From Bacteroidia bacterium (lineage in GTDB: Bacteria > Bacteroidota > Bacteroidia > Bacteroidales > JAPLDU01): a stretch of 64,000 nucleotides of DNA. The DNA is taken from NCBI GenBank assembly GCA_026391255.1, contig JAPLDU010000085.1, positions 28,891 to 92,890 on the forward strand. The letters are read 5' to 3'. The translations under genes and the position numbers were made by a program. The first letter of the stretch is position 1. The number at the start of each line of letters is the position of its first letter. Shown here piece after piece: positions 1-64,000 of the stretch. A model generated the notes under the pieces. The model saw only the letters and a program-made list of their open reading frames with translations, did not search any database and was not told the DNA's origin.

Positions 1-1827
1 ATCCCACAAGCTTGTGTCAACCTGGTTGATGATCTTCACACGCCAGAAGTAAATTGTATTTGATTGGAGCAATCCTGTGTGATACTCAGTATCAGGGTTG
101 CCCGGGCTGGCGTTGATATACTGGACAGATTGCTCCACCAGCGCCGGGGAATTGAATGCATTTGAAACATCCATTTGCATGGTATACATCATGGCGCCAG
201 GATGCGATAACCAGTCGAGGATCACACCTGTATCCGGTTGATTCAATGCACCATCGGCAGGACTGAGCAATCCGATCTGGTCCCAGGTATAAAACAATGA
301 AGGAGCGCTCCAGACGGATGTATCCGTACTGTTCATTGCCCTTACACGCCAGTAGTAAGCTTTTCCGAAAAAAAGATTATTTATATAATATTTATTAGTA
401 TCAATAGAATTAACCTGGATAAATGCTGATGTGGTAAAACTGGCATTGGTATCAAGCTGGAGAGAATAAAAGCTGATTCCGGGCTGTGACTGCCAGATGA
501 GGGTAGTCCCAGTATATGTCGTAGCCTGGTAAGTCGGGGATAAAAGAATTACATAGCCGTATGTCTGGAAATATCTTGTTTCCGACCACAGGGAAGTATC
601 TGCCTGATTCCTTGCCCTCACATGCCAGTAATAGGTTTTACCAAAGTAAAGATTATTAAAAGTCATTTTTGTATCATCGTTATCGTCCATCGCATTGATA
701 TAGATGGTATATCCGCTGATCAATGCAGGTGAGTTGAAACTGTTGACAGTATCAAGCTGGTAATCGTAGAAATCAACTCCGGCATGAGCCAGCCAGTCAG
801 TTACTGTTGATGTATATTCAAGAGAATTGTTTTGTGGCAGATTAAGACTGACAGTTGAAAATGTATTGAATATTCTGGTGATTCCCCACGAAGAAGTATC
901 CACCTGGTTAATTGCCCTTACTCTCCAGAAATACTGGCTTCCGAAATACAGATTGTCAACAAATGCTTCGGTATCAGTAAGACTGTCGGCAAACATAATA
1001 AAAGCTTTCAAACCTGTTTTAAAGGCCGGGGAATTAAAATTTGATGTTGTATCCAGTTGGTATTGATAATATTGTATCCCGTCAAAAGCAAGCCAGTCAA
1101 TAGTAACTCCTGTAAACACGGTGGCATTTTGAGCCGGTGATGACAGTTCCAGCTGGTTAAGAGTTGAGAAACTCCAGGTGGTCCATTGGCTCGCATCAAC
1201 ATTATTCCTTGCCCTGACCCTCCAGTAATAGGTTTTCCCAAAAAACAGGCCGGAGATTTCCTGTTCGGTATCATAAAACATGTCATATTCAGAAAAAGCT
1301 GTAGTAAACCCGCTGATCAGAACCGGCGAATTAAAGCTGCTGACAGTATCAATCTGATAGTCGTAATAGAAAACACCGGGGTGAGCATTCCAGTCAAGCT
1401 TTACTTTGGTATAATTCTGACTGTTCTGCGCAGGTGAAACCAGTGCAACATAATCGCGGGTAATAAAATCCCTGATGGCTGTCCATGGGGAATATGCTCC
1501 GCTGCCATAGGCACGCAAACGCCAGTAATAGGTTTTCCCGAAATACAGATCGCTTATATATGCCCATGCATCACCATTTCCTGTAGCATCAATATAATTG
1601 ATAATGGTATCAAACAAAACGACTGAAGAAAATCCGGGTACGGTATCTAACTGAAGTTCATAAAAAGTGGATGCCACTACCGGGTCCCAGGCAAAATGAA
1701 CTACATTCCATGTGGTAATACCGGAATCCGGTTCAAGGATCACCGGGGTATTCCAGGCAAATGTGGTAATACCGAACAAGGAAAACAAAAAGAGCAGTTC
1801 CATCCGTTTTTTGAAGTTCATTATCAT
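1..1827 (-). CDS. Secreted fibronectin type III-like repeat protein, C-terminus beyond the window
   Basis: The reading frame is open from an ATG at 1827 (or a second one at 1821) to the left edge, giving at least 609 residues. The N-terminus (MIMNFKKRMELLFLFSLFG) is a signal peptide. Six repeats of about 95-100 residues each carry a 'GKTYYWRVRA'-type strand, encoded near 41, 341, 623, 923, 1211 and 1511; this Y-W-R-V-R pattern is typical of FN3-like domains in Bacteroidota surface proteins. It is probably an adhesin or surface protein, and a T9SS sorting domain may lie in the missing part. No catalytic domain is visible. Confidence 0.8.
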   Translation of the reverse strand, partial: MIMNFKKRMELLFLFSLFGITTFAWNTPVILEPDSGITTWNVVHFAWDPVVASTFYELQLDTVPGFSSVVLFDTIINYIDATGNGDAWAYISDLYFGKTYYWRLRAYGSGAYSPWTAIRDFITRDYVALVSPAQNSQNYTKVKLDWNAHPGVFYYDYQIDTVSSFNSPVLISGFTTAFSEYDMFYDTEQEISGLFFGKTYYWRVRARNNVDASQWTTWSFSTLNQLELSSPAQNATVFTGVTIDWLAFDGIQYYQYQLDTTSNFNSPAFKTGLKAFIMFADSLTDTEAFVDNLYFGSQYFWRVRAINQVDTSSWGITRIFNTFSTVSLNLPQNNSLEYTSTVTDWLAHAGVDFYDYQLDTVNSFNSPALISGYTIYINAMDDNDDTKMTFNNLYFGKTYYWHVRARNQADTSLWSETRYFQTYGYVILLSPTYQATTYTGTTLIWQSQPGISFYSLQLDTNASFTTSAFIQVNSIDTNKYYINNLFFGKAYYWRVRAMNSTDTSVWSAPSLFYTWDQIGLLSPADGALNQPDTGVILDWLSHPGAMMYTMQMDVSNAFNSPALVEQSVQYINASPGNPDTEYHTGLLQSNTIYFWRVKIINQVDTSLWD

Positions 1828-1883
1828 AGCAGATGATATTTATTGCAAAAATACGAATTCTTTCTTAACTTCTAAATCCTAAC

Positions 1884-2082
1884 CCGGCCGAGCCAGTACC
1901 AAACAAGAAATCACAAATCTCAAAATACAAATAACAAATAAATATTAATCAACAAAATGACAAATTAAAAGAAGTTTATTTCGTATTTGATATTTTGATA
2001 TTGTTAATTATTTGTTTTTTGTGATTTGTTTTTTGGATTTTTTTGCCAAAACGCATTAAGATTCAAGAAAAAAGGCACTAAT
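1884..2082 (+). repeat. AT-rich fold-back repeat, family B copy 1
   Basis: This ~200 bp element has an A-rich left half and a T-rich right half that are imperfect reverse complements, so it can fold on itself. Close copies lie at 19206-19320 (partial, reversed), 26995-27196, 48110-48310 (reversed), 50495-50711 (reversed) and 51971-52178. Ends are recognisable by 'GAGCCAGAACC' on one side and 'GCCAAAACGCGTCA...AAGGTACTAAT' on the other. It fills most of the gap between the FN3-like gene and the CBS gene. Confidence 0.75.
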
Positions 2083-2120
2083 TGATGATCAGGTAAACAA
2101 TAGATTGTGAGAAAAGTTAC

Positions 2121-2128
2121 TACTTTTG
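2121..2128 (+). promoter_or_regulatory. Bacteroidota -7 promoter element (TACTTTTG)
   Basis: The sequence matches the Bacteroidota sigma-A consensus TAnnTTTG and lies 17 bp before the ATG of the CBS-domain gene. The -33 region is only weakly T-rich. Confidence 0.5.
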
Positions 2129-2145
2129 CCGGATAAATAACTCAG

Positions 2146-2811
2146 ATGCTGGCAAAAGACCTGATATCAGAAAATATTCCTGTTTTAAAACCATCCGACA
2201 CCGGAGTCCATGCGCTTAGCCTGATGGATGTATTCAGGGTTTCGCATCTTCCAATTGTTAATGACAAAGAGTTCCTGGGTTTAATATCTGATACTGATAT
2301 TGCAGAATTCAACAATGCCGGCGAAACCATCGGCAATCATAAATTATCTCTGTTAAGACCTTATGTGATGCACGACCAGCATATCTACGAGGTGATTGAA
2401 ATATGTTCCCGCCTGAGATTGACGGTTGTACCTGTTCTTAACGGAAAAAATGAATTCATGGGTGTCATTACCCAGAACGGTCTGATGTACCAGGTTGCCA
2501 ACCTGATGGCAGTCAGTCATAAAGGTGGGATCATTGTCCTTGAACTCAATATGAATGATTACTCACTGACAGAAATAGCCAACATTGTCGAGAGCAATGA
2601 TGCCAAAATACTGAGCCTGTATATCAAATCACCTGCCGATTCAACAAAAATTGAGATTACGATCAAAACCAACAGAATTGATATGTCAGCACTGGTTCAG
2701 ACGTTTGAAAGATATAACTACAATATTAAATACATGTTTCTTCATAACAGTGAGATCGATGTAATGTACAACGACCGGCTGGAGGAGTTTCTCAGGTACC
2801 TGGAGGTTTAA
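2146..2811 (+). CDS. CBS-domain pair protein with C-terminal ACT-like region
   Basis: 221 residues. Residues ~1-125 contain two CBS motifs, seen as 'VSHLPIVNDKEFLGLISDTDI' split over ~32-52 and 'LTVVPVLNGKNEFMGVITQ' at ~88-106. Such pairs usually bind adenine nucleotides and sense energy status. Residues ~135-215 (IIVLELNMNDYSLTEIANI) look like an ACT-type regulatory fold. The protein is soluble, without a signal peptide, and stands alone behind its own promoter. Its partner or target cannot be told from context. The family is confident; the ligand is unknown. Confidence 0.8.
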   Translation: MLAKDLISENIPVLKPSDTGVHALSLMDVFRVSHLPIVNDKEFLGLISDTDIAEFNNAGETIGNHKLSLLRPYVMHDQHIYEVIEICSRLRLTVVPVLNGKNEFMGVITQNGLMYQVANLMAVSHKGGIIVLELNMNDYSLTEIANIVESNDAKILSLYIKSPADSTKIEITIKTNRIDMSALVQTFERYNYNIKYMFLHNSEIDVMYNDRLEEFLRYLEV

Positions 2812-2854
2812 ATGAACAATTGAATTAGTTAAAGTCTGCCTTTAATGTTCAGAA

Positions 2855-2950
2855 TTATGAATTCAGAATATCAATTAACGATTTTAGATTTTTGATGTGA
2901 CTGATAATCTTAAATCTAAAATCGTTAATCCTTGTTCTTAAATCAATCCG
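2855..2950 (+). repeat. Fold-back repeat, family C copy 1
   Basis: Two arms, 'AACGATTTTAGATTT' and its complement 'AAATCTAAAATCGTT', flank a short loop, followed by 'AATCCTTGTTCTTAAATCA'. Related copies occur at 35948-36062 and 61545-61628, and fragments near 38030-38115 and 47475-47520. It lies just downstream of the CBS gene and could act as a transcription terminator. Confidence 0.6.
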
Positions 2951-3049
2951 ATGACTTTAAAGAAAGACATTGATTAACGTAACGCCAGGATTATTTTGAA
3001 AGTTCTGTTTGTTTCAAAATTATCAACCGTTATTTCTATTTTTGTAAGT

Positions 3050-3200
3050 ACTCAGGATTAGATTGTAGGCTATTAGGCTGTAAGCTATAAGAATACGTAT
3101 CATGAAACAGAACAAATGGTGAAAACAGGAATATTAATTGAATTCATTTTTTCTAAAAGCCTGACAGTCTATAATCTAAACAACCTGAATAGTTACAATT
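3050..3200 (+). repeat. Fold-back repeat with TAGGCT-type arms
   Basis: The left arm (about 3055-3090, 'GTAGGCTATTAGGCTGTAAG') is partly complementary to the right arm (about 3155-3195, 'AGCCTGACAGTCTATAATC'). Similar arm pairs occur at 51893-52215 and 60408-60500. No coding potential is seen here. Confidence 0.5.
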
Positions 3201-3289
3201 AATTTTGTGTCAAAGTTATGAGTTTTTCAAATCACTTTTAAAATATCGGTTACTAATTTTCAAAATGGGTACTAAGGCCCCGGGACTTT

Positions 3290-3625
3290 AGTAGTAGCGA
3301 ATTGACACTACTATTCATGGTTCTTCCGGATAATGCTTAGGTATTGATAAAAAAGACTCTTTCAGAAAATGCGTTTTTTAGTCCCGTCAGGGACGACATA
3401 TCGGTAGAAATGTATCTATTTAAATGTCAAGTGCCGTAGGTACGATATATTTTTCAATCATTTCCTTGAAATAACATGAATCTGAATTGATTGGATGTAC
3501 ATTACATTTTCAATATTTCGTTCCTGACGGAACTTTAATTTTGATGATGGTCATTGATTTCTACCGATATTATGTCCCTCCGGGACAATACTTGTTTGTA
3601 AAGTTGTTCAATATTTCGAATACGT
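3290..3625. repeat. REP-type palindrome cluster
   Basis: Four short palindromes with variable cores lie at 3380-3393 (GTCCCGTCAGGGAC), 3431-3444, 3520-3533 (GTTCCTGACGGAAC) and 3574-3586 (GTCCCTCCGGGAC). The first and last are flanked by 'TCGGTAGAAAT' or its complement in opposite orientation, so the cluster is an inverted BIME-like unit. REP elements of this kind are usually mobilised by RAYT transposases, but none is encoded in the window. The 2812-3822 gap holds this cluster and two fold-backs, and I see no gene. Confidence 0.65.
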
Positions 3626-3822
3626 CAACTAATAATGAATATTCTTTGGATCACCCCTCTTATTAACTTACTTATTCACCCACGCATTTACCGGAAGAAC
3701 TCTATTTATTTTAGCCAATGGAATCTTTATCAAATTTACGAATGATTTTGTCATAATGTTCACTGCTATTGCTTTTAACACATGTTAGAACCAGTGCCCG
3801 AAATATACTTTGACCAACAATT

Positions 3823-4278
3823 TTATAACCATGGCAGTAATACTTTCTTGCAGTATTCTTCCCATTTTTGACCAAATAGTTGTGATAATATTTTTTCTTC
3901 TTCCGGTGAATATATCCTGGACCCAATATATACTATAATTCCTATAACTGCACCTAACCATGTATTGAAAATAAATCCAACCCAGGGAAGTACGAGAAGA
4001 GCTACTCCAGTATATAATGGATGCTTTATAATTGAATAAGGTCCGTTTGTTATAAGCTCCTTCCTTGGAATCTTTGTCAATATTAAAACAACAGACCATA
4101 TCCAGTTTATTATTCCCGGAACAAGAATAATAATTGAAACTACCAGCAGAGACAGATGCGGACCACCAACATTGAAGAAAGAAGGGAAAAAAACATTTAA
4201 GGTTAACCCGATTACTAAAAAAGGCAATGTTAATAATCCGATCTTCTTTCCACTACCTACAAGAATAGACAATTTCAT
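3823..4278 (-). CDS. Isoprenylcysteine carboxyl methyltransferase (ICMT)-like membrane methyltransferase
   Basis: 151 residues with about four hydrophobic segments. The C-terminal half holds the family signature: 'NGPYSIIKHPLYTG' (~80-93), then 'EEEKILSQLFGQKWEEYCKK' (~126-145), matching the SAM-binding region of ICMT/PEMT-like integral membrane methyltransferases. In bacteria these small enzymes methylate unknown lipids or proteins. It is last in a minus-strand island of small genes separated by attC-like structures (4318-4501 lies just upstream), so it may be a captured cassette. Family confident, substrate unknown. Confidence 0.8.
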   Translation of the reverse strand: MKLSILVGSGKKIGLLTLPFLVIGLTLNVFFPSFFNVGGPHLSLLVVSIIILVPGIINWIWSVVLILTKIPRKELITNGPYSIIKHPLYTGVALLVLPWVGFIFNTWLGAVIGIIVYIGSRIYSPEEEKILSQLFGQKWEEYCKKVLLPWL

Positions 4279-4317
4279 ATCTTGATCTCCTTTATTAAAT
4301 TCTTAAATGTTCGGTAT

Positions 4318-4501
4318 TCATAACTGCCCGCCGCTTGGCCTCAGTGACGGTTTTTTTATTTATTAGGTAAACATTTACCAGCAGCTATAAGCAGTATCGG
4401 ATTGCGTAGAATTTGTTTTTCTCATTTGTTTGACATTTCTGCGTGCTGGAATGCTGAATTGCCTGAAACCACCGCCATTGCTAATGAGCGGCTTGTTGGG
4501 C
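4318..4501 (-). repeat. attC-like recombination site between cassette genes
   Basis: Read on the minus strand, it begins GCCCAAC (4501-4495; fits RYYYAAC) and ends GTTATGA (4324-4318; near GTTRRRY). Between them the arms pair as GCCGCT (4492-4487) with AGCGGC (4335-4330), and CAATGGCGGT (4480-4471) with its near-complement at 4342-4351. This is the layout of an integron attC site about 184 bp long. It lies directly behind the PIN/53-residue gene pair and before the methyltransferase gene. Inference from core sites and hairpin, not a computed match. Confidence 0.5.
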
Positions 4502-4510
4502 GCCGGAATT

Positions 4511-4672
4511 CTATTGTCCCACAGGTTTCAATCCACTATTTTTAATTCTTAATTCGATATACTTTTGCAATTCTTCAAATGACATATTAATCGTCTCTAC
4601 ACTAATTTTATCTCGTATATCACGCATCATTTTTACTGCGTCAAATGTTTTGTTATTTTTATTCGTCTTCAT
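4511..4672 (-). CDS. 53-residue ORF, probable antitoxin partner of the PIN protein
   Basis: ATG at 4672-4670, TAG at 4513-4511. The product begins MKTNKNNKTFDAVKMMRDIR and is charged and mostly helical; the phrase 'FDAVKMMRDIRDKIS' recurs in small proteins next to PIN-domain toxins of this subfamily. It overlaps the end of the PIN gene by 14 bp in another frame, so the two are probably translationally coupled with the toxin first. It is too short to be obvious by length alone; the coupling and codon pattern support it. Confidence 0.65.
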   Translation of the reverse strand: MKTNKNNKTFDAVKMMRDIRDKISVETINMSFEELQKYIELRIKNSGLKPVGQ

Positions 4673-5123
4673 AATTTATTAAATCTTTGGGGCTCCTTAT
4701 TTCAATCATTGAATATCCAAGCCGTAAATTAATAGAATTATAACTCTTTATTCTGTCAAGATTTACAATATGTTTAAAATTCCAACTTACAAGTACATCA
4801 ACTTTATTAATCGTAGCTAAAGCTATGTGCCTACAATCTTCTAAACATGTTAATCCAACTACTTTCTCTGAAATATATGTATCTGCAAGTTTCATAGACT
4901 CTTCTGTCAATGAAACCCGTTCAAAATTGTTTCTGGAATAATTATATAAAAGATTTCTTACATTAGCTGGTGCATCAATTAATTCAAGATCAAGAAGATC
5001 AGAAACAACAAAAATTATTTCCTTTCTTTCTAAACGTTTAAAAAGTTCTTGGGTAGCTTCTTTGAATTCTTCATCAAAGTACCCGCCTACTATTGAAGTA
5101 TCTATGTAAATTCTCTGTTTCAT
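4659..5123 (-). CDS. PIN-domain (VapC-like) ribonuclease toxin
   Basis: 154 residues. The N-terminus 'MKQRIYIDTSIVGGYF' carries the first PIN acidic residue (D8). Further acidic positions lie in 'VSDLLDLELIDAP' (~40-52) and 'LEDCRHIALATINKVDVLVSW' (split over ~94-114). PIN proteins of toxin-antitoxin modules are Mg2+-dependent RNases. A 53-residue ORF overlaps its 3' end and is the likely antitoxin. attC-like structures stand on both sides, as for a mobile cassette. Confidence 0.8.
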   Translation of the reverse strand: MKQRIYIDTSIVGGYFDEEFKEATQELFKRLERKEIIFVVSDLLDLELIDAPANVRNLLYNYSRNNFERVSLTEESMKLADTYISEKVVGLTCLEDCRHIALATINKVDVLVSWNFKHIVNLDRIKSYNSINLRLGYSMIEIRSPKDLINYEDE

Positions 5124-5181
5124 TTAGCAAAAATACGAAAATATTTATTATTTCAACTGGTCTGCTGTGTTTTTATTGTTT

Positions 5182-5324
5182 GCCCGCAACGCACACCGCT
5201 TGGCCTCAGTAGCGGTTTTGATTTAATGCCAGGAAAATCGAATCCGATTGTGGTTTATTTAATACCATACCCTCTGAATTGCTGATAACTATTGGGCTAA
5301 ATGGTTTGTAATGGCTTGTTTAGG
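5182..5324 (-). repeat. Degenerate attC-like site
   Basis: It lies between hicA and the PIN gene. The minus-strand left end is CCTAAAC (5324-5318) and the right end GTTGCGGGC (5190-5182). It shares the exact 15-mer CCGCTTGGCCTCAGT (forward 5196-5210) with the attC-like site at 4318-4501 (there at 4331-4345). Its left arm no longer pairs well, so it may be a recombined or decayed site. The shared 15-mer is direct evidence that the two spacers are related. Confidence 0.4.
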
Positions 5325-5330
5325 TTTCTA

Positions 5331-5525
5331 TTATTTTAGGATATCGTCAATATCGATATCGGCTTGTTTCAGTATTGCTCTTAATGTTCCTTCGGGCATG
5401 TCGCCGGAATGATTTGGAACTGTAGTAAATCGATTTGTTTTTGGATTATACCAGATTTCGTGGCTTCCGGCAGCTTGTCTATAAAACTCAAATCCGTTGT
5501 GCTTCGATAAGTTTTTTCGCAACAT
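5331..5525 (-). CDS. hicA: HicA-like toxin (dsRBD-fold mRNA interferase)
   Basis: 64 residues from the ATG at 5525; the frame is open up to 5600. The core 'GFEFYRQAAGSHEIWYNP' and 'TTVPNHSGDMPEGTLRAILKQ' is diagnostic of HicA, with catalytic His in GSH. HicA proteins cleave mRNA and are neutralised by HicB, encoded just upstream. The start overlaps hicB by 38 bp and the helix before 'GFEFYRQ' is shorter than usual (about 12 instead of 20 residues), so a small deletion at the hicB/hicA junction is possible. Confidence 0.8.
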   Translation of the reverse strand: MLRKNLSKHNGFEFYRQAAGSHEIWYNPKTNRFTTVPNHSGDMPEGTLRAILKQADIDIDDILK

Positions 5526-5652
5526 CTTTGGCAATTTCAATAGTTTCAGCGATAGTTCTGCCTTGAGCAACGAGACCTTGAACATAATCAGAAGTGGCAA
5601 GATAAAACCCTTCCGGTAATTTTTCTATATGCAGATTGACAATGTGTTCCAT
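5488..5652 (-). CDS. hicB: HicB-like antitoxin
   Basis: 54 residues starting at MEHIVNLHIEKLPEGFYLAT; the ATG at 5652 is chosen over 5691 because homology starts there. 'LATSDYVQGLVAQGRTIAET' followed by 'IAKDVAKKLIEAQ' is the partial RNase H fold of short HicB antitoxins. There is no separate DNA-binding domain, as in many short HicB proteins. It precedes and overlaps hicA. The C-terminus ends soon after KKLIEAQ, consistent with a compressed hicB-hicA junction. Confidence 0.8.
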   Translation of the reverse strand: MEHIVNLHIEKLPEGFYLATSDYVQGLVAQGRTIAETIEIAKDVAKKLIEAQRI

Positions 5653-5709
5653 AATATTTCTTTTTTTGGCAAAATAGTGAAAATAATTCAAAATGTTGTT
5701 TTTAATGAG

Positions 5710-5842
5710 CCATAACGGTCGAGGCTTGCTATTCGGCGGGGCGAATCGAAGCCGTTTCCTGTCCTAATACATCGAGGCTGGATATAAGAACTGTACTGTC
5801 CTAAAACCCCACTGCCCCGCTGATAGTATGCCTTTGTTATTC
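5710..5842 (-). repeat. attC-like recombination site
   Basis: On the minus strand the core-like GAATAAC (5842-5836) and GTTATGG (5716-5710) bracket two long arms: AGGCATACTATCAGCGGGGC (5833-5814) and the region 5742-5722, whose complement is AGGCTTGCTATTCGGCGGGGC. The arms pair almost completely, with single unpaired bases as in the extrahelical bases of attC sites. It sits 11 bp behind the stop of the beta-propeller gene and before hicB. This is the best folded of the three sites. Confidence 0.55.
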
Positions 5843-5853
5843 ACCGGGCGATT

Positions 5854-7482
5854 TTATTCTTTGATAAGTTTCTTTACTATTATTTCTTTTTCTGTTGTCC
5901 CTTTAATAAAATAAATTCCATTTGCAAGGGCTGAAATGTCTATAGTTGTTTGATTTTCGGCATTGTTTATTGTTTTTATTAATTGTCCTTGTAAGTTTAA
6001 AATTTCTATATCTAATTTTTGCGGATTAATGATCATAACGTTTTCTTTTGCGGGATTTGGATAAATTACTAATGAACCTTCATTGACATGAATTTCATTA
6101 ATCCCTACAAGAGTAGATAATTTTGCTAAGAAAGTATCATAGCTGCCATTATTAATAAGTGTGTTACTGCCGAAGTTGAGCGTGTAATTGCCAAAGTAAC
6201 CTGTCAGGTAGATATTGTTGCCTCTATCAGCGCAAACGCCCATGCCATATTCACTGCCCTCGCCAATGCTTTGTGCAAAGAGCGCATTACCATTTGCATC
6301 ATACTCCGCTATGAAAATGTCATTATTGCCAACATTGTTGTTGATAACAGGAATACCTCCAAAGTTAAGATAGGGGCTTGTAAAATAACCCGTGACAAAA
6401 ATATTGCCGCTTAAATCAGTGCAAATGCTTTGGCCAAAATCAGAATTTGTTCCTCCAGGGCTTCTTCCCCATAGTGCATTACCGTTTGAATCATATTTGG
6501 CTACAAAAATGGTAGAACTTGAAAATGGTAAACCAGCCAAAGTATCGCTCCCGAATGCAACTGAAGTGCCAAAGTAGCCTGTCAAATAAATATTGCCATT
6601 TGCATCGGCAGAAACACTACTACCAATGGATTCCCCGCTTGGGCCTTTTGCCCAAAGATAATTGCCATACGCGTCATATTTAGCTATAAATATATTGACC
6701 CAACTACCTGACAAAGTATCATTTCCGAAAATGGCAAGGTTTTGAAAACCTCCAGTTATATAAATGTTTCCGCTTATGTCTGTGCAAATACTTTGTTCTC
6801 TACCATTAGCGACCAAACCACTAGCTATCTTTTTAACCAAAATAATATTGCCATTCTTATTATATTTTACTATAAAAGCACCTTGGCTTAAAGTATATTG
6901 ATCGAAAATAATACTAGAACTACAAGAAACAAATATATAAACATTGCTCAAAGCATCAGAACAAATTCCCCAGCCGATGCTGCTTGCACCATTGTGATTG
7001 ATGCCATTTTTAGCCCATTGTACATTGCCTACGGAGTCATATTTTACTAAAAAAACGTCCTGACTGCCAAAGTTATTTAAAGTGATCATATCGAATAAAA
7101 TGGAAGGACTTTCAAAATATCCCTCTATATATACATTATCATTTGCATCGGTGCAAATTCCGTAAGCATAATCGTAGTTATTACCGCCCCCACTTTTTGC
7201 CCAAAGCACATTTCCGTTCGCATCATATTTTACTACAAAGATGTCAAGTGTTCCTGCATTTTTATTGTTTAAAGTATAACTTCCGAAAGTAATTGCAGTG
7301 CCCTGAAAAGTACCCGTTATATAAACATTCCCTTTTAAATCGGTGCAGGTGGCATTACTGTATTCATTACTTATACTTCCTGTGCTTTTCGCCCAAAGCC
7401 AGTTAGAAGTTTGTGCATTTGTTATATTGCTTAAAAAGCATAAAGAACCAATCAATGTCAAAAGTAAAATTGTCTTTTTCAT
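5854..7482 (-). CDS. Secreted beta-propeller (SBBP-repeat) protein with T9SS sorting domain
   Basis: 542 residues with a signal peptide (MKKTILLLTLIGSLCFLSNI). About seven repeats of ~55-60 residues follow, each with 'A.YDANGN.LWAKS', '.CTD..GN.YITGYF' and 'FG...L', the pattern of SBBP beta-propeller repeats. The last ~75 residues (from 'GSLVIYPNPAKENVMI' to 'EIIVKKLIKE') are a type A T9SS C-terminal sorting domain, so it is exported and anchored at the cell surface or released. A perfect integron-type core site lies 53 bp upstream of the start and an attC-like hairpin directly behind it, so it may be a very large cassette. Confidence 0.85.
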   Translation of the reverse strand: MKKTILLLTLIGSLCFLSNITNAQTSNWLWAKSTGSISNEYSNATCTDLKGNVYITGTFQGTAITFGSYTLNNKNAGTLDIFVVKYDANGNVLWAKSGGGNNYDYAYGICTDANDNVYIEGYFESPSILFDMITLNNFGSQDVFLVKYDSVGNVQWAKNGINHNGASSIGWGICSDALSNVYIFVSCSSSIIFDQYTLSQGAFIVKYNKNGNIILVKKIASGLVANGREQSICTDISGNIYITGGFQNLAIFGNDTLSGSWVNIFIAKYDAYGNYLWAKGPSGESIGSSVSADANGNIYLTGYFGTSVAFGSDTLAGLPFSSSTIFVAKYDSNGNALWGRSPGGTNSDFGQSICTDLSGNIFVTGYFTSPYLNFGGIPVINNNVGNNDIFIAEYDANGNALFAQSIGEGSEYGMGVCADRGNNIYLTGYFGNYTLNFGSNTLINNGSYDTFLAKLSTLVGINEIHVNEGSLVIYPNPAKENVMIINPQKLDIEILNLQGQLIKTINNAENQTTIDISALANGIYFIKGTTEKEIIVKKLIKE

Positions 7483-7534
7483 AATGTCTTTTTTAATTTC
7501 TGTTTGTGTTTCGGCTATTTTTTTTTCGCCTTAT

Positions 7535-7541
7535 GCCTAAC
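7535..7541 (-). other. Integron-type core site GTTAGGC
   Basis: GTTAGGC on the minus strand fits GTTRRRY exactly and lies just upstream of the beta-propeller gene, where the leading edge of a first cassette would be. A 7-mer can occur by chance; its position supports the call. The stretch 7542-7837 beyond it is AT-rich, and I see no integrase or other gene there. Confidence 0.3.
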
Positions 7542-7837
7542 TATCTTATAGATTCACCTTCCCCCCATTTCATTTCCAATATGGATGAGTAAGATAATTT
7601 TTATTCCTTTATATTTTCAAAACCTTTAATATTCATTCTCCTCAATATTTGCTTTTTCTATGTCTTTGCTTTGTCAATTACCTATTATATTTCTGATAAG
7701 TCCCGGTCATCCTGAATTTGGTAAAACAAAAATACAAAATATTTTTGAGGATAATTAAATCTTTTTCTTCTATTATTATTCTGACTTATTATATCTAAAA
7801 TCTGACTGTTCGAGTATTCGTCCGCCGGAGGTGGAGT

Positions 7838-10762
7838 TCAAAAGCGCAGTTCCTTCAGGGCAGCAACTCTTGCAACCGTTTCAATGACTATGGCAGCGAG
7901 GGCTGCGCCATAATCGAGATCAATATTTTCCATGGTGTCTTTTGTATCGTGATAACCTGATCGGTTAATATCATAGTTTTCCATAAAAAGCACGACAGGC
8001 ATTCCGGCATCGGAAAAAATCTGGCCATCGGTATTGTAAAGGCTACTGCTGTGATTATATTTTGTACGTACTTCGCCTGTCAACGGGAGATGCCTGGCGG
8101 GTTCAGGAATGGTGATCCCGTCGCTGCTTCGCACGCCGCGCTTGCAATGATTTCTTTCAGGAAGGGAATTCCATTCATCTGTCCCGGAATTCCAGGCCTG
8201 GTTTGCCATATGTGCCTGGTACGACAGGAAAACGGATTGTGCACTATTACCCGGAGATATCTGAAAAATATCTTTGTCTTTTTCATTGTTGTGTGCAATC
8301 ATATCAGAAACAAAAACCCCGGTGATAGTCATTCCTGACAGATCAATTATACCGTTATTCTCAATATGGAGTTTTAAATCTTTATTTTTTACGGCTTCGC
8401 AAAAATGCCGTGCGCCAAGGCAATCGGAAGGAAATTCCTCACCGGTAAGATGTAACAGCCATACATCGCGTTCGAGAAGATTGTTTTTAGCCAGGTCAAG
8501 AAATACAGAACATGCAAGCAGCAGAGCGGAAGTGACAGAATGATTATCATCCGCGCCTGCGGCCGACAAGCGGGCGCCCGAACCGCCGCGTTCCTTCTCA
8601 TAAATATCCTCCATGTATGCCGTATCATAGTGATCGGCCATCACAACTGCCTCTCCGCGGTTTTTCCCGGGGATAACCACCAGGATATCTCTCTCCGTTT
8701 CATGTTCATTCTGATTATTTTTCCAGCCGGTAAACTGGTTAAAGCTGAAATCAGTCTGCCAGTTAAAAGGCAGTTCGCCGCAATATGCCATGCCTTTCAT
8801 TCCGGCTTTTTCAATTTCCGCGCGATGACATGAAATGAGAAAATCGCCGAGTTGCAAAAGGTCTCTTTTATGGTGCTTCAGTTGATGCAGGGTAGGTTCG
8901 TCATCAACAAAATCGGCATTGTCTTTATTGATAAAATTTCCATGGGATAATGTGAAAATATCATTCCAGAATGACTCTTCAAAAGCACGTGTGGCGGTAT
9001 ATCGATAAGTAATGCCCTCCGGAGGTTTTTCATTATATTCCTGTTCAATAATTCTTTCCAGTTCAACTTTCATTTCCTGTCCGGCTGCCGGATCATCTGA
9101 TAATCCGGGCAAGGAAGACAACCATTGTTCCAAAGTTTCATTCTTCCCAATGTGAAGAAGGCGCCGTGCAAAACTTCCGGGAATCCTGTTTTCTGCAAAA
9201 AGTTTCTTCTGGGATAACAGGTTAATAATATTCATGGTGGTCTGATGTGCGAAGCTGTCATGAGAACTCTTGAAATTTTTCAGGGCTGATAAATAAAGAG
9301 GTCTTTGCATTATCCGCGGCCATAATTCAATTACCTGTGATGCTGAGGCATTTTCACACTGGTATGCGGAAATATAACCATGTAAAGCATCAGGCAGAAT
9401 CCTGATTTCATCAGTTGTTTTCTTAACATAAGCAACCAATGGCCTGTGCCAGTATATCTCATGATTGTCAATGCGCATCGGAGGGAAGAAAAACCGGTAA
9501 CCGAATAAACCTCCCTGTTTAATTTCATTTTCAGCATTTAAAATTTTTGCGGGAGATGCATTCGGACCGTCAAGTAACAGGGAATAATCTTTTCTCCAGA
9601 GCTGGCAATTTCTTGCCATGGGTTTACCATATAATCCCATAGTGTCAAGGTCCGTACTGAAAAGGGTTTCGGCAATTTTAACCAGACGATGCGGATAGGT
9701 TAATTCATCCTCGTTTTTGTGAATCTTTTGCCACCGGTGAGTCCGATGATAGGTGTCAAGAATAAGTTCATGACGAACATCGGATGCTTTCACAGAGGGA
9801 TGAGGTTCATAAATCCAGCCTGATTGCGGCACCCGGATTCCTTCATGGCCGCTGTGCCTGGTTACCATTCTCTGCATCGGGATCTGAGTTGCAAAAGGCA
9901 AGCCGGCCTGAAGTTCCCGGTAATTGTTCATGCCCCGGAAAACAAGACTGCCGGGAAAAGGGAGCAGAACTATCTTTCCATCAAGATATTTTTTCCTGAT
10001 CAGATCAGGCAGCAGACTGAACGGACGAAAGCTCAGTATGAATTTTACATTTTCAAAAGAATCATTGTCATTAATCAGAAATGATTTTGCCCGGGTCGGG
10101 ATTAAATCTGTATTTTTTGTTTCCAGAATCCTGAAGCCAATTCCCGATAACTGTGATCTGTCAGAGACTTTCACATGATGCGTCTCTTCAAGGATTTGTG
10201 AGATGAATGTAATGAAATTCCTTTCCCTGATTTCTTCTGAAGCTTCGGCCATAAAGCATTTCCAGAAAACCTGTTCAGGATCGTCAATGCTGTTGCCAAA
10301 GAAGGTCCAACGTACACGACCCTTGTCATCCTGAGTGCGCGACAGCATCATCGGGAGAAAGACAATGTATTGTTCGTTTTTCAGCTTTCCTGCGTTTTTC
10401 GCAAGATCATCAGGCCAATAAGGATTATTGGTAAGATTTTGGTTGCCATGGCCGCCAATATGATATTCGGGCAATCCTTTCCCAAGTTTAATCAGATGTT
10501 GCATTACCTGGGTCCCGATATTTTCAATGCCTGGTTTCAATTCCAGCTCTTCTTCCATTTCCGTGATATTCCAGCCATTCAGATTATCATCAGAAAAAAT
10601 ATCGTGATCGGTAAAAACATGATCATTGCAATCTATAACCGGAGAAGGCATAAATTCAGAATATGCGGGCAACCTGAATTTAATTCCCTTTGCATCATGA
10701 GTGATTTTATTTCGTAGTTCTTTCCAGCCTTGTATCTGGGTTTTATCAACCGGTGAATTCAT
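7838..10762 (-). CDS. M28-family zinc peptidase with a large N-terminal region of unknown function
   Basis: 974 residues without a signal peptide. Residues ~690-974 form an M28 aminopeptidase-like domain with the di-zinc ligands in order: 'MADHYDT' (H711), 'GADDNHS' (D738), 'TGEEF' (catalytic E775 and ligand E776) and 'SGYHDTKDT' (H938). The first ~690 residues do not resemble a family I know; they are soluble and rich in aromatic and charged residues. Typical M28 enzymes have 300-550 residues, so this architecture is unusual. Probably cytoplasmic peptide or peptide-conjugate hydrolysis; substrate unknown. Confidence 0.75.
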   Translation of the reverse strand: MNSPVDKTQIQGWKELRNKITHDAKGIKFRLPAYSEFMPSPVIDCNDHVFTDHDIFSDDNLNGWNITEMEEELELKPGIENIGTQVMQHLIKLGKGLPEYHIGGHGNQNLTNNPYWPDDLAKNAGKLKNEQYIVFLPMMLSRTQDDKGRVRWTFFGNSIDDPEQVFWKCFMAEASEEIRERNFITFISQILEETHHVKVSDRSQLSGIGFRILETKNTDLIPTRAKSFLINDNDSFENVKFILSFRPFSLLPDLIRKKYLDGKIVLLPFPGSLVFRGMNNYRELQAGLPFATQIPMQRMVTRHSGHEGIRVPQSGWIYEPHPSVKASDVRHELILDTYHRTHRWQKIHKNEDELTYPHRLVKIAETLFSTDLDTMGLYGKPMARNCQLWRKDYSLLLDGPNASPAKILNAENEIKQGGLFGYRFFFPPMRIDNHEIYWHRPLVAYVKKTTDEIRILPDALHGYISAYQCENASASQVIELWPRIMQRPLYLSALKNFKSSHDSFAHQTTMNIINLLSQKKLFAENRIPGSFARRLLHIGKNETLEQWLSSLPGLSDDPAAGQEMKVELERIIEQEYNEKPPEGITYRYTATRAFEESFWNDIFTLSHGNFINKDNADFVDDEPTLHQLKHHKRDLLQLGDFLISCHRAEIEKAGMKGMAYCGELPFNWQTDFSFNQFTGWKNNQNEHETERDILVVIPGKNRGEAVVMADHYDTAYMEDIYEKERGGSGARLSAAGADDNHSVTSALLLACSVFLDLAKNNLLERDVWLLHLTGEEFPSDCLGARHFCEAVKNKDLKLHIENNGIIDLSGMTITGVFVSDMIAHNNEKDKDIFQISPGNSAQSVFLSYQAHMANQAWNSGTDEWNSLPERNHCKRGVRSSDGITIPEPARHLPLTGEVRTKYNHSSSLYNTDGQIFSDAGMPVVLFMENYDINRSGYHDTKDTMENIDLDYGAALAAIVIETVARVAALKELRF

Positions 10763-10811
10763 TGCTATTATTGTTAAACGGACGAATCATACCCCAATAT
10801 GAATATTCAGA

Positions 10812-11275
10812 AACTGGTTTGAATTATAATTATTTCTGTTATATAATTCATATTCAACTTCTTTTGCATGCCCAAAAGAACTAAGCGAAGCGGTCTCACG
10901 AACCCCGACCTGTCGGGGTGAGTAACCAAAAGGGCACCACGAACGAGAATACAACATGCACTTTCGCACAGGCCAACGCTATCGGGTCTGTGCATGTTGT
11001 ACTCCACACCGTTCGTGGACGGCTAACGCACGGGGCTTTCATGGTCAAATTTATGTAAAAAGAATATGGGCAAAGTAATTTTTTTCAAAATTTTCATAAT
11101 AAATGAGTGCGAAGCATAAAATATAAAAATCCTTATCAACGCATTGCTGTTTGAGTGAAGTCGAGGAACGAGACGGAACGAGTTCAATTCGTTAAGTCTT
11201 TTTTGCATACTTTTTGTGACGACAAAAAGTATGAAGAATGAAATACTGAAAATCATCTGGTAAATATTCAAACAT
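10812..11275 (+). repeat. MITE-like element, family A copy 1
   Basis: A ~460 bp non-coding element whose ends are inverted repeats (left 'CTGGTTTGAATTA', right 'TAAATATTCAAACA'; consensus CTGTTTTGAATTTT / AAAATTCAAAACAG). Inside are the hairpin CCCCGACCTGTCGGGG, a long hairpin from 'CACGAACGAGAATACAACATG' (10938 onward, split) to its complement ending near 11020, and ACTTTTTGTGACGACAAAAAGT (split, ~11209-11230). Other copies: 25690-26194, 33276-33706, 37667-37977 (reversed, truncated) and 55170-55345 (partial). It fills the gap between the M28 and Ig-like genes. Confidence 0.75.
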
Positions 11276-11346
11276 AGGGACTAAATATTGATTCAAATTT
11301 AAATACCATATTCCAATATAGGTCAGTCAAAAATGGAAAGTTTCAG

Positions 11347-13149
11347 TTATTTTGCCGGATATCCCTGTGCCGAAACGTCCCAGGTAAGCTCAACATCCCA
11401 GTTTGAGCGTACTTTCACATCTTCCTTATAAAGAAGCACCTTTTCGGGTTGAAGTTTTTTAATGTAGTTTCCGGTGTCCCACTTTTTGTTCCAGTTGTCA
11501 TCAAAAATAAATTTCAGGTGATAGGTAGCCGGGTTAATATTATCAAATCTGACCGTGGTTCCTGAGTTTATAAATGCTTCCTTCAGAACAACATCTTTTT
11601 CATTCATTAACTGTACGATTCCGTTTGAACTCAGGTTATTGATTTTAAGAATGATATTTCCATAGAACTCTTTTTTCTGAAGGATAAAGGTGGATTTGAC
11701 GGTATCATTGGTATTACCGGCAATGTCGTGAAAAGTGCCGGGAGGAATTAATAAGCCATATCTCATTCCATCAGTCCATGTAGTTGAAAGTGTGTACCTG
11801 CGCAGCAAAAAGCTGTCCTTTTTAAACCTGAAGTGCAAAGGCAGTTGTATGGAATCAACAATATTATAAAGCTGGATTTTGGATGTATCAATGCTTTTTA
11901 CGGGTGCTGAAAAGTCGAAAATTATATCCTTGTCATAATCAAGCTTTTTCGATTTTTGAACACTGCAACCGGTTTTCAATACCACCGGTTTAGGGGTTTC
12001 ATGCTTTTTAATGGGTTTGGGTTTAAAGCCCAGAACAACCGTGTCCGTACGCAATTGTGCTTCTCCTGTTTCATTGTTCTTCCGGTAAGTTACCAGCAAC
12101 CTGATAGTATCGCGGCTTGCCACCAGGCTGTCAGTGATCCAGCAAATAATACTGTCGCGGGTTTTGTTGTATTCCGGACTGATCCAGTCAGCAGCAGGAG
12201 TAAAATTCATGGGATTAAAAACGGGGTTTTCCGTCAATGGCTGGTTAAAATACAAGTTACACTGGTTCCGGGCAGGCCTTTCGTGTTTGGTAAGTATCCG
12301 CTTCTTAGCAACCTCCTGAAACAAAGACAAACGCAGGTTTGCCGGGGCGAACATAGTGACGCTCACATTTCTGATACTGTCGTACCAGGCGGAATCGCCC
12401 ATCAGAACTTTGAGTGTATCTGCCTTTAAAGACAAAGCGGCTGTAGGTATGATAGGGTGATCAAAATATGCAATGGCTTCTGTTGGTTGATCAAAAATAT
12501 AATTGTTGTTATCGTCTTTGAGGGCAAACACTTTATAAGTATCTTTCCTGATATTGCTAATAAGAAAATCTCCTTTATCACCCGTACGGCTTACATAAAC
12601 AGGCAGTTCTTTAAGAGGCGCCGAATCGCTGCCTTCGGGATACAGCATAACCAGCACCTCTTTTTCCGGTTTGGATGTGAATGCATTGGTCAGAATCCCA
12701 CCGACCTGCAGGGAATCAATCATATTACCGGTCGAAAAAACAAAACGAAAATTTTTAAGTACGTTGCCTTCGTTCAGGTCGGAGATGGCATCCCCGAAAT
12801 TCAGAGTATAGGTTGTACTGTCACGCAATGGATTATTCAGGTCAATTACCAGGGTTTTATTCTTCATGATTATTTCCGGTTTTTTCTTTACCGGAGGTGA
12901 TACGATCAGTGCCTTGCTGATATTTTTCAACTGTACAAATTCATCAAAGGTGATTTTTATGACCTGTCCATGGAAATTTTTTGACTTGTCCGGAGGCTGG
13001 CTCTGAACCACCCTCGGCGGATCAGTATCTTTGACACCACCAGAAGGCATGCCCACATTGGCACAACTGTTTACCAGAAAAGCAATCAGGATGGTAACCG
13101 GAATGATCGCCGGTAAAAGGATATTGCCGTTTCTGAATTTGAACTTCAT
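11347..13149 (-). CDS. Ig-like (Big_5) domain lipoprotein
   Basis: 600 residues from the ATG at 13149; the frame stays open to 13218 but the hydrophobic leader starts at MKFKFRNGN. The lipobox 'FLVNSCANVG' predicts lipidation at Cys. 'PSGGVKDTDPPRVVQSQPPD' begins an N-terminal Ig-like domain of the Big_5 type (~30-130), followed by a carboxypeptidase-regulatory-like segment with 'VFALKDDNNNYIFDQPTEAI' and further beta-rich domains. This architecture is common in Bacteroidota outer membrane lipoproteins of unknown role. It is divergently arranged with lgt, which makes its lipid anchor. Confidence 0.8.
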   Translation of the reverse strand: MKFKFRNGNILLPAIIPVTILIAFLVNSCANVGMPSGGVKDTDPPRVVQSQPPDKSKNFHGQVIKITFDEFVQLKNISKALIVSPPVKKKPEIIMKNKTLVIDLNNPLRDSTTYTLNFGDAISDLNEGNVLKNFRFVFSTGNMIDSLQVGGILTNAFTSKPEKEVLVMLYPEGSDSAPLKELPVYVSRTGDKGDFLISNIRKDTYKVFALKDDNNNYIFDQPTEAIAYFDHPIIPTAALSLKADTLKVLMGDSAWYDSIRNVSVTMFAPANLRLSLFQEVAKKRILTKHERPARNQCNLYFNQPLTENPVFNPMNFTPAADWISPEYNKTRDSIICWITDSLVASRDTIRLLVTYRKNNETGEAQLRTDTVVLGFKPKPIKKHETPKPVVLKTGCSVQKSKKLDYDKDIIFDFSAPVKSIDTSKIQLYNIVDSIQLPLHFRFKKDSFLLRRYTLSTTWTDGMRYGLLIPPGTFHDIAGNTNDTVKSTFILQKKEFYGNIILKINNLSSNGIVQLMNEKDVVLKEAFINSGTTVRFDNINPATYHLKFIFDDNWNKKWDTGNYIKKLQPEKVLLYKEDVKVRSNWDVELTWDVSAQGYPAK

Positions 13150-13264
13150 CTGAAAATTTCGGCAAACTTGCATGATTTTTTTCAAAATTGAAAGTATTTT
13201 CCTTAAATGAACAATCAATTGACCTAATCGGATTCACTGAGAATTCTAAAACCTTTATTTCTTT

Positions 13265-13322
13265 ACCACATAGGCACATAGAAAACATAGAAAAACTATG
13301 TGTAACTATGTGACTATGTGGT
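13265..13322. repeat. Fold-back hairpin of CACATAG units
   Basis: The arms 'ACCACATAGGCACATAG' and 'CTATGTGACTATGTGGT' pair across a short loop, each built of repeated CACATAG / CTATGTG heptads. It lies in the divergent spacer between the lipoprotein gene and lgt. Confidence 0.55.
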
Positions 13323-13419
13323 TTAAATAATAAATTTTTAATCCATAAATTTCTCTAATGACTACAAAAAATGCGTATAAAGTTCAACTCTGTCCTGACA
13401 TTTTTCCGGAGAATGTTTG

Positions 13420-13427
13420 TAGTTTTG
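13420..13427 (+). promoter_or_regulatory. Bacteroidota -7 promoter element (TAGTTTTG)
   Basis: Matches TAnnTTTG and lies 28 bp before the lgt ATG, with a T-rich stretch about 20 bp further upstream. The same 'TTTTGCCGG.TAAATA' context follows the element ahead of the CBS gene at 2121. Confidence 0.5.
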
Positions 13428-13455
13428 CCGGTAAATAGGCACTAATTGTAAGATA

Positions 13456-14268
13456 ATGATTTTAAACTATATCAATTGGAATGTTGACCCTGAGGTTTTT
13501 CATATCGGAGGATTGTCAATCAGGTGGTATGGGATATTATTCGCAGCTTCCTTCGTGTTCGGGTATTTTATCATGCTGAAGATATTCAGAAGAGAAGGTA
13601 TTTCACAGGAACTGCTTGATAAACTTAGCATATATATGGGAGTAGCCACGGTAGTAGGCGCCAGGCTTGGGCATTGCTTATTTTACCAGCCTGATTATTA
13701 CCTCCGTTATCCGTTTGAAATACTGATGGTCTGGAAAGGTGGCCTTGCCAGCCACGGCGCCGCGATTGGAATCCTGACCGCCTTATGGATGTTTGCCAGA
13801 AAAGCCGGCAAATCCTGGTGGTGGATACTCGACAGAATAGTGATTGTAATTGCTTTGTCAGGTTTTTTTATACGAACCGGAAACCTGATGAACTCTGAAA
13901 TCTTCGGAAAAGCCAGCCATGTTCCATGGGCTTTTGTATTTATGCGTGATAACCCGGTACCCCGTCATCCTACCCAGATCTATGAAGCATTATCTTACCT
14001 GGTACTTTTCCTGTTCTTATATTTTGCCTATTTCAGGAAGAACCTGGGACAGCGCGCAGGCTTGCTTTTCGGAATATTTATGGCAGTGCTGTGGTCAATA
14101 CGTTTCCTGGTTGAATTCCTGAAAGAAAACCAGGTTGATTTCGAAAACAAACTTCCTCTGAACATGGGACAGCTGCTCAGTATCCCATTTATTATTGCCG
14201 GTCTGGTGATTATCTGGCTGTCGCTTAAGAACAAACTCTCAAAAAAAGGAGAAATACAGAGTTCATAA
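13456..14268 (+). CDS. lgt: Prolipoprotein diacylglyceryl transferase
   Basis: 270 residues and about seven membrane segments. It transfers diacylglycerol from phosphatidylglycerol to the lipobox cysteine of prolipoproteins in the inner membrane. Signature regions are 'LSIRWYGILFAASF' near the N-terminus, 'GARLGHCLFY' (~73-82), 'WKGGLASHGAAIGI' (~94-107) and 'RTGNLMNSEIFG' (~140-151), then 'HPTQIYEAL'. Length is normal. The last codons (QSS-stop) are part of an inverted repeat shared with the convergent mazG-like gene. Confidence 0.95.
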   Translation: MILNYINWNVDPEVFHIGGLSIRWYGILFAASFVFGYFIMLKIFRREGISQELLDKLSIYMGVATVVGARLGHCLFYQPDYYLRYPFEILMVWKGGLASHGAAIGILTALWMFARKAGKSWWWILDRIVIVIALSGFFIRTGNLMNSEIFGKASHVPWAFVFMRDNPVPRHPTQIYEALSYLVLFLFLYFAYFRKNLGQRAGLLFGIFMAVLWSIRFLVEFLKENQVDFENKLPLNMGQLLSIPFIIAGLVIIWLSLKNKLSKKGEIQSS

Positions 14269-14415
14269 AGTTTATAAAGTTCATAAAGTAGAAAGTCAAT
14301 GTAATAAGCTAATAATCAATTATAAATATAAAATAATGTTTTAAATATTTTAAAACGTAATTATTTGTATTTTACAACTTTATAAACTTAATAACTTTTA
14401 ACTTTATGAACTCTG
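14257..14415. repeat. Fold-back repeat, family D copy 1, spanning two gene ends
   Basis: A 16-bp inverted repeat, CAGAGTTCATAAAGTT at 14257-14272 and its exact complement at 14400-14415, encloses AT-rich 9-bp units (TTCATAAAG). Each arm encodes the last codons and stop of its gene (lgt and the mazG-like gene). It probably works as a bidirectional terminator. A longer relative lies at 60338-60590. Confidence 0.7.
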
Positions 14416-14736
14416 AAGCCTGGGATTTTCAATATGCCGCTGGTTGTCCCTGGCTGTTTTCTTTTCAAGGTTCAATGCCAGAGCCTCTTCCAGGTCAATA
14501 CCCGTCTGGTTGGCAATACAAATTAATACAAAAAGAACGTCGGCCAGTTCATCGGAAAGGTTTGTTGTCTCATCCGATTTCTTATACGATTGTTCTCCGT
14601 ATTTTCTTGCAATAATACGGGAGACTTCTCCCACTTCTTCAACCAGTAATGCCAAGTTTGTCAGTTCATTGAAATAACGAACACCATAGGATTTTATCCA
14701 TTGATCTACCTTCAATTGTGCTTCTTTTATCGTCAT
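14404..14736 (-). CDS. MazG-like nucleotide pyrophosphohydrolase
   Basis: 110 residues. 'LALLVEEVGEVSRIIARKYG' (~28-47) and 'LSDELADVLFVLICIANQTG' (~60-79) hold the acidic Mg2+-binding residues of the all-alpha NTP pyrophosphatase (MazG) fold. Short single-domain members hydrolyse dCTP or other non-canonical NTPs and clean the nucleotide pool. It converges on lgt and ends in the same QSS-stop encoded by the shared inverted repeat. Family confident; the exact substrate is open. Confidence 0.85.
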   Translation of the reverse strand: MTIKEAQLKVDQWIKSYGVRYFNELTNLALLVEEVGEVSRIIARKYGEQSYKKSDETTNLSDELADVLFVLICIANQTGIDLEEALALNLEKKTARDNQRHIENPRLQSS

Positions 14737-14952
14737 AATTCAAATTTTTCCCGAATTAACAAACAATTTTCTTGTTGTTTGTGAAATTTGGCTTTTCTTT
14801 GCAGTGGATTGTGGAAAGATTTGATTGATTGCAACCACAGAAAAAAATGCTAAAGCAATTTTCTTTTCTGCATAGATCAAAAATCCCAACCCATCACAGT
14901 TTGCGGACTATTTCCGTATATTTTTTAGTTATTAACTGATAAAATTTTTAAT

Positions 14953-16296
14953 ATGTCTTATTTATTTACTTCAGAATCAGTTTCTGAGGGTCATCCTGAT
15001 AAGGTGGCCGACCAGATATCCGATGGTTTGCTTGATGAGTTTCTGCGTTGGGATCCGGATTCAAAAGTCGCATGTGAAACGCTGGTTACTACCGGGCTGG
15101 TGGTATGCAGCGGTGAAGTATCCACCAAGGGATATGTTGATATCCAGGAAGTAGCCAGAAGAATAATCAGGGATATCGGTTATACAAGGGCCGAATACCG
15201 GTTCGACAGCGAATCATGCGGGGTCATTTCCACCATTCATGAGCAATCGCCTGATATTAACCAGGGAGTGGTGCGGACCAGCAAGGAAGAACAGGGAGCC
15301 GGCGACCAGGGCATGATGTTCGGTTATGCATGCAATGAGATGGACAATTACATGCCTATGCCTATTGAGTTGGCTCATATCTTATTACAAGAGCTCTCCG
15401 TGATCCGTCGTGAAGGCAAAGTGATGACTTACCTCCGACCTGATGCAAAATCACAGGTCACCGTTGAATACAACGACAAGGGAAAACCGGTAAGAATTGA
15501 TACCATCGTTATTTCTGCCCAGCATGACGAATTCGTGTTGCCTAAAGGTAAAACTCCTGAAGCAGCAAAGAAAGCCGAAAAAGCCATGCAGAAGCAGATC
15601 ACCGAGGATGTTCGTAATATTCTTATTCCAAGGATAATAAAAAACAAAACATACCAATTCGACAAGAAGGTTTTTAAAGATGACTATAAACTACTGGTGA
15701 ATCCGACAGGCAAGTTTGTAATTGGCGGCCCTCATGGAGATACCGGTCTCACAGGCCGTAAGATCATTGTTGATACCTATGGCGGACGGGGCGCTCATGG
15801 TGGTGGCGCTTTCTCAGGCAAAGACTCATCAAAGGTCGACCGTTCGGCTGCTTACGCCATGCGTCATATAGCTAAGAACATGGTGGCAGCCGGTGTTGCA
15901 GAAGAAGTACTGGTGCAGGTTGCTTATGCCATTGGAATTGCCAAACCGGTCGGATTATATGTTAACACCAACCACACAGCCAAAGTTAAAGATGCCAAAG
16001 GAAAAATAATGGCCGACGGTGAAATTGCCAAAGTGATACAGGGAATTTTCGACCTTCGTCCATATTCTATAATCCAGCGTTTGGGTCTTACCAACCCGGT
16101 ATTTCTGCCAACTGCGCGTTATGGACATTTCGGTAGGGATCCTTACACGAAGGAGGTGGAAATATATTGCAAAAGCGGGGATGTTCGCAAGTGTAAAGAT
16201 AATGGCAATGAAAAATACATGAAAAAGGTGGATTTCTTTGCCTGGGAAAAGCTGGATTACGTAAACCAGATCAAAAAGGCATTTAAAATAAAATAG
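14953..16296 (+). CDS. metK: S-adenosylmethionine synthetase
   Basis: 447 residues. Makes SAM from methionine and ATP. '[14 protein letters not shown]' (~10-23) is the ATP-binding N-terminal motif, '[12 protein letters not shown]' (~116-127) the family signature, and '[19 protein letters not shown]' (~283-301) the phosphate-binding loop. It is longer than the E. coli enzyme (384) because of an insert around residues 190-230 and a lysine-rich C-terminus; Bacteroidota enzymes are often longer. The upstream gap 14737-14952 is AT-rich, and I recognise no SAM riboswitch in it. Confidence 0.96.
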
Positions 16297-16429
16297 AATT
16301 TGAAAAATCCTTTTTGAAAAAAATCCCATCGTGAAAATCAATGTTCGCTTTGGTTTAATTATTTCAATGGAACTCTCCGCCATGGCGGAGACCAACACTA
16401 AGAAACAAAATGACGGTTGAGCAAAGATT

Positions 16430-16745
16430 TTAACATGTACCCAGTCACGTAATGACGGAATCTTTGTAGCTGTATGGTATTCATGTTATATAAGCCACGG
16501 AGTGGCGAAATCTATGAAAGGATAAACTGTCTTGAAGATGCCACCACTACGTGGTTTAGATATCAGCAACAAACATTGATACTACAAAGATTCCGTCACT
16601 ACGTGACTGGATATCAGCAAACAAAATAATTACAAGGATAAATTATTTTGAAGATGCCACCACTACGTGGTTTAGATATCAGCAACAAACATTGATACTA
16701 CAAAGATTCCGTCACTACGTGACTGGATATCAGCAAATATAAAAT
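16430..16745. repeat. REP palindromes with a 117-bp tandem duplication
   Basis: Palindromes with TACGT cores (GTCACTACGTGAC, CCACTACGTGG) are spaced by 'ATATCAGCAA' and 'CTACAAAGATTCC'. The unit beginning at 16533 recurs at 16650 and is identical for about 88 bp (period 117 bp); similarity starts about 15 bp earlier. The gap 16297-16799 contains nothing else I recognise. It lies between the 3' ends of metK and pgi and could end transcription from both sides. Confidence 0.7.
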
Positions 16746-16799
16746 AATTACGCATGTGAAACCCCTGGTGTCCTTTGTAGTCAGACTTATTATATGCAG

Positions 16800-18143
<1,344 letters not shown>

Positions 18144-18174
18144 AAGAATATTTTATTATTCAGTTGCATTATTG

Positions 18175-18405
18175 TCCGGTCAAATTTTATGTCGTCACTA
18201 CGTGACTTAAATGCCGCAATTTATTTCTTGCTACAAAGATACCATCCCTACGGGATTAAAGTCTTGATGTATCAGTTAAACCCCGTCAGGGGTGAAATCT
18301 TTGTAGAAAAATATTTCTAACAACAATAAGCCCTGTAGGGGCGAAATCTTTTGGAACCTCATACACCCGTGGGATTTAAGATGATTATAAATGTTTTCTC
18401 CGGAC
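18175..18405 (+). repeat. Composite REP element, copy 1 of a ~235-bp duplicated block
   Basis: It consists of GTCACTACGTGAC, ATCCCTACGGGAT, CCCCGTCAGGGGTG and CCCTGTAGGGGC palindromes in fixed order, ending '...GGGATTTAAGATG'. The same order and linker sequence recur at 40795-41040 with scattered differences. Both copies have the same orientation and both stand just upstream of a minus-strand gene start. Confidence 0.75.
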
Positions 18406-18429
18406 AATAGTGATTTAGATCATAAAATT

Positions 18430-19140
18430 TCAAAGCAAAACATCCTCACTAACCCGCCATGTAAAAGGTCTGATGAAGGTTCTCAATGTTTGCAGTTTTT
18501 TCAGTTTATAATTTTCCCATTCTACCCTGGGTTTGTCTTCAGCATTAGAAGATTTTGTTGTAATCCTGACATTCTTATTGGTAAAATAATAATTCCGGGT
18601 TTCGGTTTCAGCATTGACCCTGTTATATTTGACATAATCGGCCGCGGTCAGGTAAAACTGCCGGTTCTGATATCTGAATTTATACAGGTAATTTGCCTTA
18701 AACCCTTTTCCCTGGTGATAATTACTGTGAAATCCGATCATCAGGAATCCCTGGCTGATTATTATAGTATCAAAAGGATCTCCCTCTTCAGGATTAAGGA
18801 CGCTGATGATAAATGAATTGCTGTAACCGGCCAGCTTGTATTGCCTGCATTCCGGATCATATAAAATAATTGCCAGTATCCGGGCAGGAGCCAATACACT
18901 ATCGTTATTGTTATCTGATTTTTCTTTAAACCAAATACTATCCCGGGATTGTAAAATAATGGCATAATCTTTTGCTTTGTCATTATTCAGGTCGCCCCCG
19001 GCAGATTTAAAAATTTTCCATCCTTCAGGAACAAATTCCAGCATGTTTTGCCCCATACTGATTAATTCAGGATATGTGATATGCTGGCATAACGAGGTAT
19101 AATAAATTAAACAAAGAAAAAATGAAGTAATAAATTTCAT
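18430..19140 (-). CDS. Secreted protein of unknown function
   Basis: 236 residues with a signal peptide (MKFITSFFLCLIYYTSLCQ). The body contains 'GWKIFKSAGGDLNNDKAKDY', an acidic N-D motif like the FG-GAP/calcium-binding loops of secreted proteins that evaluate state variables, and 'ARILAIILYDPECRQYKLAG'. I do not recognise a named family. It is probably periplasmic or exported; no sorting domain and no lipobox are seen. Confidence 0.6.
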   Translation of the reverse strand: MKFITSFFLCLIYYTSLCQHITYPELISMGQNMLEFVPEGWKIFKSAGGDLNNDKAKDYAIILQSRDSIWFKEKSDNNNDSVLAPARILAIILYDPECRQYKLAGYSNSFIISVLNPEEGDPFDTIIISQGFLMIGFHSNYHQGKGFKANYLYKFRYQNRQFYLTAADYVKYNRVNAETETRNYYFTNKNVRITTKSSNAEDKPRVEWENYKLKKLQTLRTFIRPFTWRVSEDVLL

Positions 19141-19205
19141 AAAGTCCGTAAGATGAGTTATGATCCGCCTGAGGCGGAATGAGTTATGAATTATGAGTTA
19201 TGAAC

Positions 19206-19320
19206 TTATTTCTGAAATCCTGATAGGTTCTGGCAAAAAATTCCAAAAACCAAATTCCAAAAAACAAATAATAAACAATATCAAAATTTCAAATAAAAAG
19301 AAACTATTTTGAATTTGATT
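19206..19320 (-). repeat. AT-rich fold-back repeat, family B partial copy 2
   Basis: Only the 'GGTTCTGGCAAAAAATTCC ... CAATATCAAAATTTCAAATA' half is present, in reverse orientation relative to 1884-2082. It is followed directly by the heptanucleotide array at 19319-19370. Confidence 0.6.
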
Positions 19321-19370
19321 CCTGATTCCTGATTCCTGATTCCTGACTCCTGATTCCTGATTCCTGAAAA
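19319..19370 (+). repeat. Heptanucleotide tandem array (TTCCTGA, about 7 units)
   Basis: Seven consecutive copies of a 7-bp unit (TTCCTGA / ATTCCTG), one with a C substitution (ACTCCTG), end right before the stop codon of the thioredoxin-like gene. Such an array could vary in length by slippage. Confidence 0.8.
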
Positions 19371-19377
19371 AAACAGG

Positions 19378-20154
19378 CTAATTTACTGTAAATTTTTTGA
19401 TGTCACACAAATAGCTGTTTTCAAGCATTCTGAGAATATAATATCCCGGAACAAGTTTGGCGGACATGAGATCAATGGTATGATAACCTTTTGTAGCAGA
19501 AACAGTAATTTTGTTTTTCAGATTGCCAAGCATGTCGTAAAGTTCGAAACTGATTTTATTGTCATTTTTTGAATAGTACTTTACTGAAAGCTGATCAACC
19601 GGAGTAATTCTGATCAGTTGTGATTTTCCGGGTTGATCTGCTGACATTTCCGGAACGGCAGATAAAACAGAATTAACGGCTTCCTGCACGTGATCAACCG
19701 TAACGGTTTTCATTGACCGGTCGGGGCGAATTACAAAGTACCTGGGAGTATAACTGATCTGATAAAGTGCAAGTATTGCCTCATTGCCAATAGTTGAAAA
19801 ACCAGGGAAACTTCCCCCGTTGTTGCTGATAAAACTGTCGATGGCTGAATTTGTTCCATAAAAAGATTCAATTCCCCATATCCACAGATGTGATCCGTCG
19901 GCGCCTGCATTCTGCCAAACCGGTTCAATCATGTATATTCCATTGGCACACGGGCCGCAGCCAATCGTGAAAAAATCAAGGACAACTATCTTCCCGGCAT
20001 CCAGTTCCTGGTAAAGATGATATGTATTACCATGTGTATCAGTCAGTGAAAAATCAGGAGCGATGATCTGGGCATATCCGATGGAAAAAATAAACAGCAC
20101 GAATACAATCAAACCCCAGATTTTTTTTGATGTTTTTTTGTACAGTTCATTCAT
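19378..20154 (-). CDS. Secreted thioredoxin-fold protein with T9SS-type C-terminal domain
   Basis: 258 residues with a signal peptide or anchor (IWGLIVFVLFIFSIGYAQ). The TlpA/AhpC-like thioredoxin fold spans ~30-165, with the redox motif 'FFTIGCGPCANG' (CGPC ~66-69) and 'SYTPRYFVIRPDRSM' holding the cis-Pro region. The last ~80 residues ('ISFELYDMLGNLKNKI' to 'YLCDIKKFTVN') resemble a T9SS sorting domain. It is likely an exported disulfide reductase or oxidase acting on surface proteins. Confidence 0.8.
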   Translation of the reverse strand: MNELYKKTSKKIWGLIVFVLFIFSIGYAQIIAPDFSLTDTHGNTYHLYQELDAGKIVVLDFFTIGCGPCANGIYMIEPVWQNAGADGSHLWIWGIESFYGTNSAIDSFISNNGGSFPGFSTIGNEAILALYQISYTPRYFVIRPDRSMKTVTVDHVQEAVNSVLSAVPEMSADQPGKSQLIRITPVDQLSVKYYSKNDNKISFELYDMLGNLKNKITVSATKGYHTIDLMSAKLVPGYYILRMLENSYLCDIKKFTVN

Positions 20155-20373
20155 AGTTGGTTGAAATTAAAGTAATCCTGTATTTTAACTTACTAAAATA
20201 GTGCCAACAATCTTATTATAACAAATATTTGCAAGTTTTAACATTTGGTAACACTAAACTGATCAAATTTGAACACGAATTTATAATCGGTTATTTATGA
20301 TTGTTAAAAAACCTATGAACTGAATGTGTTTTTTTTGAACATTTGCAAAATATTTTAATGGCAGATAATTTGC

Positions 20374-21225
20374 ATGGCCGTTCCTGAAAAGCTGAAGATG
20401 AGCATACCCATACTGAAAAAAGGAATGAAAACGAGAATAATGAATGAGAAGAATGCGGTCATTATTCTTATTATCATTGTACTTTCAATGTATTTGAACG
20501 GAACTATTCCATTCCAGACATATAGCAATGCTTATCAGGCAGGTGAGAATCTGAAATATAAACTGCACTACGGGTGGATTAATGGCGGATATGCCAGCCT
20601 GAAGGTGGAAAATTCAAAAGTCAATGATACCGATGTATTACGGATAGTCCTGAATGGTAAAACCACAGGCCTGACTGACAAATTATACAGGGTAAATGAC
20701 ACTTACGAAAGTTATGTATTACCGAAAAACGGCCTTCCTTTAAAGGCAATACGAAATATTCATGAACAGAACTACCGTGATTATAATGAAGTTATTTACA
20801 ACCAGGAAAACGATTTTGTCATAAGCCAGAAAACTGGAAAGCATTTTGTTCCTGATAATACGCTCGATATCCTTTCGGCATTTTATTACCTGCGGAATCT
20901 ATTGATGGATAAAGGAAGCTCAGGTTTGACAATTAATGATATCATTACCCTGACAACTTTCTTTGGAGATGAGATTTATCCATTAATCATCAAGTATAAA
21001 GGAACTGAAAAAATCAACACTGACCTGGGAACGATCAGGTGCCTCAGATTTCAGCCGGTCACAGAAGTGGGACGTGTTTTTAAAGACAATGATGATATGA
21101 CCATCTGGATATCCGATGATCTTAATTATGTCCCGATCAGGGTTCAGTTTGAATTGTTCATTGGTTCTGTCAAATGTGATCTGATCGAATATTCCGGTTT
21201 GAAAAGCAATCTTATCATTTATTGA
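20374..21225 (+). CDS. DUF3108-like exported protein
   Basis: 283 residues from 20374, though starts at 20425 (MKTRIMNEKN) or 20440 (MNEKNAVIIL) are more natural because the hydrophobic leader follows directly. The body, 'GENLKYKLHYGWINGGYASL' to 'DMTIWISDDLNYVPIRVQFE', matches the DUF3108 beta-sandwich found in periplasmic proteins of Bacteroidota. Function unknown; a lipid- or polysaccharide-related periplasmic role is often assumed. It precedes efp, which has its own promoter. Confidence 0.75.
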   Translation: MAVPEKLKMSIPILKKGMKTRIMNEKNAVIILIIIVLSMYLNGTIPFQTYSNAYQAGENLKYKLHYGWINGGYASLKVENSKVNDTDVLRIVLNGKTTGLTDKLYRVNDTYESYVLPKNGLPLKAIRNIHEQNYRDYNEVIYNQENDFVISQKTGKHFVPDNTLDILSAFYYLRNLLMDKGSSGLTINDIITLTTFFGDEIYPLIIKYKGTEKINTDLGTIRCLRFQPVTEVGRVFKDNDDMTIWISDDLNYVPIRVQFELFIGSVKCDLIEYSGLKSNLIIY

Positions 21226-21379
21226 TATAAATACGGGCATTCGTCCGTAATTAATCCTGACCGGACTATCATTGTTTTTATTGACGTAAAGATACGCATC
21301 ACTACGATTACCGCATGGTGCGAATGCTGCAGAAGTTAAAAAACATCATGCCTAATTTTTTATATTTCATTGTTTGATA

Positions 21380-21387
21380 TACTTTTG
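21380..21387 (+). promoter_or_regulatory. Bacteroidota -7 promoter element (TACTTTTG)
   Basis: Matches TAnnTTTG and lies 31 bp before the efp ATG, which gives a normal leader. The region about 20 bp upstream is T-rich without a clear TTTG. Confidence 0.5.
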
Positions 21388-21418
21388 TGCGATTACAAAA
21401 AATGATACATTAATAATA

Positions 21419-21985
21419 ATGGCAACCACAGCAGACATCAAAAACGGATTATGCATTGAATTCAACGATGGACTTTATACAATCGTTCAGTTTCAGCATG
21501 TTAAACCCGGAAAGGGACCGGCTTTCGTCAGGACCAAGTTGAAAAATCTTACCACCGGTAAGGTAATCGACAATACTTTCTCTTCAGGAGTTAAATTAAA
21601 TGTCGCAAATGTTGAAAGACGTCCATACCAGTTTCTCTATAAAGATGATTATGGTTATCACTTCATGCACAAAGAAACTTTTGAACAGATATCCATCGAT
21701 GAAAAACTGATAGAGAAACCCGAATTTATTAAAGAAGGGATTGATGTTGAAGTGGTTTTCCATGTGGACACAGAAACTCCCCTGACCTGTGATCTTCCTC
21801 CTTTCCTGGTTTATGATGTTGTTTATACCGAACCCGGATTAAGAGGAGATACCTCTTCATCAACAGCCATGAAACCTGCTACCCTTGACACCGGGGCAAT
21901 TGTTAATGTTCCTTTGTTCATTAACCAGGGCGATAAAATAAAAGTTGATACCCGCACCGGTGACTATTCTGAAAGGGCAAAATAA
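21419..21985 (+). CDS. efp: Elongation factor P
   Basis: 188 residues from the ATG at 21419 (MATTADIKNG). EF-P rescues ribosomes stalled at polyproline. The KOW-like N-terminal domain has the loop 'HVKPGKGPAF' with Lys32 at the tip, the position modified in many bacteria; the two OB domains follow, ending 'INQGDKIKVDTRTGDYSERA'. Full length. It is followed by an lpxD-like gene, a pairing often seen in Bacteroidota. Confidence 0.96.
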   Translation: MATTADIKNGLCIEFNDGLYTIVQFQHVKPGKGPAFVRTKLKNLTTGKVIDNTFSSGVKLNVANVERRPYQFLYKDDYGYHFMHKETFEQISIDEKLIEKPEFIKEGIDVEVVFHVDTETPLTCDLPPFLVYDVVYTEPGLRGDTSSSTAMKPATLDTGAIVNVPLFINQGDKIKVDTRTGDYSERAK

Positions 21986-22092
21986 AAAAAATCATTTTCT
22001 GTCATTTTCCATGAAATCAAATTATTTCCTGTTCAGGCAACCAATCGGATCAATATCACATCTGTATTAATCATTATTTATAACGAAATTAA

Positions 22093-22190
22093 TTTATTAC
22101 ATAAATTTTGTTTCACTCAGGAAATATCATCTGATTGTATTCTAAAATCGTAATCCGTAATTCGTAATTCTAAAATTAATATAATATCCC
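22093..22190 (+). repeat. Diverged single copy of the 78-bp repeat found at 38.2 kb
   Basis: 'TTACATAAATTTTGTTTCAC' to 'CGTAATTCGTAATTCTAAAA' corresponds unit by unit to the tandem repeat at 38182-38345, with differences. It includes heptad steps GTAATCC-GTAATTC-GTAATTC and lies directly upstream of the lpxD-like gene. Confidence 0.55.
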
Positions 22191-22201
22191 CAAAGATCAG
22201 G

Positions 22202-23134
22202 ATGAAGTTACCCAGAAATTACACACTGAAAGAAATTTCGCTGATTATCAATGCTGAGATCAACGGTAATGCTGATTTCATTATTTCAGGCCTCAATGAA
22301 ATCCATAAGGTTGAACCTGGCGATCTGACCTTTGTTGACCATCCTAAATATTACGAAAAAGCACTGAATTCCGATGCCTCAGCAGTAATAATTAATAAAG
22401 AAATGGCTGAAACAAAAGGGAAGATGCTCATTTATTCTGATAATCCTTTTCGTGATTTCAACAAACTCACTGCCTGTTTTTCCACCTTTCAGCCAGGCAT
22501 AAACATGATAAGCCCGTCTGCCAGCATTGGCAGGAATACCACTATTCAGCCGGGCACCTTTATCGGCCAACATGTCAGTATCGGCGACAATTGCATTATA
22601 CATTCCAATGTGAGCATTTATGATCATGTTTCCATCGGAAATAATGTGATCATACATGCCAATACTGTAATAGGTTCTGATGCACTTTACTTCAAACGCA
22701 GCCCCGAAGGTTATGAAAAACTGCTCTCATGCGGCAAAGTGATCATTGAGGATGATGTTGAAGTAGGCGCCAATTGTGCGATTGACCGTGGAGTTTCCGG
22801 TGATACTGTTGTAGGCAGGGGAACCAAAATGGATAACCTCATTCATATTGCTCATGATACAGTAATCGGTAAAAACTGCCTGTTCGCCGCCCAGGTGGGA
22901 ATCGGTGGATGCGTAACAATCGAAGATAACGTGATCCTCTGGGGCCAGGTAGGCGTACAGAAAAATGTCACCATCGGGAGTGGCGCCATAGTCCTGGGAC
23001 AATCAGGTGTTACCAAATCACTGGAAGGAAACAAGACCTATTTCGGCACTCCTGCTTATGAGGCACAAAAGAAACTTAAAGAGCTTGTTTATATGAAGCA
23101 GTTGCCGGAGTTGTTCAGCAATGGTCATGGATGA
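22202..23134 (+). CDS. lpxD: UDP-3-O-(3-hydroxyacyl)glucosamine N-acyltransferase (LpxD-like)
   Basis: 310 residues. The N-terminal ~95 residues ('GLNEIHKVEPGDLTFVDHPK') form the LpxD uridine-binding domain. From ~100 to 280, hexapeptide repeats ('IGRNTTIQPGTFIGQHVSIG', 'VGANCAIDRGVSGDTVVGRG') build the left-handed beta-helix, with catalytic His candidates in 'MDNLIHIAHDTVIG'. It N-acylates UDP-acyl-glucosamine in lipid A synthesis. It is shorter than typical LpxD (~340), and Bacteroidota often have a second, shorter paralogue, so it may not be the main enzyme. Confidence 0.85.
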   Translation: MKLPRNYTLKEISLIINAEINGNADFIISGLNEIHKVEPGDLTFVDHPKYYEKALNSDASAVIINKEMAETKGKMLIYSDNPFRDFNKLTACFSTFQPGINMISPSASIGRNTTIQPGTFIGQHVSIGDNCIIHSNVSIYDHVSIGNNVIIHANTVIGSDALYFKRSPEGYEKLLSCGKVIIEDDVEVGANCAIDRGVSGDTVVGRGTKMDNLIHIAHDTVIGKNCLFAAQVGIGGCVTIEDNVILWGQVGVQKNVTIGSGAIVLGQSGVTKSLEGNKTYFGTPAYEAQKKLKELVYMKQLPELFSNGHG

Positions 23135-23138
23135 TCCG

Positions 23139-23924
23139 TCACAATCCCAGCTTACGTTTTACATCGGCCGGAGTTTCGGCATTTTTTATATCGTTGTTCA
23201 GTACGGAATTATCCTTGCCGGCAATTGAAATCAACTTGAGTAACAAAAACTCAATATCCTCTCCCATCAACATTTTCTTTTCAATATTGATTTCATCATT
23301 GTATGCAGATAATAGCTCATTGCAGGCCATTTTCCCTTTCTTGTAAATATTTTTGACATCCTTGCGACTCTTATATAAGTCGTTAAATTCGTTGAATTTG
23401 GCGCTCAGTTTATCCCCCTGATCTTTCATCCTGGTGAAATTTTCATTGTAATATTTTAATTTCTCCAGAACCTTCTTTCCAAGATTTACTTTGGTTGTTA
23501 CTGATCCGTTTTCATCGTATTCTTTAAACTTCAGGAGGAATGGGACGATTTCTGCTTTATATAGAGGTGAGTAAAATTTCTTATATTTTGTCTGAACATC
23601 TGGTAAAAGAACTGCAATATTGCTATTGATTTCCTTCAGTTCCGGAAGAATTTTCTCAACTATTTCAAGCCTGTCAAGGATGATCTTACCCATTGCAATC
23701 TTTTTTTCGACTGTCTCGAGCTTGCCATATTCTTTAAATTTTGTCTTTAATTCCTTGATTTCAGTTTTATTCACAACAGGAAAGGCATCTTTATAACCTG
23801 TCTCAGACTGCTGAAGCCTTTGTGAAATATCATTTTCCTGCTCTTTAAGAGTTCCGAAATTATCTGTCATTAAGTGAATATCGGCTAAAATTTTCTCTCC
23901 CTGTTTTATGCGGTCGGCAATCAT
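23139..23924 (-). CDS. Distal fragment of a coiled-coil repeat protein (separated by an in-frame TAG)
   Basis: 261 residues from ATG 23924, in the same frame as the upstream ORF that ends at a TAG (23978-23976). The 17 codons between (DKIKEIGTGIDLYQACT) are open and continue the same protein. It holds ~85-residue helical repeats with 'YKDAFPVVNKTEIKELKTKF' and 'MGKIILDRLEIVEKI', as in the upstream ORF. It has no signal peptide of its own, so it is likely a decayed 3' part or a readthrough extension. Confidence 0.6.
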   Translation of the reverse strand: MIADRIKQGEKILADIHLMTDNFGTLKEQENDISQRLQQSETGYKDAFPVVNKTEIKELKTKFKEYGKLETVEKKIAMGKIILDRLEIVEKILPELKEINSNIAVLLPDVQTKYKKFYSPLYKAEIVPFLLKFKEYDENGSVTTKVNLGKKVLEKLKYYNENFTRMKDQGDKLSAKFNEFNDLYKSRKDVKNIYKKGKMACNELLSAYNDEINIEKKMLMGEDIEFLLLKLISIAGKDNSVLNNDIKNAETPADVKRKLGL

Positions 23925-23975
23925 GGTACATGCCTGGTATAAATCAATCCCGGTACCGATTTCCTTGATTTTGTC

Positions 23976-25628
23976 CTACTTCTGTGTTCGCAATATAATG
24001 TAATCTGAACCATATGATTTCAGTTTGTCAAGAAGGTCTTTCCCCGTGGCCAGCCTGGATACTGCTGTTCCAATGTTTTCATATTCGTTCTTTTTTGTTT
24101 CAAAGGAAAGAATCTCTTTGTTGTAAATGCCTGGAAAATGATCATGGTAATGTGATTTTACTGCCGGTAAACTTTCATCTAATTTTTTGTCAATCTGTTG
24201 AATTTCAATATATATACTGTCGAGAGCATTCATTTTTGCAATGATTTTTGCTCCTTCTTCCAATCTCCTCGCAATCAATGTGTCGGCTTTATTTCTTGAA
24301 ATCTCAGCTTCAATTGGCTTTATATCATTTTTAAAAATTCCGGGGTAGTCCTTCAGGTAATTATCTCTTAGTGAAGGGTATTTCGTATTTATCAGCATTT
24401 CATTGGAAGTCATCTTCTCTAATGATGACCCGAGGAATTCAAGATTTTTCAGGACTGATGCTCCCTTTGCCAGTTTTAGTTCAGCAGAATCAATGGTTTT
24501 GTATGCCGTAATATCTTTCTCAAAAGGATCAAGATAGCATTTTATAAGGACAGGAAAATTCTGGTTTATCTTATTCCTCACACCTGGCAGGCTTCCCAGC
24601 AAATAACTGTCAATCATGTCGAACTGGCTGTACCATGAGTCAAGTGAATCAAGCCTGGTTACCAATTTATTACCAATACTGATCTTTAACTCCAGAGAAT
24701 CGGTTGAATGATAAAGATCAGCCTGTTTGTTCAGGTTTGTTACCTGTCGCGAATAAATTGCCGGGTAATTGGTTTTATAGTTATTACCGAAAACCGCAAG
24801 CTTGTTATTTAGCTCATTATCAATGGCCAGCAACCTGTCAATATTTTTTTCCGACCGGTTAAAAGAAATGATAGCCGCAACTCCTGCTTTATTTCTGAGC
24901 TGAAGTGAGTCGGACCTGTAGAATATTTTTAGGTCTGAGTCAACCTCTGAAAGTCTTTTCTGATAAGCACTGTAAAGTTTGCCCTTGTAATTATTTTGAA
25001 TCTTACCTGAAATCCTGAGTATTTCTTTTTTATATGACAGGTAATCTTCAACATCAGAACTGAAATTAATCATATCGCCGATCAGTCTTAATCCTATGTA
25101 ATATTTCAGGCTGTCATCTGCCAGTAACTTATAATTACCAACACGTTCATTGAAGTAAGCAGTCTTCTTGCTGAACAATGTATCGCTACTGCCTGAAAGT
25201 GATATGATTGCCGTCATTAATGAGTCGATGAGCTTTTTGTGCAAATCCTGTTTTGCCTTCTGCAGGTGTCCGTTATTAATAAATTCGAGTCTTGAAATAT
25301 TCCCTGAACCGTTGTACCTGAGATTGTATCCTGTAATATTCTCATTTTGAATAATGCCGGCACTTATTACCCTGGCATCATCATTTCTGGTGATCCATTG
25401 TCCGGTCTTGTTGTTATTCTGATAGAAGCCTTTTGAAACCAGGCATCCGTTCAAGTTGTACTGTTCGTAGAATCCATTCCTGACGGTGGTATCATTATCA
25501 GCCACTCCGAATCTTTCTTTTATTAATTTATGGTTCTGGTCGTAAAATACGAGCCTGCTGTTGTTTTGCGCCGTCAGGCAGCTGAATGTCAGCATGTGAA
25601 AAAATAAAATGAGAAATATACTTTTCAT
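23976..25628 (-). CDS. Secreted MORN-like / coiled-coil repeat protein, interrupted by TAG
   Basis: About 550 residues from MKSIFLILFF (25628; the frame is open to 25673). After the signal peptide come MORN-like (YwqK-type) strands, 'NGFYEQYNLNGCLVSKGFYQ' and 'GQWITRNDDARVISAGIIQN'. From ~150, helical repeats of ~85 residues follow, each with 'LPxxxxxYxxxFPxxYxxEI', 'LAxGxxxLxxL' patterns. The frame stops at TAG 23978-23976 and continues as the downstream ORF, and the repeat at the junction is shortened. Function unknown; a periplasmic structural or scaffold role is a guess. Confidence 0.65.
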   Translation of the reverse strand: MKSIFLILFFHMLTFSCLTAQNNSRLVFYDQNHKLIKERFGVADNDTTVRNGFYEQYNLNGCLVSKGFYQNNNKTGQWITRNDDARVISAGIIQNENITGYNLRYNGSGNISRLEFINNGHLQKAKQDLHKKLIDSLMTAIISLSGSSDTLFSKKTAYFNERVGNYKLLADDSLKYYIGLRLIGDMINFSSDVEDYLSYKKEILRISGKIQNNYKGKLYSAYQKRLSEVDSDLKIFYRSDSLQLRNKAGVAAIISFNRSEKNIDRLLAIDNELNNKLAVFGNNYKTNYPAIYSRQVTNLNKQADLYHSTDSLELKISIGNKLVTRLDSLDSWYSQFDMIDSYLLGSLPGVRNKINQNFPVLIKCYLDPFEKDITAYKTIDSAELKLAKGASVLKNLEFLGSSLEKMTSNEMLINTKYPSLRDNYLKDYPGIFKNDIKPIEAEISRNKADTLIARRLEEGAKIIAKMNALDSIYIEIQQIDKKLDESLPAVKSHYHDHFPGIYNKEILSFETKKNEYENIGTAVSRLATGKDLLDKLKSYGSDYIILRTQK

Positions 25629-25689
25629 TTTATCTGAAATTGTCATGTAAAATTTAAATTGATTTTGTACCAAGAATCAGGAAATTAAA

Positions 25690-26194
25690 AACTGATTTGA
25701 ATTTTATTTATTTCTATTATATTATTCATATTCAACTTCTTTTGTATGCCCAAAAGAACTAAGCGAAGCGGTCTCACGAACCCCGACCTGTCGGGGTGAG
25801 TAACCAAAAAGGCACCACGAACGAGACGTTTCGACAAGCTCAACGCCCACTTCTTTTGGTAACGGCCATTGAGCCTGTCGAAATGGCATGTTGTATTCCA
25901 CACCGTTCGTGGACGTCCAACGCACAGGGCTTTCATAGTCACATTTAAGTAAAATGAACATAGGAAAAATCATTTTTTTCAAATATTTTCATAATAAATG
26001 AGTGCGAAGCATAAAATAAATAATTCCTTATCAACGAATTGCTGTTTGAGTGAAGTCGAGGATGGTGTCTGAGCTTGCCGAAGACCGAGACGGAACGAGT
26101 TCAATTCGTTAATTCTCCTTTGCTTACTTTTTGTGACGACAAAAAGTAAGAAGAAAAAAATGCAAAAAATCAACTGGAAAAAATTCAAAACAGT
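25690..26194 (+). repeat. MITE-like element, family A copy 2
   Basis: Terminal inverted repeats 'CTGATTTGAATTTT' and 'AAAATTCAAAACAG' bound ~500 bp. It carries the same internal hairpins as copy 1 plus an insert with 'TTCGACAAGCTCA' / 'TGAGCCTGTCGAA' (25831-25880), and 'GTCTGAGCTTGCCGAAGAC' near 26068. Apparent small ORFs inside follow the palindromes and are not taken as genes. Confidence 0.75.
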
Positions 26195-26311
26195 TTATTT
26201 ATCAGTGAAAATTAATATGTCCGCAATAAGTTGTTCTTATTTGATGATTTAGCGTCTCCTGGTTAAATAATTGAACAAAAAATCATAATACAGTAAATAA
26301 TTAATCAGGTA

Positions 26312-26923
26312 TTATTTGATAAGAAAATCCATCATGAGTTCATTTCCCAGGTAAGCCTTCAGGTTATCTCCGATTTTTACCGGACTTACTCCTGCCGGTG
26401 TACCCGTGTAAATCATATCACCAGTTTTAAATGTAATAAACCGGGAAACATAGCTGATTATTTCTTCAAAGCTGAAAACCATGTCCCGTGTATTGCCCTG
26501 TTGCACCGTTTTGTCATTGATATCCAGTCTGAAATTGATTTTTTTCATATCATTGAAATTTTCCTTCGGGATAAATTTACTGATGGCAGCCGAGTTATCG
26601 AATCCTTTGGCCATTTCCCAGGGTAATCCTTCAGCCATGCACTTTCTTTGAAGGTCGCGGGCAGTAAAATCAATTCCAATACCAATCTTATCATAATAAC
26701 GGCCGGCAAATGCGGGAGAAATGTTTTTACCAACTTTCCCAATCCTGAGAACTATCTCAACTTCGTAATGCAGATCAGTGGAAAAATCAGGATAATAAAA
26801 TGGCTGATCATTGATCAGTAAAGCTGAATCGGGTTTAAAAAAGAAAACAGGTTCAACCGGTAAAGGGTTATTCAGTTCTTTCGCATGATCAGCGTAATTT
26901 CTTCCTATGCATATGATTTTCAT
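26312..26923 (-). CDS. Fumarylacetoacetate hydrolase (FAH)-family protein
   Basis: 203 residues, the single-domain size. 'MKIICIGRNYADHAKELNNP' opens the fold; 'DLHYEVEIVLRIGK' (~50-63) and 'IGIGIDFTARDLQRKCMAEG' supply the E-x-E...D metal ligands; 'IYTGTPAGVSPVKIGD' closes it. It is close to FAHD1-type acylpyruvate hydrolases / oxaloacetate decarboxylases. Mg2+-dependent and cytoplasmic. It stands alone, so the exact substrate is unknown. Confidence 0.88.
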   Translation of the reverse strand: MKIICIGRNYADHAKELNNPLPVEPVFFFKPDSALLINDQPFYYPDFSTDLHYEVEIVLRIGKVGKNISPAFAGRYYDKIGIGIDFTARDLQRKCMAEGLPWEMAKGFDNSAAISKFIPKENFNDMKKINFRLDINDKTVQQGNTRDMVFSFEEIISYVSRFITFKTGDMIYTGTPAGVSPVKIGDNLKAYLGNELMMDFLIK

Positions 26924-26994
26924 CTGTTCATTTGTTTATTGGAGTTTCAAACTTACATAATTTATTATTATCAGCGGGACTAAATTTTCATTAT

Positions 26995-27196
26995 CCTAGC
27001 CTGCCGAGCCAGAACCAAACAAGAAATAACAAATCTCAAAAGACAAAAAACAAATAAATCTCAATCAACAAAATGACAAATTCAAAGTAGTTTGTTTTTT
27101 ATTTGAAATTTTGATATTGTTAATTATTTGTTTTTTGTGATTTGTTATTTGGAATTTTTTGCCAACACGCGTCAGGAATCCAGATATAAGGTACTT
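26995..27196 (+). repeat. AT-rich fold-back repeat, family B copy 3
   Basis: Begins 'CTGCCGAGCCAGAACC' and ends 'CAGATATAAGGTACT'. The arms are A-rich and T-rich respectively and nearly complementary. It occupies most of the gap upstream of the OmpA-family gene and leaves about 120 bp for its promoter. Confidence 0.75.
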
Positions 27197-27315
27197 ATTA
27201 ACCGGAACTTTGGAATACATGTTTAGGTTAAATAATTCTGATTCGTAAATGCAACTAATTTTTCAACCGGTGCATCGTTTATAATTTGTATATTTATCTT
27301 TTTGAAAAAAATAAC

Positions 27316-29253
27316 ATGTTTAAAAGTCTGATATCCGGAATTTGCCTGATGATCCTTACAATTTCCCTGCATGCACAGGAGGAGGTGACCACTTCTTCGG
27401 GCAAAGCTGCACGCCATTATAAACTGGCAACTGAATACTATGATGTGCGAAAAGATATACAGGCGCTGGAAGAGCTTAATGTTGCCATCAGCGCTGATAA
27501 TAAATTTATTGAAGCTTACTTACTCAGGTCGGATATATACCATGACATGCAAAATTATTCCAGGGAAGTCGCAGACCTAAAGAAAGCCATTTCCATCAAT
27601 CCTGAGTTTTTCCCATCGGCTTATTATAATCTTGGAAGAGCTCTACTCTTGACAGGACAATATGAAGAAGCCAAAAATAATTATCAGTTTTTCCTGGAAA
27701 CCGGTAACAAACCGGAATTAAGTAAAAAAGCAAAGGAAAAAATAAAGCAGTGTGATTTTGCCATCAATGTCATGAAACATCCTGTGCCCTTTGAACCAAA
27801 GAACCTTGGGGAGAACGTGAATACCGAATGGGATGATTATAGTCCGTCACTCACTGCTGACGAAAATACAATTATTACCACGGTGGATGTTCCTTTTCCT
27901 GACGTACCAAAGAATAAGATAAGCGAGGCTACCAGCCAGGAAGATTTTTATATCAGTCATAAAGTGAACGGTGAATGGACAAAAGCCAGGCCATTTGGGG
28001 CTCCATTGAATACCGACGGTAATGAAGGTGCCCAAAGTATTTCGGCCGACGGGCAGTTTATGATATTTACTGCTTGCAACCGCAAAGATTCATATGGCAG
28101 TTGCGATTTGTATTTTTCAGCCAAGCGTGGAAATAGCTGGACTTTACCCGTTAACATGGGATCTCCCGTCAATACACAATACTGGGAATCGCAGCCATCC
28201 ATTTCTTCTGATGGCAAGACTTTGTATTTTGTGAGTAACAGGCCGGGAGGCAAAGGAAACATGGATATCTGGAAAACCATCCTGCAGGAAGACGGGAAAT
28301 GGAGTATGCCGGTCAACCTCGGCGACAGCATCAATACTCCTGATGATGAGATGAGCCCGTTTATTCACCCTGACAACCAGACTTTCTATTTTGCATCTAC
28401 CGGGTGGCCCGGAATGGGTAACTTCGACATTTTTGTATCGCGGAAAAATGCTGCCGGTGAATGGGGAACTCCTAAAAATCTCGGTTACCCGATCAATACT
28501 TTCCAGGATGAAAGCAGTCTGATCGTAAATGCAAAGGGTACCACTGCCTATTATTCGACCGAGCGTCCCGGCAGCCGTAAAAAAGATATTTACACCTTTG
28601 ATTTGTACGAACAGGCAAAACCCATTCAAACCAACTATGTCAAAGGAAAAATCATTGACGATGAAACAGGTGAACCCCTCGAAGCCAGGCTTCAGTTAAT
28701 TGATATTGACAATAACGTCACCATAGCCGAAACATGGTCCAATAAAACCGATGGTGAGTACCTGGTCTGCCTTCCGGTAGATAAAAATTACTCGCTGAAT
28801 ATTTCAAAAGACGACCACCTGTTTCATTCAGAAAATTTTTCACTGAAAAATCTAAAAGATCCTTCCAAGCCCTATAATATTGATATCAGAATGAAACCTA
28901 TCAAAGTCGGGGAAAAGGTAGTACTGAACAATATTTTCTTTAAAACCAATATGTATGACCTTCAACCGGAATCACAATCCGAACTTGATAAGCTGGTCGA
29001 TTTCATGACCAAAAATCCCGGGATAAAGGTAGAAATTGGAGGACATACCGATAACGTGGGATCAGATGAGTTGAACCAGACCTTGTCTGAAAACCGTGCA
29101 AAATCAGTGGTGGATTACTTAGTGGCTCATAAGATCAGTAGCGGCAGGATCAATTACAAAGGTTACGGTAAAACAATGCCGGTTGCTACCAATGATACCG
29201 AAGAAGGAAGGGCGCTGAACAGGCGAACCGAGTTTAAGATTATTGACAAATAA
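27316..29253 (+). CDS. OmpA-family outer membrane protein with TPR and PD40 propeller
   Basis: 645 residues from MFKSLISGICLMIL (27316), with a signal peptide. TPR-like helices (~25-140, 'YNLGRALLLTGQYEEAKNNY') come first, then WD40-like PD40 repeats (~160-430, 'GAQSISADGQFMIFTACNR', 'SQPSISSDGKTLYFVSNRPG'), a CarboxypepD-regulatory-like segment (~445-530), and a C-terminal OmpA peptidoglycan-binding domain ('KVEIGGHTDNVGSDELNQ', 'LSENRAKSVVDYL', 'NRRTEFKI'). This order matches PorE/SprF-associated T9SS and gliding proteins, so a role in anchoring the T9SS to peptidoglycan is plausible but not proven. Confidence 0.85.
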   Translation: MFKSLISGICLMILTISLHAQEEVTTSSGKAARHYKLATEYYDVRKDIQALEELNVAISADNKFIEAYLLRSDIYHDMQNYSREVADLKKAISINPEFFPSAYYNLGRALLLTGQYEEAKNNYQFFLETGNKPELSKKAKEKIKQCDFAINVMKHPVPFEPKNLGENVNTEWDDYSPSLTADENTIITTVDVPFPDVPKNKISEATSQEDFYISHKVNGEWTKARPFGAPLNTDGNEGAQSISADGQFMIFTACNRKDSYGSCDLYFSAKRGNSWTLPVNMGSPVNTQYWESQPSISSDGKTLYFVSNRPGGKGNMDIWKTILQEDGKWSMPVNLGDSINTPDDEMSPFIHPDNQTFYFASTGWPGMGNFDIFVSRKNAAGEWGTPKNLGYPINTFQDESSLIVNAKGTTAYYSTERPGSRKKDIYTFDLYEQAKPIQTNYVKGKIIDDETGEPLEARLQLIDIDNNVTIAETWSNKTDGEYLVCLPVDKNYSLNISKDDHLFHSENFSLKNLKDPSKPYNIDIRMKPIKVGEKVVLNNIFFKTNMYDLQPESQSELDKLVDFMTKNPGIKVEIGGHTDNVGSDELNQTLSENRAKSVVDYLVAHKISSGRINYKGYGKTMPVATNDTEEGRALNRRTEFKIIDK

Positions 29254-29317
29254 CAAGTAATTTTGGACTTGGTTTTCAAATCTTCAAATTTTGAATCCAC
29301 TCCGAAAAGGGTCAAAT

Positions 29318-29425
29318 CTTAAAAGTGTCAGGGCTAAAGCCCTATATTTCAGAGATATTAATAACCCCGGCCTTAAGACCGGGGTTATTGAAAACCAATT
29401 AGTTACTGGACTTTAGTCCAGAATG
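29318..29425. terminator. REP-type hairpins, probable terminator
   Basis: Three hairpins follow the OmpA gene: 'AGGGCTAAAGCCCT', a perfect 11-bp stem AATAACCCCGG / CCGGGGTTATT at 29360-29389, and 'CTGGACTTTAGTCCAG'. A partial relative of the block lies at 63760-63860. Confidence 0.55.
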
Positions 29426-29544
29426 TTCACTTTCCGGAATGGACTCAATTTTCAAATCTTCAAATCTTCAAATTGTTATTTCACTATGTTGTATAACTGC
29501 AAATATTATGCTTTCGAAACATAAACATTTAATTTAAATAATGA

Positions 29545-29552
29545 TATATTTG
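29545..29552 (+). promoter_or_regulatory. Bacteroidota -7 promoter element (TATATTTG)
   Basis: Matches TAnnTTTG 26 bp before the ATG of the ArsR-family regulator, embedded in AT-rich sequence. An autoregulatory operator could overlap it, but none is evident. Confidence 0.5.
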
Positions 29553-29578
29553 CATATTCACATATAAATTTTCGGGAC

Positions 29579-29884
29579 ATGAAAATTTCTGATTTAAAAG
29601 CAGAGCAGTTAGAACATGCATCTAACATGTTAAAAGCCATTGCACATCCGGTAAGGATTGCAATATTAAGTCACCTTGAAGACGGTAAAAAACTTACGGT
29701 CACCCAGATATATGAATTGCTGAACATTGAACAGTCGACCACTTCACACCATCTTGGAATTCTCAAGGATAAAGGAGTTCTTCTGTCACAAAGAGAGGGT
29801 AAGAATACCTATTATTACCTGAAGCATTCAAGTTTGTTTTCCATTATTAATTGTGTTAGTAAGGTAACCATGGAAGGCTTTTAG
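29579..29884 (+). CDS. ArsR-family winged-helix transcription regulator
   Basis: 101 residues. 'MLKAIAHPVRIAILSHLEDG' is the N-terminal ArsR helix, 'VTQIYELLNIEQSTTSHHLG' the helix-turn-helix and 'LKDKGVLLSQREGKNTYYYL' the wing. No Cys pair of the metal-sensing type is present in the recognition helix (there is one Cys near the C-terminus), so it is probably not an arsenic or cadmium sensor. A terminator directly follows; no target gene is adjacent in the same orientation apart from queD. Confidence 0.88.
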   Translation: MKISDLKAEQLEHASNMLKAIAHPVRIAILSHLEDGKKLTVTQIYELLNIEQSTTSHHLGILKDKGVLLSQREGKNTYYYLKHSSLFSIINCVSKVTMEGF

Positions 29885-29908
29885 AACTGCTTCTTCAAAA
29901 AAAAAGGA

Positions 29909-29947
29909 AAAAGCCAATCCGGAAAAAAACCCGATATTGGCTTTTTT
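29909..29947 (+). terminator. Rho-independent terminator
   Basis: The stem 'AAAAAGCCAATCCGG' / 'CCCGATATTGGCTTTTTTT' around an A-rich loop ends in a T tract. It ends the arsR-like transcript just before queD. Confidence 0.8.
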
Positions 29948-29966
29948 TTATGCAAATATATTCGAT

Positions 29967-30416
29967 ATGTCAGTAATCAGGGTAACCAGGGAGTTCCATT
30001 TTGAAATGGCACATGCACTGTGGAATTATGATGGTGATTGCAGGTACATTCACGGCCATTCCTACAGGCTTTTTGTCACGGTATCGGGCCGGCCAAACAC
30101 AGGTGACGATAATCCCAAAGCAGGGATGGTCATTGATTTTGGTGACCTGAAGAAGATAGTCCATGAAAATATCATTTCGCAATTTGATCATTCCTTGGCG
30201 ATCAACTCATTGGCCATCAATGACAATACTTCACCTTATAAACAAATGCCCGATAAATTGGTTGTACTGAACTTCCAGCCAACCTGCGAAAACCTGGTAA
30301 CTGACTTTGCCTTGCGGATTGCAGAAAAACTGCCCGGCCATCTTGTTCTTTTCAGTGTAAGGCTGCAGGAGACCGCAACATCCTGGGCCGAATGGTTTGC
30401 TTCCGATAATTCCTGA
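29967..30416 (+). CDS. queD: 6-carboxytetrahydropterin synthase
   Basis: 149 residues from the ATG at 29967; the upstream part of the frame lies inside the terminator and is not coding. 'EFHFEMAHALWNYDGDCRYI' and 'HGHSYRLFVTV' give Zn ligands H16, H29, H31 and catalytic Cys25. It converts dihydroneopterin triphosphate to 6-carboxytetrahydropterin in queuosine synthesis. 'CENLVTDFALRIAEKL' and 'VRLQETATSWAEW' hold the C-terminal active-site residues. polA starts 18 bp downstream, so the two may be cotranscribed. Confidence 0.93.
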   Translation: MSVIRVTREFHFEMAHALWNYDGDCRYIHGHSYRLFVTVSGRPNTGDDNPKAGMVIDFGDLKKIVHENIISQFDHSLAINSLAINDNTSPYKQMPDKLVVLNFQPTCENLVTDFALRIAEKLPGHLVLFSVRLQETATSWAEWFASDNS

Positions 30417-30433
30417 TATTTATGTTTCAGATT

Positions 30434-33247
30434 ATGAATGAAAAAAGATTATTCCTTCTCGATGCTTATGCGCTGATATTCAGGGCATATTATGCCTTTA
30501 TCAAAAACCCGAGGATCACCTCAAAAGGACTGAATACTTCTGCTGTTTTCGGGTTTACCCTGGCGCTCGAGGAATTGCTGAGGAAGGAAAAACCTACTCA
30601 CATCGCAGTGGTTTTTGATCCGCCGGGCGGTACTTTCAGGCACCAGATGTACGAACAGTACAAGGCCCACAGGGATGAAACCCCCGAAGGTATTAAGGTG
30701 GCCGTTCCATTTATCAAAGAGATCATCAGCGCGTTTAAAATACCCATCATCGAAGTGCCCGGTTTTGAAGCTGATGATGTGATAGGCACCCTGGCAAAAA
30801 AAGCAGAAACCCTGAATTATACCACACTGATGATGACATCCGACAAAGACTACGGACAGCTTGTATCGGAACATATTTTTATGTTTAAACCGAAACGCCT
30901 GGGGAATGAAGTGGAAATCTGGGGAGTGGAAGAAGTCTGTAAAAACTTTGAGATCAATAATCCGCTCCAGGTGATTGATCTGCTTGCCTTGTGGGGCGAT
31001 GCATCCGATAATATCCCCGGGGTGAAGGGAATTGGTGAAAAAACCGCCGGAAAGCTGATCCGTGAATTCGGCAGTGTGGAAAAAATAATTGAGAATATTG
31101 ATAAACTGAAGGAAAAGGAAAGGGAGAAAATCCTGGCTTCCCTTGATGACCTTAAAATGTCAAAGGTTTTATCGACCATCAGGCTGGACGTACCGGTCGA
31201 ATTCGATGAGGATAAGCTGATCATGGAAGCGCCAGATGAGGAAAAACTGAGGAAAATATTTGCAGAACTTGAATTTAAGACTCTTGCCGATCGTTTCCTT
31301 GGTATCGGTAAGGTAATTCCTAATACAATTCCACCATCACCCGCTCAACCGGACCTTTTCAATACCGGGGTGCAGCCTGACCTTTTCAGCGTTCCGGCTG
31401 AAACTGAGTCTGTGATGGAAACCCCGGTCAACCTCAGCAATATCTCAACCATTGAACATACTTATCACCTGACAGATGATCATGAAAAACGCAGGTCGCT
31501 CATTGAATTGCTGATGAAGCAACCTGAATTTTGCTTTGATACCGAAACCACCGGACTTGATACCAGTACCGCCGAATTAGTGGGCATGTCATTTTCCTTC
31601 AAAGACCACGAAGCTTATTATATTCCAATTCCTGCCGATCAGTCCGAAGCATTGCAGATCATTCAGGAATTCAGACCTGTCTTTGAAAACCCGGCCATTC
31701 GTAAGATCGGGCAGAACATTAAATTCGACATGCTCATGCTTGGCAATTACGGGGTGGAAGTGAAGGGTGTGCTTTTTGATACTATGATTGCTCATTACCT
31801 GGTGCAGCCTGAGCTGAGGCATAATATGGATTTTCTTTCGGAGGTCTATCTTGGCTACAAACCGGTATCTATTGATGAACTCATTGGGAAAAAAGGGAAA
31901 GATCAGTTAAGCATGCGTTTTGTTGAAGTGGGTAAAATAAAGGAATATGCCGCCGAAGATGCTGATGTTACCTGGCAGCTTAAACCATTGCTCGAAAAAG
32001 AGCTGCAGAAATATCAAATGACCTCACTGGCCGGTGATATCGAGATGCCGCTGGTCAGGGTGCTTGCAGCCATTGAAAAAACAGGTGTTTCACTGAATGT
32101 TGATGCATTGAATGCATATGCTGTCGAATTAAACAGGAAAACAGCATTACTTGAATCAGAAATTCAACTTATGGCAGGCATACAGTTTAATATATCATCA
32201 CCCAAACAAATGGGTGAGGTGCTTTTCAACAAACTGAAGATCATTGATGATCCAAAGATGACCAGGACAAAGCAATTTGCCACCGGCGAGGAGGAATTAC
32301 AGAAAATGGCCGATAAGCATCCTATCATCAATAAAATTCTTGAATACCGTGGTTTTAAGAAATTGTTGTCGACCTATGTGGAAACATTGCCTAAGCTGAT
32401 CAGCCCGGTTACGGGGAAAATCCATACTTCCTACAACCAGGCTGTAACTTCCACCGGGAGGCTCAGTTCCAATAACCCCAATCTGCAGAACATTCCTGTG
32501 CGGGATGAGGAAGGAAGGGAGATTCGCAAAGCCTTTATTCCTTCGGGTTCTGACAATATTTTCATGGCAGCCGACTATTCACAGATCGAACTCAGGCTGA
32601 TGGCACACCTGAGCGAAGACAGCAGCATGATAGAAGCGTTCAGACAAAACACTGATATTCATGCGGCAACTGCTGCCAAAATATTTAAGATCAGCCTGGA
32701 CCAGGTGACCCGCGAAATGAGGTCGAAAGCCAAAGTTGCCAACTTCGGAATCATTTATGGTATTTCTGCTTTCGGCTTGTCACAACGCCTGAATATCACA
32801 CGCACTGAAGGCAAACAACTTATTGACGGGTATTTTGCCACTTATCCCGGTGTAAAAAAATACATGGACCATTGCATCATGAAAGCCAGGGAAGCAGGAT
32901 ATGTTGAGACCCTGCTTGGCAGACGGAGATACCTTGCAGATATTAATTCCCGTAATGCCGTAGTCAGGGGCTTTGCCGAGAGAAATGCCATCAATGCCCC
33001 TATCCAGGGCTCGGCTGCAGATATAATAAAAATTGCCATGGTCAGAATTTACAACCGGTTTGAATCATTGAAGCTACGGTCAAAGATGATCCTGCAGGTA
33101 CATGACGAACTTGATTTTGACGTGTACAAGCCTGAACTTGACCAGGTAAAAGAAATTGTAACCAGTGAAATGCAGAATGCCCTCGAAATGAAAGTCCCGC
33201 TGGTAGTTGAAATCGGCACAGGTAACAACTGGCTGGAAGCCCATTGA
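30434..33247 (+). CDS. polA: DNA polymerase I
   Basis: 937 residues from MNEKRLFLLDAYALIFRAYY (30434; a longer start at 30422 is possible). 5' nuclease domain ~1-290 ('LMMTSDKDYGQLVSE', 'GVKGIGEKTAGKLI'); 3'-5' exonuclease ~350-540 with 'FCFDTETTGLD' and 'YAAEDADVTWQL', apparently intact; polymerase ~560-937 with motif A 'AADYSQIELRLMAHLS', motif B 'RSKAKVANFGIIYGIS' and motif C 'LQVHDELDF'. Fills gaps in replication and repair. All key residues are present. Confidence 0.97.
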   Translation: MNEKRLFLLDAYALIFRAYYAFIKNPRITSKGLNTSAVFGFTLALEELLRKEKPTHIAVVFDPPGGTFRHQMYEQYKAHRDETPEGIKVAVPFIKEIISAFKIPIIEVPGFEADDVIGTLAKKAETLNYTTLMMTSDKDYGQLVSEHIFMFKPKRLGNEVEIWGVEEVCKNFEINNPLQVIDLLALWGDASDNIPGVKGIGEKTAGKLIREFGSVEKIIENIDKLKEKEREKILASLDDLKMSKVLSTIRLDVPVEFDEDKLIMEAPDEEKLRKIFAELEFKTLADRFLGIGKVIPNTIPPSPAQPDLFNTGVQPDLFSVPAETESVMETPVNLSNISTIEHTYHLTDDHEKRRSLIELLMKQPEFCFDTETTGLDTSTAELVGMSFSFKDHEAYYIPIPADQSEALQIIQEFRPVFENPAIRKIGQNIKFDMLMLGNYGVEVKGVLFDTMIAHYLVQPELRHNMDFLSEVYLGYKPVSIDELIGKKGKDQLSMRFVEVGKIKEYAAEDADVTWQLKPLLEKELQKYQMTSLAGDIEMPLVRVLAAIEKTGVSLNVDALNAYAVELNRKTALLESEIQLMAGIQFNISSPKQMGEVLFNKLKIIDDPKMTRTKQFATGEEELQKMADKHPIINKILEYRGFKKLLSTYVETLPKLISPVTGKIHTSYNQAVTSTGRLSSNNPNLQNIPVRDEEGREIRKAFIPSGSDNIFMAADYSQIELRLMAHLSEDSSMIEAFRQNTDIHAATAAKIFKISLDQVTREMRSKAKVANFGIIYGISAFGLSQRLNITRTEGKQLIDGYFATYPGVKKYMDHCIMKAREAGYVETLLGRRRYLADINSRNAVVRGFAERNAINAPIQGSAADIIKIAMVRIYNRFESLKLRSKMILQVHDELDFDVYKPELDQVKEIVTSEMQNALEMKVPLVVEIGTGNNWLEAH

Positions 33248-33275
33248 TTCTGCAGAATAATCTCTAAATTAAAAA

Positions 33276-33706
33276 ACTGTTTTGAATTTTAAATATTTAT
33301 GTTATATCATTCATATTCAACTTCTTTTGCTTGCCCAAAAGGGCACCACGAACGAGAATACAACATGCACTTTCGCAAGGCCTACGCGATCGGGTCTGTG
33401 CATGTTGTATTCCACACCGTTCGTGGACAGCCAACGCACAGGGCTTTCATGGTTAAATTTATGTAAAATAATATAGGAAAAGTTATTTTTTTCAAATATT
33501 TTCATAATAAATGAATGCGAAGCATAAAATAAAAAATTCCTTGTCAACGAATTGCTGTTTGAGTGAAGTCGAGGATGGTGTCTGAGCTTGCCGAAGACCG
33601 AGACGGAACGAGTTCAATTCGTTAAGTCTTTTTTGCTTACTTTTTGTGACGACAAAAAGTAAGAAGAAAAAAATACACAAAATCATCTGGTAAAAATTCA
33701 TAACAG
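33276..33706 (+). repeat. MITE-like element, family A copy 3
   Basis: Ends 'CTGTTTTGAATTTT' (33277-33290) and 'AAAAATTCATAACAG' (to 33706) are near-perfect inverted repeats. It lacks the CCCCGACCTGTCGGGG hairpin of copies 1 and 2 but keeps the long central hairpin and the ACTTTTTGT-GACG-ACAAAAAGT one. It fills the gap between polA and rnr. Confidence 0.75.
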
Positions 33707-33729
33707 ATTCTAAATCATAGAAAAGTTAT

Positions 33730-35922
33730 ATGTCACATAAAAAGAAAGACAGAAAATCAAAAACACCGGAAAAGAAGGAGATCCGTAGCCGGATCATCGG
33801 ATGTTTCAATGATAATCCGTCAAAAGCATTTAATTACAAAGAGTTATCCAAAAAATTACAGATAGAAGTCCTTTCAGCAAGGCAGCTCATACCGGGCATT
33901 TTGGAAAAACTTGTCACTCTCGGTATCCTGGAAGAAATTTATACCGGAAAGTACCGGCTTAAAAGCAAAGTGGGCTATATTACCGGGATAATCCAGCTGA
34001 ACAATCGCGGAGAAGGGACTGTTGCATCCGAAGATATAAAAGAAGATGTTTACATCTCACCATCTAATCTGCACCATGCTCTTCACGGCGATAAAGCAAA
34101 AATATTCCTTTTTGCAAGGCGAAACAAGAATAACGTGGAAGGTGAAGTAGTGGAAATTATTGAAAGGGCAAAGACGAATTTTGTAGGTATTGTGGAAATC
34201 TCGAAAAATTTTGCCTTCATGGTGGCTGATTCGAGGAATATGCCATATGATATTTTCATACCACTTTCAAAGCTGAACGGGGCTTCTGATGGTCAGAAAG
34301 TGATTGCACAAATTACCGAATGGACAGCCAATGCTAAAAACCCCTTCGGTGAAATTATTGAAGTGCTTGGTAATGCAGGTGAACATGAGACCGAAACTCA
34401 TGCAATTCTTGCTGAATTTGATTTGCCGTACAGGTATCCTGAAGATGCGGAACGTTTTGCAGAAACAATTCCCGAAAAGATCAGCGAAGAAGAGATCTGT
34501 AAACGTCGTGATTTCAGGGAAATCCCGACGTTTACCATCGATCCGCAGGATGCCAAAGACTTTGACGATGCATTATCACTGAAGAAATTACCCGGTGGAA
34601 ACTGGGAAGTCGGTGTGCATATAGCCGATGTGACCCATTATGTCCATACTGATGATATTCTCGACAAAGAAGCGCTTAACCGTGCCACCTCGATCTACCT
34701 TGCTGACAGGGTAGTACCCATGTTACCGGAGAAATTATCCAATCATATCTGTTCTCTCAGGCCTCATGAAGAAAAACTTTGCTTTTCTGCCGTATTTGAA
34801 ATAAATGACAATACAGAAGTTATCAAAGAATGGTTCGGAAAGACAATTATCAATTCTGACAGGAGGTTTACTTACGAAGAAGCCCAGGAGATCATCGAAA
34901 CGGGCAATGGAGAATTATCGGATGAGATTCTTACACTTAACCGGCTTGCCAGGATAATGAGGGATCGCAGGTTTAAAAACGGAGCAATTTCATTTGAAAG
35001 GACGGAAGTTAAATTTCAGCTGAATGAAGATGGTAAACCAACCGGCATATATATCAAGGAAAACAAGGAATCAAACCAGCTTATTGAAGAATTTATGCTG
35101 CTTGCAAATAAACAGGTGGCTGAGAAGATTGGCAAAGTTGACAGGGGAAGGCAGGCAAGAACATTTGTTTACCGCGTACATGATGTTCCGGATCCTGAAA
35201 AAATGAAGGTATTCTCAAAGTTTATCAAACGTTTCGGATATACCATCAACCTCGGAAGTGGAATAGAAACTTCAAAGTCGATCAATAGTCTGCTGGATAA
35301 TGTCCAGGGGAAAAACGAACAGGACCTCATCGAAACCCTGGCTATCCGGTCAATGGCCAAAGCTGTTTATACCACAAAAAACATCGGCCATTACGGGCTT
35401 GGATTTCCTTATTACACTCATTTCACCTCGCCCATCAGGCGATACCCTGATATGATGGTGCACCGCCTGCTTGAAAAATACCTGGCAAATGGCAAATCAG
35501 TCAATGAAAGCAGGTACGAAGCAATGTGCAAGCACAGCTCCGAGATGGAACAACTTGCAGAGAAGGCAGAAAGAGCCTCAATAAAGTACAAGCAGGTCGA
35601 ATTCATGCTCGACAAAACGGGTATTTCATTTGCTGGTATCATTTCAGGCGTCACGGAATGGGGACTGTATGTCGAGATCATAGAGAATAAGATAGAAGGA
35701 ATGATCCCGATACGTGAACTGGAAGGTGATTTCTTCGTGCTTGATGAGCAGAACTACAGGCTGGTTGGCAAGTTTACCAGGAAAAAATATCAACTTGGAG
35801 ATAAATTAGATATAGAAGTTGTAAAATGCAATCTGCCCCGTCGTCAGCTTGATTTCAGGATTTATTCGGACAAATCTGTCAATCCTTCCGGGAAAAAATG
35901 GAACAGGCCGATAAAATATTAA
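33730..35922 (+). CDS. rnr: Ribonuclease R
   Basis: 730 residues. Processive 3'-5' exoribonuclease that degrades structured RNA. N-terminal helix-turn-helix (~17-75), cold-shock OB domains (~78-240), catalytic RNB domain from ~262 with 'IDPQDAKDFDDALSL' (metal-binding Asp cluster ~268-277), 'YTHFTSPIRRYPDMMVHRLL', and a C-terminal S1 domain (~635-712). The usual lysine-rich tail is short. Complete. Confidence 0.95.
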   Translation: MSHKKKDRKSKTPEKKEIRSRIIGCFNDNPSKAFNYKELSKKLQIEVLSARQLIPGILEKLVTLGILEEIYTGKYRLKSKVGYITGIIQLNNRGEGTVASEDIKEDVYISPSNLHHALHGDKAKIFLFARRNKNNVEGEVVEIIERAKTNFVGIVEISKNFAFMVADSRNMPYDIFIPLSKLNGASDGQKVIAQITEWTANAKNPFGEIIEVLGNAGEHETETHAILAEFDLPYRYPEDAERFAETIPEKISEEEICKRRDFREIPTFTIDPQDAKDFDDALSLKKLPGGNWEVGVHIADVTHYVHTDDILDKEALNRATSIYLADRVVPMLPEKLSNHICSLRPHEEKLCFSAVFEINDNTEVIKEWFGKTIINSDRRFTYEEAQEIIETGNGELSDEILTLNRLARIMRDRRFKNGAISFERTEVKFQLNEDGKPTGIYIKENKESNQLIEEFMLLANKQVAEKIGKVDRGRQARTFVYRVHDVPDPEKMKVFSKFIKRFGYTINLGSGIETSKSINSLLDNVQGKNEQDLIETLAIRSMAKAVYTTKNIGHYGLGFPYYTHFTSPIRRYPDMMVHRLLEKYLANGKSVNESRYEAMCKHSSEMEQLAEKAERASIKYKQVEFMLDKTGISFAGIISGVTEWGLYVEIIENKIEGMIPIRELEGDFFVLDEQNYRLVGKFTRKKYQLGDKLDIEVVKCNLPRRQLDFRIYSDKSVNPSGKKWNRPIKY

Positions 35923-35947
35923 TTTGTTCCTGTTCATTATGTTCAAT

Positions 35948-36062
35948 ATTTTGAATTCAGAATTTCGATTAACGAATTTCGATTTTTGATGTTATCTTTA
36001 AATCAGAGAATTACACATCCATCATAAATCAAAAATCGTTAATCCTTGTTCGTAAATCATTA
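35948..36062 (+). repeat. Fold-back repeat, family C copy 2
   Basis: 'GATTAACGAATTTCGATTTTTGATG' (split, ~35967-35991) and 'CATAAATCAAAAATCGTTAATC' (split, ~36023-36044) pair, followed by 'CTTGTTCGTAAATCATTATC'. It sits between rnr and cls and may terminate rnr. Confidence 0.6.
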
Positions 36063-36159
36063 TCATTGAATTTAAAACAGACTTTAATTACTATTTTTTG
36101 TTTCATTCTATCAATACGATTTTTCACTATCTTGGCCCAGGTATACAGGACAAATTAGG

Positions 36160-37629
36160 ATGAATATTTTTAACCTTCTGAATATTGATGCTGTTTGGGT
36201 ATTGATCATCGACATCATACTCCTGGCCATGGTTGCCTTTCCCATTACCATGATCATCCTCGAGAACAGGAACCCTATAAAAACACTCGCATGGATGCTC
36301 GTACTCCTTCTGCTTCCTTTCATCGGGTTGTTTCTGTATTTCTATTTCGGAAAGAATTACCGTAAGGTAAAAATATTTACCCGAAAAGAAGTCACGGATG
36401 CCGAAAGTTCAAAGGCATCACTCATTGAAATTGAGGTGGATCCTGCCAGTGTGATGGAAATGGAAGATGAAAGGATCAGGAGCAAGATTCACCTGATGAA
36501 ACTCCTGGTGAACAACAGTAAATCAATGCTCACAGGAAATAATTCCTTAAAGATCCTGAACTACGGGAAAAAGACTTTTGCTTCCATCATCCGCGACATT
36601 GAAAATGCAAAACATCATATCCATCTTGAGTTTTATATCATTGAGGATGATCATATCGGTAACACCATCAAAAATCACCTGATCAAAAAAGCGCGGGAAG
36701 GCATCGAAGTCAGAATTATTTATGATGATGTGGGAAGCTGGAGCCTCACAAAGCGGTTTATTGACCAGCTTAATTATGCCGGTGCACAGACTTATAGTTT
36801 CATGCCGGTGAAAACCTACCGTTTTGCCAACAAACTGAATTACCGCAACCACCGAAAAATTATTGTGATTGACGGAGCAATCGGTTATGTGGGAGGATTA
36901 AATATCGCCGACCGTTATGACCGTGACATGTCTGATCCTTCTTACTGGAGGGACACACACCTGAGAATTGAAGGAGATGCCGTAAAAAGCCTCCAGTTCA
37001 TCTTTCTCACCGATTGGTTTTTTATGAGCCGCAAGTTATTGAACGAAAAGGTTTATTTTCCTGTTAATCCAATCAAAGAAAAAAGACTGGTACAGATTTC
37101 TGCAAGCGGGCCTGACTCTGACTGGGCAAGCATTATGCAGACTTATTTTTCAGCCATTGCCACGGCGTATGAATACGTATATATCTCAACTCCTTATTTC
37201 CTGCCGAATGAAAGTATTCTCACTGCCCTGAAAACAGCCGCCCTGAGCGGCATTGATGTACGTATCATTCTTCCGAAACAGATTGATACCGTTCTTGCCA
37301 AATGGAGTTCACGTTCATACATCGAGGAATTGCTTGAATCCGGCATCAGGGTGTACTTTTACAAGAAAGGCTTTACACACAGTAAACTGCTGATAGTTGA
37401 TGACGTTTTTACCTCCATTGGCACAGCCAATATGGATGTACGCAGCTTTGACCAGAACTTTGAGGTAAATGCACTGGTCTACGACCGCAATATTGCCGAA
37501 GAAGTAAAATCATTGTTTTTTGAGGATTTAACAAACAGTGAATTGCTAAGCATCAACGAATATTCAAAACGACCGTTCAGTCAGAAACTGCGCGAATCGG
37601 TGGCAAGGTTGTTCAGCCCGCTTTTGTGA
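36160..37629 (+). CDS. cls: Cardiolipin synthase
   Basis: 489 residues. Two N-terminal membrane helices (~8-65) precede two phospholipase D domains with HxK(x)4D motifs 'HRKIIVIDGAIGYVGGLN' (~229-246) and 'HSKLLIVDDVFTSIGTANMD' (~407-426). It joins phosphatidyl groups to form cardiolipin in the inner membrane. Length and order fit the ClsA type. Between 37630 and 38360 I see repeats only. Confidence 0.95.
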   Translation: MNIFNLLNIDAVWVLIIDIILLAMVAFPITMIILENRNPIKTLAWMLVLLLLPFIGLFLYFYFGKNYRKVKIFTRKEVTDAESSKASLIEIEVDPASVMEMEDERIRSKIHLMKLLVNNSKSMLTGNNSLKILNYGKKTFASIIRDIENAKHHIHLEFYIIEDDHIGNTIKNHLIKKAREGIEVRIIYDDVGSWSLTKRFIDQLNYAGAQTYSFMPVKTYRFANKLNYRNHRKIIVIDGAIGYVGGLNIADRYDRDMSDPSYWRDTHLRIEGDAVKSLQFIFLTDWFFMSRKLLNEKVYFPVNPIKEKRLVQISASGPDSDWASIMQTYFSAIATAYEYVYISTPYFLPNESILTALKTAALSGIDVRIILPKQIDTVLAKWSSRSYIEELLESGIRVYFYKKGFTHSKLLIVDDVFTSIGTANMDVRSFDQNFEVNALVYDRNIAEEVKSLFFEDLTNSELLSINEYSKRPFSQKLRESVARLFSPLL

Positions 37630-37666
37630 TAATCAGAATTTGTCCATAAGGCCCGATATTAGGAAT

Positions 37667-37977
37667 CTGTTTTAAATTTTTACCAGATAATTTTCAGCAT
37701 TTTTTCTTCTTACTTTTTGTCGTCACAAATAGTAAGCAAAAAAGACTTAACGTCCGCCACGGCGTTCGCCAAAGGCGTAGAACTCGTTCCGTCTCGGTCT
37801 TCGGCAAGCTCAGACACCATCCTCGACTTCACTCACACAGCAATTCGTTGATCAGGAATTTTTTATTTTATGCTTCGCACGCATTTATTTTGAAAATATT
37901 TAAAAAAATGACTTTCCCCATATTCTTTTTACAAAAATTTAACCACGAAAGCCCTGTGCGTTAGCCGTCCATGAACT
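37667..37977 (-). repeat. MITE-like element, family A copy 4, reversed and truncated
   Basis: It opens with 'CTGTTTTAAATTTTTACCAG', the right end of the element in reverse, and runs through the GACGACAAAAAGT hairpin region to 'CTGTGCGTTAGCCGTCCATG', where similarity stops midway in the long central hairpin. A detached fragment 'CTTAGCGAAGCAGTCTCACG' occurs near 38049 in the other orientation. Confidence 0.65.
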
Positions 37978-38181
37978 TTGCGATTTAGATATTAGAAGAT
38001 ATTATTATATCAAATGATCACGCGTACTTCTTAAATCTAAAATCGTTAACTTAGCGAAGCAGTCTCACGAACACCTAAAAATAAAAAAATGTTTGTGAGT
38101 TATCCTTGTTCTTAAATCAAAAAAGTATGATTTAAAGACAAACCTGATTATATTAAACTAAAATTATATTAAATCGAAATT

Positions 38182-38345
38182 AATCTATTACATAAATCTT
38201 GATTATTCCACTAAATATCACTCGATTGTATTCGTAATTCGTAATTCTAAAATTAATATAATCTATTACATAAATCTTGATTATTCCACTAAATATCACT
38301 CGATTGTATTCGTAATTCGTAATTCGTAATTCTAAAATTAATAAA
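38182..38345 (+). repeat. Tandem duplication of a 78-bp unit with GTAATTC heptads
   Basis: 'AATCTATTACATAAATCTTG' to 'GTAATTCTAAAATTAAT' occurs at 38182 and again at 38260. The second copy has three GTAATTC heptads where the first has two, showing slippage. The unit is almost unchanged between copies, so the duplication is recent. A diverged single copy lies at 22093. Confidence 0.75.
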
Positions 38346-38360
38346 ATTACAGGGATACCC

Positions 38361-40703
38361 TTATCTATCCGGCTTTATCCACTGGTTATTAATGAACAGG
38401 CATGAATCGGGAACCGCCGTGAGCCTGTATACGTCATTATTCGCCTCACGGATCAGGAGATCGTCAATGATAAATGAGGTTTTAAGTGCGTCATCCCCTT
38501 TAATGACAACCGACACAAGGTCAGACGGATTCTCTACTTTGAAATTCATCTCAAGCAATGTCCAGTCACCGTTAATTACCTGGCTGTATGCAGGATTGCC
38601 AATATTGGTCCATTTCTCAGTCTTTCCGTTGGTCTCAATAATGATGGTCATCAGGTTGAACCTGTCCTGCCCGTAGTTATCGCCGTTATTGTAAATCCAG
38701 TAACTCAACGAATATGACTTTGTGGGGTCAAAAGTGCCGGAGACAAAAGAGGCAAGTTTTGTATAGTCACGGAGATATCCTTTTGCAGCGCCTGTCTCGC
38801 CGTACCAGGTCTCCGATGGCATGGAATGAAAGTCATCAAAATAAATGAAAGAGGTTGTGTCGCTGACCTGAAAGCCATTCTTTCCTTCAAGGGCCGTAAG
38901 TTTCTTTTTGAATTCCTGCAACTCACGGGTAGAAGTATTCTCAAACAGTTCGGAACGGCTGATGGAATAAGCTGAAAAATCAATGGTAGCAAGAAGCAGA
39001 TGGCTACGTTTCAGAATATCATTTTCATATCCGGTAAGTTCTTCATTACTGCAAATGACAAGGAATGGCCTGTCATCTGTCATGTCAGCTTCAATTGTTT
39101 TTTTATAAAAACCCGGCGACATCAGTTGAACACATTTCCTAGCTTCAGGAATTGAAGTATGGGCCAGGTAACTGCCAACCAGCGGCTTGTGCAAACGGTA
39201 CGAAGCCAGCACACTCCATTTTAGGATTTTATCCGTGCCTTTCTGTTCAAAGTTCTCTGATCCTTTGTGGTAATAAGGAAGGGGAATGATCGCCTGGTAC
39301 TTTTCAATGCCAGGTATGTCCGATAAACGGCTGATCTCTGAATTTTCAATTGGATTAAACAGGTTTTTGATTCTTAATGCTCGTTCTGCAATACTCTGGT
39401 GGTAAGGGATTCCTTCGCAGAGATATGTGAGTGGGAGTAAACAGATGATCAAAGCCGGTATCTTCCATTTTCCGGAAATGAAATATTCCCGTGCCTGGTT
39501 CAGCTTGTAGACTGACCAAATGGTAATTGCATAAAACAGTATCCAGGTAAAACGGCCGGAAGCCCTGAACTGTTTAATAAAAGGAAACCAGTTAAGTAAA
39601 AAACCCATGTTCAGCCGGAAAGGAAACCCCATGGAAAATAAAAAGAAAATGATTCCCGTGATCATTAGCGAAGTCAGGATCAGTGGCCTGTTCTTCCATC
39701 CGTGGAAACTGTAAATACCTTTGCCGATTACACGGCAGATATAAATAAACCATGAAACCAGGATAACTGCCAGCGATAACACTCCGATATAGGCATATCC
39801 TTCATATTTAAAATTATCGTAAGGAATTACGGATGATATGATTTTCTGCTCCATGGCGCTGTTTGGAAGGAATACAGACTTCAGGTCGGCATTATAAACC
39901 AGGAAACCATAGGGATTGGTAGTTCTTCCGGTATGATGGTCGGTTAAGGTAACCAGTAGTTTGAAAGCAAGCAAAGGCAAGGCCACGCTGATAAACAGTT
40001 TTGTATAATTGATCAGGCTCATTCTTAAATCCCTGAACTGCAGGATATAGGTGATCAGCCAATGGAACAACACCAATATTACCGAGATAATTCCCAGGTA
40101 TGGATGAACACAAAACCAGCAAAAACAAATGATAAAGAAGACGAAAGAAAGTAGTAATTTCCTTCCTGACGATTCTGCAACGATGATCAGATATATGGTC
40201 AGAGGGATAAAAAAGCTGAAAGCCAATGAAAAATGTCCGCCCATCCTTTGAACCTGTGGTGCCAGGAATGATATGCACAAAGAAGCAATAACAGCTAACA
40301 AATAATTAATTTTCAGCCTATTAAATATAAGAAATAAAAAGCAGGACGAAACAAGTACTGACAGCAACATCAGCATATTGGTGATTCCCACCGGGTGATC
40401 CGCAACAGTGGGAAAAACTTTTCCTGTCAGCCGGGCAATTGAGGCAAACAGAGGCATATTTACCGAATAGAAAATACTCTCTCCATAAGGATAATTCATA
40501 CCGTCGAACTGGAAAAAATCCTTGTCGTACCTGGCATGCCAGCCAAAATTATAATAGCTGCTGATACCATCTCCGGTATCACTGAAAAGATATTTATCAG
40601 GATGAAAAACCAGGTCACCGTATAATATTGTCAGGATGATAAATGAAATCGCCACTGTCAATATCACTAACAGGCCGGTACTTTTGAATTTCCCTGTTTT
40701 CAT
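38361..40703 (-). CDS. Polytopic membrane protein, GT-C glycosyltransferase-like, unknown function
   Basis: 780 residues. About 11-12 membrane helices lie between residues 10 and ~450. The first outside loop has acidic 'YLFSDTGDGISSYYNFGWHA', the place where GT-C enzymes carry their catalytic acid. Residues ~500-780 are soluble and beta-rich, ending with a carbohydrate-binding-like stretch ('SWTLLEM' region, 'VVIKGDDALKTSFIIDDLLI'). It probably transfers sugars from a lipid carrier at the outer face, but no named family is certain. Two more polytopic proteins follow in the same direction. Confidence 0.6.
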   Translation of the reverse strand: MKTGKFKSTGLLVILTVAISFIILTILYGDLVFHPDKYLFSDTGDGISSYYNFGWHARYDKDFFQFDGMNYPYGESIFYSVNMPLFASIARLTGKVFPTVADHPVGITNMLMLLSVLVSSCFLFLIFNRLKINYLLAVIASLCISFLAPQVQRMGGHFSLAFSFFIPLTIYLIIVAESSGRKLLLSFVFFIICFCWFCVHPYLGIISVILVLFHWLITYILQFRDLRMSLINYTKLFISVALPLLAFKLLVTLTDHHTGRTTNPYGFLVYNADLKSVFLPNSAMEQKIISSVIPYDNFKYEGYAYIGVLSLAVILVSWFIYICRVIGKGIYSFHGWKNRPLILTSLMITGIIFFLFSMGFPFRLNMGFLLNWFPFIKQFRASGRFTWILFYAITIWSVYKLNQAREYFISGKWKIPALIICLLPLTYLCEGIPYHQSIAERALRIKNLFNPIENSEISRLSDIPGIEKYQAIIPLPYYHKGSENFEQKGTDKILKWSVLASYRLHKPLVGSYLAHTSIPEARKCVQLMSPGFYKKTIEADMTDDRPFLVICSNEELTGYENDILKRSHLLLATIDFSAYSISRSELFENTSTRELQEFKKKLTALEGKNGFQVSDTTSFIYFDDFHSMPSETWYGETGAAKGYLRDYTKLASFVSGTFDPTKSYSLSYWIYNNGDNYGQDRFNLMTIIIETNGKTEKWTNIGNPAYSQVINGDWTLLEMNFKVENPSDLVSVVIKGDDALKTSFIIDDLLIREANNDVYRLTAVPDSCLFINNQWIKPDR

Positions 40704-40794
40704 ATCATATTCCCACGGGAAGGTCTGGTTCCCTGTAAAATAATTATATGAGGTTTTTTGTGGCTAATATTTTTGAATATTAAAATTCAGTATC

Positions 40795-41040
40795 ATTATT
40801 GTCCGTTAAATTTTTATGTCGTCACCAGGTGACTTAAATACCACAATTTATTTCTTTCTACAAAGATCTCATCCCTACGGGATTAAAGTTGTTATGTATC
40901 AGATAAACCCCGTCAGGGGTGAAATCTTTGTAGAAAAGTATTCCTGACAACAATAAGCCCTGTAGGGGCGAAATCTTTTGAAAACTCATACATTCGAGGG
41001 ATTTAAGATGCTTTATTATGTTTTCTCTGAACATCGGTGA
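40795..41040 (+). repeat. Composite REP element, copy 2
   Basis: It repeats the block at 18175-18405 in the same order: GTCACCAGGTGAC, ATCCCTACGGGAT, CCCCGTCAGGGGTG, CCCTGTAGGGGC, 'GAGGGATTTAAGATG'. In the first palindrome both differences from copy 1 (ACTACGT versus ACCAGGT) lie in the core, while the arms keep pairing. It occupies the gap upstream of the 780-residue membrane protein gene. Confidence 0.75.
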
Positions 41041-41079
41041 TTCCGTACAGTACAAATAAACGAAATTATATGAACCTCA

Positions 41080-41952
41080 TCAATCAGTTATAATTGAGAT
41101 ATTCTTCATCTCTTTATTATTGTAATATATTCCACCAAGAGAAACCATGGCAGTGATTAGGTAAAAGAGCAAACCAGCCAGAACGCCGACGTTTACATCA
41201 AGATGCAATAAAATTGTCCCGCCTAAAAATGTGATCTCCCTGGCGCCTGCCCCTCCAATGGTAACCGGAATGGTCGCCGCTACAGATGAAATCAGGAAAA
41301 TAAAAAGATACTCCGGGTAATGGTCATTCAGTCCTGTTGAGTTTAGAATCAGAACGGCACAGGCCAGTTGAGAAGCCTGAATCACCAGGGATAGCATATT
41401 GGTACGAAGAAGAATATTCTGGTAAGTCCTGAAATAATAACGAATAAACAGGTAAAACAACACATATGAGAGGGGAATGACAAACCAGAAATAATTGAAT
41501 CCGACATTGTTAGGATTAAATAAACAGAAAAAGAAAACAGCCAGGTTCAGTAAGGCGAGAAGCCCGCTAAGACGGTCAATGCGAGCAGCACGGGTAAACT
41601 CTTTCATACTGATACCAGCGTGTTTATTCAGAAAATATAATTTATAACTATCTCCGCCTTTTCCACCCGGAAGAAACAGGTCGTGGTACATTCCGAGAAT
41701 ATACAGTTTGGTGTTACTGGCATCGCTGATTTTAACCCCCGTTGTACTGAGAAAATGATTAAGCCGAATAGCCGATGTCCATTTGGAAAGAATGAACAGT
41801 CCGATGGCCGGAAGAAGCACGAGAGGGTGGGATTTAATCAGCACATTCCAAAAAACGGTAATATCAATCGTTTGATAAACAAATACCAGGAGGGTAGCGG
41901 AAATACCCAGTTTCAGAAATAGTCTCAGCCGGTTTTTAGACTTTGGATTCAC
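41080..41952 (-). CDS. Flippase-like membrane protein (lysylphosphatidylglycerol synthase TM / UPF0104 family)
   Basis: 290 residues and about eight membrane helices. 'LFILSKWTSAIRLNHFL' (~52-68), 'MYHDLFLPGGKGGDSYKLYF' (~88-107), 'RIDRLSGLLALL' and 'IPVTIGGAGAREITFLGG' (~226-243) are the conserved stretches of the AglD/MprF-TM family. These proteins are linked to lipid flipping or glycan assembly. It stands between two larger polytopic proteins, which fits a surface glycan or lipid pathway. Confidence 0.82.
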   Translation of the reverse strand: MNPKSKNRLRLFLKLGISATLLVFVYQTIDITVFWNVLIKSHPLVLLPAIGLFILSKWTSAIRLNHFLSTTGVKISDASNTKLYILGMYHDLFLPGGKGGDSYKLYFLNKHAGISMKEFTRAARIDRLSGLLALLNLAVFFFCLFNPNNVGFNYFWFVIPLSYVLFYLFIRYYFRTYQNILLRTNMLSLVIQASQLACAVLILNSTGLNDHYPEYLFIFLISSVAATIPVTIGGAGAREITFLGGTILLHLDVNVGVLAGLLFYLITAMVSLGGIYYNNKEMKNISIITD

Positions 41953-42063
41953 CTTAATTTAATAAAACAAAGTAAGAAATTATAACTGTTTTAAAACCGT
42001 ATAAATTATCTTATGTGTTTGATTATTATTGTATTAATTTGTTTTTCATACCCTCCCTTTTTT

Positions 42064-42154
42064 CCCCTCCCTGCTGGCAGGGAGGGGATTGTTCGCTATG
42101 TTATATGCCAGAAATTCGCAGGGATCAGTTCCCCTCCTTGCTCGCAGGGAGGGG
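42064..42154. repeat. Pair of C-rich hairpins
   Basis: CCCCTCCCTGCTGGCAGGGAGGGG, in two segments at 42064-42087, and its variant at 42131-42154 form 10-11 bp stems, 43 bp apart, followed by 'TTAGGGGCGGGT'. They lie between convergent-spaced membrane protein genes and are strong terminator or REP candidates. Confidence 0.7.
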
Positions 42155-42231
42155 TTAGGGGCGGGTAAAAAAAGCACATATCAAAAAATTGAAATATTAA
42201 TAAATTCAAAACAGTCTCTTTAAACAGCTTA

Positions 42232-43698
42232 TCAGCCATTATTATCATCATCCTCCAGTAGACGGTATATTCCATGCGGAAGGCTGAAATAACGTTTACT
42301 TAATTCATCTGAATTGGACTTCAGGTCAAATATCACTTTCAGAAAAAGATTTTCCTGGTTCAGGTCAATTTCGTCAAGCTCGTTATTATTCACAATATAA
42401 ATTGTACGGGCGTCATCCGGTGAATCAAGGGAGCTGATGATAAGCGTTTCGATAGAGAATGCCCATGGTACCATCACATCCTCCATTTTTACCTTGCTCT
42501 TGGGAATCAGGAACTTTCTTTCATCAAAACGCTTTGTACTTTCTACCAGGTTTTTTATATAGGAAATACGTTCATGGTAAACCTTACCGATATTGTAAAT
42601 ATGTATAAAACTGACTGTTGCAATAATAATCAAAAATGATGTTTTCAGCCAGGCATTGAATTTTGCATTATAGATCAATTCATGAATAAAGGGCAGCAGA
42701 ATAAAATAATTGACTGTCATGAAGTCTTTTTCCATCATAATATTTGCATCACCCTGCCTGAATACAAAACAGGTTATGAGAAGAAACAGCATGACAGATA
42801 TGATGATCAGAGCTGCTTCAGCGATTTTCTTTTTAATGATCAGCCAAATTAATAATATTACGAGAATAATCTGTGGCATCAGGTAGATTGACCAGAGACG
42901 GCTGACAACCCATTGAGTACTGTAATACTGAAAGAACCCATGCAGGTTGTGGTACAGAGCGGAAATCTCCATAAGATGGCTTTTTTCATTGGAATCAGCT
43001 GCATACAGGATATTCTTAAGGAAATATAAAATCACAATAAGTAACAGCAGTGCATAATACCTGAATTGCCGAAAATATTTTTTATTGCACATATGGTACA
43101 TTACAATAAAAAATACAGCAAAAAGAGTGACCGGATGGCTGTAAACACTTAGGCAGATAATGAGAAAAGACGGGAGAAAAAACAGGACAGCCGGGTATTT
43201 TATATTCTTTAAATTATCGTAAAAATTCAGCCAGGCATAGAGTAATGTAGAAAAGACAAGACCCAGATGGGTTTCAGTTACCGGGTTATAAAAATTTTCC
43301 CACACCCCGATGATCAGGATCAGTGCGATAATCAACCCGGCGCCATCGCTTTTGAGCACATAAACGGCAATATTAAACAGCAGGTAGTATATCAGGATAA
43401 TTGAGACGGAATAAAGCATTACCACGGTTTTCAGCGAAAAGTGAAGCTTGATGGCCAGAACAGGCAACAATTGCAGCAACACCATGGTATCTCTTCCATG
43501 TTCGACAGACAGCCCGGCTGTATTCAGCATTCTAAAAATATAATAGGCAGTATCGGCATATACCATGCGTTCGAGGTAAAAGAACGCAGAAAAAATCAAC
43601 ATTATCAGGAAAATAACATGTCCGGTAATCCGATAGATTTTCAATGAAGTATTATTTTTTCTGAGCTTCAGCTCCGCCCACGATCTCGAGAATTTCAT
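42232..43698 (-). CDS. Polytopic membrane protein of unknown function
   Basis: 488 residues. About ten membrane helices ('HVIFLIMLIFSAFFYLERMV' is the first), with 'VYADTAYYIFRMLN' in the first loop and 'VTETHLGLVFSTLLYAWLNF' further on, and a soluble C-terminal ~110 residues. It has a GT-C-like layout but no clear family. The start at 43698 overlaps the end of atpG by 47 bp; the next Met (residue 33) would lose part of the first helix. The overlap suggests it is co-transcribed with the ATP synthase genes. Confidence 0.6.
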   Translation of the reverse strand: MKFSRSWAELKLRKNNTSLKIYRITGHVIFLIMLIFSAFFYLERMVYADTAYYIFRMLNTAGLSVEHGRDTMVLLQLLPVLAIKLHFSLKTVVMLYSVSIILIYYLLFNIAVYVLKSDGAGLIIALILIIGVWENFYNPVTETHLGLVFSTLLYAWLNFYDNLKNIKYPAVLFFLPSFLIICLSVYSHPVTLFAVFFIVMYHMCNKKYFRQFRYYALLLLIVILYFLKNILYAADSNEKSHLMEISALYHNLHGFFQYYSTQWVVSRLWSIYLMPQIILVILLIWLIIKKKIAEAALIIISVMLFLLITCFVFRQGDANIMMEKDFMTVNYFILLPFIHELIYNAKFNAWLKTSFLIIIATVSFIHIYNIGKVYHERISYIKNLVESTKRFDERKFLIPKSKVKMEDVMVPWAFSIETLIISSLDSPDDARTIYIVNNNELDEIDLNQENLFLKVIFDLKSNSDELSKRYFSLPHGIYRLLEDDDNNG

Positions 43699-44530
43699 TT
43701 GTAATTGAAGACTGGCGGGCTTTATTGTAATTCAGCCTCAGGTCATGTAATAACTCTGTTGCATTATCGGTAGCCTTGTGCATTGCAGTCATACGTGCGC
43801 CATGTTCGGCAGCATTTGAGTCAAGCAGAGCCTTGTAAAACTGGATTCTCAATGATTGAGGGATCAGTTCACGCACAATATTCTCTTTGGATGGTTCGAA
43901 TATATAATCATGTTTGAGCCTGGTTATATTATCTTTTTTCAGTTCAACAGGCAGAAATGTTTCAGTTGTGAGTAGCTGTACAGCAGCATTTTTAAACTGG
44001 TTATATACCAGCTCGATCCTGTCGTACTCACCACTCAGGAACTTTGCAGTTAATAAGTCAGCCAGTGTCACTATTTCTTCATAATCCAGTTTATCGAGGA
44101 TAGTATGGTAATCATATGTCACATCGATTTTTTTGAATCTAAGTAAATCACTTGCTTTTTTCCCGATGGTCAGGAAATCAACCCTATTATTTTTGAATAG
44201 TTCAGGGTATTTAACTGAGGCCAGACTGAGTGCTTTTCTGATGGCATTTGAATTGAAGGCTCCGCACAATCCACGGTTTGAAGTGATCAGCACTATCAGA
44301 ACCCGGTTGATCCCGCTCCTGCGTGAATAGTGATTATCATCAGGTGAATCGAGGCTTCCGGCAAGGTTGATGAGTATCTCGTGTAATTTATTGGCATAAG
44401 GACGCATCTGAAGAATAATGTCCTGAGCTTTGCGCAGCTTGGAAGCAGAAACCAGTTTCATAGCGCTGGTGATCTGTCTGGTCGAATTCACCGACGAAAT
44501 CCTGGTACGTATTTCTTTCAGATTGGCCAT
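43652..44530 (-). CDS. atpG: ATP synthase gamma subunit
   Basis: 292 residues. The central rotor shaft of F1. 'KEIRTRISSVNSTRQITSAM' at the N-terminus and 'EHGARMTAMHKATDNATELL' plus 'NKARQSSITNEILEIVGGAE' at the C-terminus form the coiled coil; 'LITSNRGLCGAFNSNAIR' is the middle signature. Last atp gene of the cluster; atpD and atpC are absent from this window. The 69-bp gap from atpA contains 7-bp repeats (GACTTAC). Confidence 0.95.
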   Translation of the reverse strand: MANLKEIRTRISSVNSTRQITSAMKLVSASKLRKAQDIILQMRPYANKLHEILINLAGSLDSPDDNHYSRRSGINRVLIVLITSNRGLCGAFNSNAIRKALSLASVKYPELFKNNRVDFLTIGKKASDLLRFKKIDVTYDYHTILDKLDYEEIVTLADLLTAKFLSGEYDRIELVYNQFKNAAVQLLTTETFLPVELKKDNITRLKHDYIFEPSKENIVRELIPQSLRIQFYKALLDSNAAEHGARMTAMHKATDNATELLHDLRLNYNKARQSSITNEILEIVGGAEAQKK

Positions 44531-44599
44531 TTGTCAAAAGAGCGTTGAATTATGAGTGATGAGTGATGACTTACGACTTACGACTTACGACTAATTTCC

Positions 44600-46180
44600 T
44601 TACACTTTATAAGTTGACGCCAGTTCAACTGCCAGTTTCTGGAGAGTATCAATAACCTGGTCAGTCAGCTGGCCCTGCCGTAATAATTCGAGAATGTCAG
44701 CATGCCGGATTTCGAGATATTCGAGGAATTTGCCTTCAAACTCCCTGATCCTGCCAACAGGCACATTCATAAGCAAACCCCTGGTACCACAGAAAATAAT
44801 AGCGATCTGCTTTTCTACAGAAAGCGGGGAATACTGATTTTGTTTAAGAATTTCCACATTTCTGGCTCCTTTACTCAATACTGCTTTTGTAGCAGCATCG
44901 AGATCAGAACCGAATTTTGCAAATGCTTCCAGTTCGCGGTATTGAGCCTGGTCAAGTTTCAGAGTGCCCGCTACTTTTTTCATTGCTTTCTGCTGGGCAT
45001 TTCCACCCACACGCGAGACTGAGATACCTACGTTGATAGCAGGGCGCACACCGGAATTGAAGAGGTTTGACTCAAGAAAAATCTGTCCATCAGTGATAGA
45101 GATCACATTGGTCGGGATATATGCCGAAACGTCACCTGCCTGGGTTTCGATGATAGGAAGTGCGGTCAGCGAGCCTCCTCCTTTTACCATTCCTTTGATT
45201 GAAGGAGGAATATCATTCATCTGGCGGGCAATCTCATCAGAGTTAATGATCTTGGCGGCTCTTTCAAGTAACCTTGAATGCAGGTAAAAGATATCGCCAG
45301 GGTAGGCTTCGCGTCCGGGCGGACGACGAAGGAGAAGTGATACTTCGCGGTAGGAGACAGCCTGTTTCGAAAGGTCGTCATAGATGCAGAGCGCCGGGCG
45401 TCCTGTATCTCGGAAAAATTCTCCGATGGCAGCACCGGCATATGGGGCATAGAACTGCAATGCTGCAGGATCTGATGCGGTGGCGCACACAACAACTGTA
45501 TAGTCCAAAGCGCCATATTTTTCAAGAGTCTTGGCTATTCCGGCCACTGTTGAGCCTTTCTGTCCGATAGCCACATATACGCAATAAACCGGGTTACCTT
45601 TTTCAAAATTTCCCCGCTGATTTATGATTGTATCGAGGGCAATAGCCGTTTTACCGGTCTGGCGGTCACCAATGAGAAGCTCGCGCTGACCCCTGCCGAT
45701 CGGTATCATGGCATCAATAGCCTTGATGCCGGTCTGTATGGGTTCGTTCACAGGCTGCCGGTAAATAACACCAGGTGCTTTCCGTTCAAAGGGCATCTCG
45801 TACAACTGTCCTGTTATTGGTCCTTTCCCGTCAATCGGATCACCGGTAGTATTGATAACACGTCCAAGAAGACCTTCACCAACATTAATATGTGCAATAT
45901 GGCTTGTGCGCCTGACGATATCGCCTTCCCTGATATCATCTGATGATCCCATCATCACAACTCCTACATTATCCTCTTCAAGGTTGAGAACAATTCCTTT
46001 CACCCCGTTTGAAAATTCAACCAGTTCATTCGACTGGACCTTTGATAAACCATAAACACGGGCAATTCCGTCACCTACCTGAAGTACAGTGCCGATTTCT
46101 TCAAATTCGGTACTGGTAGTAAGTCCTTCAATCTGCTGTTTTAAAATCTGAGATACTTCTGCAGGTTTAATGTCGTTCAT
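44600..46180 (-). CDS. atpA: ATP synthase alpha subunit
   Basis: 526 residues from the ATG at 46180 ([15 protein letters not shown]); a TTG two codons earlier is in frame but less likely. Non-catalytic nucleotide-binding subunit of F1: P-loop '[14 protein letters not shown]' (~169-182), '[20 protein letters not shown]' and the arginine finger region '[11 protein letters not shown]'. The start lies 2 nt behind the stop of a PIN-toxin gene, an insertion into the normal atpH-atpA junction. Confidence 0.96.
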
Positions 46181-46182
46181 AT

Positions 46183-46581
46183 TCAATATATTATTTCTTT
46201 AGGATCTAATGTTTTAGAATCAAGTTTTTTAAGGTTTTCATTCAAAGTAACAATGATAAGATCATATTTTCTGGCGCATTCAAGAAGGTAAGCATCCTCG
46301 TATTCAAGATTGTGGCCTTCCATTCCGGTGATTACCTGGTTAATTTCTTCAGGATTGAGAGAAACAACTGTGATTTTTCCATTATTGAACAGATCATTCA
46401 GCAGGGTAATGAGCTCGTTTTTCTTATCAAAACGCAACATCAGAAAAACAAGGGAGTGCAGGGATATATCACTGATAAACAATTCCCTGGTATATGTCTG
46501 AGCCAGGAATTCGGCAATTTCTTCTGACCTCCTTTGATTCAGCAGGCGTTCTATCCAGATATTTGTATCAACCAGGTACAT
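46183..46581 (-). CDS. PIN-domain (VapC-like) ribonuclease toxin inside the atp operon
   Basis: 132 residues. '[16 protein letters not shown]' gives the first active-site Asp (D5); acidic residues in '[20 protein letters not shown]' (~92-111) complete the PIN site, with '[10 protein letters not shown]' after it. Probable Mg2+-dependent RNase of a type II toxin-antitoxin pair. It starts 2 nt behind its antitoxin gene and stops (TGA) 2 nt before atpA. No promoter of its own is visible. It is intact, with no frameshift. Confidence 0.85.
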
Positions 46582-46583
46582 AA

Positions 46584-46799
46584 TTATTTTTTACGTTCAA
46601 ATGCTTTTCTCTGTAATTCAATAGATGTATAATGCTTTTTCTGTTCGCACAGTGAGCCCGCCCAATTCTGATTCAGCATGCCGCCCTTGAATTTCTTACC
46701 TTTTTTTTCAATAAGAAAATCAATAAAATCATTCAACTCATCGTAATATTCGGCAGGTAATTTGGATAATTTCAATTCCAGTTCTTCGCTGACTCTCAT
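46584..46799 (-). CDS. VapB-like antitoxin (DUF2281-type) inside the atp operon
   Basis: 71 residues. 'LSKLPAEYYDELNDFIDFLI' is the helical start and 'NQNWAGSLCEQKKHYTSIEL' followed by 'QRKAFERKK' the toxin-binding tail typical of DUF2281 antitoxins paired with PIN toxins. It begins 2 nt after the atpH stop and ends 2 nt before the PIN gene. Because the upstream DNA is atpH coding sequence, the pair is probably expressed from the atp promoter. Confidence 0.8.
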   Translation of the reverse strand: MRVSEELELKLSKLPAEYYDELNDFIDFLIEKKGKKFKGGMLNQNWAGSLCEQKKHYTSIELQRKAFERKK

Positions 46800-46801
46800 A
46801 A

Positions 46802-47359
46802 TTACATTTTTTTGTCAAAAGAGGTATTTACAATTTCTTTCCTGATATGGTCCAATTTTGCCCTGACACTGGAATTATATAACAAATCTTCCACCTGAAG
46901 GATAAAGCCGCCAATCAGGCTGACGTCTGTATTACGGGTAAGTTCCACCTGTGATTTGAACAGACCTGAAGTAATATCCGTTATCCCGAGGTAAATTGCT
47001 TCGGGCATAGGAACTGCTGTGCTGAAAACAACTGTTTTAATACCCTTATCTGCCCGGTAAATATCATTAAAATTCCGGCAGATGTCAGAAAGATGCTGTT
47101 CACGTTTATTCGTAGTAACGAGGCTAAGAAAATTCAGGCTCATTTCATTGATCCTGCCATCAAAAAGGCGGTGAAGGACCTGCTTTTTCGCCAGTGGTTT
47201 AACCACAGGATTTGAGAAATATGCATGTATCTCTTCAGATTCTTTTATAACCCGGTAAATCAGGTTAATATCATTTCTTACCGGTTCAAGCAGGTTCTTC
47301 TCTTTTGCCAGTAAAAACAAAGCTTTTGCGTAACGTACAGCTATTTTGCTCTGGTTCAT
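46802..47359 (-). CDS. atpH: ATP synthase delta subunit
   Basis: 185 residues. 'SKIAVRYAKALFLLAKEKNL' is the N-terminal OSCP/delta signature and 'GGFILQVEDLLYNSSVRAKL' the C-terminal one. Links F1 to the peripheral stalk. The gap of 177 bp to atpF (47360-47536) contains heptad repeats (GAGTGAT, GTAAATC) and no gene. The normal next gene atpA is displaced by the toxin-antitoxin pair. Confidence 0.93.
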   Translation of the reverse strand: MNQSKIAVRYAKALFLLAKEKNLLEPVRNDINLIYRVIKESEEIHAYFSNPVVKPLAKKQVLHRLFDGRINEMSLNFLSLVTTNKREQHLSDICRNFNDIYRADKGIKTVVFSTAVPMPEAIYLGITDITSGLFKSQVELTRNTDVSLIGGFILQVEDLLYNSSVRAKLDHIRKEIVNTSFDKKM

Positions 47360-47536
47360 CTTTGAGTGATGAGTGATGAATTATGAGTGATGAGTTATAA
47401 GTTAATTATCATTTTATCGTAATACCTGAAAACATCTCTAATTAGTGTTAATCCATAAATTCAAATACTTCTGAATTCGTAAATCGTAAATCGTAATTCG
47501 TAAATCCTTGTTCTTAAATCAGTTTAAAGACTATCT

Positions 47537-48031
47537 CTAATTAAGATTGATCTCTTTTAACAAAGATTCAACATATTTCTTCTGTTCCTCGTCGCCGGCA
47601 AGTTCTTTCCTGAGTATTTTTTCAGCAATATCAAGAGAAAGGTTTGCCGCAATATTTTTAATTTCAGTAATCGCTGATGCTTTCTCATTCTCGATATTCT
47701 GGCGGGCAATCCCGATCAGTTTTCCGGCTTCTTCAGTTGCTCTGACTTTTGCTTCAGCTATGATCTGCTCTTTGGCTTCACGGGCTTCCTTTAGCAATTT
47801 ATCACGCTCAATACGTGCTTCCAATAGGATTTTCTCATTATCCGCCTGCAATTTCTTCATTTCTTCACGGGCGTTTTCGGCGGATCCAAGTTCATTTCTG
47901 ATGGATTCTTCCCTTTCTTTCAAAGCATTGAGAATAGGTTTCCACGCGAATTTACCAAGGATAAATACCACGATGGAAAACGACAACAACATCCAGAATA
48001 ATAGTCCTATGCCAGGTGTTACCAGTTCCAT
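47537..48031 (-). CDS. atpF: ATP synthase subunit b
   Basis: 164 residues. An N-terminal membrane helix ('GLLFWMLLSFSIVVFILGKF', ~8-27) is followed by 'AWKPILNALKEREESIRNEL' and a long charged coiled coil to the C-terminus. Peripheral stalk of the ATP synthase. Confidence 0.94.
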   Translation of the reverse strand: MELVTPGIGLLFWMLLSFSIVVFILGKFAWKPILNALKEREESIRNELGSAENAREEMKKLQADNEKILLEARIERDKLLKEAREAKEQIIAEAKVRATEEAGKLIGIARQNIENEKASAITEIKNIAANLSLDIAEKILRKELAGDEEQKKYVESLLKEINLN

Positions 48032-48109
48032 GTAAATTTATTTTTATTTCGATTCAGAGCTAATGGGCTTTTAACTTAAAAATCTCACAATCTGCCCCTG
48101 AACCCGGGT

Positions 48110-48310
48110 TTGTATCTTATTTCTGAAATTTTGACGCGTTTTGCAAAAAATTCCAAAAAACAAATCACAAAAAACAAATAATAAACAATATCAAAATTTC
48201 AAATACGAAACAAACTAATTTGAATTTGTCATTTTGTTGATTGAAATTTATTTGCTATTTGTACTTTGAGATTTGAGATTTCTTGTTTGGTTCTGGCTCA
48301 TCCAGGTTTG
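48110..48310 (-). repeat. AT-rich fold-back repeat, family B copy 4 (reversed), inside the atp operon
   Basis: It occupies nearly all of the 300-bp gap between atpE and atpF. Ends 'TTGACGCGTTTTGCAAAAAA' and 'TTTGGTTCTGGCTCATCCAG' match the other copies. Being within an operon, it may cause partial termination or mark an RNA processing site, lowering downstream expression relative to atpE. Confidence 0.75.
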
Positions 48311-48331
48311 GATTGTGAGATTGAAACATGT

Positions 48332-48586
48332 TCAGATGAACAGAATAAGCAGACAAACAACGATGGCAAAAAAGGCCACTCCTTCAACCAAGGCAGCAGC
48401 AATAATCATATTGGAGCGCACGTCACCAACCGCTTCGGGTTGACGGGCAATCGCATCCATTGCGCTACCGCCGATACGTCCGATACCAATACCGGCGCCA
48501 ATGACGGCAATACCGGCACCAATACCGGCGCCCATTTTAGCAATAGCCGCGCCTGCAAGCGCCTGTAATAATACTAATAATGTCAT
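48332..48586 (-). CDS. atpE: ATP synthase subunit c
   Basis: 84 residues and two membrane helices. The first is glycine-rich ('GAGIGAGIAVIGAGIGIGRI'), the loop has 'ARQPEA', and the second helix carries the ion-binding Glu68 in 'AAALVEGVAFF'. The residue after Glu is Gly rather than Ser/Thr, which argues for H+ rather than Na+ coupling. Forms the c-ring. Confidence 0.95.
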   Translation of the reverse strand: MTLLVLLQALAGAAIAKMGAGIGAGIAVIGAGIGIGRIGGSAMDAIARQPEAVGDVRSNMIIAAALVEGVAFFAIVVCLLILFI

Positions 48587-48616
48587 TTTCGTGAATTTTA
48601 ATGAATATTATATAAT

Positions 48617-49696
48617 TTAATGATGTTCTTCTGTAGCCATACCAAAGTAAAGGGCAGATAATAATGTGAAAACATAAGCCTGAATAAAAGCTACCAATAA
48701 TTCGAGGAAGCACATGAATACTGTAAAAGTAACTGATAATAAGGAAATTCCATATCCTGCAAAGATGTTCATTTTTGCAAAGATGAATATCAGGCTGAAA
48801 AATCCAAGAGCAATGATATGCCCTGCCGAAATATTGGCAAAGAGTCGGACCATCAGTACAAATGGTTTGGTAAACAGACCGATGATCTCAACCACAGGCA
48901 TCAGCGGAACAGGGATTTTCAGCCACCAGGGAACACCGGGGGCATTAACCACATGTGTCCAGTAACTGCGGTTGCCACTGAAAGTAGTGATCAGAAATGT
49001 AATAATGGCCAGTACCAATGTCACGGCAATATTACCGGTAACATTAGCGCCTCCGGGAAATATCGGGATTAATCCCATCAGGTTATTTAACAGAATGAAA
49101 AAGAAAATACTGAGAAGGAAAGGCAAATAGTGCATGTATCTCTTTTTCCCAATCGATGGGAGGGCAATATCATCGCGGACAAAAATAATGACAGGTTCAA
49201 CCAGTGATTGTAAACCTTTTGGAGGAACAAGTTTATTGCGGGTATAGCTGGCGGCCACCGATAAAAATATCCAGACAAGCAATATCAGGCTGATAAAAAT
49301 GGCCATCACATCTTTGGTAATGGACAAATCCAATGGTAAATCGGAACTGCCGTCAGCAAGATGCTCCATGATCTTACCCTGGTTCTTTCCTTCTTTTATG
49401 ATCTCAAAATGATGATATACCTGCAGGCCATGATTAAAATTACCGGAAGAAAAAAGGTGCAAACCGGTGACTTTGCTGTAAAGGATTACCGGCAATGGTA
49501 TGCTGATATTGGTATTGCCAACTGTGGCGATATGCCATTCATGTGAATCGCCGATATGTTCCATAATGAATTTCCCGGGAGCAAAAGTCTCTTCGTTGCG
49601 CCCTGATTGCAGATTTGATTCCTCAGCAGTATATGCCAAACCAGCCGATAAAACAAAAATCAAAACAAGAATATATCTTATATGCCTAATTATCAT
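48617..49696 (-). CDS. atpB: ATP synthase subunit a
   Basis: 359 residues, longer than the E. coli subunit (271) because of a leader 'YILVLIFVLSAGLAYTAEE' and an extra ~100-residue periplasmic domain, as usual in Bacteroidota. The essential Arg of the proton channel is in 'VLMVRLFANISAGH' (~285-298). First gene of the atp cluster. The upstream gap 49697-49947 contains a heptad run (TTACGAA, near 49803-49830) and no clear promoter. Confidence 0.95.
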   Translation of the reverse strand: MIIRHIRYILVLIFVLSAGLAYTAEESNLQSGRNEETFAPGKFIMEHIGDSHEWHIATVGNTNISIPLPVILYSKVTGLHLFSSGNFNHGLQVYHHFEIIKEGKNQGKIMEHLADGSSDLPLDLSITKDVMAIFISLILLVWIFLSVAASYTRNKLVPPKGLQSLVEPVIIFVRDDIALPSIGKKRYMHYLPFLLSIFFFILLNNLMGLIPIFPGGANVTGNIAVTLVLAIITFLITTFSGNRSYWTHVVNAPGVPWWLKIPVPLMPVVEIIGLFTKPFVLMVRLFANISAGHIIALGFFSLIFIFAKMNIFAGYGISLLSVTFTVFMCFLELLVAFIQAYVFTLLSALYFGMATEEHH

Positions 49697-49947
49697 TTAA
49701 TTAATAAATCCCGAACTGGTGTGCAAGATGAACATAAATCTCAATTTTTTAAAATGTCTGAAACTAAATTTTTCAGTCTTGAAAAAAACCCTTTGGGGAA
49801 ATTTACGAATTACGAATTACGATTTACGAATCAGAAAGCAACAAATAAACGAACAACATATTGGTTAGTTTTGTGATTTAAGCACCTAAAGTGGATAACA
49901 TTTAATCAGATCAATAGTTTAATCAAAGCCATCATTTGGCAGGAATT

Positions 49948-50394
49948 CTATTTGACAAGTGACATAAACTCATCCAAAGAGTAGGTATAATCAGGTGAAT
50001 GACCAACCAGATCAAAATTATTCACAACCCTGTGCAATTCAATTTTATTGATGGTATTGGTAACAACATCATATACTTTTATTGTATCATTTACATAAAT
50101 AGTGACCTTATCGGAGGTGTTTGTCCAGGTAAAATTTCCGTTATTGTTAAATGCGCCGGTACCAAGATCAAAAACCATGCTGTAATAACCTTTGCCATCA
50201 CTTCCGAAATCAATAGTTCCGGCATTTGCAGCAGAGCCACTCTCAGTCAGAAGAGGGGTATTATTCTGGTAAATGGTTTTCGTGTATATTCCGAAGGTCC
50301 AAAGCGCCTGTATCCGTTTTTGAAGCAACTGATCCTTGCTGCAACCGGAAGCAATCAGCACACATATTAAACAAAATATCTTTATAATTTTCAT
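49948..50394 (-). CDS. Lipocalin-like lipoprotein
   Basis: 148 residues from MKIIKIFCLICVLIASGCSK (50394), with lipobox 'LIASGC'. The rest is beta-rich ('GTIDFGSDGKGYYSMVFDLG', 'FTWTNTSDKVTIYVNDTIKV'), the pattern of small lipocalin-like (DUF4923/DUF5004-type) lipoproteins of Bacteroidota. Outer membrane, function unknown. Not obviously linked to the atp genes downstream. Confidence 0.7.
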   Translation of the reverse strand: MKIIKIFCLICVLIASGCSKDQLLQKRIQALWTFGIYTKTIYQNNTPLLTESGSAANAGTIDFGSDGKGYYSMVFDLGTGAFNNNGNFTWTNTSDKVTIYVNDTIKVYDVVTNTINKIELHRVVNNFDLVGHSPDYTYSLDEFMSLVK

Positions 50395-50494
50395 ATAACC
50401 AGCCATTTATAATAGATCGTCAAGTCAGGAAAATAAGTTCAAATGTAAAGCAAAAATAATATGTGTGCAAATCAATGTTTAGACTATAGACTGT

Positions 50495-50711
50495 AAGGCG
50501 CTTATTTCTGAATCTTGACGCGTTTTGACAAAAAATTCAAAAAAACAAATCACAAAAAACAAATAATAAACAATATCAAAATTTCAAATACGAAACAAAC
50601 TACTTTGATTTTTCGATATTTGAATTTGTCATTTTGTTGATTGAAATTTATTTGGTATTTGTTTTTTGAGATTTGTGATTTCTTGTTTGGTTCTGGTTCG
50701 TCCAGATTAGG
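50495..50711 (-). repeat. AT-rich fold-back repeat, family B copy 5 (reversed)
   Basis: It lies between the lipoprotein gene and mqnC, with ends 'TTGACGCGTTTTGAC' and 'TTTGGTTCTGGTTCGTCCAG'. It is very close to the copy at 48110-48310. The remainder of the 50407-50802 gap shows no gene. Confidence 0.75.
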
Positions 50712-50802
50712 AAAATGAAAATTATTTATTGTACTTACTGAATATGCCCAGGCTGATTTATCCATCCGAAGAATTAATTTTGCTGCTAAAACGGTTAAAT
50801 AA

Positions 50803-51888
50803 ATGAATATTGATGATTTGCTGAAAAAGACAACTGAGCTGGAATTTCTTACTGAAGAGGAAAGTTTATTCCTTTATGAAGAAGCATCAACGGCCGAGCT
50901 TGTTTTTACAGCAGATGAGCTAAGGAAAAAACATGTGCCACATGGAAAGGTGACCTGGATTATCGACAGGAATGTAAACATTACCAATCTTTGTATTTCA
51001 CAATGTAAATTTTGTAATTTTTGCCGGAAATCAGGCGATGAAGATGTATATGTCACCACCATTGAGGAGTACAGGAGAAAGATCAATGAGTTGTTCATGC
51101 TGGGTGGTGATCAGCTTCTTTTACAGGGAGGACTTCACCCGCAACTTGGTCTTTATTTTTACAGGGATCTGTTCAGTAAACTGAAATCTGAATTTCCCGG
51201 TTTGAAGCTGCATGCACTTGGCCCGCCAGAGATTGTTCATATAGCAAAAATGGAAAGATGCAGCCCGGAAAAGATATTAACGGAACTGGTGGCCGCCGGG
51301 CTTGACAGCCTGCCGGGTGCAGGCGCTGAAATTCTCGACGACCGGGTGCGTAAGATAATTTCACCCGCAAAGTGCTCCACCGATGAATGGATTGATGTGA
51401 TGCGCATTGCCCACAGGATGAACATTCTCACTTCGGCAACCATGATGCTTGGACATATTGAAACCAGGAGGGAAAGGATCAGGCACCTGTTGCGCATCCG
51501 TGACCTGCAGGCGGAAAGACCGGCCGGATCAACCGGATTTATAGCATTTATTCCGTGGCCATTCCAGGACAAAGGAACAGTTTTAAAAGAAAAACTTGGC
51601 GTGACAAATTCTGTCAGTACCGGCGAATATATCAGGACTATTGCCATAAGCAGAATGCTACTGCCGAACATCACCAACATACAGGCTTCATGGCTTACAG
51701 TGGGTAAAGATATTGCCCAGATATGCCTTCATGCCGGGGCTAACGATTTCGGTTCAATTATGATCGAAGAACATGTGGTATCATCAGCCGGCGCTTCATG
51801 GAAGTTTGATGCAGACGGTATTCAGAAAGCCATTTCAGAGGCCGGATTCGTCCCTGTGAGGCGGAATCAGAAATATGAGCATTTGTAA
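50803..51888 (+). CDS. mqnC: Cyclic dehypoxanthinyl futalosine synthase (radical SAM)
   Basis: 361 residues. 'NLCISQCKFCNFCRKSGDED' contains the CxxxCxxC cluster motif (C64, C68, C71). 'LLLQGGLHPQLGLYFYRDLF', 'LHALGPPEIVHIAKME' and 'LPGAGAEILDDRVRK' are typical of MqnC rather than MqnE. It cyclises dehypoxanthine futalosine, so this organism makes menaquinone by the futalosine route. Monocistronic here. Confidence 0.93.
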   Translation: MNIDDLLKKTTELEFLTEEESLFLYEEASTAELVFTADELRKKHVPHGKVTWIIDRNVNITNLCISQCKFCNFCRKSGDEDVYVTTIEEYRRKINELFMLGGDQLLLQGGLHPQLGLYFYRDLFSKLKSEFPGLKLHALGPPEIVHIAKMERCSPEKILTELVAAGLDSLPGAGAEILDDRVRKIISPAKCSTDEWIDVMRIAHRMNILTSATMMLGHIETRRERIRHLLRIRDLQAERPAGSTGFIAFIPWPFQDKGTVLKEKLGVTNSVSTGEYIRTIAISRMLLPNITNIQASWLTVGKDIAQICLHAGANDFGSIMIEEHVVSSAGASWKFDADGIQKAISEAGFVPVRRNQKYEHL

Positions 51889-51892
51889 CTAC

Positions 51893-52215
51893 TCAGGCCT
51901 TTAGGCTGTAGGCTTTTAGGAGTGATGAGTTATGAATTATGAGTTATGAGTTGTTACCTGATGCCTATTGCCCAACCTGGACAAGCCAGAACCTGACAAT
52001 AAATCACAAATCTCAAAATACAAATTACAAATAAATTTCAATCAAAAAAAATGACAAAATCAAAGTAGTATGTTTCGTTATTTGAAATTTTGATATTGTT
52101 AATTATTTGTTTTTTGTGATTTGTTTTTTGGAATTTTTTGCCAAAACTCGTCAAGATTCCAGAAATAAGGTACTAATACGTCTTCTAATAACTTACAGCC
52201 TAATAGCCTGAACAG
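51893..52215 (+). repeat. Nested fold-backs: TAGGCT arms around family B copy 6
   Basis: The outer arms 'ACTCAGGCCTTTAGGCTGTA' (51891-51910) and 'CTTACAGCCTAATAGCCTGA' (~52190-52210) enclose heptads (GAGTTAT) and a complete family B element (51971-52178). The B element seems to have entered the loop of an older fold-back. It occupies the gap between mqnC and the PKD gene. Confidence 0.65.
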
Positions 52216-52279
52216 TTACGAATAATTATATGTGTGAAGAAGTGACAAAGTGACGGGTGACAAAGTCACACGCACAACG

Positions 52280-54664
52280 TCATTTTATGAATGCATGGGT
52301 TAATATGATTCTGTCAGCATTTTCAATCCTGAGAATATAATTACCCTGTGATATATTGCCGGTACTGATGTTCAGCATATGCCTGCCACCCGCATTGGCG
52401 CTGCTTTTCTGATAAACGACCTGGCCTTCCTGGTTAATGATACTAATGTTAATATCAGTAATATAAGGAATATAATAATCAATTACCAGGTTATCCTTAA
52501 CAGGATTCGGATAGATCGTCATCCATGGCTGTTCAATTTCAGATGTACCTACCGTAACGATGATGTTATGACAAATATGGGCAACACATGTGGGATGAGC
52601 AAGATCGGTAATTGTCATGCAGATGCTGTATGTTCCCGACCCGCTGAAAGTATGCATGATCGAGCTGATATCTTCGGCTGTGCTGCCATCTCCGAAATCC
52701 CATACGATATGGAAATTTGCAGGATCAAATGTGGTGGTACAGGTAACATCAAGTAAATCAACGTTTGCATAAAATGATGCGGTAAGATTGCAGGTATTCA
52801 CCGACATTACCTGCTGATCGGTACAACCGGGGTTTGAATTTTCGGTAACAGTAAGAGTTACATAATATACACCCGGTTCAAGGTAAGTATGGTTAGGTGA
52901 ATTAGTTCCTGAAGTGGAAGTACTGTCGCCAAATTCCCATATTAAGCTGTATTGGCTGGTACTAAAGTAAGTGATGGTATGAAAATAATATATTGAGTTC
53001 ATCATTGTGTAATTGAAACTGGCATTAGCAGGGCATATTTCCGCCTGTATGGAATTTTCGGCTGAAGTAACACAATTTGGTATACTGGCATGGGTTATTG
53101 TAAGTACCACGATGTAAGTTCCCGCAGTAGAATAGGTATGATTTGCAGTAGTACCTCCCACCTGGATATACCCGTCACCAAAGTCCCAGTTTATATTATA
53201 CTCAGATGAATTATAAATTGTGTCTGTCAGAAATACAAATCCGAGATTATTGTTATCTGTCCAGGTAAAATTTATACTGGTCAGGGGGCAGGGTCCCCAC
53301 ACCGTTACCAACTGGGAAGTCGAATCTGTGCAATAAGAAAGAGCATTGTCATGTATCACGCAGCAAATAATATGTACACCTGTATCGGCATATAAATGGG
53401 TAATGGTATCTTGTCCCTGCACAATGGTGCCGTCTCCAAAATACCAGGTGATGGTATAAAGGCTTGGGTCAAAATACGTGTTTGTGCCGACATTTACAGA
53501 ATAGTCATTGGAATTAGCGTAAAACGCAGCATTAGCCAGGCATCCGTCAACAAATATATCTGTTGCGAAAGTATCGGTACAACTGGGGTTGCTGGTACTG
53601 GTCACTATCAGGCTGACATGAAAAGTATCTATCGTTGTATATACATGTGTCTGGCTGTATAAATATGATCCGGTATTTGTATTACCGTCACCGAAATTCC
53701 AGTAATAGGTAGTACCGTAACTATACGGAGCGTTGAAATTAACGGTATATCCATTGTTTGTATAGGTAAAATTGGCACTGGCATTGCAATAGGCTATAAC
53801 AATACTCTGGGTATAAACATTATGGCAGGTAGTATCGCTGATCTGTTCTACCGAAAAAGTGACAGTATATGTCCCGGAAGAGGCATATACATGCTGAGGA
53901 TCGTTCTGGTCATTGATGATTGTTCCGTCGCCAAAATTCCAGGACAGCTCATAAAGTGTTGTATCATAATCATGTGTAGAATTAAAATTTATGGTATATC
54001 CTGATGCCTGGATGTAAGTAAAATTAGCATTTGCCATGCAGTTGTTTATGTATACCGTGGCAGTAGCCGTATCCCCGCAGGTAGGATCTGCCAGCTGAAT
54101 AATCATAACAGTTGCAGTATAATTTCCTAAAGCCGCATATGTATGAACAGGATTCAGGGTGCCTGTCAGAACTGGTGTGCCGTCGCCAAAATTCCAGACG
54201 ATTGAATAAAGCGAAGGTAAATAAGTGTTATTACATGTAAAAGTGGCATCCATGCCATAGGTGGCGACGCTGAAAGTAGCGTTGGTCTGGCAGGGACAAA
54301 TAACCGTAAAAGTAAAAACGACAGCTCCTGAAGGAGATGCCGGTAAATTTGGTCCTCCTGATGCAATGGTATCCCCGATGGCATTGATCAGATTATAATG
54401 ATAATCATTATTTGAGGAATTCCCGACGACCCTGATCTGAACAGTTGATCCTTCGGTCAGGGATATTGTATAAGTTGCTGTTGCTCCATAGCAACTGTAC
54501 GATCCTCCAAGAGGAGACCCATTCTGAAATATCTGGATATATGAGTTTGACCATCCATACCCATATGTATCGCTCATATTAAGCGTAAAGTTGCATGTAT
54601 CGGCAAAAGAAACACCGGCAAACAATGCCAGAAACACAATTGAGGTAAATAACTTTTTCATCAT
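52280..54664 (-). CDS. Secreted PKD-repeat protein with T9SS sorting domain
   Basis: 794 residues with a signal peptide (KLFTSIVFLALFAGVSFA). An N-terminal beta domain (~22-125) is followed by seven PKD domains, each with a 'WNFGDG'-type motif (variants WYFGDG, WDFGDG, WEFGDS) and 'HTYxxxGTYxV'. The C-terminus 'WMTIYPNPVKDNLVIDYYIP' to 'ENADRIILTHAFIK' is a type A T9SS sorting domain. Cysteine pairs occur regularly at PKD borders ('C.AN..F'), suggesting disulfides. Likely a surface adhesin or structural protein. Confidence 0.88.
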   Translation of the reverse strand: MMKKLFTSIVFLALFAGVSFADTCNFTLNMSDTYGYGWSNSYIQIFQNGSPLGGSYSCYGATATYTISLTEGSTVQIRVVGNSSNNDYHYNLINAIGDTIASGGPNLPASPSGAVVFTFTVICPCQTNATFSVATYGMDATFTCNNTYLPSLYSIVWNFGDGTPVLTGTLNPVHTYAALGNYTATVMIIQLADPTCGDTATATVYINNCMANANFTYIQASGYTINFNSTHDYDTTLYELSWNFGDGTIINDQNDPQHVYASSGTYTVTFSVEQISDTTCHNVYTQSIVIAYCNASANFTYTNNGYTVNFNAPYSYGTTYYWNFGDGNTNTGSYLYSQTHVYTTIDTFHVSLIVTSTSNPSCTDTFATDIFVDGCLANAAFYANSNDYSVNVGTNTYFDPSLYTITWYFGDGTIVQGQDTITHLYADTGVHIICCVIHDNALSYCTDSTSQLVTVWGPCPLTSINFTWTDNNNLGFVFLTDTIYNSSEYNINWDFGDGYIQVGGTTANHTYSTAGTYIVVLTITHASIPNCVTSAENSIQAEICPANASFNYTMMNSIYYFHTITYFSTSQYSLIWEFGDSTSTSGTNSPNHTYLEPGVYYVTLTVTENSNPGCTDQQVMSVNTCNLTASFYANVDLLDVTCTTTFDPANFHIVWDFGDGSTAEDISSIMHTFSGSGTYSICMTITDLAHPTCVAHICHNIIVTVGTSEIEQPWMTIYPNPVKDNLVIDYYIPYITDINISIINQEGQVVYQKSSANAGGRHMLNISTGNISQGNYILRIENADRIILTHAFIK

Positions 54665-54841
54665 CGTAATTTTTAATATTTCTGAAAATATCCTTTATAT
54701 AAAAAAACAAATATATGAAATTATTAAGAGAATATTAAGAATTTGTTTTGAATTTTTAAAAAATTCAAGTTTTTGATACATTTAATTTTTACCCATCCCT
54801 GACCTCTCCCTGCCAGCCTACTCTTTATACACATCTTTTCA

Positions 54842-55141
54842 GATTATATCTAAATTATTGATTATTACTTTCTTTTGCAACCACCAAAAGAAAGTAATCA
54901 AAGAAAAGTCACCGCTGCAGATGAATTTGCTGAATTCTACAGAAAATTTGTCTTCACGCAGCCCAAGCCGTACCGGAATTTGCATGTTCCTGTAAATATT
55001 AATTCTTCCGCCGGTACTCGTGGGCTGCTTGCCAGTCCCTGCACACACAAATTTTCTTTGAATTCTACGCAAATTAATCTGAGGCGGTTTCCCTGATGCT
55101 CTATGTGAATTGCAATTATTTGGGATAGCTGAAAAAGTCAA
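54842..55141. repeat. Long fold-back element with ~55-nt arms
   Basis: The left arm from 'GCAGATGAATTTGC' (~54914) through 'CAGAAAATTTGT' and 'GCAGCCCAAGCCGTACCGG' pairs with 'CCGGTACTCGTGGGCTGC' (~55012) through 'ACAAATTTTCTTTGAATTC' to 'GCAAATTAATCTG' (~55082). A smaller hairpin, 'CTTTCTTTTG' / 'CAAAAGAAAG', precedes it. Overlapping ORFs on both strands are by-products of the symmetry. Confidence 0.65.
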
Positions 55142-55169
55142 ATCTTATTTTACAAGTCATTGTTATCAA

Positions 55170-55345
55170 ATATGAATGCGAAGCATAAAATATAAAATTC
55201 CTTATCAACGAATTGCTGTTTGAGTGAAGTCGAGGATGGTGTCTGAGCTTGCCGAAGACCGAGACGGAACGAGTTCAATTCGTTAAGTCTTTTTTGCATA
55301 CTTTTTGTGACGACAAGAAAATCATCTGGTAAAATTTATACATTA
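55170..55345 (+). repeat. MITE-like element, family A copy 5, 5'-truncated
   Basis: It begins within the element at 'GAATGCGAAGCATAAAATAT' and runs to 'ATCATCTGGTAAAATTTATA'; the left half, including the long hairpin, is missing. It adjoins the fold-back at 54842-55141, which occupies the place of the missing half. 55346-55544 shows no further feature. Confidence 0.65.
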
Positions 55346-55544
55346 TCTAAATAATTACCTGAAATAATGCCTGAGCTTGCCTGAATAAAGTAAAAAAAAT
55401 GTTATCAGGTACTTAAGACAGCAACTTACCAACATGTTGTCACTAATCTTATTCCGGTGAATCGGATTTAATTTTCAAATTTGCACATTTTCACATTTTC
55501 AAATTAATCTTGATTATTATGCTTTGAAAACCAGCAGGAAATAT

Positions 55545-56648
55545 TTATTTTTCAAATACTGAAATTGTGCTGTGTTCGGCATAAATATTCAGCCGTGAAT
55601 CTGTGGTTGATTTACCGATAGCGCCGAATCTGTATAATTTCTTCAGGTCAGGGTCAATCACTTGTTCCTTCAGTTTTGAAAAATCTTTCGGGCAGTTGAA
55701 TTTTACGTCAATATAGGTTATATCAGCATAAAATGAGGATTTCTTTTCAAAATAAAAATTAAGATTTGTGTATTGGGAACTGACATTGATCATGGAAAAA
55801 GTCTTTGGAATAAAATCAATATCGAGATTTCCGTAATTCATTTTGAAATTCAGTTCATGGTACAGATTGTTTATATTAAGATCGGTAAATGATATTTCGC
55901 CCCGGAAAAAATTAACTTCATTGATGGTATATTTATCTCTTTTAGAATTTATTTTCAGGTCGTTGCAACCTTCAATGGTGATTTTGGAAGACTTGCTGTC
56001 GATATTCAGATAGTCGGTTTGTTTCAGGCTCAGGCTTCCATAGGATACTTCTATCCTGCCGCTGTCAATGGAATTGATAAAACCATTGCCGAATTTCAGG
56101 GTAATGTCTGTTTTACCGCTGAGGTTATTTGCTTTTACATCCCCGTTTAACAGAATAAGTTTCAGATCGGAACTTATATCATTCATGAAAACATCCCCGT
56201 ATTTGTTGTCTATCACAATATTCGTCTTTACCGGCACATAAACCGAATAATTGATATTCACATCGTTGTCGCCAATGGTGAGCGGTTCGGCCAGGCTGAT
56301 GATCTCGCTCAGGATATTTACAAACGAACTGCTGAAGGTGGTTTTGACATTTACATAATTATTATCCACGGTAAAATCAAAATCAATGGAACTCATGATT
56401 TTATTAAGCCTGCCTTCATTGTCGGCCTTTGCAGAGAGGCCTATTTCAATACGGATTGAATCACTTTCCCGTGTAAATACCTGTATTTTTCCATATTTGT
56501 TTGAGATATCGAGTGTAGCGCCCGGTTCTGTTTTGAATACCCGTGTAATTTTTCTGGATTCAGAAAAGGGTTGAGCTACAATTGTTCCATAAGTGATTGA
56601 TAATAATAAAAAAGAAAAAAACCAACGGCTATATTTCGTGCTTTTCAT
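55545..56648 (-). CDS. DUF4097-like secreted beta-helix protein of an ECF sigma module
   Basis: 367 residues from MKSTKYSRWFFSFLLLS (56648), with a signal peptide. 'FKTEPGATLDISNKYGKIQV' followed by repeated short strands ('IDNKYGDVFMNDIS', 'LKINSKRDKYTINEV') is the beta-helical pattern of DUF4097/DUF2807-type proteins. It overlaps the upstream anti-sigma-like gene by 20 bp, so the three genes from 57745 down form an operon. Probably a periplasmic or surface sensor or effector of the sigma pathway; function unproven. Confidence 0.75.
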   Translation of the reverse strand: MKSTKYSRWFFSFLLLSITYGTIVAQPFSESRKITRVFKTEPGATLDISNKYGKIQVFTRESDSIRIEIGLSAKADNEGRLNKIMSSIDFDFTVDNNYVNVKTTFSSSFVNILSEIISLAEPLTIGDNDVNINYSVYVPVKTNIVIDNKYGDVFMNDISSDLKLILLNGDVKANNLSGKTDITLKFGNGFINSIDSGRIEVSYGSLSLKQTDYLNIDSKSSKITIEGCNDLKINSKRDKYTINEVNFFRGEISFTDLNINNLYHELNFKMNYGNLDIDFIPKTFSMINVSSQYTNLNFYFEKKSSFYADITYIDVKFNCPKDFSKLKEQVIDPDLKKLYRFGAIGKSTTDSRLNIYAEHSTISVFEK

Positions 56649-57192
56649 CTTTAGTTGCAGCATTATCAAAATCGTGGAATTTATTCAGAATATCTTCCAG
56701 TACCTGGAGTCTCAGCCTGTAATTCTGAATCAGCGCTTCAATCACTTCCTTGTTTGCAATATTGTCTTTCAGGTCTTTTTTCAACTGACTGTAAACATTA
56801 TCCAGTTCTTTCAGATCGTAATTCAATTCCTTGTTAATTTCAGGATTATTGGATGTATACTTCTGTACTTCCTTGAGCCTGTCGTTGACCATGGTAGAAT
56901 AATACTGTTCGGCTTTCTGAAATTCTTTGATACGGGCGTCGTTCAGACCTGCTGTTTTGGCTGCTTCTTTACCTGAATATTCAGCACGGTGCATATATTC
57001 AGAACTCAGAAAAGCGCTGAAAAAAACAACCACCAGTATGGCTGCTTTCCATATTAGTCCGTTCCAGTTGAGCGATAACAACTTAACCCTTCGCTGGTGC
57101 GAAATGATCTTATTCCACAAGCCCGGAGCAGGTTCATAAATATCAAACTTTTCGCGATTCTCTGTAATAAACTGTTCGATTTTGTCTTTCAT
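56629..57192 (-). CDS. Anti-sigma-factor-like membrane protein
   Basis: 187 residues. The N-terminal ~45 residues (cytoplasmic, 'ENREKFDIYEPAPGLWNKII') are followed by one membrane helix ('WKAAILVVVFFSAFLSSEYM', ~48-67) and a helical periplasmic part of ~115 residues. The topology fits an anti-sigma factor for the ECF sigma encoded 4 bp upstream. The periplasmic domain is coiled-coil-rich, like Spy/CpxP-type sensors. No zinc-binding HxxxCxxC motif is present, so it is a non-ZAS type. Confidence 0.75.
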   Translation of the reverse strand: MKDKIEQFITENREKFDIYEPAPGLWNKIISHQRRVKLLSLNWNGLIWKAAILVVVFFSAFLSSEYMHRAEYSGKEAAKTAGLNDARIKEFQKAEQYYSTMVNDRLKEVQKYTSNNPEINKELNYDLKELDNVYSQLKKDLKDNIANKEVIEALIQNYRLRLQVLEDILNKFHDFDNAATKDEKHEI

Positions 57193-57196
57193 TTTT

Positions 57197-57745
57197 TTAT
57201 TTATTAGCTGCCAGTATTTCTTTCAGTTTATTTTTTGCCCTCAGGTACTGCGATTTTGATGTTGATTCCGTAATTCCCAGAATTTCGGAAATCTCGGAAT
57301 GATCATAACCTTCGAACAAATATAGTGAAATTATTATTCTGTAACCATCGGGCAATTTTTCAATAGCTTCTCTAACTTTATTTACTTCAAGTTTTAAATC
57401 TGTTTCTTCCTCGTTAATATCTTCGAGATCAAGATCCTGAATATTTTCTGTCAGTACAATATCAGCTTTCTTTTTTTTCAGGCTGTTGATACATTTATTG
57501 ATCACAATTTTCTTCAGCCAGGCACCAAACGATGATTCATACCTGAACGTCTGGAGTTTTGAAAAAGCTTCAATAAACGATTCCTGCAACAAATCTTCCG
57601 CCTCGCCTGCATTCTTCATCATCCTCATGCAAATATTGAACATGGCCTTTGCATATAGCTGATATAACTGAAACTGAGCCTTAGAGTTGCCTGTTTTGCT
57701 GAGCTCAATTATCTCTTTATGTATATCAGCAAATATTTCAGCCAC
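57197..57745 (-). CDS. ECF RNA polymerase sigma factor
   Basis: 182 residues. Region 2 (~22-90: 'LYQLYAKAMFNICMRMMKNA', 'EDLLQESFIEAFSKLQTFRY', 'SFGAWLKKIVINKCINSLKK') and region 4 (~125-175: 'LPDGYRIIISLYLFEGYDHS', 'EILGITESTSKSQYLRAKNK') are both complete. An acidic linker (LDLEDINEEETDL) joins them. First gene of an operon with an anti-sigma-like and a DUF4097-like gene. Confidence 0.92.
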   Translation of the reverse strand: MAEIFADIHKEIIELSKTGNSKAQFQLYQLYAKAMFNICMRMMKNAGEAEDLLQESFIEAFSKLQTFRYESSFGAWLKKIVINKCINSLKKKKADIVLTENIQDLDLEDINEEETDLKLEVNKVREAIEKLPDGYRIIISLYLFEGYDHSEISEILGITESTSKSQYLRAKNKLKEILAANK

Positions 57746-57812
57746 GACTTATTTGCTCTGTTAAAATGACAAGATGAAAAAATAAAAGTTGCATATCAGC
57801 CATTATCCCTTG

Positions 57813-58595
57813 TTAAAAATCCCGGAGAGCATCCTTTTTCCTTGAAAGTTTTTCGGAATCGCTGAGAACGTCATTCCCAAGTACTGCATTTTCCCAACTT
57901 CCGTACATCGGGTTAGGTAAGATGATACAATGCATGTTAAAGTCCTTTTCCTGAAACTCTTTATCTGAATTTTTCATATTTTGAAAAACCTGCACTGTTG
58001 ACTCTTCAGGGAAATCATTAATATTATCACCAACATACAATAATACATTATAATTTGCTGATATTGAAGCAAAACGTTTTTGTTTGGAAGCTTCGTCCTT
58101 ACGTAATATCAGGTGGTCAGGATCGGCAAAGGCAAAACTTTCATTTTTAAGGTTTTTCAAAGTAGATTCGAACTCATCGGTTTTCCTGTTTGATACATAA
58201 AATACTTCCACGTTCCTTGAACCGGCGTATCGTGTAAATGCTGCTGCTCCCGGCAGACCATGGGCTATAGCCAGGTCGGTCCACTGCTTCCAGGTTTGCG
58301 GGTTGTACGTAATTCCGCTTTTGATTAGTTTTGCTTCAAACGGACTGTTATCAAGCACTGATTCATCAATGTCAGTGATCACTGCTTTCTTTTTTGCTGA
58401 TGTAGCGCTTGTAATATTCATATCAAGCAACTGCCTTGCCTGATTAAATGATTGTGAATAAATGGCATGCATTTCAGGCGATGTCTGAAACCATAAGGTC
58501 GCATTCAGAAGATAATCAGATAAGCCTTCTTTGTCCCCGCTGATCATAAATGATGAACATATGATCATCAGGAGTATTACGGTATATTTTCGCAT
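57813..58595 (-). CDS. HAD-superfamily acid phosphatase / 5'-nucleotidase (e(P4)-like)
   Basis: 260 residues with a signal peptide (MRKYTVILLMIICSSFMISG). 'VITDIDESVLDNS' (~73-85) is the DxDx catalytic motif (D75 nucleophile, D77), 'YVSNRK' motif II, and 'LLYVGDNINDF' motif IV with metal-binding Asp. It resembles class C acid phosphatases such as H. influenzae e(P4), which release phosphate from nucleotides outside the inner membrane. The e(P4) lipobox is not clear. It stands between two sigma factor genes. Confidence 0.85.
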   Translation of the reverse strand: MRKYTVILLMIICSSFMISGDKEGLSDYLLNATLWFQTSPEMHAIYSQSFNQARQLLDMNITSATSAKKKAVITDIDESVLDNSPFEAKLIKSGITYNPQTWKQWTDLAIAHGLPGAAAFTRYAGSRNVEVFYVSNRKTDEFESTLKNLKNESFAFADPDHLILRKDEASKQKRFASISANYNVLLYVGDNINDFPEESTVQVFQNMKNSDKEFQEKDFNMHCIILPNPMYGSWENAVLGNDVLSDSEKLSRKKDALRDF

Positions 58596-58712
58596 ATTTG
58601 TAAATCCTGGCTGGTAAAAATATAATATTTTTTCTTTTCAAACGAAAAATAAGTCACAAGTGTTGTAACATTTAATATGGCTGATCCGTCATGCAGCCAG
58701 TTTGTATTTTGA

Positions 58713-59198
58713 ATGACCACCGGAGAGTTCAATAAAAGTGTCGACAACTATGCCGACAATGTGTATCGTTTTATTCTTAAATCTATTAAGGATGAGGATA
58801 AAGCAAAGGACATTGTACAGGACTCATTTGAAAAGCTCTGGATGAATGTTGATTCGGTATCTTTTACAAAAGTACGTCCTTACCTGTTTACAACGGCTTA
58901 TCATACCATGATTGACGTGATCAGAAGGGATAAGAAGAAAACAGATTTTGAATCGGTAAATTTATCGGCATATTCACATACCGAACAATATTCTGATCTG
59001 CAGGAAATACTGAATGAAGCGCTTGGGAAGCTTTCCGAAATACAGCGTTCGGTGATCCTTCTCCGGGATTATGAAGGATATTCTTACGAAGAAATCGGGG
59101 AAATCACCGGCCTGAATGAATCACAGGTGAAGGTGTACATCTACCGTGCCCGTTTGTTTCTGAAAAATTATATTGTCAGCCCTGAAACGGTTTTATAG
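58713..59198 (+). CDS. ECF RNA polymerase sigma factor
   Basis: 161 residues. Region 2 ('YADNVYRFILKSIKDEDKAK', 'DIVQDSFEKLWMNVDSVSFT') and region 4 ('LSEIQRSVILLRDYEGYSYE', 'EIGEITGLNESQVKVYIYRA') are intact. Typical of Bacteroidota ECF factors paired with an anti-sigma factor and an outer membrane barrel; those two genes follow at 59208 and 60618. It diverges from the acid phosphatase gene. Confidence 0.92.
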   Translation: MTTGEFNKSVDNYADNVYRFILKSIKDEDKAKDIVQDSFEKLWMNVDSVSFTKVRPYLFTTAYHTMIDVIRRDKKKTDFESVNLSAYSHTEQYSDLQEILNEALGKLSEIQRSVILLRDYEGYSYEEIGEITGLNESQVKVYIYRARLFLKNYIVSPETVL

Positions 59199-59207
59199 TG
59201 TAATATT

Positions 59208-60305
59208 ATGATCATCGACCGGAACAACTATGAATCTTTTTTTCTTGATTACCTTGATGGTAGTCTTCCGGCCGGGCTTTTGCCTCAACTGAAAATATTT
59301 CTTGATAACAACCCTGACCTGGCTTCCGAACTGGAAGAATTGCAAAATGACGGCATGATGAGCTTAACGCCTGAAACTACCGTTTTCATCGGCCGCGAAT
59401 CATTAAAAAAAACTGACAGATCTGACAGCAGAATGATCAGGGATTATTTTGATGAAACATGCATTGCTTTTCTGGAAGGAGATTTGAATGCTGAAGAAAA
59501 AACAGAATTTGACCAGCTACTTAAAAATGATCCCTCAAAAATGATCATTTTCAGACAATTTGAAAAGCTTCGTTTTTCCCCTGATCTGAACATACATTAC
59601 CCTGATGTATCTTCTCTGAAAAAATTTCCCGTCAGGCAAATTACTACAAGGAAGCTTATCCCGTATTTCGCGGTGGCTGCCTCATTGTTACTGCTGGTTA
59701 CACTCTGGTTCATACTGAGGGAACAATCCGGTAATCAAAAGGAGATCACTTCATCGGTGAAACATACCCCTGATAGTTCCGTCAATTCTGAATCTCAGCC
59801 AATAATGAATAACGGCAAAACAACGCTTTTGTCAGAAATTTCAATCAAAAAGAAAAGTCACAGTGGTTCAAAACGTACAGAACATATTCCTGCTAATATC
59901 ATTGCTATTAAATATGATGTTCTTTCTGCAAACAGAAGTACTGAAAATGACCCTGGCTCGGCTTTGATGCCGGCATACAGAGAAGTGAGTTCTATGAATT
60001 CAGATTTATTGTCTGTTGTTCCTGTTAATGAGATACTGACTACTTCAGCTGCCAATAAAAAAGAAACTGAATATCCAACTCCCGGTAAATTGATTTCCGG
60101 GTTGATCAAAAAGAAATTGCTCAGGAAAGAAGAAGATGAAAAATTGGATATCTGGACCATTGCAGGCGAAGGAGTCAGGCAGTTCGGCAAACTTACAGGT
60201 ACCGGAATGGTACTCACAAAACATTGCTCAGATCCTGATTGCAAAGTGGTTACCTATGCTCTTAACACCAAAGGATTTGAAATTTCTACACAGAAAAGCA
60301 AATAA
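59208..60305 (+). CDS. Membrane-bound anti-sigma-like protein
   Basis: 365 residues, starting 9 bp behind the sigma gene. The cytoplasmic part carries two similar short motifs, 'ESFFLDYLDGSLPAGLLPQL' (~9-28) and 'ETCIAFLEGDLNAEEKTEFD' (~82-101), resembling duplicated anti-sigma interaction segments. One membrane helix follows (~147-167, 'YFAVAASLLLLVTLWFIL'), then ~200 poorly ordered, Ser/Thr-rich periplasmic residues and a short ordered C-terminus ('LTGTGMVLTKHCSDPDCKVV'). Role inferred from context and topology. Confidence 0.75.
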   Translation: MIIDRNNYESFFLDYLDGSLPAGLLPQLKIFLDNNPDLASELEELQNDGMMSLTPETTVFIGRESLKKTDRSDSRMIRDYFDETCIAFLEGDLNAEEKTEFDQLLKNDPSKMIIFRQFEKLRFSPDLNIHYPDVSSLKKFPVRQITTRKLIPYFAVAASLLLLVTLWFILREQSGNQKEITSSVKHTPDSSVNSESQPIMNNGKTTLLSEISIKKKSHSGSKRTEHIPANIIAIKYDVLSANRSTENDPGSALMPAYREVSSMNSDLLSVVPVNEILTTSAANKKETEYPTPGKLISGLIKKKLLRKEEDEKLDIWTIAGEGVRQFGKLTGTGMVLTKHCSDPDCKVVTYALNTKGFEISTQKSK

Positions 60306-60337
60306 GCTGTAACTTTCTTCCCGTGCTTTCCGTCATA

Positions 60338-60590
60338 AGTTCATAAAGTTTATAAAGTTCATAAAGTTGAAAGTTAGTGAGAACAAAGAAATAATCAATT
60401 AATAAGACTGTAGGTTTTCAGACTGAAGACTTTTAGGCATCAAGTGGAAGGCTAATAGTCGAACAGTCTACAACCTCAATAACAAAAGAGCTAAATAATT
60501 ACAAAGTCCAAAATATTTCGACATCTGGTAATTAGTTATATTTTAAAACTTTATGAACTTTATAAACTTTACAAACTTTAAACTTCTTAA
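60338..60590. repeat. Fold-back repeat, family D copy 2
   Basis: The arms 'TTCATAAAGTTTATAAAGTT' (from ~60340) and 'AACTTTATGAACTTTATAAA' (~60545 on) pair. Inside them sits a second arm pair of the TAGGCT type (60408-60500). It is related to 14257-14415. It separates the anti-sigma and barrel genes, so those may not be strictly cotranscribed. Gap 60306-60617 otherwise empty. Confidence 0.6.
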
Positions 60591-60617
60591 TGTTAAATCA
60601 TAAAAACGAATAAAAAA

Positions 60618-61505
60618 ATGAAACGTACAACATTATTGATCGCAGCAATTCTGATCACATTGGCTTTTACAGCAAACAGCCAGGTAAATGACGACGGGAA
60701 GAATAAACCGGATACCACCAGGATCAGGATTGGCAATAAAAAAATCATTATTATTGAAGATAAAAGTAAAACCGGAGATAAGGATGTGGTAATTGATGCA
60801 GATACCGTCAAAGAAATAATTATTGAAAAAGGCGATACCATCAACCCGGACCACAGGCACGGAAAAAGTTCAGGCAGGGAATTTGAAGGACACTGGCATG
60901 GTTTTGAGTTCGGACCTGATAATTATGTTAATAAAAGTGCAGAAATGGGTGGAGGTCAAGATAACTTAACTCTGAATCAGGGTAAATCCTGGGCATTCTA
61001 TCTGAACCTGTTGCAATACAGTATTCCCCTGGTAAAAAATAATTTCGGAATTGTCACCGGTCTTGGCCTGGAATGGAATAACTACAGTTTTGATAACAAT
61101 ATTTCATTAGTGCCAAACACCAAAACAGTCATGACTACAAACGATACATTGAATTATTCTAAAAACAAATTTCGTACTACATATCTTACATTACCCATAA
61201 TGCTTGAGTACCAGACATCCAGTGGCTCAGATAATAAAAAATTTTTTATAGGGGCTGGTTTGTTGTGTGGATTGAAACTGGGATCATCTACCAAACAGGA
61301 ATGGGGAAGCGGAAATACAGAACATGAGCTGATCGTGAGTGACGATTATAACCTGAACACATTCAGGTACGGGCTTACTGCCAGGATTGGCTACGGTCAC
61401 TGGGGACTGTTTGCAAATTATAATATCACCCCCCTTTTCAAAAGCAGTGCCTTACCGGACAATCTGTATCCTCTGACCATTGGGATCAAAGTGATCAATT
61501 TTTAG
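60618..61505 (+). CDS. PorT-like outer membrane beta-barrel protein
   Basis: 295 residues with a signal peptide (MKRTTLLIAAILITLAFTAN). A charged linker (~25-80, rich in D/K: 'KIIIIEDKSKTGDKDVVIDA') precedes the barrel (~90-295) with alternating strands ('SWAFYLNLLQYSIPLVKNNF', 'TYLTLPIMLEYQTSSGSDNK', 'YGLTARIGYGHWGLFANYNI') and an aromatic-ended last strand (LTIGIKVINF). It completes the sigma / anti-sigma / barrel triplet common in this phylum. Confidence 0.85.
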   Translation: MKRTTLLIAAILITLAFTANSQVNDDGKNKPDTTRIRIGNKKIIIIEDKSKTGDKDVVIDADTVKEIIIEKGDTINPDHRHGKSSGREFEGHWHGFEFGPDNYVNKSAEMGGGQDNLTLNQGKSWAFYLNLLQYSIPLVKNNFGIVTGLGLEWNNYSFDNNISLVPNTKTVMTTNDTLNYSKNKFRTTYLTLPIMLEYQTSSGSDNKKFFIGAGLLCGLKLGSSTKQEWGSGNTEHELIVSDDYNLNTFRYGLTARIGYGHWGLFANYNITPLFKSSALPDNLYPLTIGIKVINF

Positions 61506-61544
61506 CTTTCTATTTACAGACTGTTTTAAAGTCAATGATACTGA

Positions 61545-61628
61545 TTTAAGAACAAGGATTAACGATTTTAGATTTCAGATTATCAGTTACATCTAAAATC
61601 ATAATTCGTTAATCGATATTCTTAAATC
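61545..61628 (+). repeat. Fold-back repeat, family C copy 3
   Basis: 'GATTAACGATTTTAGATTTCAG' (split, ~61557-61578) and 'CATCTAAAATCATAATTCGTTAATC' (split, ~61591-61615) pair, with 'TTAAGAACAAG' and 'CTTAAATCAAAA' extending the arms. It lies directly behind the barrel gene. In the 61506-61803 gap I also see the promoter at 61781. Confidence 0.6.
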
Positions 61629-61780
61629 AAAATAACTGAATTTTTGTACTAACAGAATTTAAATTTATAATGACTTCATGCGCTGCCCCGTCAGGTGCAG
61701 CATCTTTTTTTAATTATCAGGTAATCAGATTTTAATTAACCAAATTTTAATAGCTAACTAAAAATAATTATTCGTATTTT

Positions 61781-61788
61781 TACATTTG
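61781..61788 (+). promoter_or_regulatory. Bacteroidota -7 promoter element (TACATTTG)
   Basis: Matches TAnnTTTG 15 bp before the ATG of the T9SS protein gene. This implies a very short leader. Confidence 0.45.
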
Positions 61789-61803
61789 TAAAATTGTCGA
61801 AAA

Positions 61804-62898
61804 ATGAAAAAATATTTTATCGTTATAATTTTAATGATCAGTGTGTTAACTCTAAAATCCCAGATTACCATTGATCAGAATGATATGCCCAATGTGAACG
61901 ATACATTCCGGATTGCCACAGCGGCGAATGCCGGTTCTGACCCATCGCTGACAGGAACAAACTATACCTGGGACTACTCCGCACTTACTCCGGCGAGCGA
62001 GACAGTTGATACATTTGTAAGTGTGATCAGTACTCCATGGACTTACCAGCTTGTATTCAATAATCCGTTTGGTCAGAACCAGGCTACCATCGCAAGGCCA
62101 CAGTCAATACCTTCATTACCATCATTGGGAACGATGCAAATTAGTATAACCAATGAATATGATTATTTCAAAGAGTCGTCAACCGAGTTCAAAAAAGAAG
62201 GATTTGGAGCAACCATCAACAGTGTTCCGATGCCCATCACCTATAATGCTCCTGAATTGTATTACAAATTCCCGATGCAGTACCAGACCACTTATTCTTC
62301 CATCAGCGCTTACAGTCTCAGTATTCCAAACTTAATTTATTTCGGCGAGAGCATCAACAAATCGAGTATTGTTGATGGCTGGGGCACTTTGAAACTACCC
62401 GGTGGTGATTTCAGCGTACTCAGGGTAAAATCAACTATTATTACTAATGATTCTGTTTATATTGACAGCCTTTCATTTGGTATGTCTTTGCCACCCAGGA
62501 CAACCACTCAATACGAATGGATGGCAAAGCTGAAGGGAATTCCTTTGCTTCAGGTCAACTCATCTAATTTGACCAATACTGCATATTACCGTGTGTTTCA
62601 GCAACCGCAAGGAATTGTGCAAGACAAGCCAGTGGATTTCAGCCTATCTGTTTATCCCAGTCCAGCCAGGAATAATTTCAGCATCGAATACACGCTGGCT
62701 TCATTATCTGATGTCAACCTGGAAATATTTGATGCCTCAGGCAGACGGGTTTATTCAAACCAGGAAATTAATATACCAGCCGGTAAACATTTTCTTCCCC
62801 TTGATAAAAAAACAGCGCTTCCCGGAAACGGGCTTTACTTAGTGAAACTAAGCGCCGGTGATCATATTTTGGTAAAAAGAATGCTGGTAGTTGAATAA
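61804..62898 (+). CDS. Secreted T9SS sorting-domain protein of unknown function
   Basis: 364 residues with a signal peptide (MKKYFIVIILMISVLTLKSQ). The body (~22-275, 'TNYTWDYSALTPASETVDTF', 'VDGWGTLKLPGGDFSVLRVK') is a beta-rich domain seen in many Bacteroidota secreted proteins without a known role. The last ~85 residues ('FSLSVYPSPARNNFSIEY' to 'HILVKRMLVVE') are a type A T9SS sorting domain. No catalytic motif. Confidence 0.82.
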   Translation: MKKYFIVIILMISVLTLKSQITIDQNDMPNVNDTFRIATAANAGSDPSLTGTNYTWDYSALTPASETVDTFVSVISTPWTYQLVFNNPFGQNQATIARPQSIPSLPSLGTMQISITNEYDYFKESSTEFKKEGFGATINSVPMPITYNAPELYYKFPMQYQTTYSSISAYSLSIPNLIYFGESINKSSIVDGWGTLKLPGGDFSVLRVKSTIITNDSVYIDSLSFGMSLPPRTTTQYEWMAKLKGIPLLQVNSSNLTNTAYYRVFQQPQGIVQDKPVDFSLSVYPSPARNNFSIEYTLASLSDVNLEIFDASGRRVYSNQEINIPAGKHFLPLDKKTALPGNGLYLVKLSAGDHILVKRMLVVE

Positions 62899-62932
62899 AA
62901 TTCAGATTAAATTAACTTCTTAAACAACAGAT

Positions 62933-63694
62933 TTGAATCTTACCGGGAACAAAAAACTTTTTTTTGCTTCTGATGCACATTTCGGATTTCCGGGTTTTGA
63001 AGACAGCCTGGTCAGGGAAAAGCATTTTGTTGCATGGCTCAAATCTATTGAAGATCAGGCTGCAGAATTGTACCTGCTGGGGGATGTATTTGATTTCTGG
63101 TTTGAATATAAACGTGCCGTTCCCCGCGGATTTACGAGGCTATTGGGGACATTAGCCGGATTTTCAGACAAAGGTATTCCTGTTCATTTTTTTACAGGAA
63201 ATCATGATATCTGGGTATTTGATTATCTGCCGCAGGAAACGGGTGTTATAATGCACCGCGAACCTTACCGGATGGAATGCAATGGCAAAAAATTCTACCT
63301 GGCACACGGCGACAGCCTCGGGCCGGATGATAAGGTGTTTAAACGGCTGAGAAGGTTCTTCAATAATAAAACTGCACAATATTGGTTTGAAAAGATCCAT
63401 CCGGATATCGGGATCGGTCTTGCCCATCATTGGTCATATAACAGCCGGAATTCCCAGGGAAATGTGCCTGAATTCAGGGGTGAGAATGAATGGCTGATCA
63501 TCCATTCAAGAGAAGAACTTCAGAAAGAACATTTTGATTTCATGGTTTACGGCCACCGTCACGTTGCCATCGAGTATATGCTTACAGATAATACTAAGTT
63601 TGTCATCCTGGGCGACTGGATAAACCGGTTCAGCTATGGAGAATTTGACGGGATTGATCTTGTACTGAAAAATTGGCCGCTGGCAGGGAAATGA
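62933..63694 (+). CDS. lpxH: UDP-2,3-diacylglucosamine diphosphatase
   Basis: 253 residues. Calcineurin-like metallophosphatase of lipid A synthesis, hydrolysing UDP-diacylglucosamine to lipid X. Ligands are in 'FASDAHFG' (~11-18), 'LLGDVFDFW' (~48-56), 'TGNHDIWV' (~88-95), 'LAHGDSLGPDD' (~124-134) and 'VYGHRHVAI' (~205-213). No ATG is available before the first motif; TTG at 62933 is the only suitable start. Two unrelated regions of the window thus supply lipid A enzymes (also lpxD-like at 22.2 kb). Confidence 0.92.
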   Translation: MNLTGNKKLFFASDAHFGFPGFEDSLVREKHFVAWLKSIEDQAAELYLLGDVFDFWFEYKRAVPRGFTRLLGTLAGFSDKGIPVHFFTGNHDIWVFDYLPQETGVIMHREPYRMECNGKKFYLAHGDSLGPDDKVFKRLRRFFNNKTAQYWFEKIHPDIGIGLAHHWSYNSRNSQGNVPEFRGENEWLIIHSREELQKEHFDFMVYGHRHVAIEYMLTDNTKFVILGDWINRFSYGEFDGIDLVLKNWPLAGK

Positions 63695-63759
63695 TCTGAA
63701 ATAGTAATAAAAGTCAGGTAGCTATTTATCAAGTGTTTTGCAGTCCAACAATACAAATT

Positions 63760-63860
63760 AGAATTCACTCCAAAAAGGTACAAATCATAAAAGTTTCAAG
63801 GCAAAAGCCCTACAAATCAGCGACATTTCTAACCCCGGTCTTAAGGCCTACTCTTTATTC
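63760..63860. repeat. REP block related to 29318-29425
   Basis: 'AGGCAAAAGCCCT' and 'AACCCCGGTCTTAAGGCCTA' correspond to the hairpins behind the OmpA-family gene, in the same order, but here the large stem is broken after 'AAGGCC'. The final ~40 bp of the window ('TTTTCTTCTTTTGCTTGTCC...') resemble the left part of the family A element but run off the edge. Gap 63695-64000 contains no gene. Confidence 0.5.
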
Positions 63861-64000
63861 ATAAGTCAGTATTATTCTGTTTATCAATTCTATATATCTC
63901 TCGTAATTTAATAATTATTCGCCCCCCGTTGCACAAGAGTCTCATGAGATTGCTCCGTAAAGTTCTTTTCTTCTTTTGCTTGTCCAAAAGAAGAAAAAAG

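Follow-up and report, generated by a model that had tools for sequence, protein, structure and literature searches.

A gene-less MITE family with IS5-type ends and a nested palindromic module in a Bacteroidia genome

We describe family A, a dispersed repeat of ~300-520 bp found (with copy 1 below as query) at at least 40 separate loci in the 4.08-Mb draft genome (161 contigs) of a Bacteroidia bacterium. Family A is very probably a non-autonomous MITE of the IS5 family, with an IS5-type DDE transposase acting on its 18-bp ends. Five related copies lie in the window (i.e., the whole 64,000-nt stretch of DNA that we analyzed), where the initial annotation had placed them with coordinates correct to within a few bases; a BLAST search of the window with copy 1 returned the other four at E values of 3e-140, 3e-128, 1e-69, and 6e-42. 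The copies and their parts are as follows.

10810..11273, + strand: family A copy 1; with module m1, a type I inner stem, and a damaged right terminal repeat
10810..10827, + strand: left terminal inverted repeat of copy 1, GAAACTGGTTTGAATTAT, with TCA directly before it
10858..10880, + strand: small hairpin of copy 1, CTTCTTTTG-CATGCC-CAAAAGAA, directly 5' of the m1 insertion point
10881..10925, + strand: nested module m1 in copy 1 (CTAAGCGAAGCGGTCTCACGAACCCCGACCTGTCGGGGTGAGTAA), the first hairpin of the initial annotation
10937..11018, + strand: central stem of copy 1, CCACGAACG..CGTTCGTGG (9 bp) enclosing GAATACAACATGCAC..GTGCATGTTGTACTC (type I inner stem)
11207..11232, + strand: 3' hairpin of copy 1, ATACTTTTTGT-GACG-ACAAAAAGTAT
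11263..11273, + strand: degenerate right terminal inverted repeat of copy 1, AATATTCAAAC
25688..26196, + strand: family A copy 2; m1 at 25759-25803, type II TTTCGACAAGCTCAA palindrome in place of the inner stem
25759..25803, + strand: nested module m1 in copy 2
25829..25883, + strand: type II inner palindrome of copy 2, TTTCGACAAGCTCAACG..CATTGAGCCTGTCGAAA
33273..33706, + strand: family A copy 3; both ends, without m1, full 24-bp type I stem, TAA/TAA duplication
37667..37976, - strand: family A copy 4; in reverse orientation, cut short within the central stem's 3' arm
38050..38102, + strand: module m1 outside family A, in the repeat fused to copy 4
~55159-55343, + strand: family A copy 5; internal/right fragment, right end decayed

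The right end of copy 1 is damaged (AATATTCAAACATAG), the outermost bases of copy 2 have drifted, and copy 3, which has a polA-type gene on one side and an RNase R-type gene on the other, carries the only intact target duplication in the window. Copy 4 breaks off at 37976 and is fused to another repeat carrying the solo m1. The three window copies with both ends contain no ORF of 100 aa or more. The original description of a MITE-like element with terminal inverted repeats and without a transposase gene is supported. The window also holds a second dispersed repeat family (1884-2083, 19229-19344, 27000-27199, 48139-48312, 50524-50712, and 51979-52178), with direct and inverted copies, many of them 80-97% alike; intergenic AT-rich arrays of 7/14-nt units (GATGAGTGATGAGTTATGA...) at 44530-44601, 47354-47411, 51910-51967, and 19172-19203; and a SAM-II riboswitch (14805-14863, 70.8 bits) a short way before the ORF at 14953-16296.

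When family A copies are aligned together with their flanks, similarity begins and ends abruptly at GAAACTGTTTTGAATTTT and AAAATTCAAAACAGTTTC: identity is 0.375-0.39 in the flanks, ~0.83 at the left end, 0.79-0.96 in most interior blocks, and 0.68 in the central loop. The true ends are therefore GAAACTGTTTTGAATTTT...AAAATTCAAAACAGTTTC, 18-bp terminal repeats with TNA just outside, and they flank about two dozen family A copies on both sides; the elements measure 296-516 bp. The common ends recognized at the outset are real, and the 14 bp assigned to them form the inner part of this repeat, which reaches 4 nt further outward (GAAA.../...TTTC). Their excess extends genome-wide, with 106 + 103 matches to the end motif at up to three mismatches vs. 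4 + 6 for a reversed-pattern control (209 vs. 10). Target site duplications, which the initial annotation had suggested looking for, are present as well. Among 42 pairs of terminal repeats with ends 120-620 bp apart (one of them formed by a spurious second left end in L008), 26 are bordered by exact 3-bp duplications, and every one of these is TNA (TTA 12, TAA 11, TCA 2, TGA 1); shuffled pairings (2,000 trials) averaged 12.8 exact 3-mers and never exceeded 22. By type, exact duplications occur in 11/24 rows of family A and in 15/18 rows of shorter elements with the same ends.

Family A copies have diverged from one another (median pairwise identity 0.86, range 0.73-0.95), and this divergence gives no sign of recent movement. 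No orthologous empty site was found among the genomes searched, because all of them lie outside the host's genus and family, and the single match to a paralogous empty site (L011) is weak and probably due to chance. A 37-nt core of family A has no exact match in the genome contigs searched, and family A has no match among plasmids or phages, which leaves this genome as its only known source so far. A genome from another taxonomic family of the same order (G006) contains a related right half in different surroundings; this repeat, TGACTGCGTACTGTCTGAATGAAGCCGACG..ACTTTTTGTGACGACAAAAAGT, is seen at L043, L049, and L051-L055, with m1 in its hairpin at L043, L052, and L053.

The ends of family A also enclose at least two other gene-less element types with unrelated interiors, both among loci L071 and L076-L088.

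~210-260 bp: gene-less same-ended type with CCCCTCC..GGAGGGG palindromes
~175 bp: gene-less same-ended type with CACAAAGG..CTTTGTG palindromes (CACAAAG type)

At L085, a CACAAAG repeat is interrupted by a short same-ended element, whose flanks, joined with one TAA, align without gaps to an unoccupied repeat (83% over 48 nt), providing an empty site for one nested insertion.

A transposase gene is bordered by the same ends. Three contig ends (C16, C99, and C160) share an identical 135-nt stretch consisting of a transposase C-terminus, then AAATTCAAAACAGTTTC, and then TNA. The 41 aa of this C-terminus match PF13586 (DDE_Tnp_1_2; E 6.5e-8) and the NCBI IS5 model NF033580 (3.1e-8), the score lying below the whole-protein cut-off of the latter because the C-terminus alone is present. 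The left end of the IS is found at two further contig ends (L063 and L074), which are identical to each other over their shared stretch and which align, past the repeat, to the upstream region in a relative's IS (score 72 vs. a shuffled maximum of 54). The assembly of this genome contains no full copy of the IS; its contigs break within the element, which is what a repeat with multiple identical copies would produce. Full-length copies come from two other genomes of the order. One (L131) is 899 bp long, with ends GAAGCTGTTTTGATTTC/CAATTCAAAACAGTTTC, a TAA/TAA duplication, and a transposase that scores 234.9 bits to NF033580 (cut-off 110); the second 899-bp relative (L132) has almost the same ends and is adjoined by a 192-bp element with the same ends. 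The autonomous IS that the initial annotation had envisaged is thus represented by a transposase C-terminus and an IS left end in this genome and by full-length copies in relatives. TNA is the target of the IS427, IS1031, and ISL2-like groups of IS5, and TNA is what is duplicated both here (26/42 pairs) and at L131 (TAA/TAA). Family A has the 18-bp ends in common with the IS and no clear IS subterminal sequence; because only the ends are shared, it is no simple internal-deletion derivative of the IS.

From these sequence relationships we infer that an IS5 transposase with these ends moves family A. The IS5-type DDE transposase produced from IS copies in the same genome would recognize the 18-bp repeats (GAAACTGTTTTGAATTTT) and move any DNA between such ends, presumably by cut-and-paste, into TNA, leaving a 3-bp duplication. 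The interior would be noncoding in role and tolerant of change, with palindromic modules inserting into it or replacing its stems to give a mosaic of hairpin variants, and the hairpins would contribute little to transposition itself.

The central stem consists of 9 + 15 bp and is intact in copy 3 and nearly intact in copy 1. Copy 2 carries a different hairpin, TTTCGACAAGCTCAACG..CATTGAGCCTGTCGAAA, in place of the inner 15 bp; in type II copies, this one included, TTTCGACAAGCTCAACG..CATTGAGCCTGTCGAAATG has taken the place of the inner stem's 5' arm and loop, and the old type I 3' arm is kept as an unpaired relic. The type II palindrome is present elsewhere in the genome too, and decayed family A copies may be among those places. 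The ACTTTTTGT-GACG-ACAAAAAGT hairpin occurs in copies 1-4, with one arm mutated in copy 4, and its 3' arm is lost from copy 5. The initial statement that all copies have the same internal hairpins holds for this 3' hairpin in copies 1-4, and fails for copy 2, with its different inner stem, and for copy 4, which lacks a complete stem. The CCCCGAC..GTCGGGG hairpin is found, within the window, in copies 1 and 2 only, just as first described. An attC/integron reading of the GGCTAACGC motif was dropped on inspection by eye, as the RYYYAAC core does not fit.

Hairpins of this kind could mean that selection acts on folding and that family A, dispersed between genes, represents a conserved structured RNA or a cis-regulatory element (terminator or mRNA stabilizer), which we consider very improbable. 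Copy 1, as single-stranded DNA, does fold far better than shuffles (z -4.9), the hairpin arms are among the best conserved blocks (~0.95 vs. 0.80 in the AT-rich stretch), a hairpin is retained even where the inner stem has been swapped (type I or II), and copies are located near genes. However, the flanking genes are mixed in orientation (17 co-directional, 5 divergent, and 1 convergent, from crude ORFs), family A has no Rfam match (the window's single one being the SAM-II riboswitch at 14805-14863), and its boundaries are transposon ends with target duplications, common to unrelated cargo. The central stem pairs in 98.5% of cells over 24 pairs and 14 distinct type I copies, and none of these pairs shows double, i.e., compensatory, changes. 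The covariance analysis proposed for this hairpin in the initial annotation therefore lends no support to selection on the fold: the stem is conserved as sequence, which is silent on selection for folding.

The hairpin that is present or absent between copies belongs to the ~45-bp module m1 (CTTAGCGAAGC..stem..GAGTAA; unit CTTAGCGAAGCGGTCTCACGAACCCCGAC..GTCGGGGTGAGTAA), which has a constant foot of ~20 nt (AACTWAGCGAAGCGDTCTCAY), a stem that varies freely, and GARTAA at its end. The foot has 90 matches in this genome vs. 1 in the control. Within family A, m1 occupies two different places and both orientations; further copies occur at the base of the right hairpin of family A (L094), in a different dispersed repeat, and as tandem arrays repeating every 52-54 nt (L107, C14:5900-6450; L108, C68:16440-16620) that are themselves embedded in another dispersed repeat (the window family with ATCTTAAATCTAAAATCGTTAA). 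In a genome of another taxonomic family, it sits inside a hairpin related to family A's right hairpin. Filled and empty hosts, compared by eye, place the insert between AA and AA (e.g., CGTTAA-CTTAGCG..GAGT-AATCC vs. CGTTAATCC). Sequences flanking m1 are complementary over at least 6 bp in 25% of copies vs. 5% in shuffled pairings, an excess indicating that m1 tends to lodge in or at longer palindromes.

At least 110 stretches with the m1 foot, nearly all from Bacteroidota, came up in a scan that took one genome per species, and m1-type stretches in public genomes (L151-L230) follow AACTWAGCGAAGCGDTCTCAYGA-(variable stem)-GARTAA. A slightly longer pattern is absent from 395 other genomes sampled evenly from the phylum, and the distribution of m1 in the phylum is accordingly patchy. 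Between genomes the m1 stem covaries strongly, with 41 doubly changed cells at three pairs among 37 distinct rows; none of 500 shuffles reaches 41 cells, and the signal is gone when the partner is slid. The position before the GA step, in 67 copies, is T-A in 39, C-G in 21, T-G in 6, and mismatched in 1.

The gain and loss of the first hairpin proposed in the initial annotation is modular indeed, and the best reading is that a palindromic module found phylum-wide and independent of family A has inserted. We infer that m1 is mobile. Tentatively, m1 may be an undescribed mobile palindromic unit of Bacteroidota, defined by a foot AAC|TWAGCGAAGCGDTCTCAY, a tandem G-A/A-G step, a freely varying paired stem, and a GARTAA end, that inserts between AA and AA, often at or in the hairpins that other repeats form, thereby assembling mosaic MITEs out of separate palindromes; it is a possible reading that we hold with some reserve. 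It is the sole potentially novel part of the system, and searching the literature for its sequence by letters returned nothing relevant.

Palindromes that form arrays and lodge at hairpins bring to mind REP-type activity, whereby a RAYT (Y1 transposase), and not the IS5 transposase, would have given rise to or exchanged the hairpins and made family A. The genome does hold four Y1_Tnp genes, and m1 has these very properties, down to its 52-54 nt arrays; still, we think this account very unlikely, and a RAYT origin of the whole element is disfavored by its IS5-type ends and TNA duplications. The RAYT-like gene that we examined closely (L104, 3370-3997, on C82) lies between its own, different palindromes, GCAGCGTAGCTGC, tandem copies of which also follow downstream, where the contig ends. 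For the Y1 genes on C66 and C160, the flanks inspected are without m1, and among 80 m1 loci in other genomes a RAYT relative is present at only one, at a distance of 2.3 kb. A RAYT source of m1 is likewise unsupported, and we found no transposase associated with m1. By motif (DHVH, WQ, and YI..Q..HH), the RAYT-like genes here resemble subclass 1.2, whose members are generally without typical terminal IS200 structures (PMC6006769).

Family A, as an IS5-linked element, is a new MITE family whose mechanism is ordinary and which is nearest in kind to the IS5-linked MITEs of Porphyromonas gingivalis, i.e., BrickBuilt, MITE464/PgRS, MITE239, and MITE700 (PMC4596501). These too are gene-less intergenic elements of Bacteroidota, with terminal repeats in common with IS5-family ISs (there ISPg1/3/4/9), interiors that are unrelated despite the similar ends, repeated internal units, and copy numbers (10-20) of similar order (PMC4596501). 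They differ in their ends (GAGACCTTTGCA and ACGTCAGTTCGA), in having tandem 22-41 nt repeats where family A has single palindromic modules, and in the variable length of their duplications, as against the 3-bp TNA of family A. The terminal repeats of family A are nearly identical to those of the 899-bp IS5 elements of the NF033580/DDE_Tnp_1_2 type (L131 and L132), and L131 has a TNA duplication as well; unlike these elements, family A has neither a transposase gene nor a clear IS subterminal sequence. Module m1, for its part, is like the REP elements of the GTAG and CGTC superfamilies in being a short intergenic palindrome that is sometimes clustered and often lies within longer palindromes, and in some species REPs are known to insert into palindromes (PMC3733652). 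CGTC repeats, which occur in Bacteroidetes also, are reported without a transposase of their own (PMC3733652), as is the case for m1. However, the m1 foot (AACTWAGCGAAGCG) carries neither a GTAG nor a CGTC tag, and the ~20-nt constant foot, freely varying stem, and GARTAA end set m1 apart from both superfamilies.

The genome is a clear example of a single IS5 transposase system accompanied by several types of gene-less cargo, and family A illustrates that hairpin differences among MITE copies can stem from independent palindromes that have inserted, not from decay alone. If m1 is mobile, its copies would constitute a phylum-wide set of natural insertions in which to test the rules followed by palindromes without a transposase, such as their choice of landing site and the change of their stems with preserved pairing.
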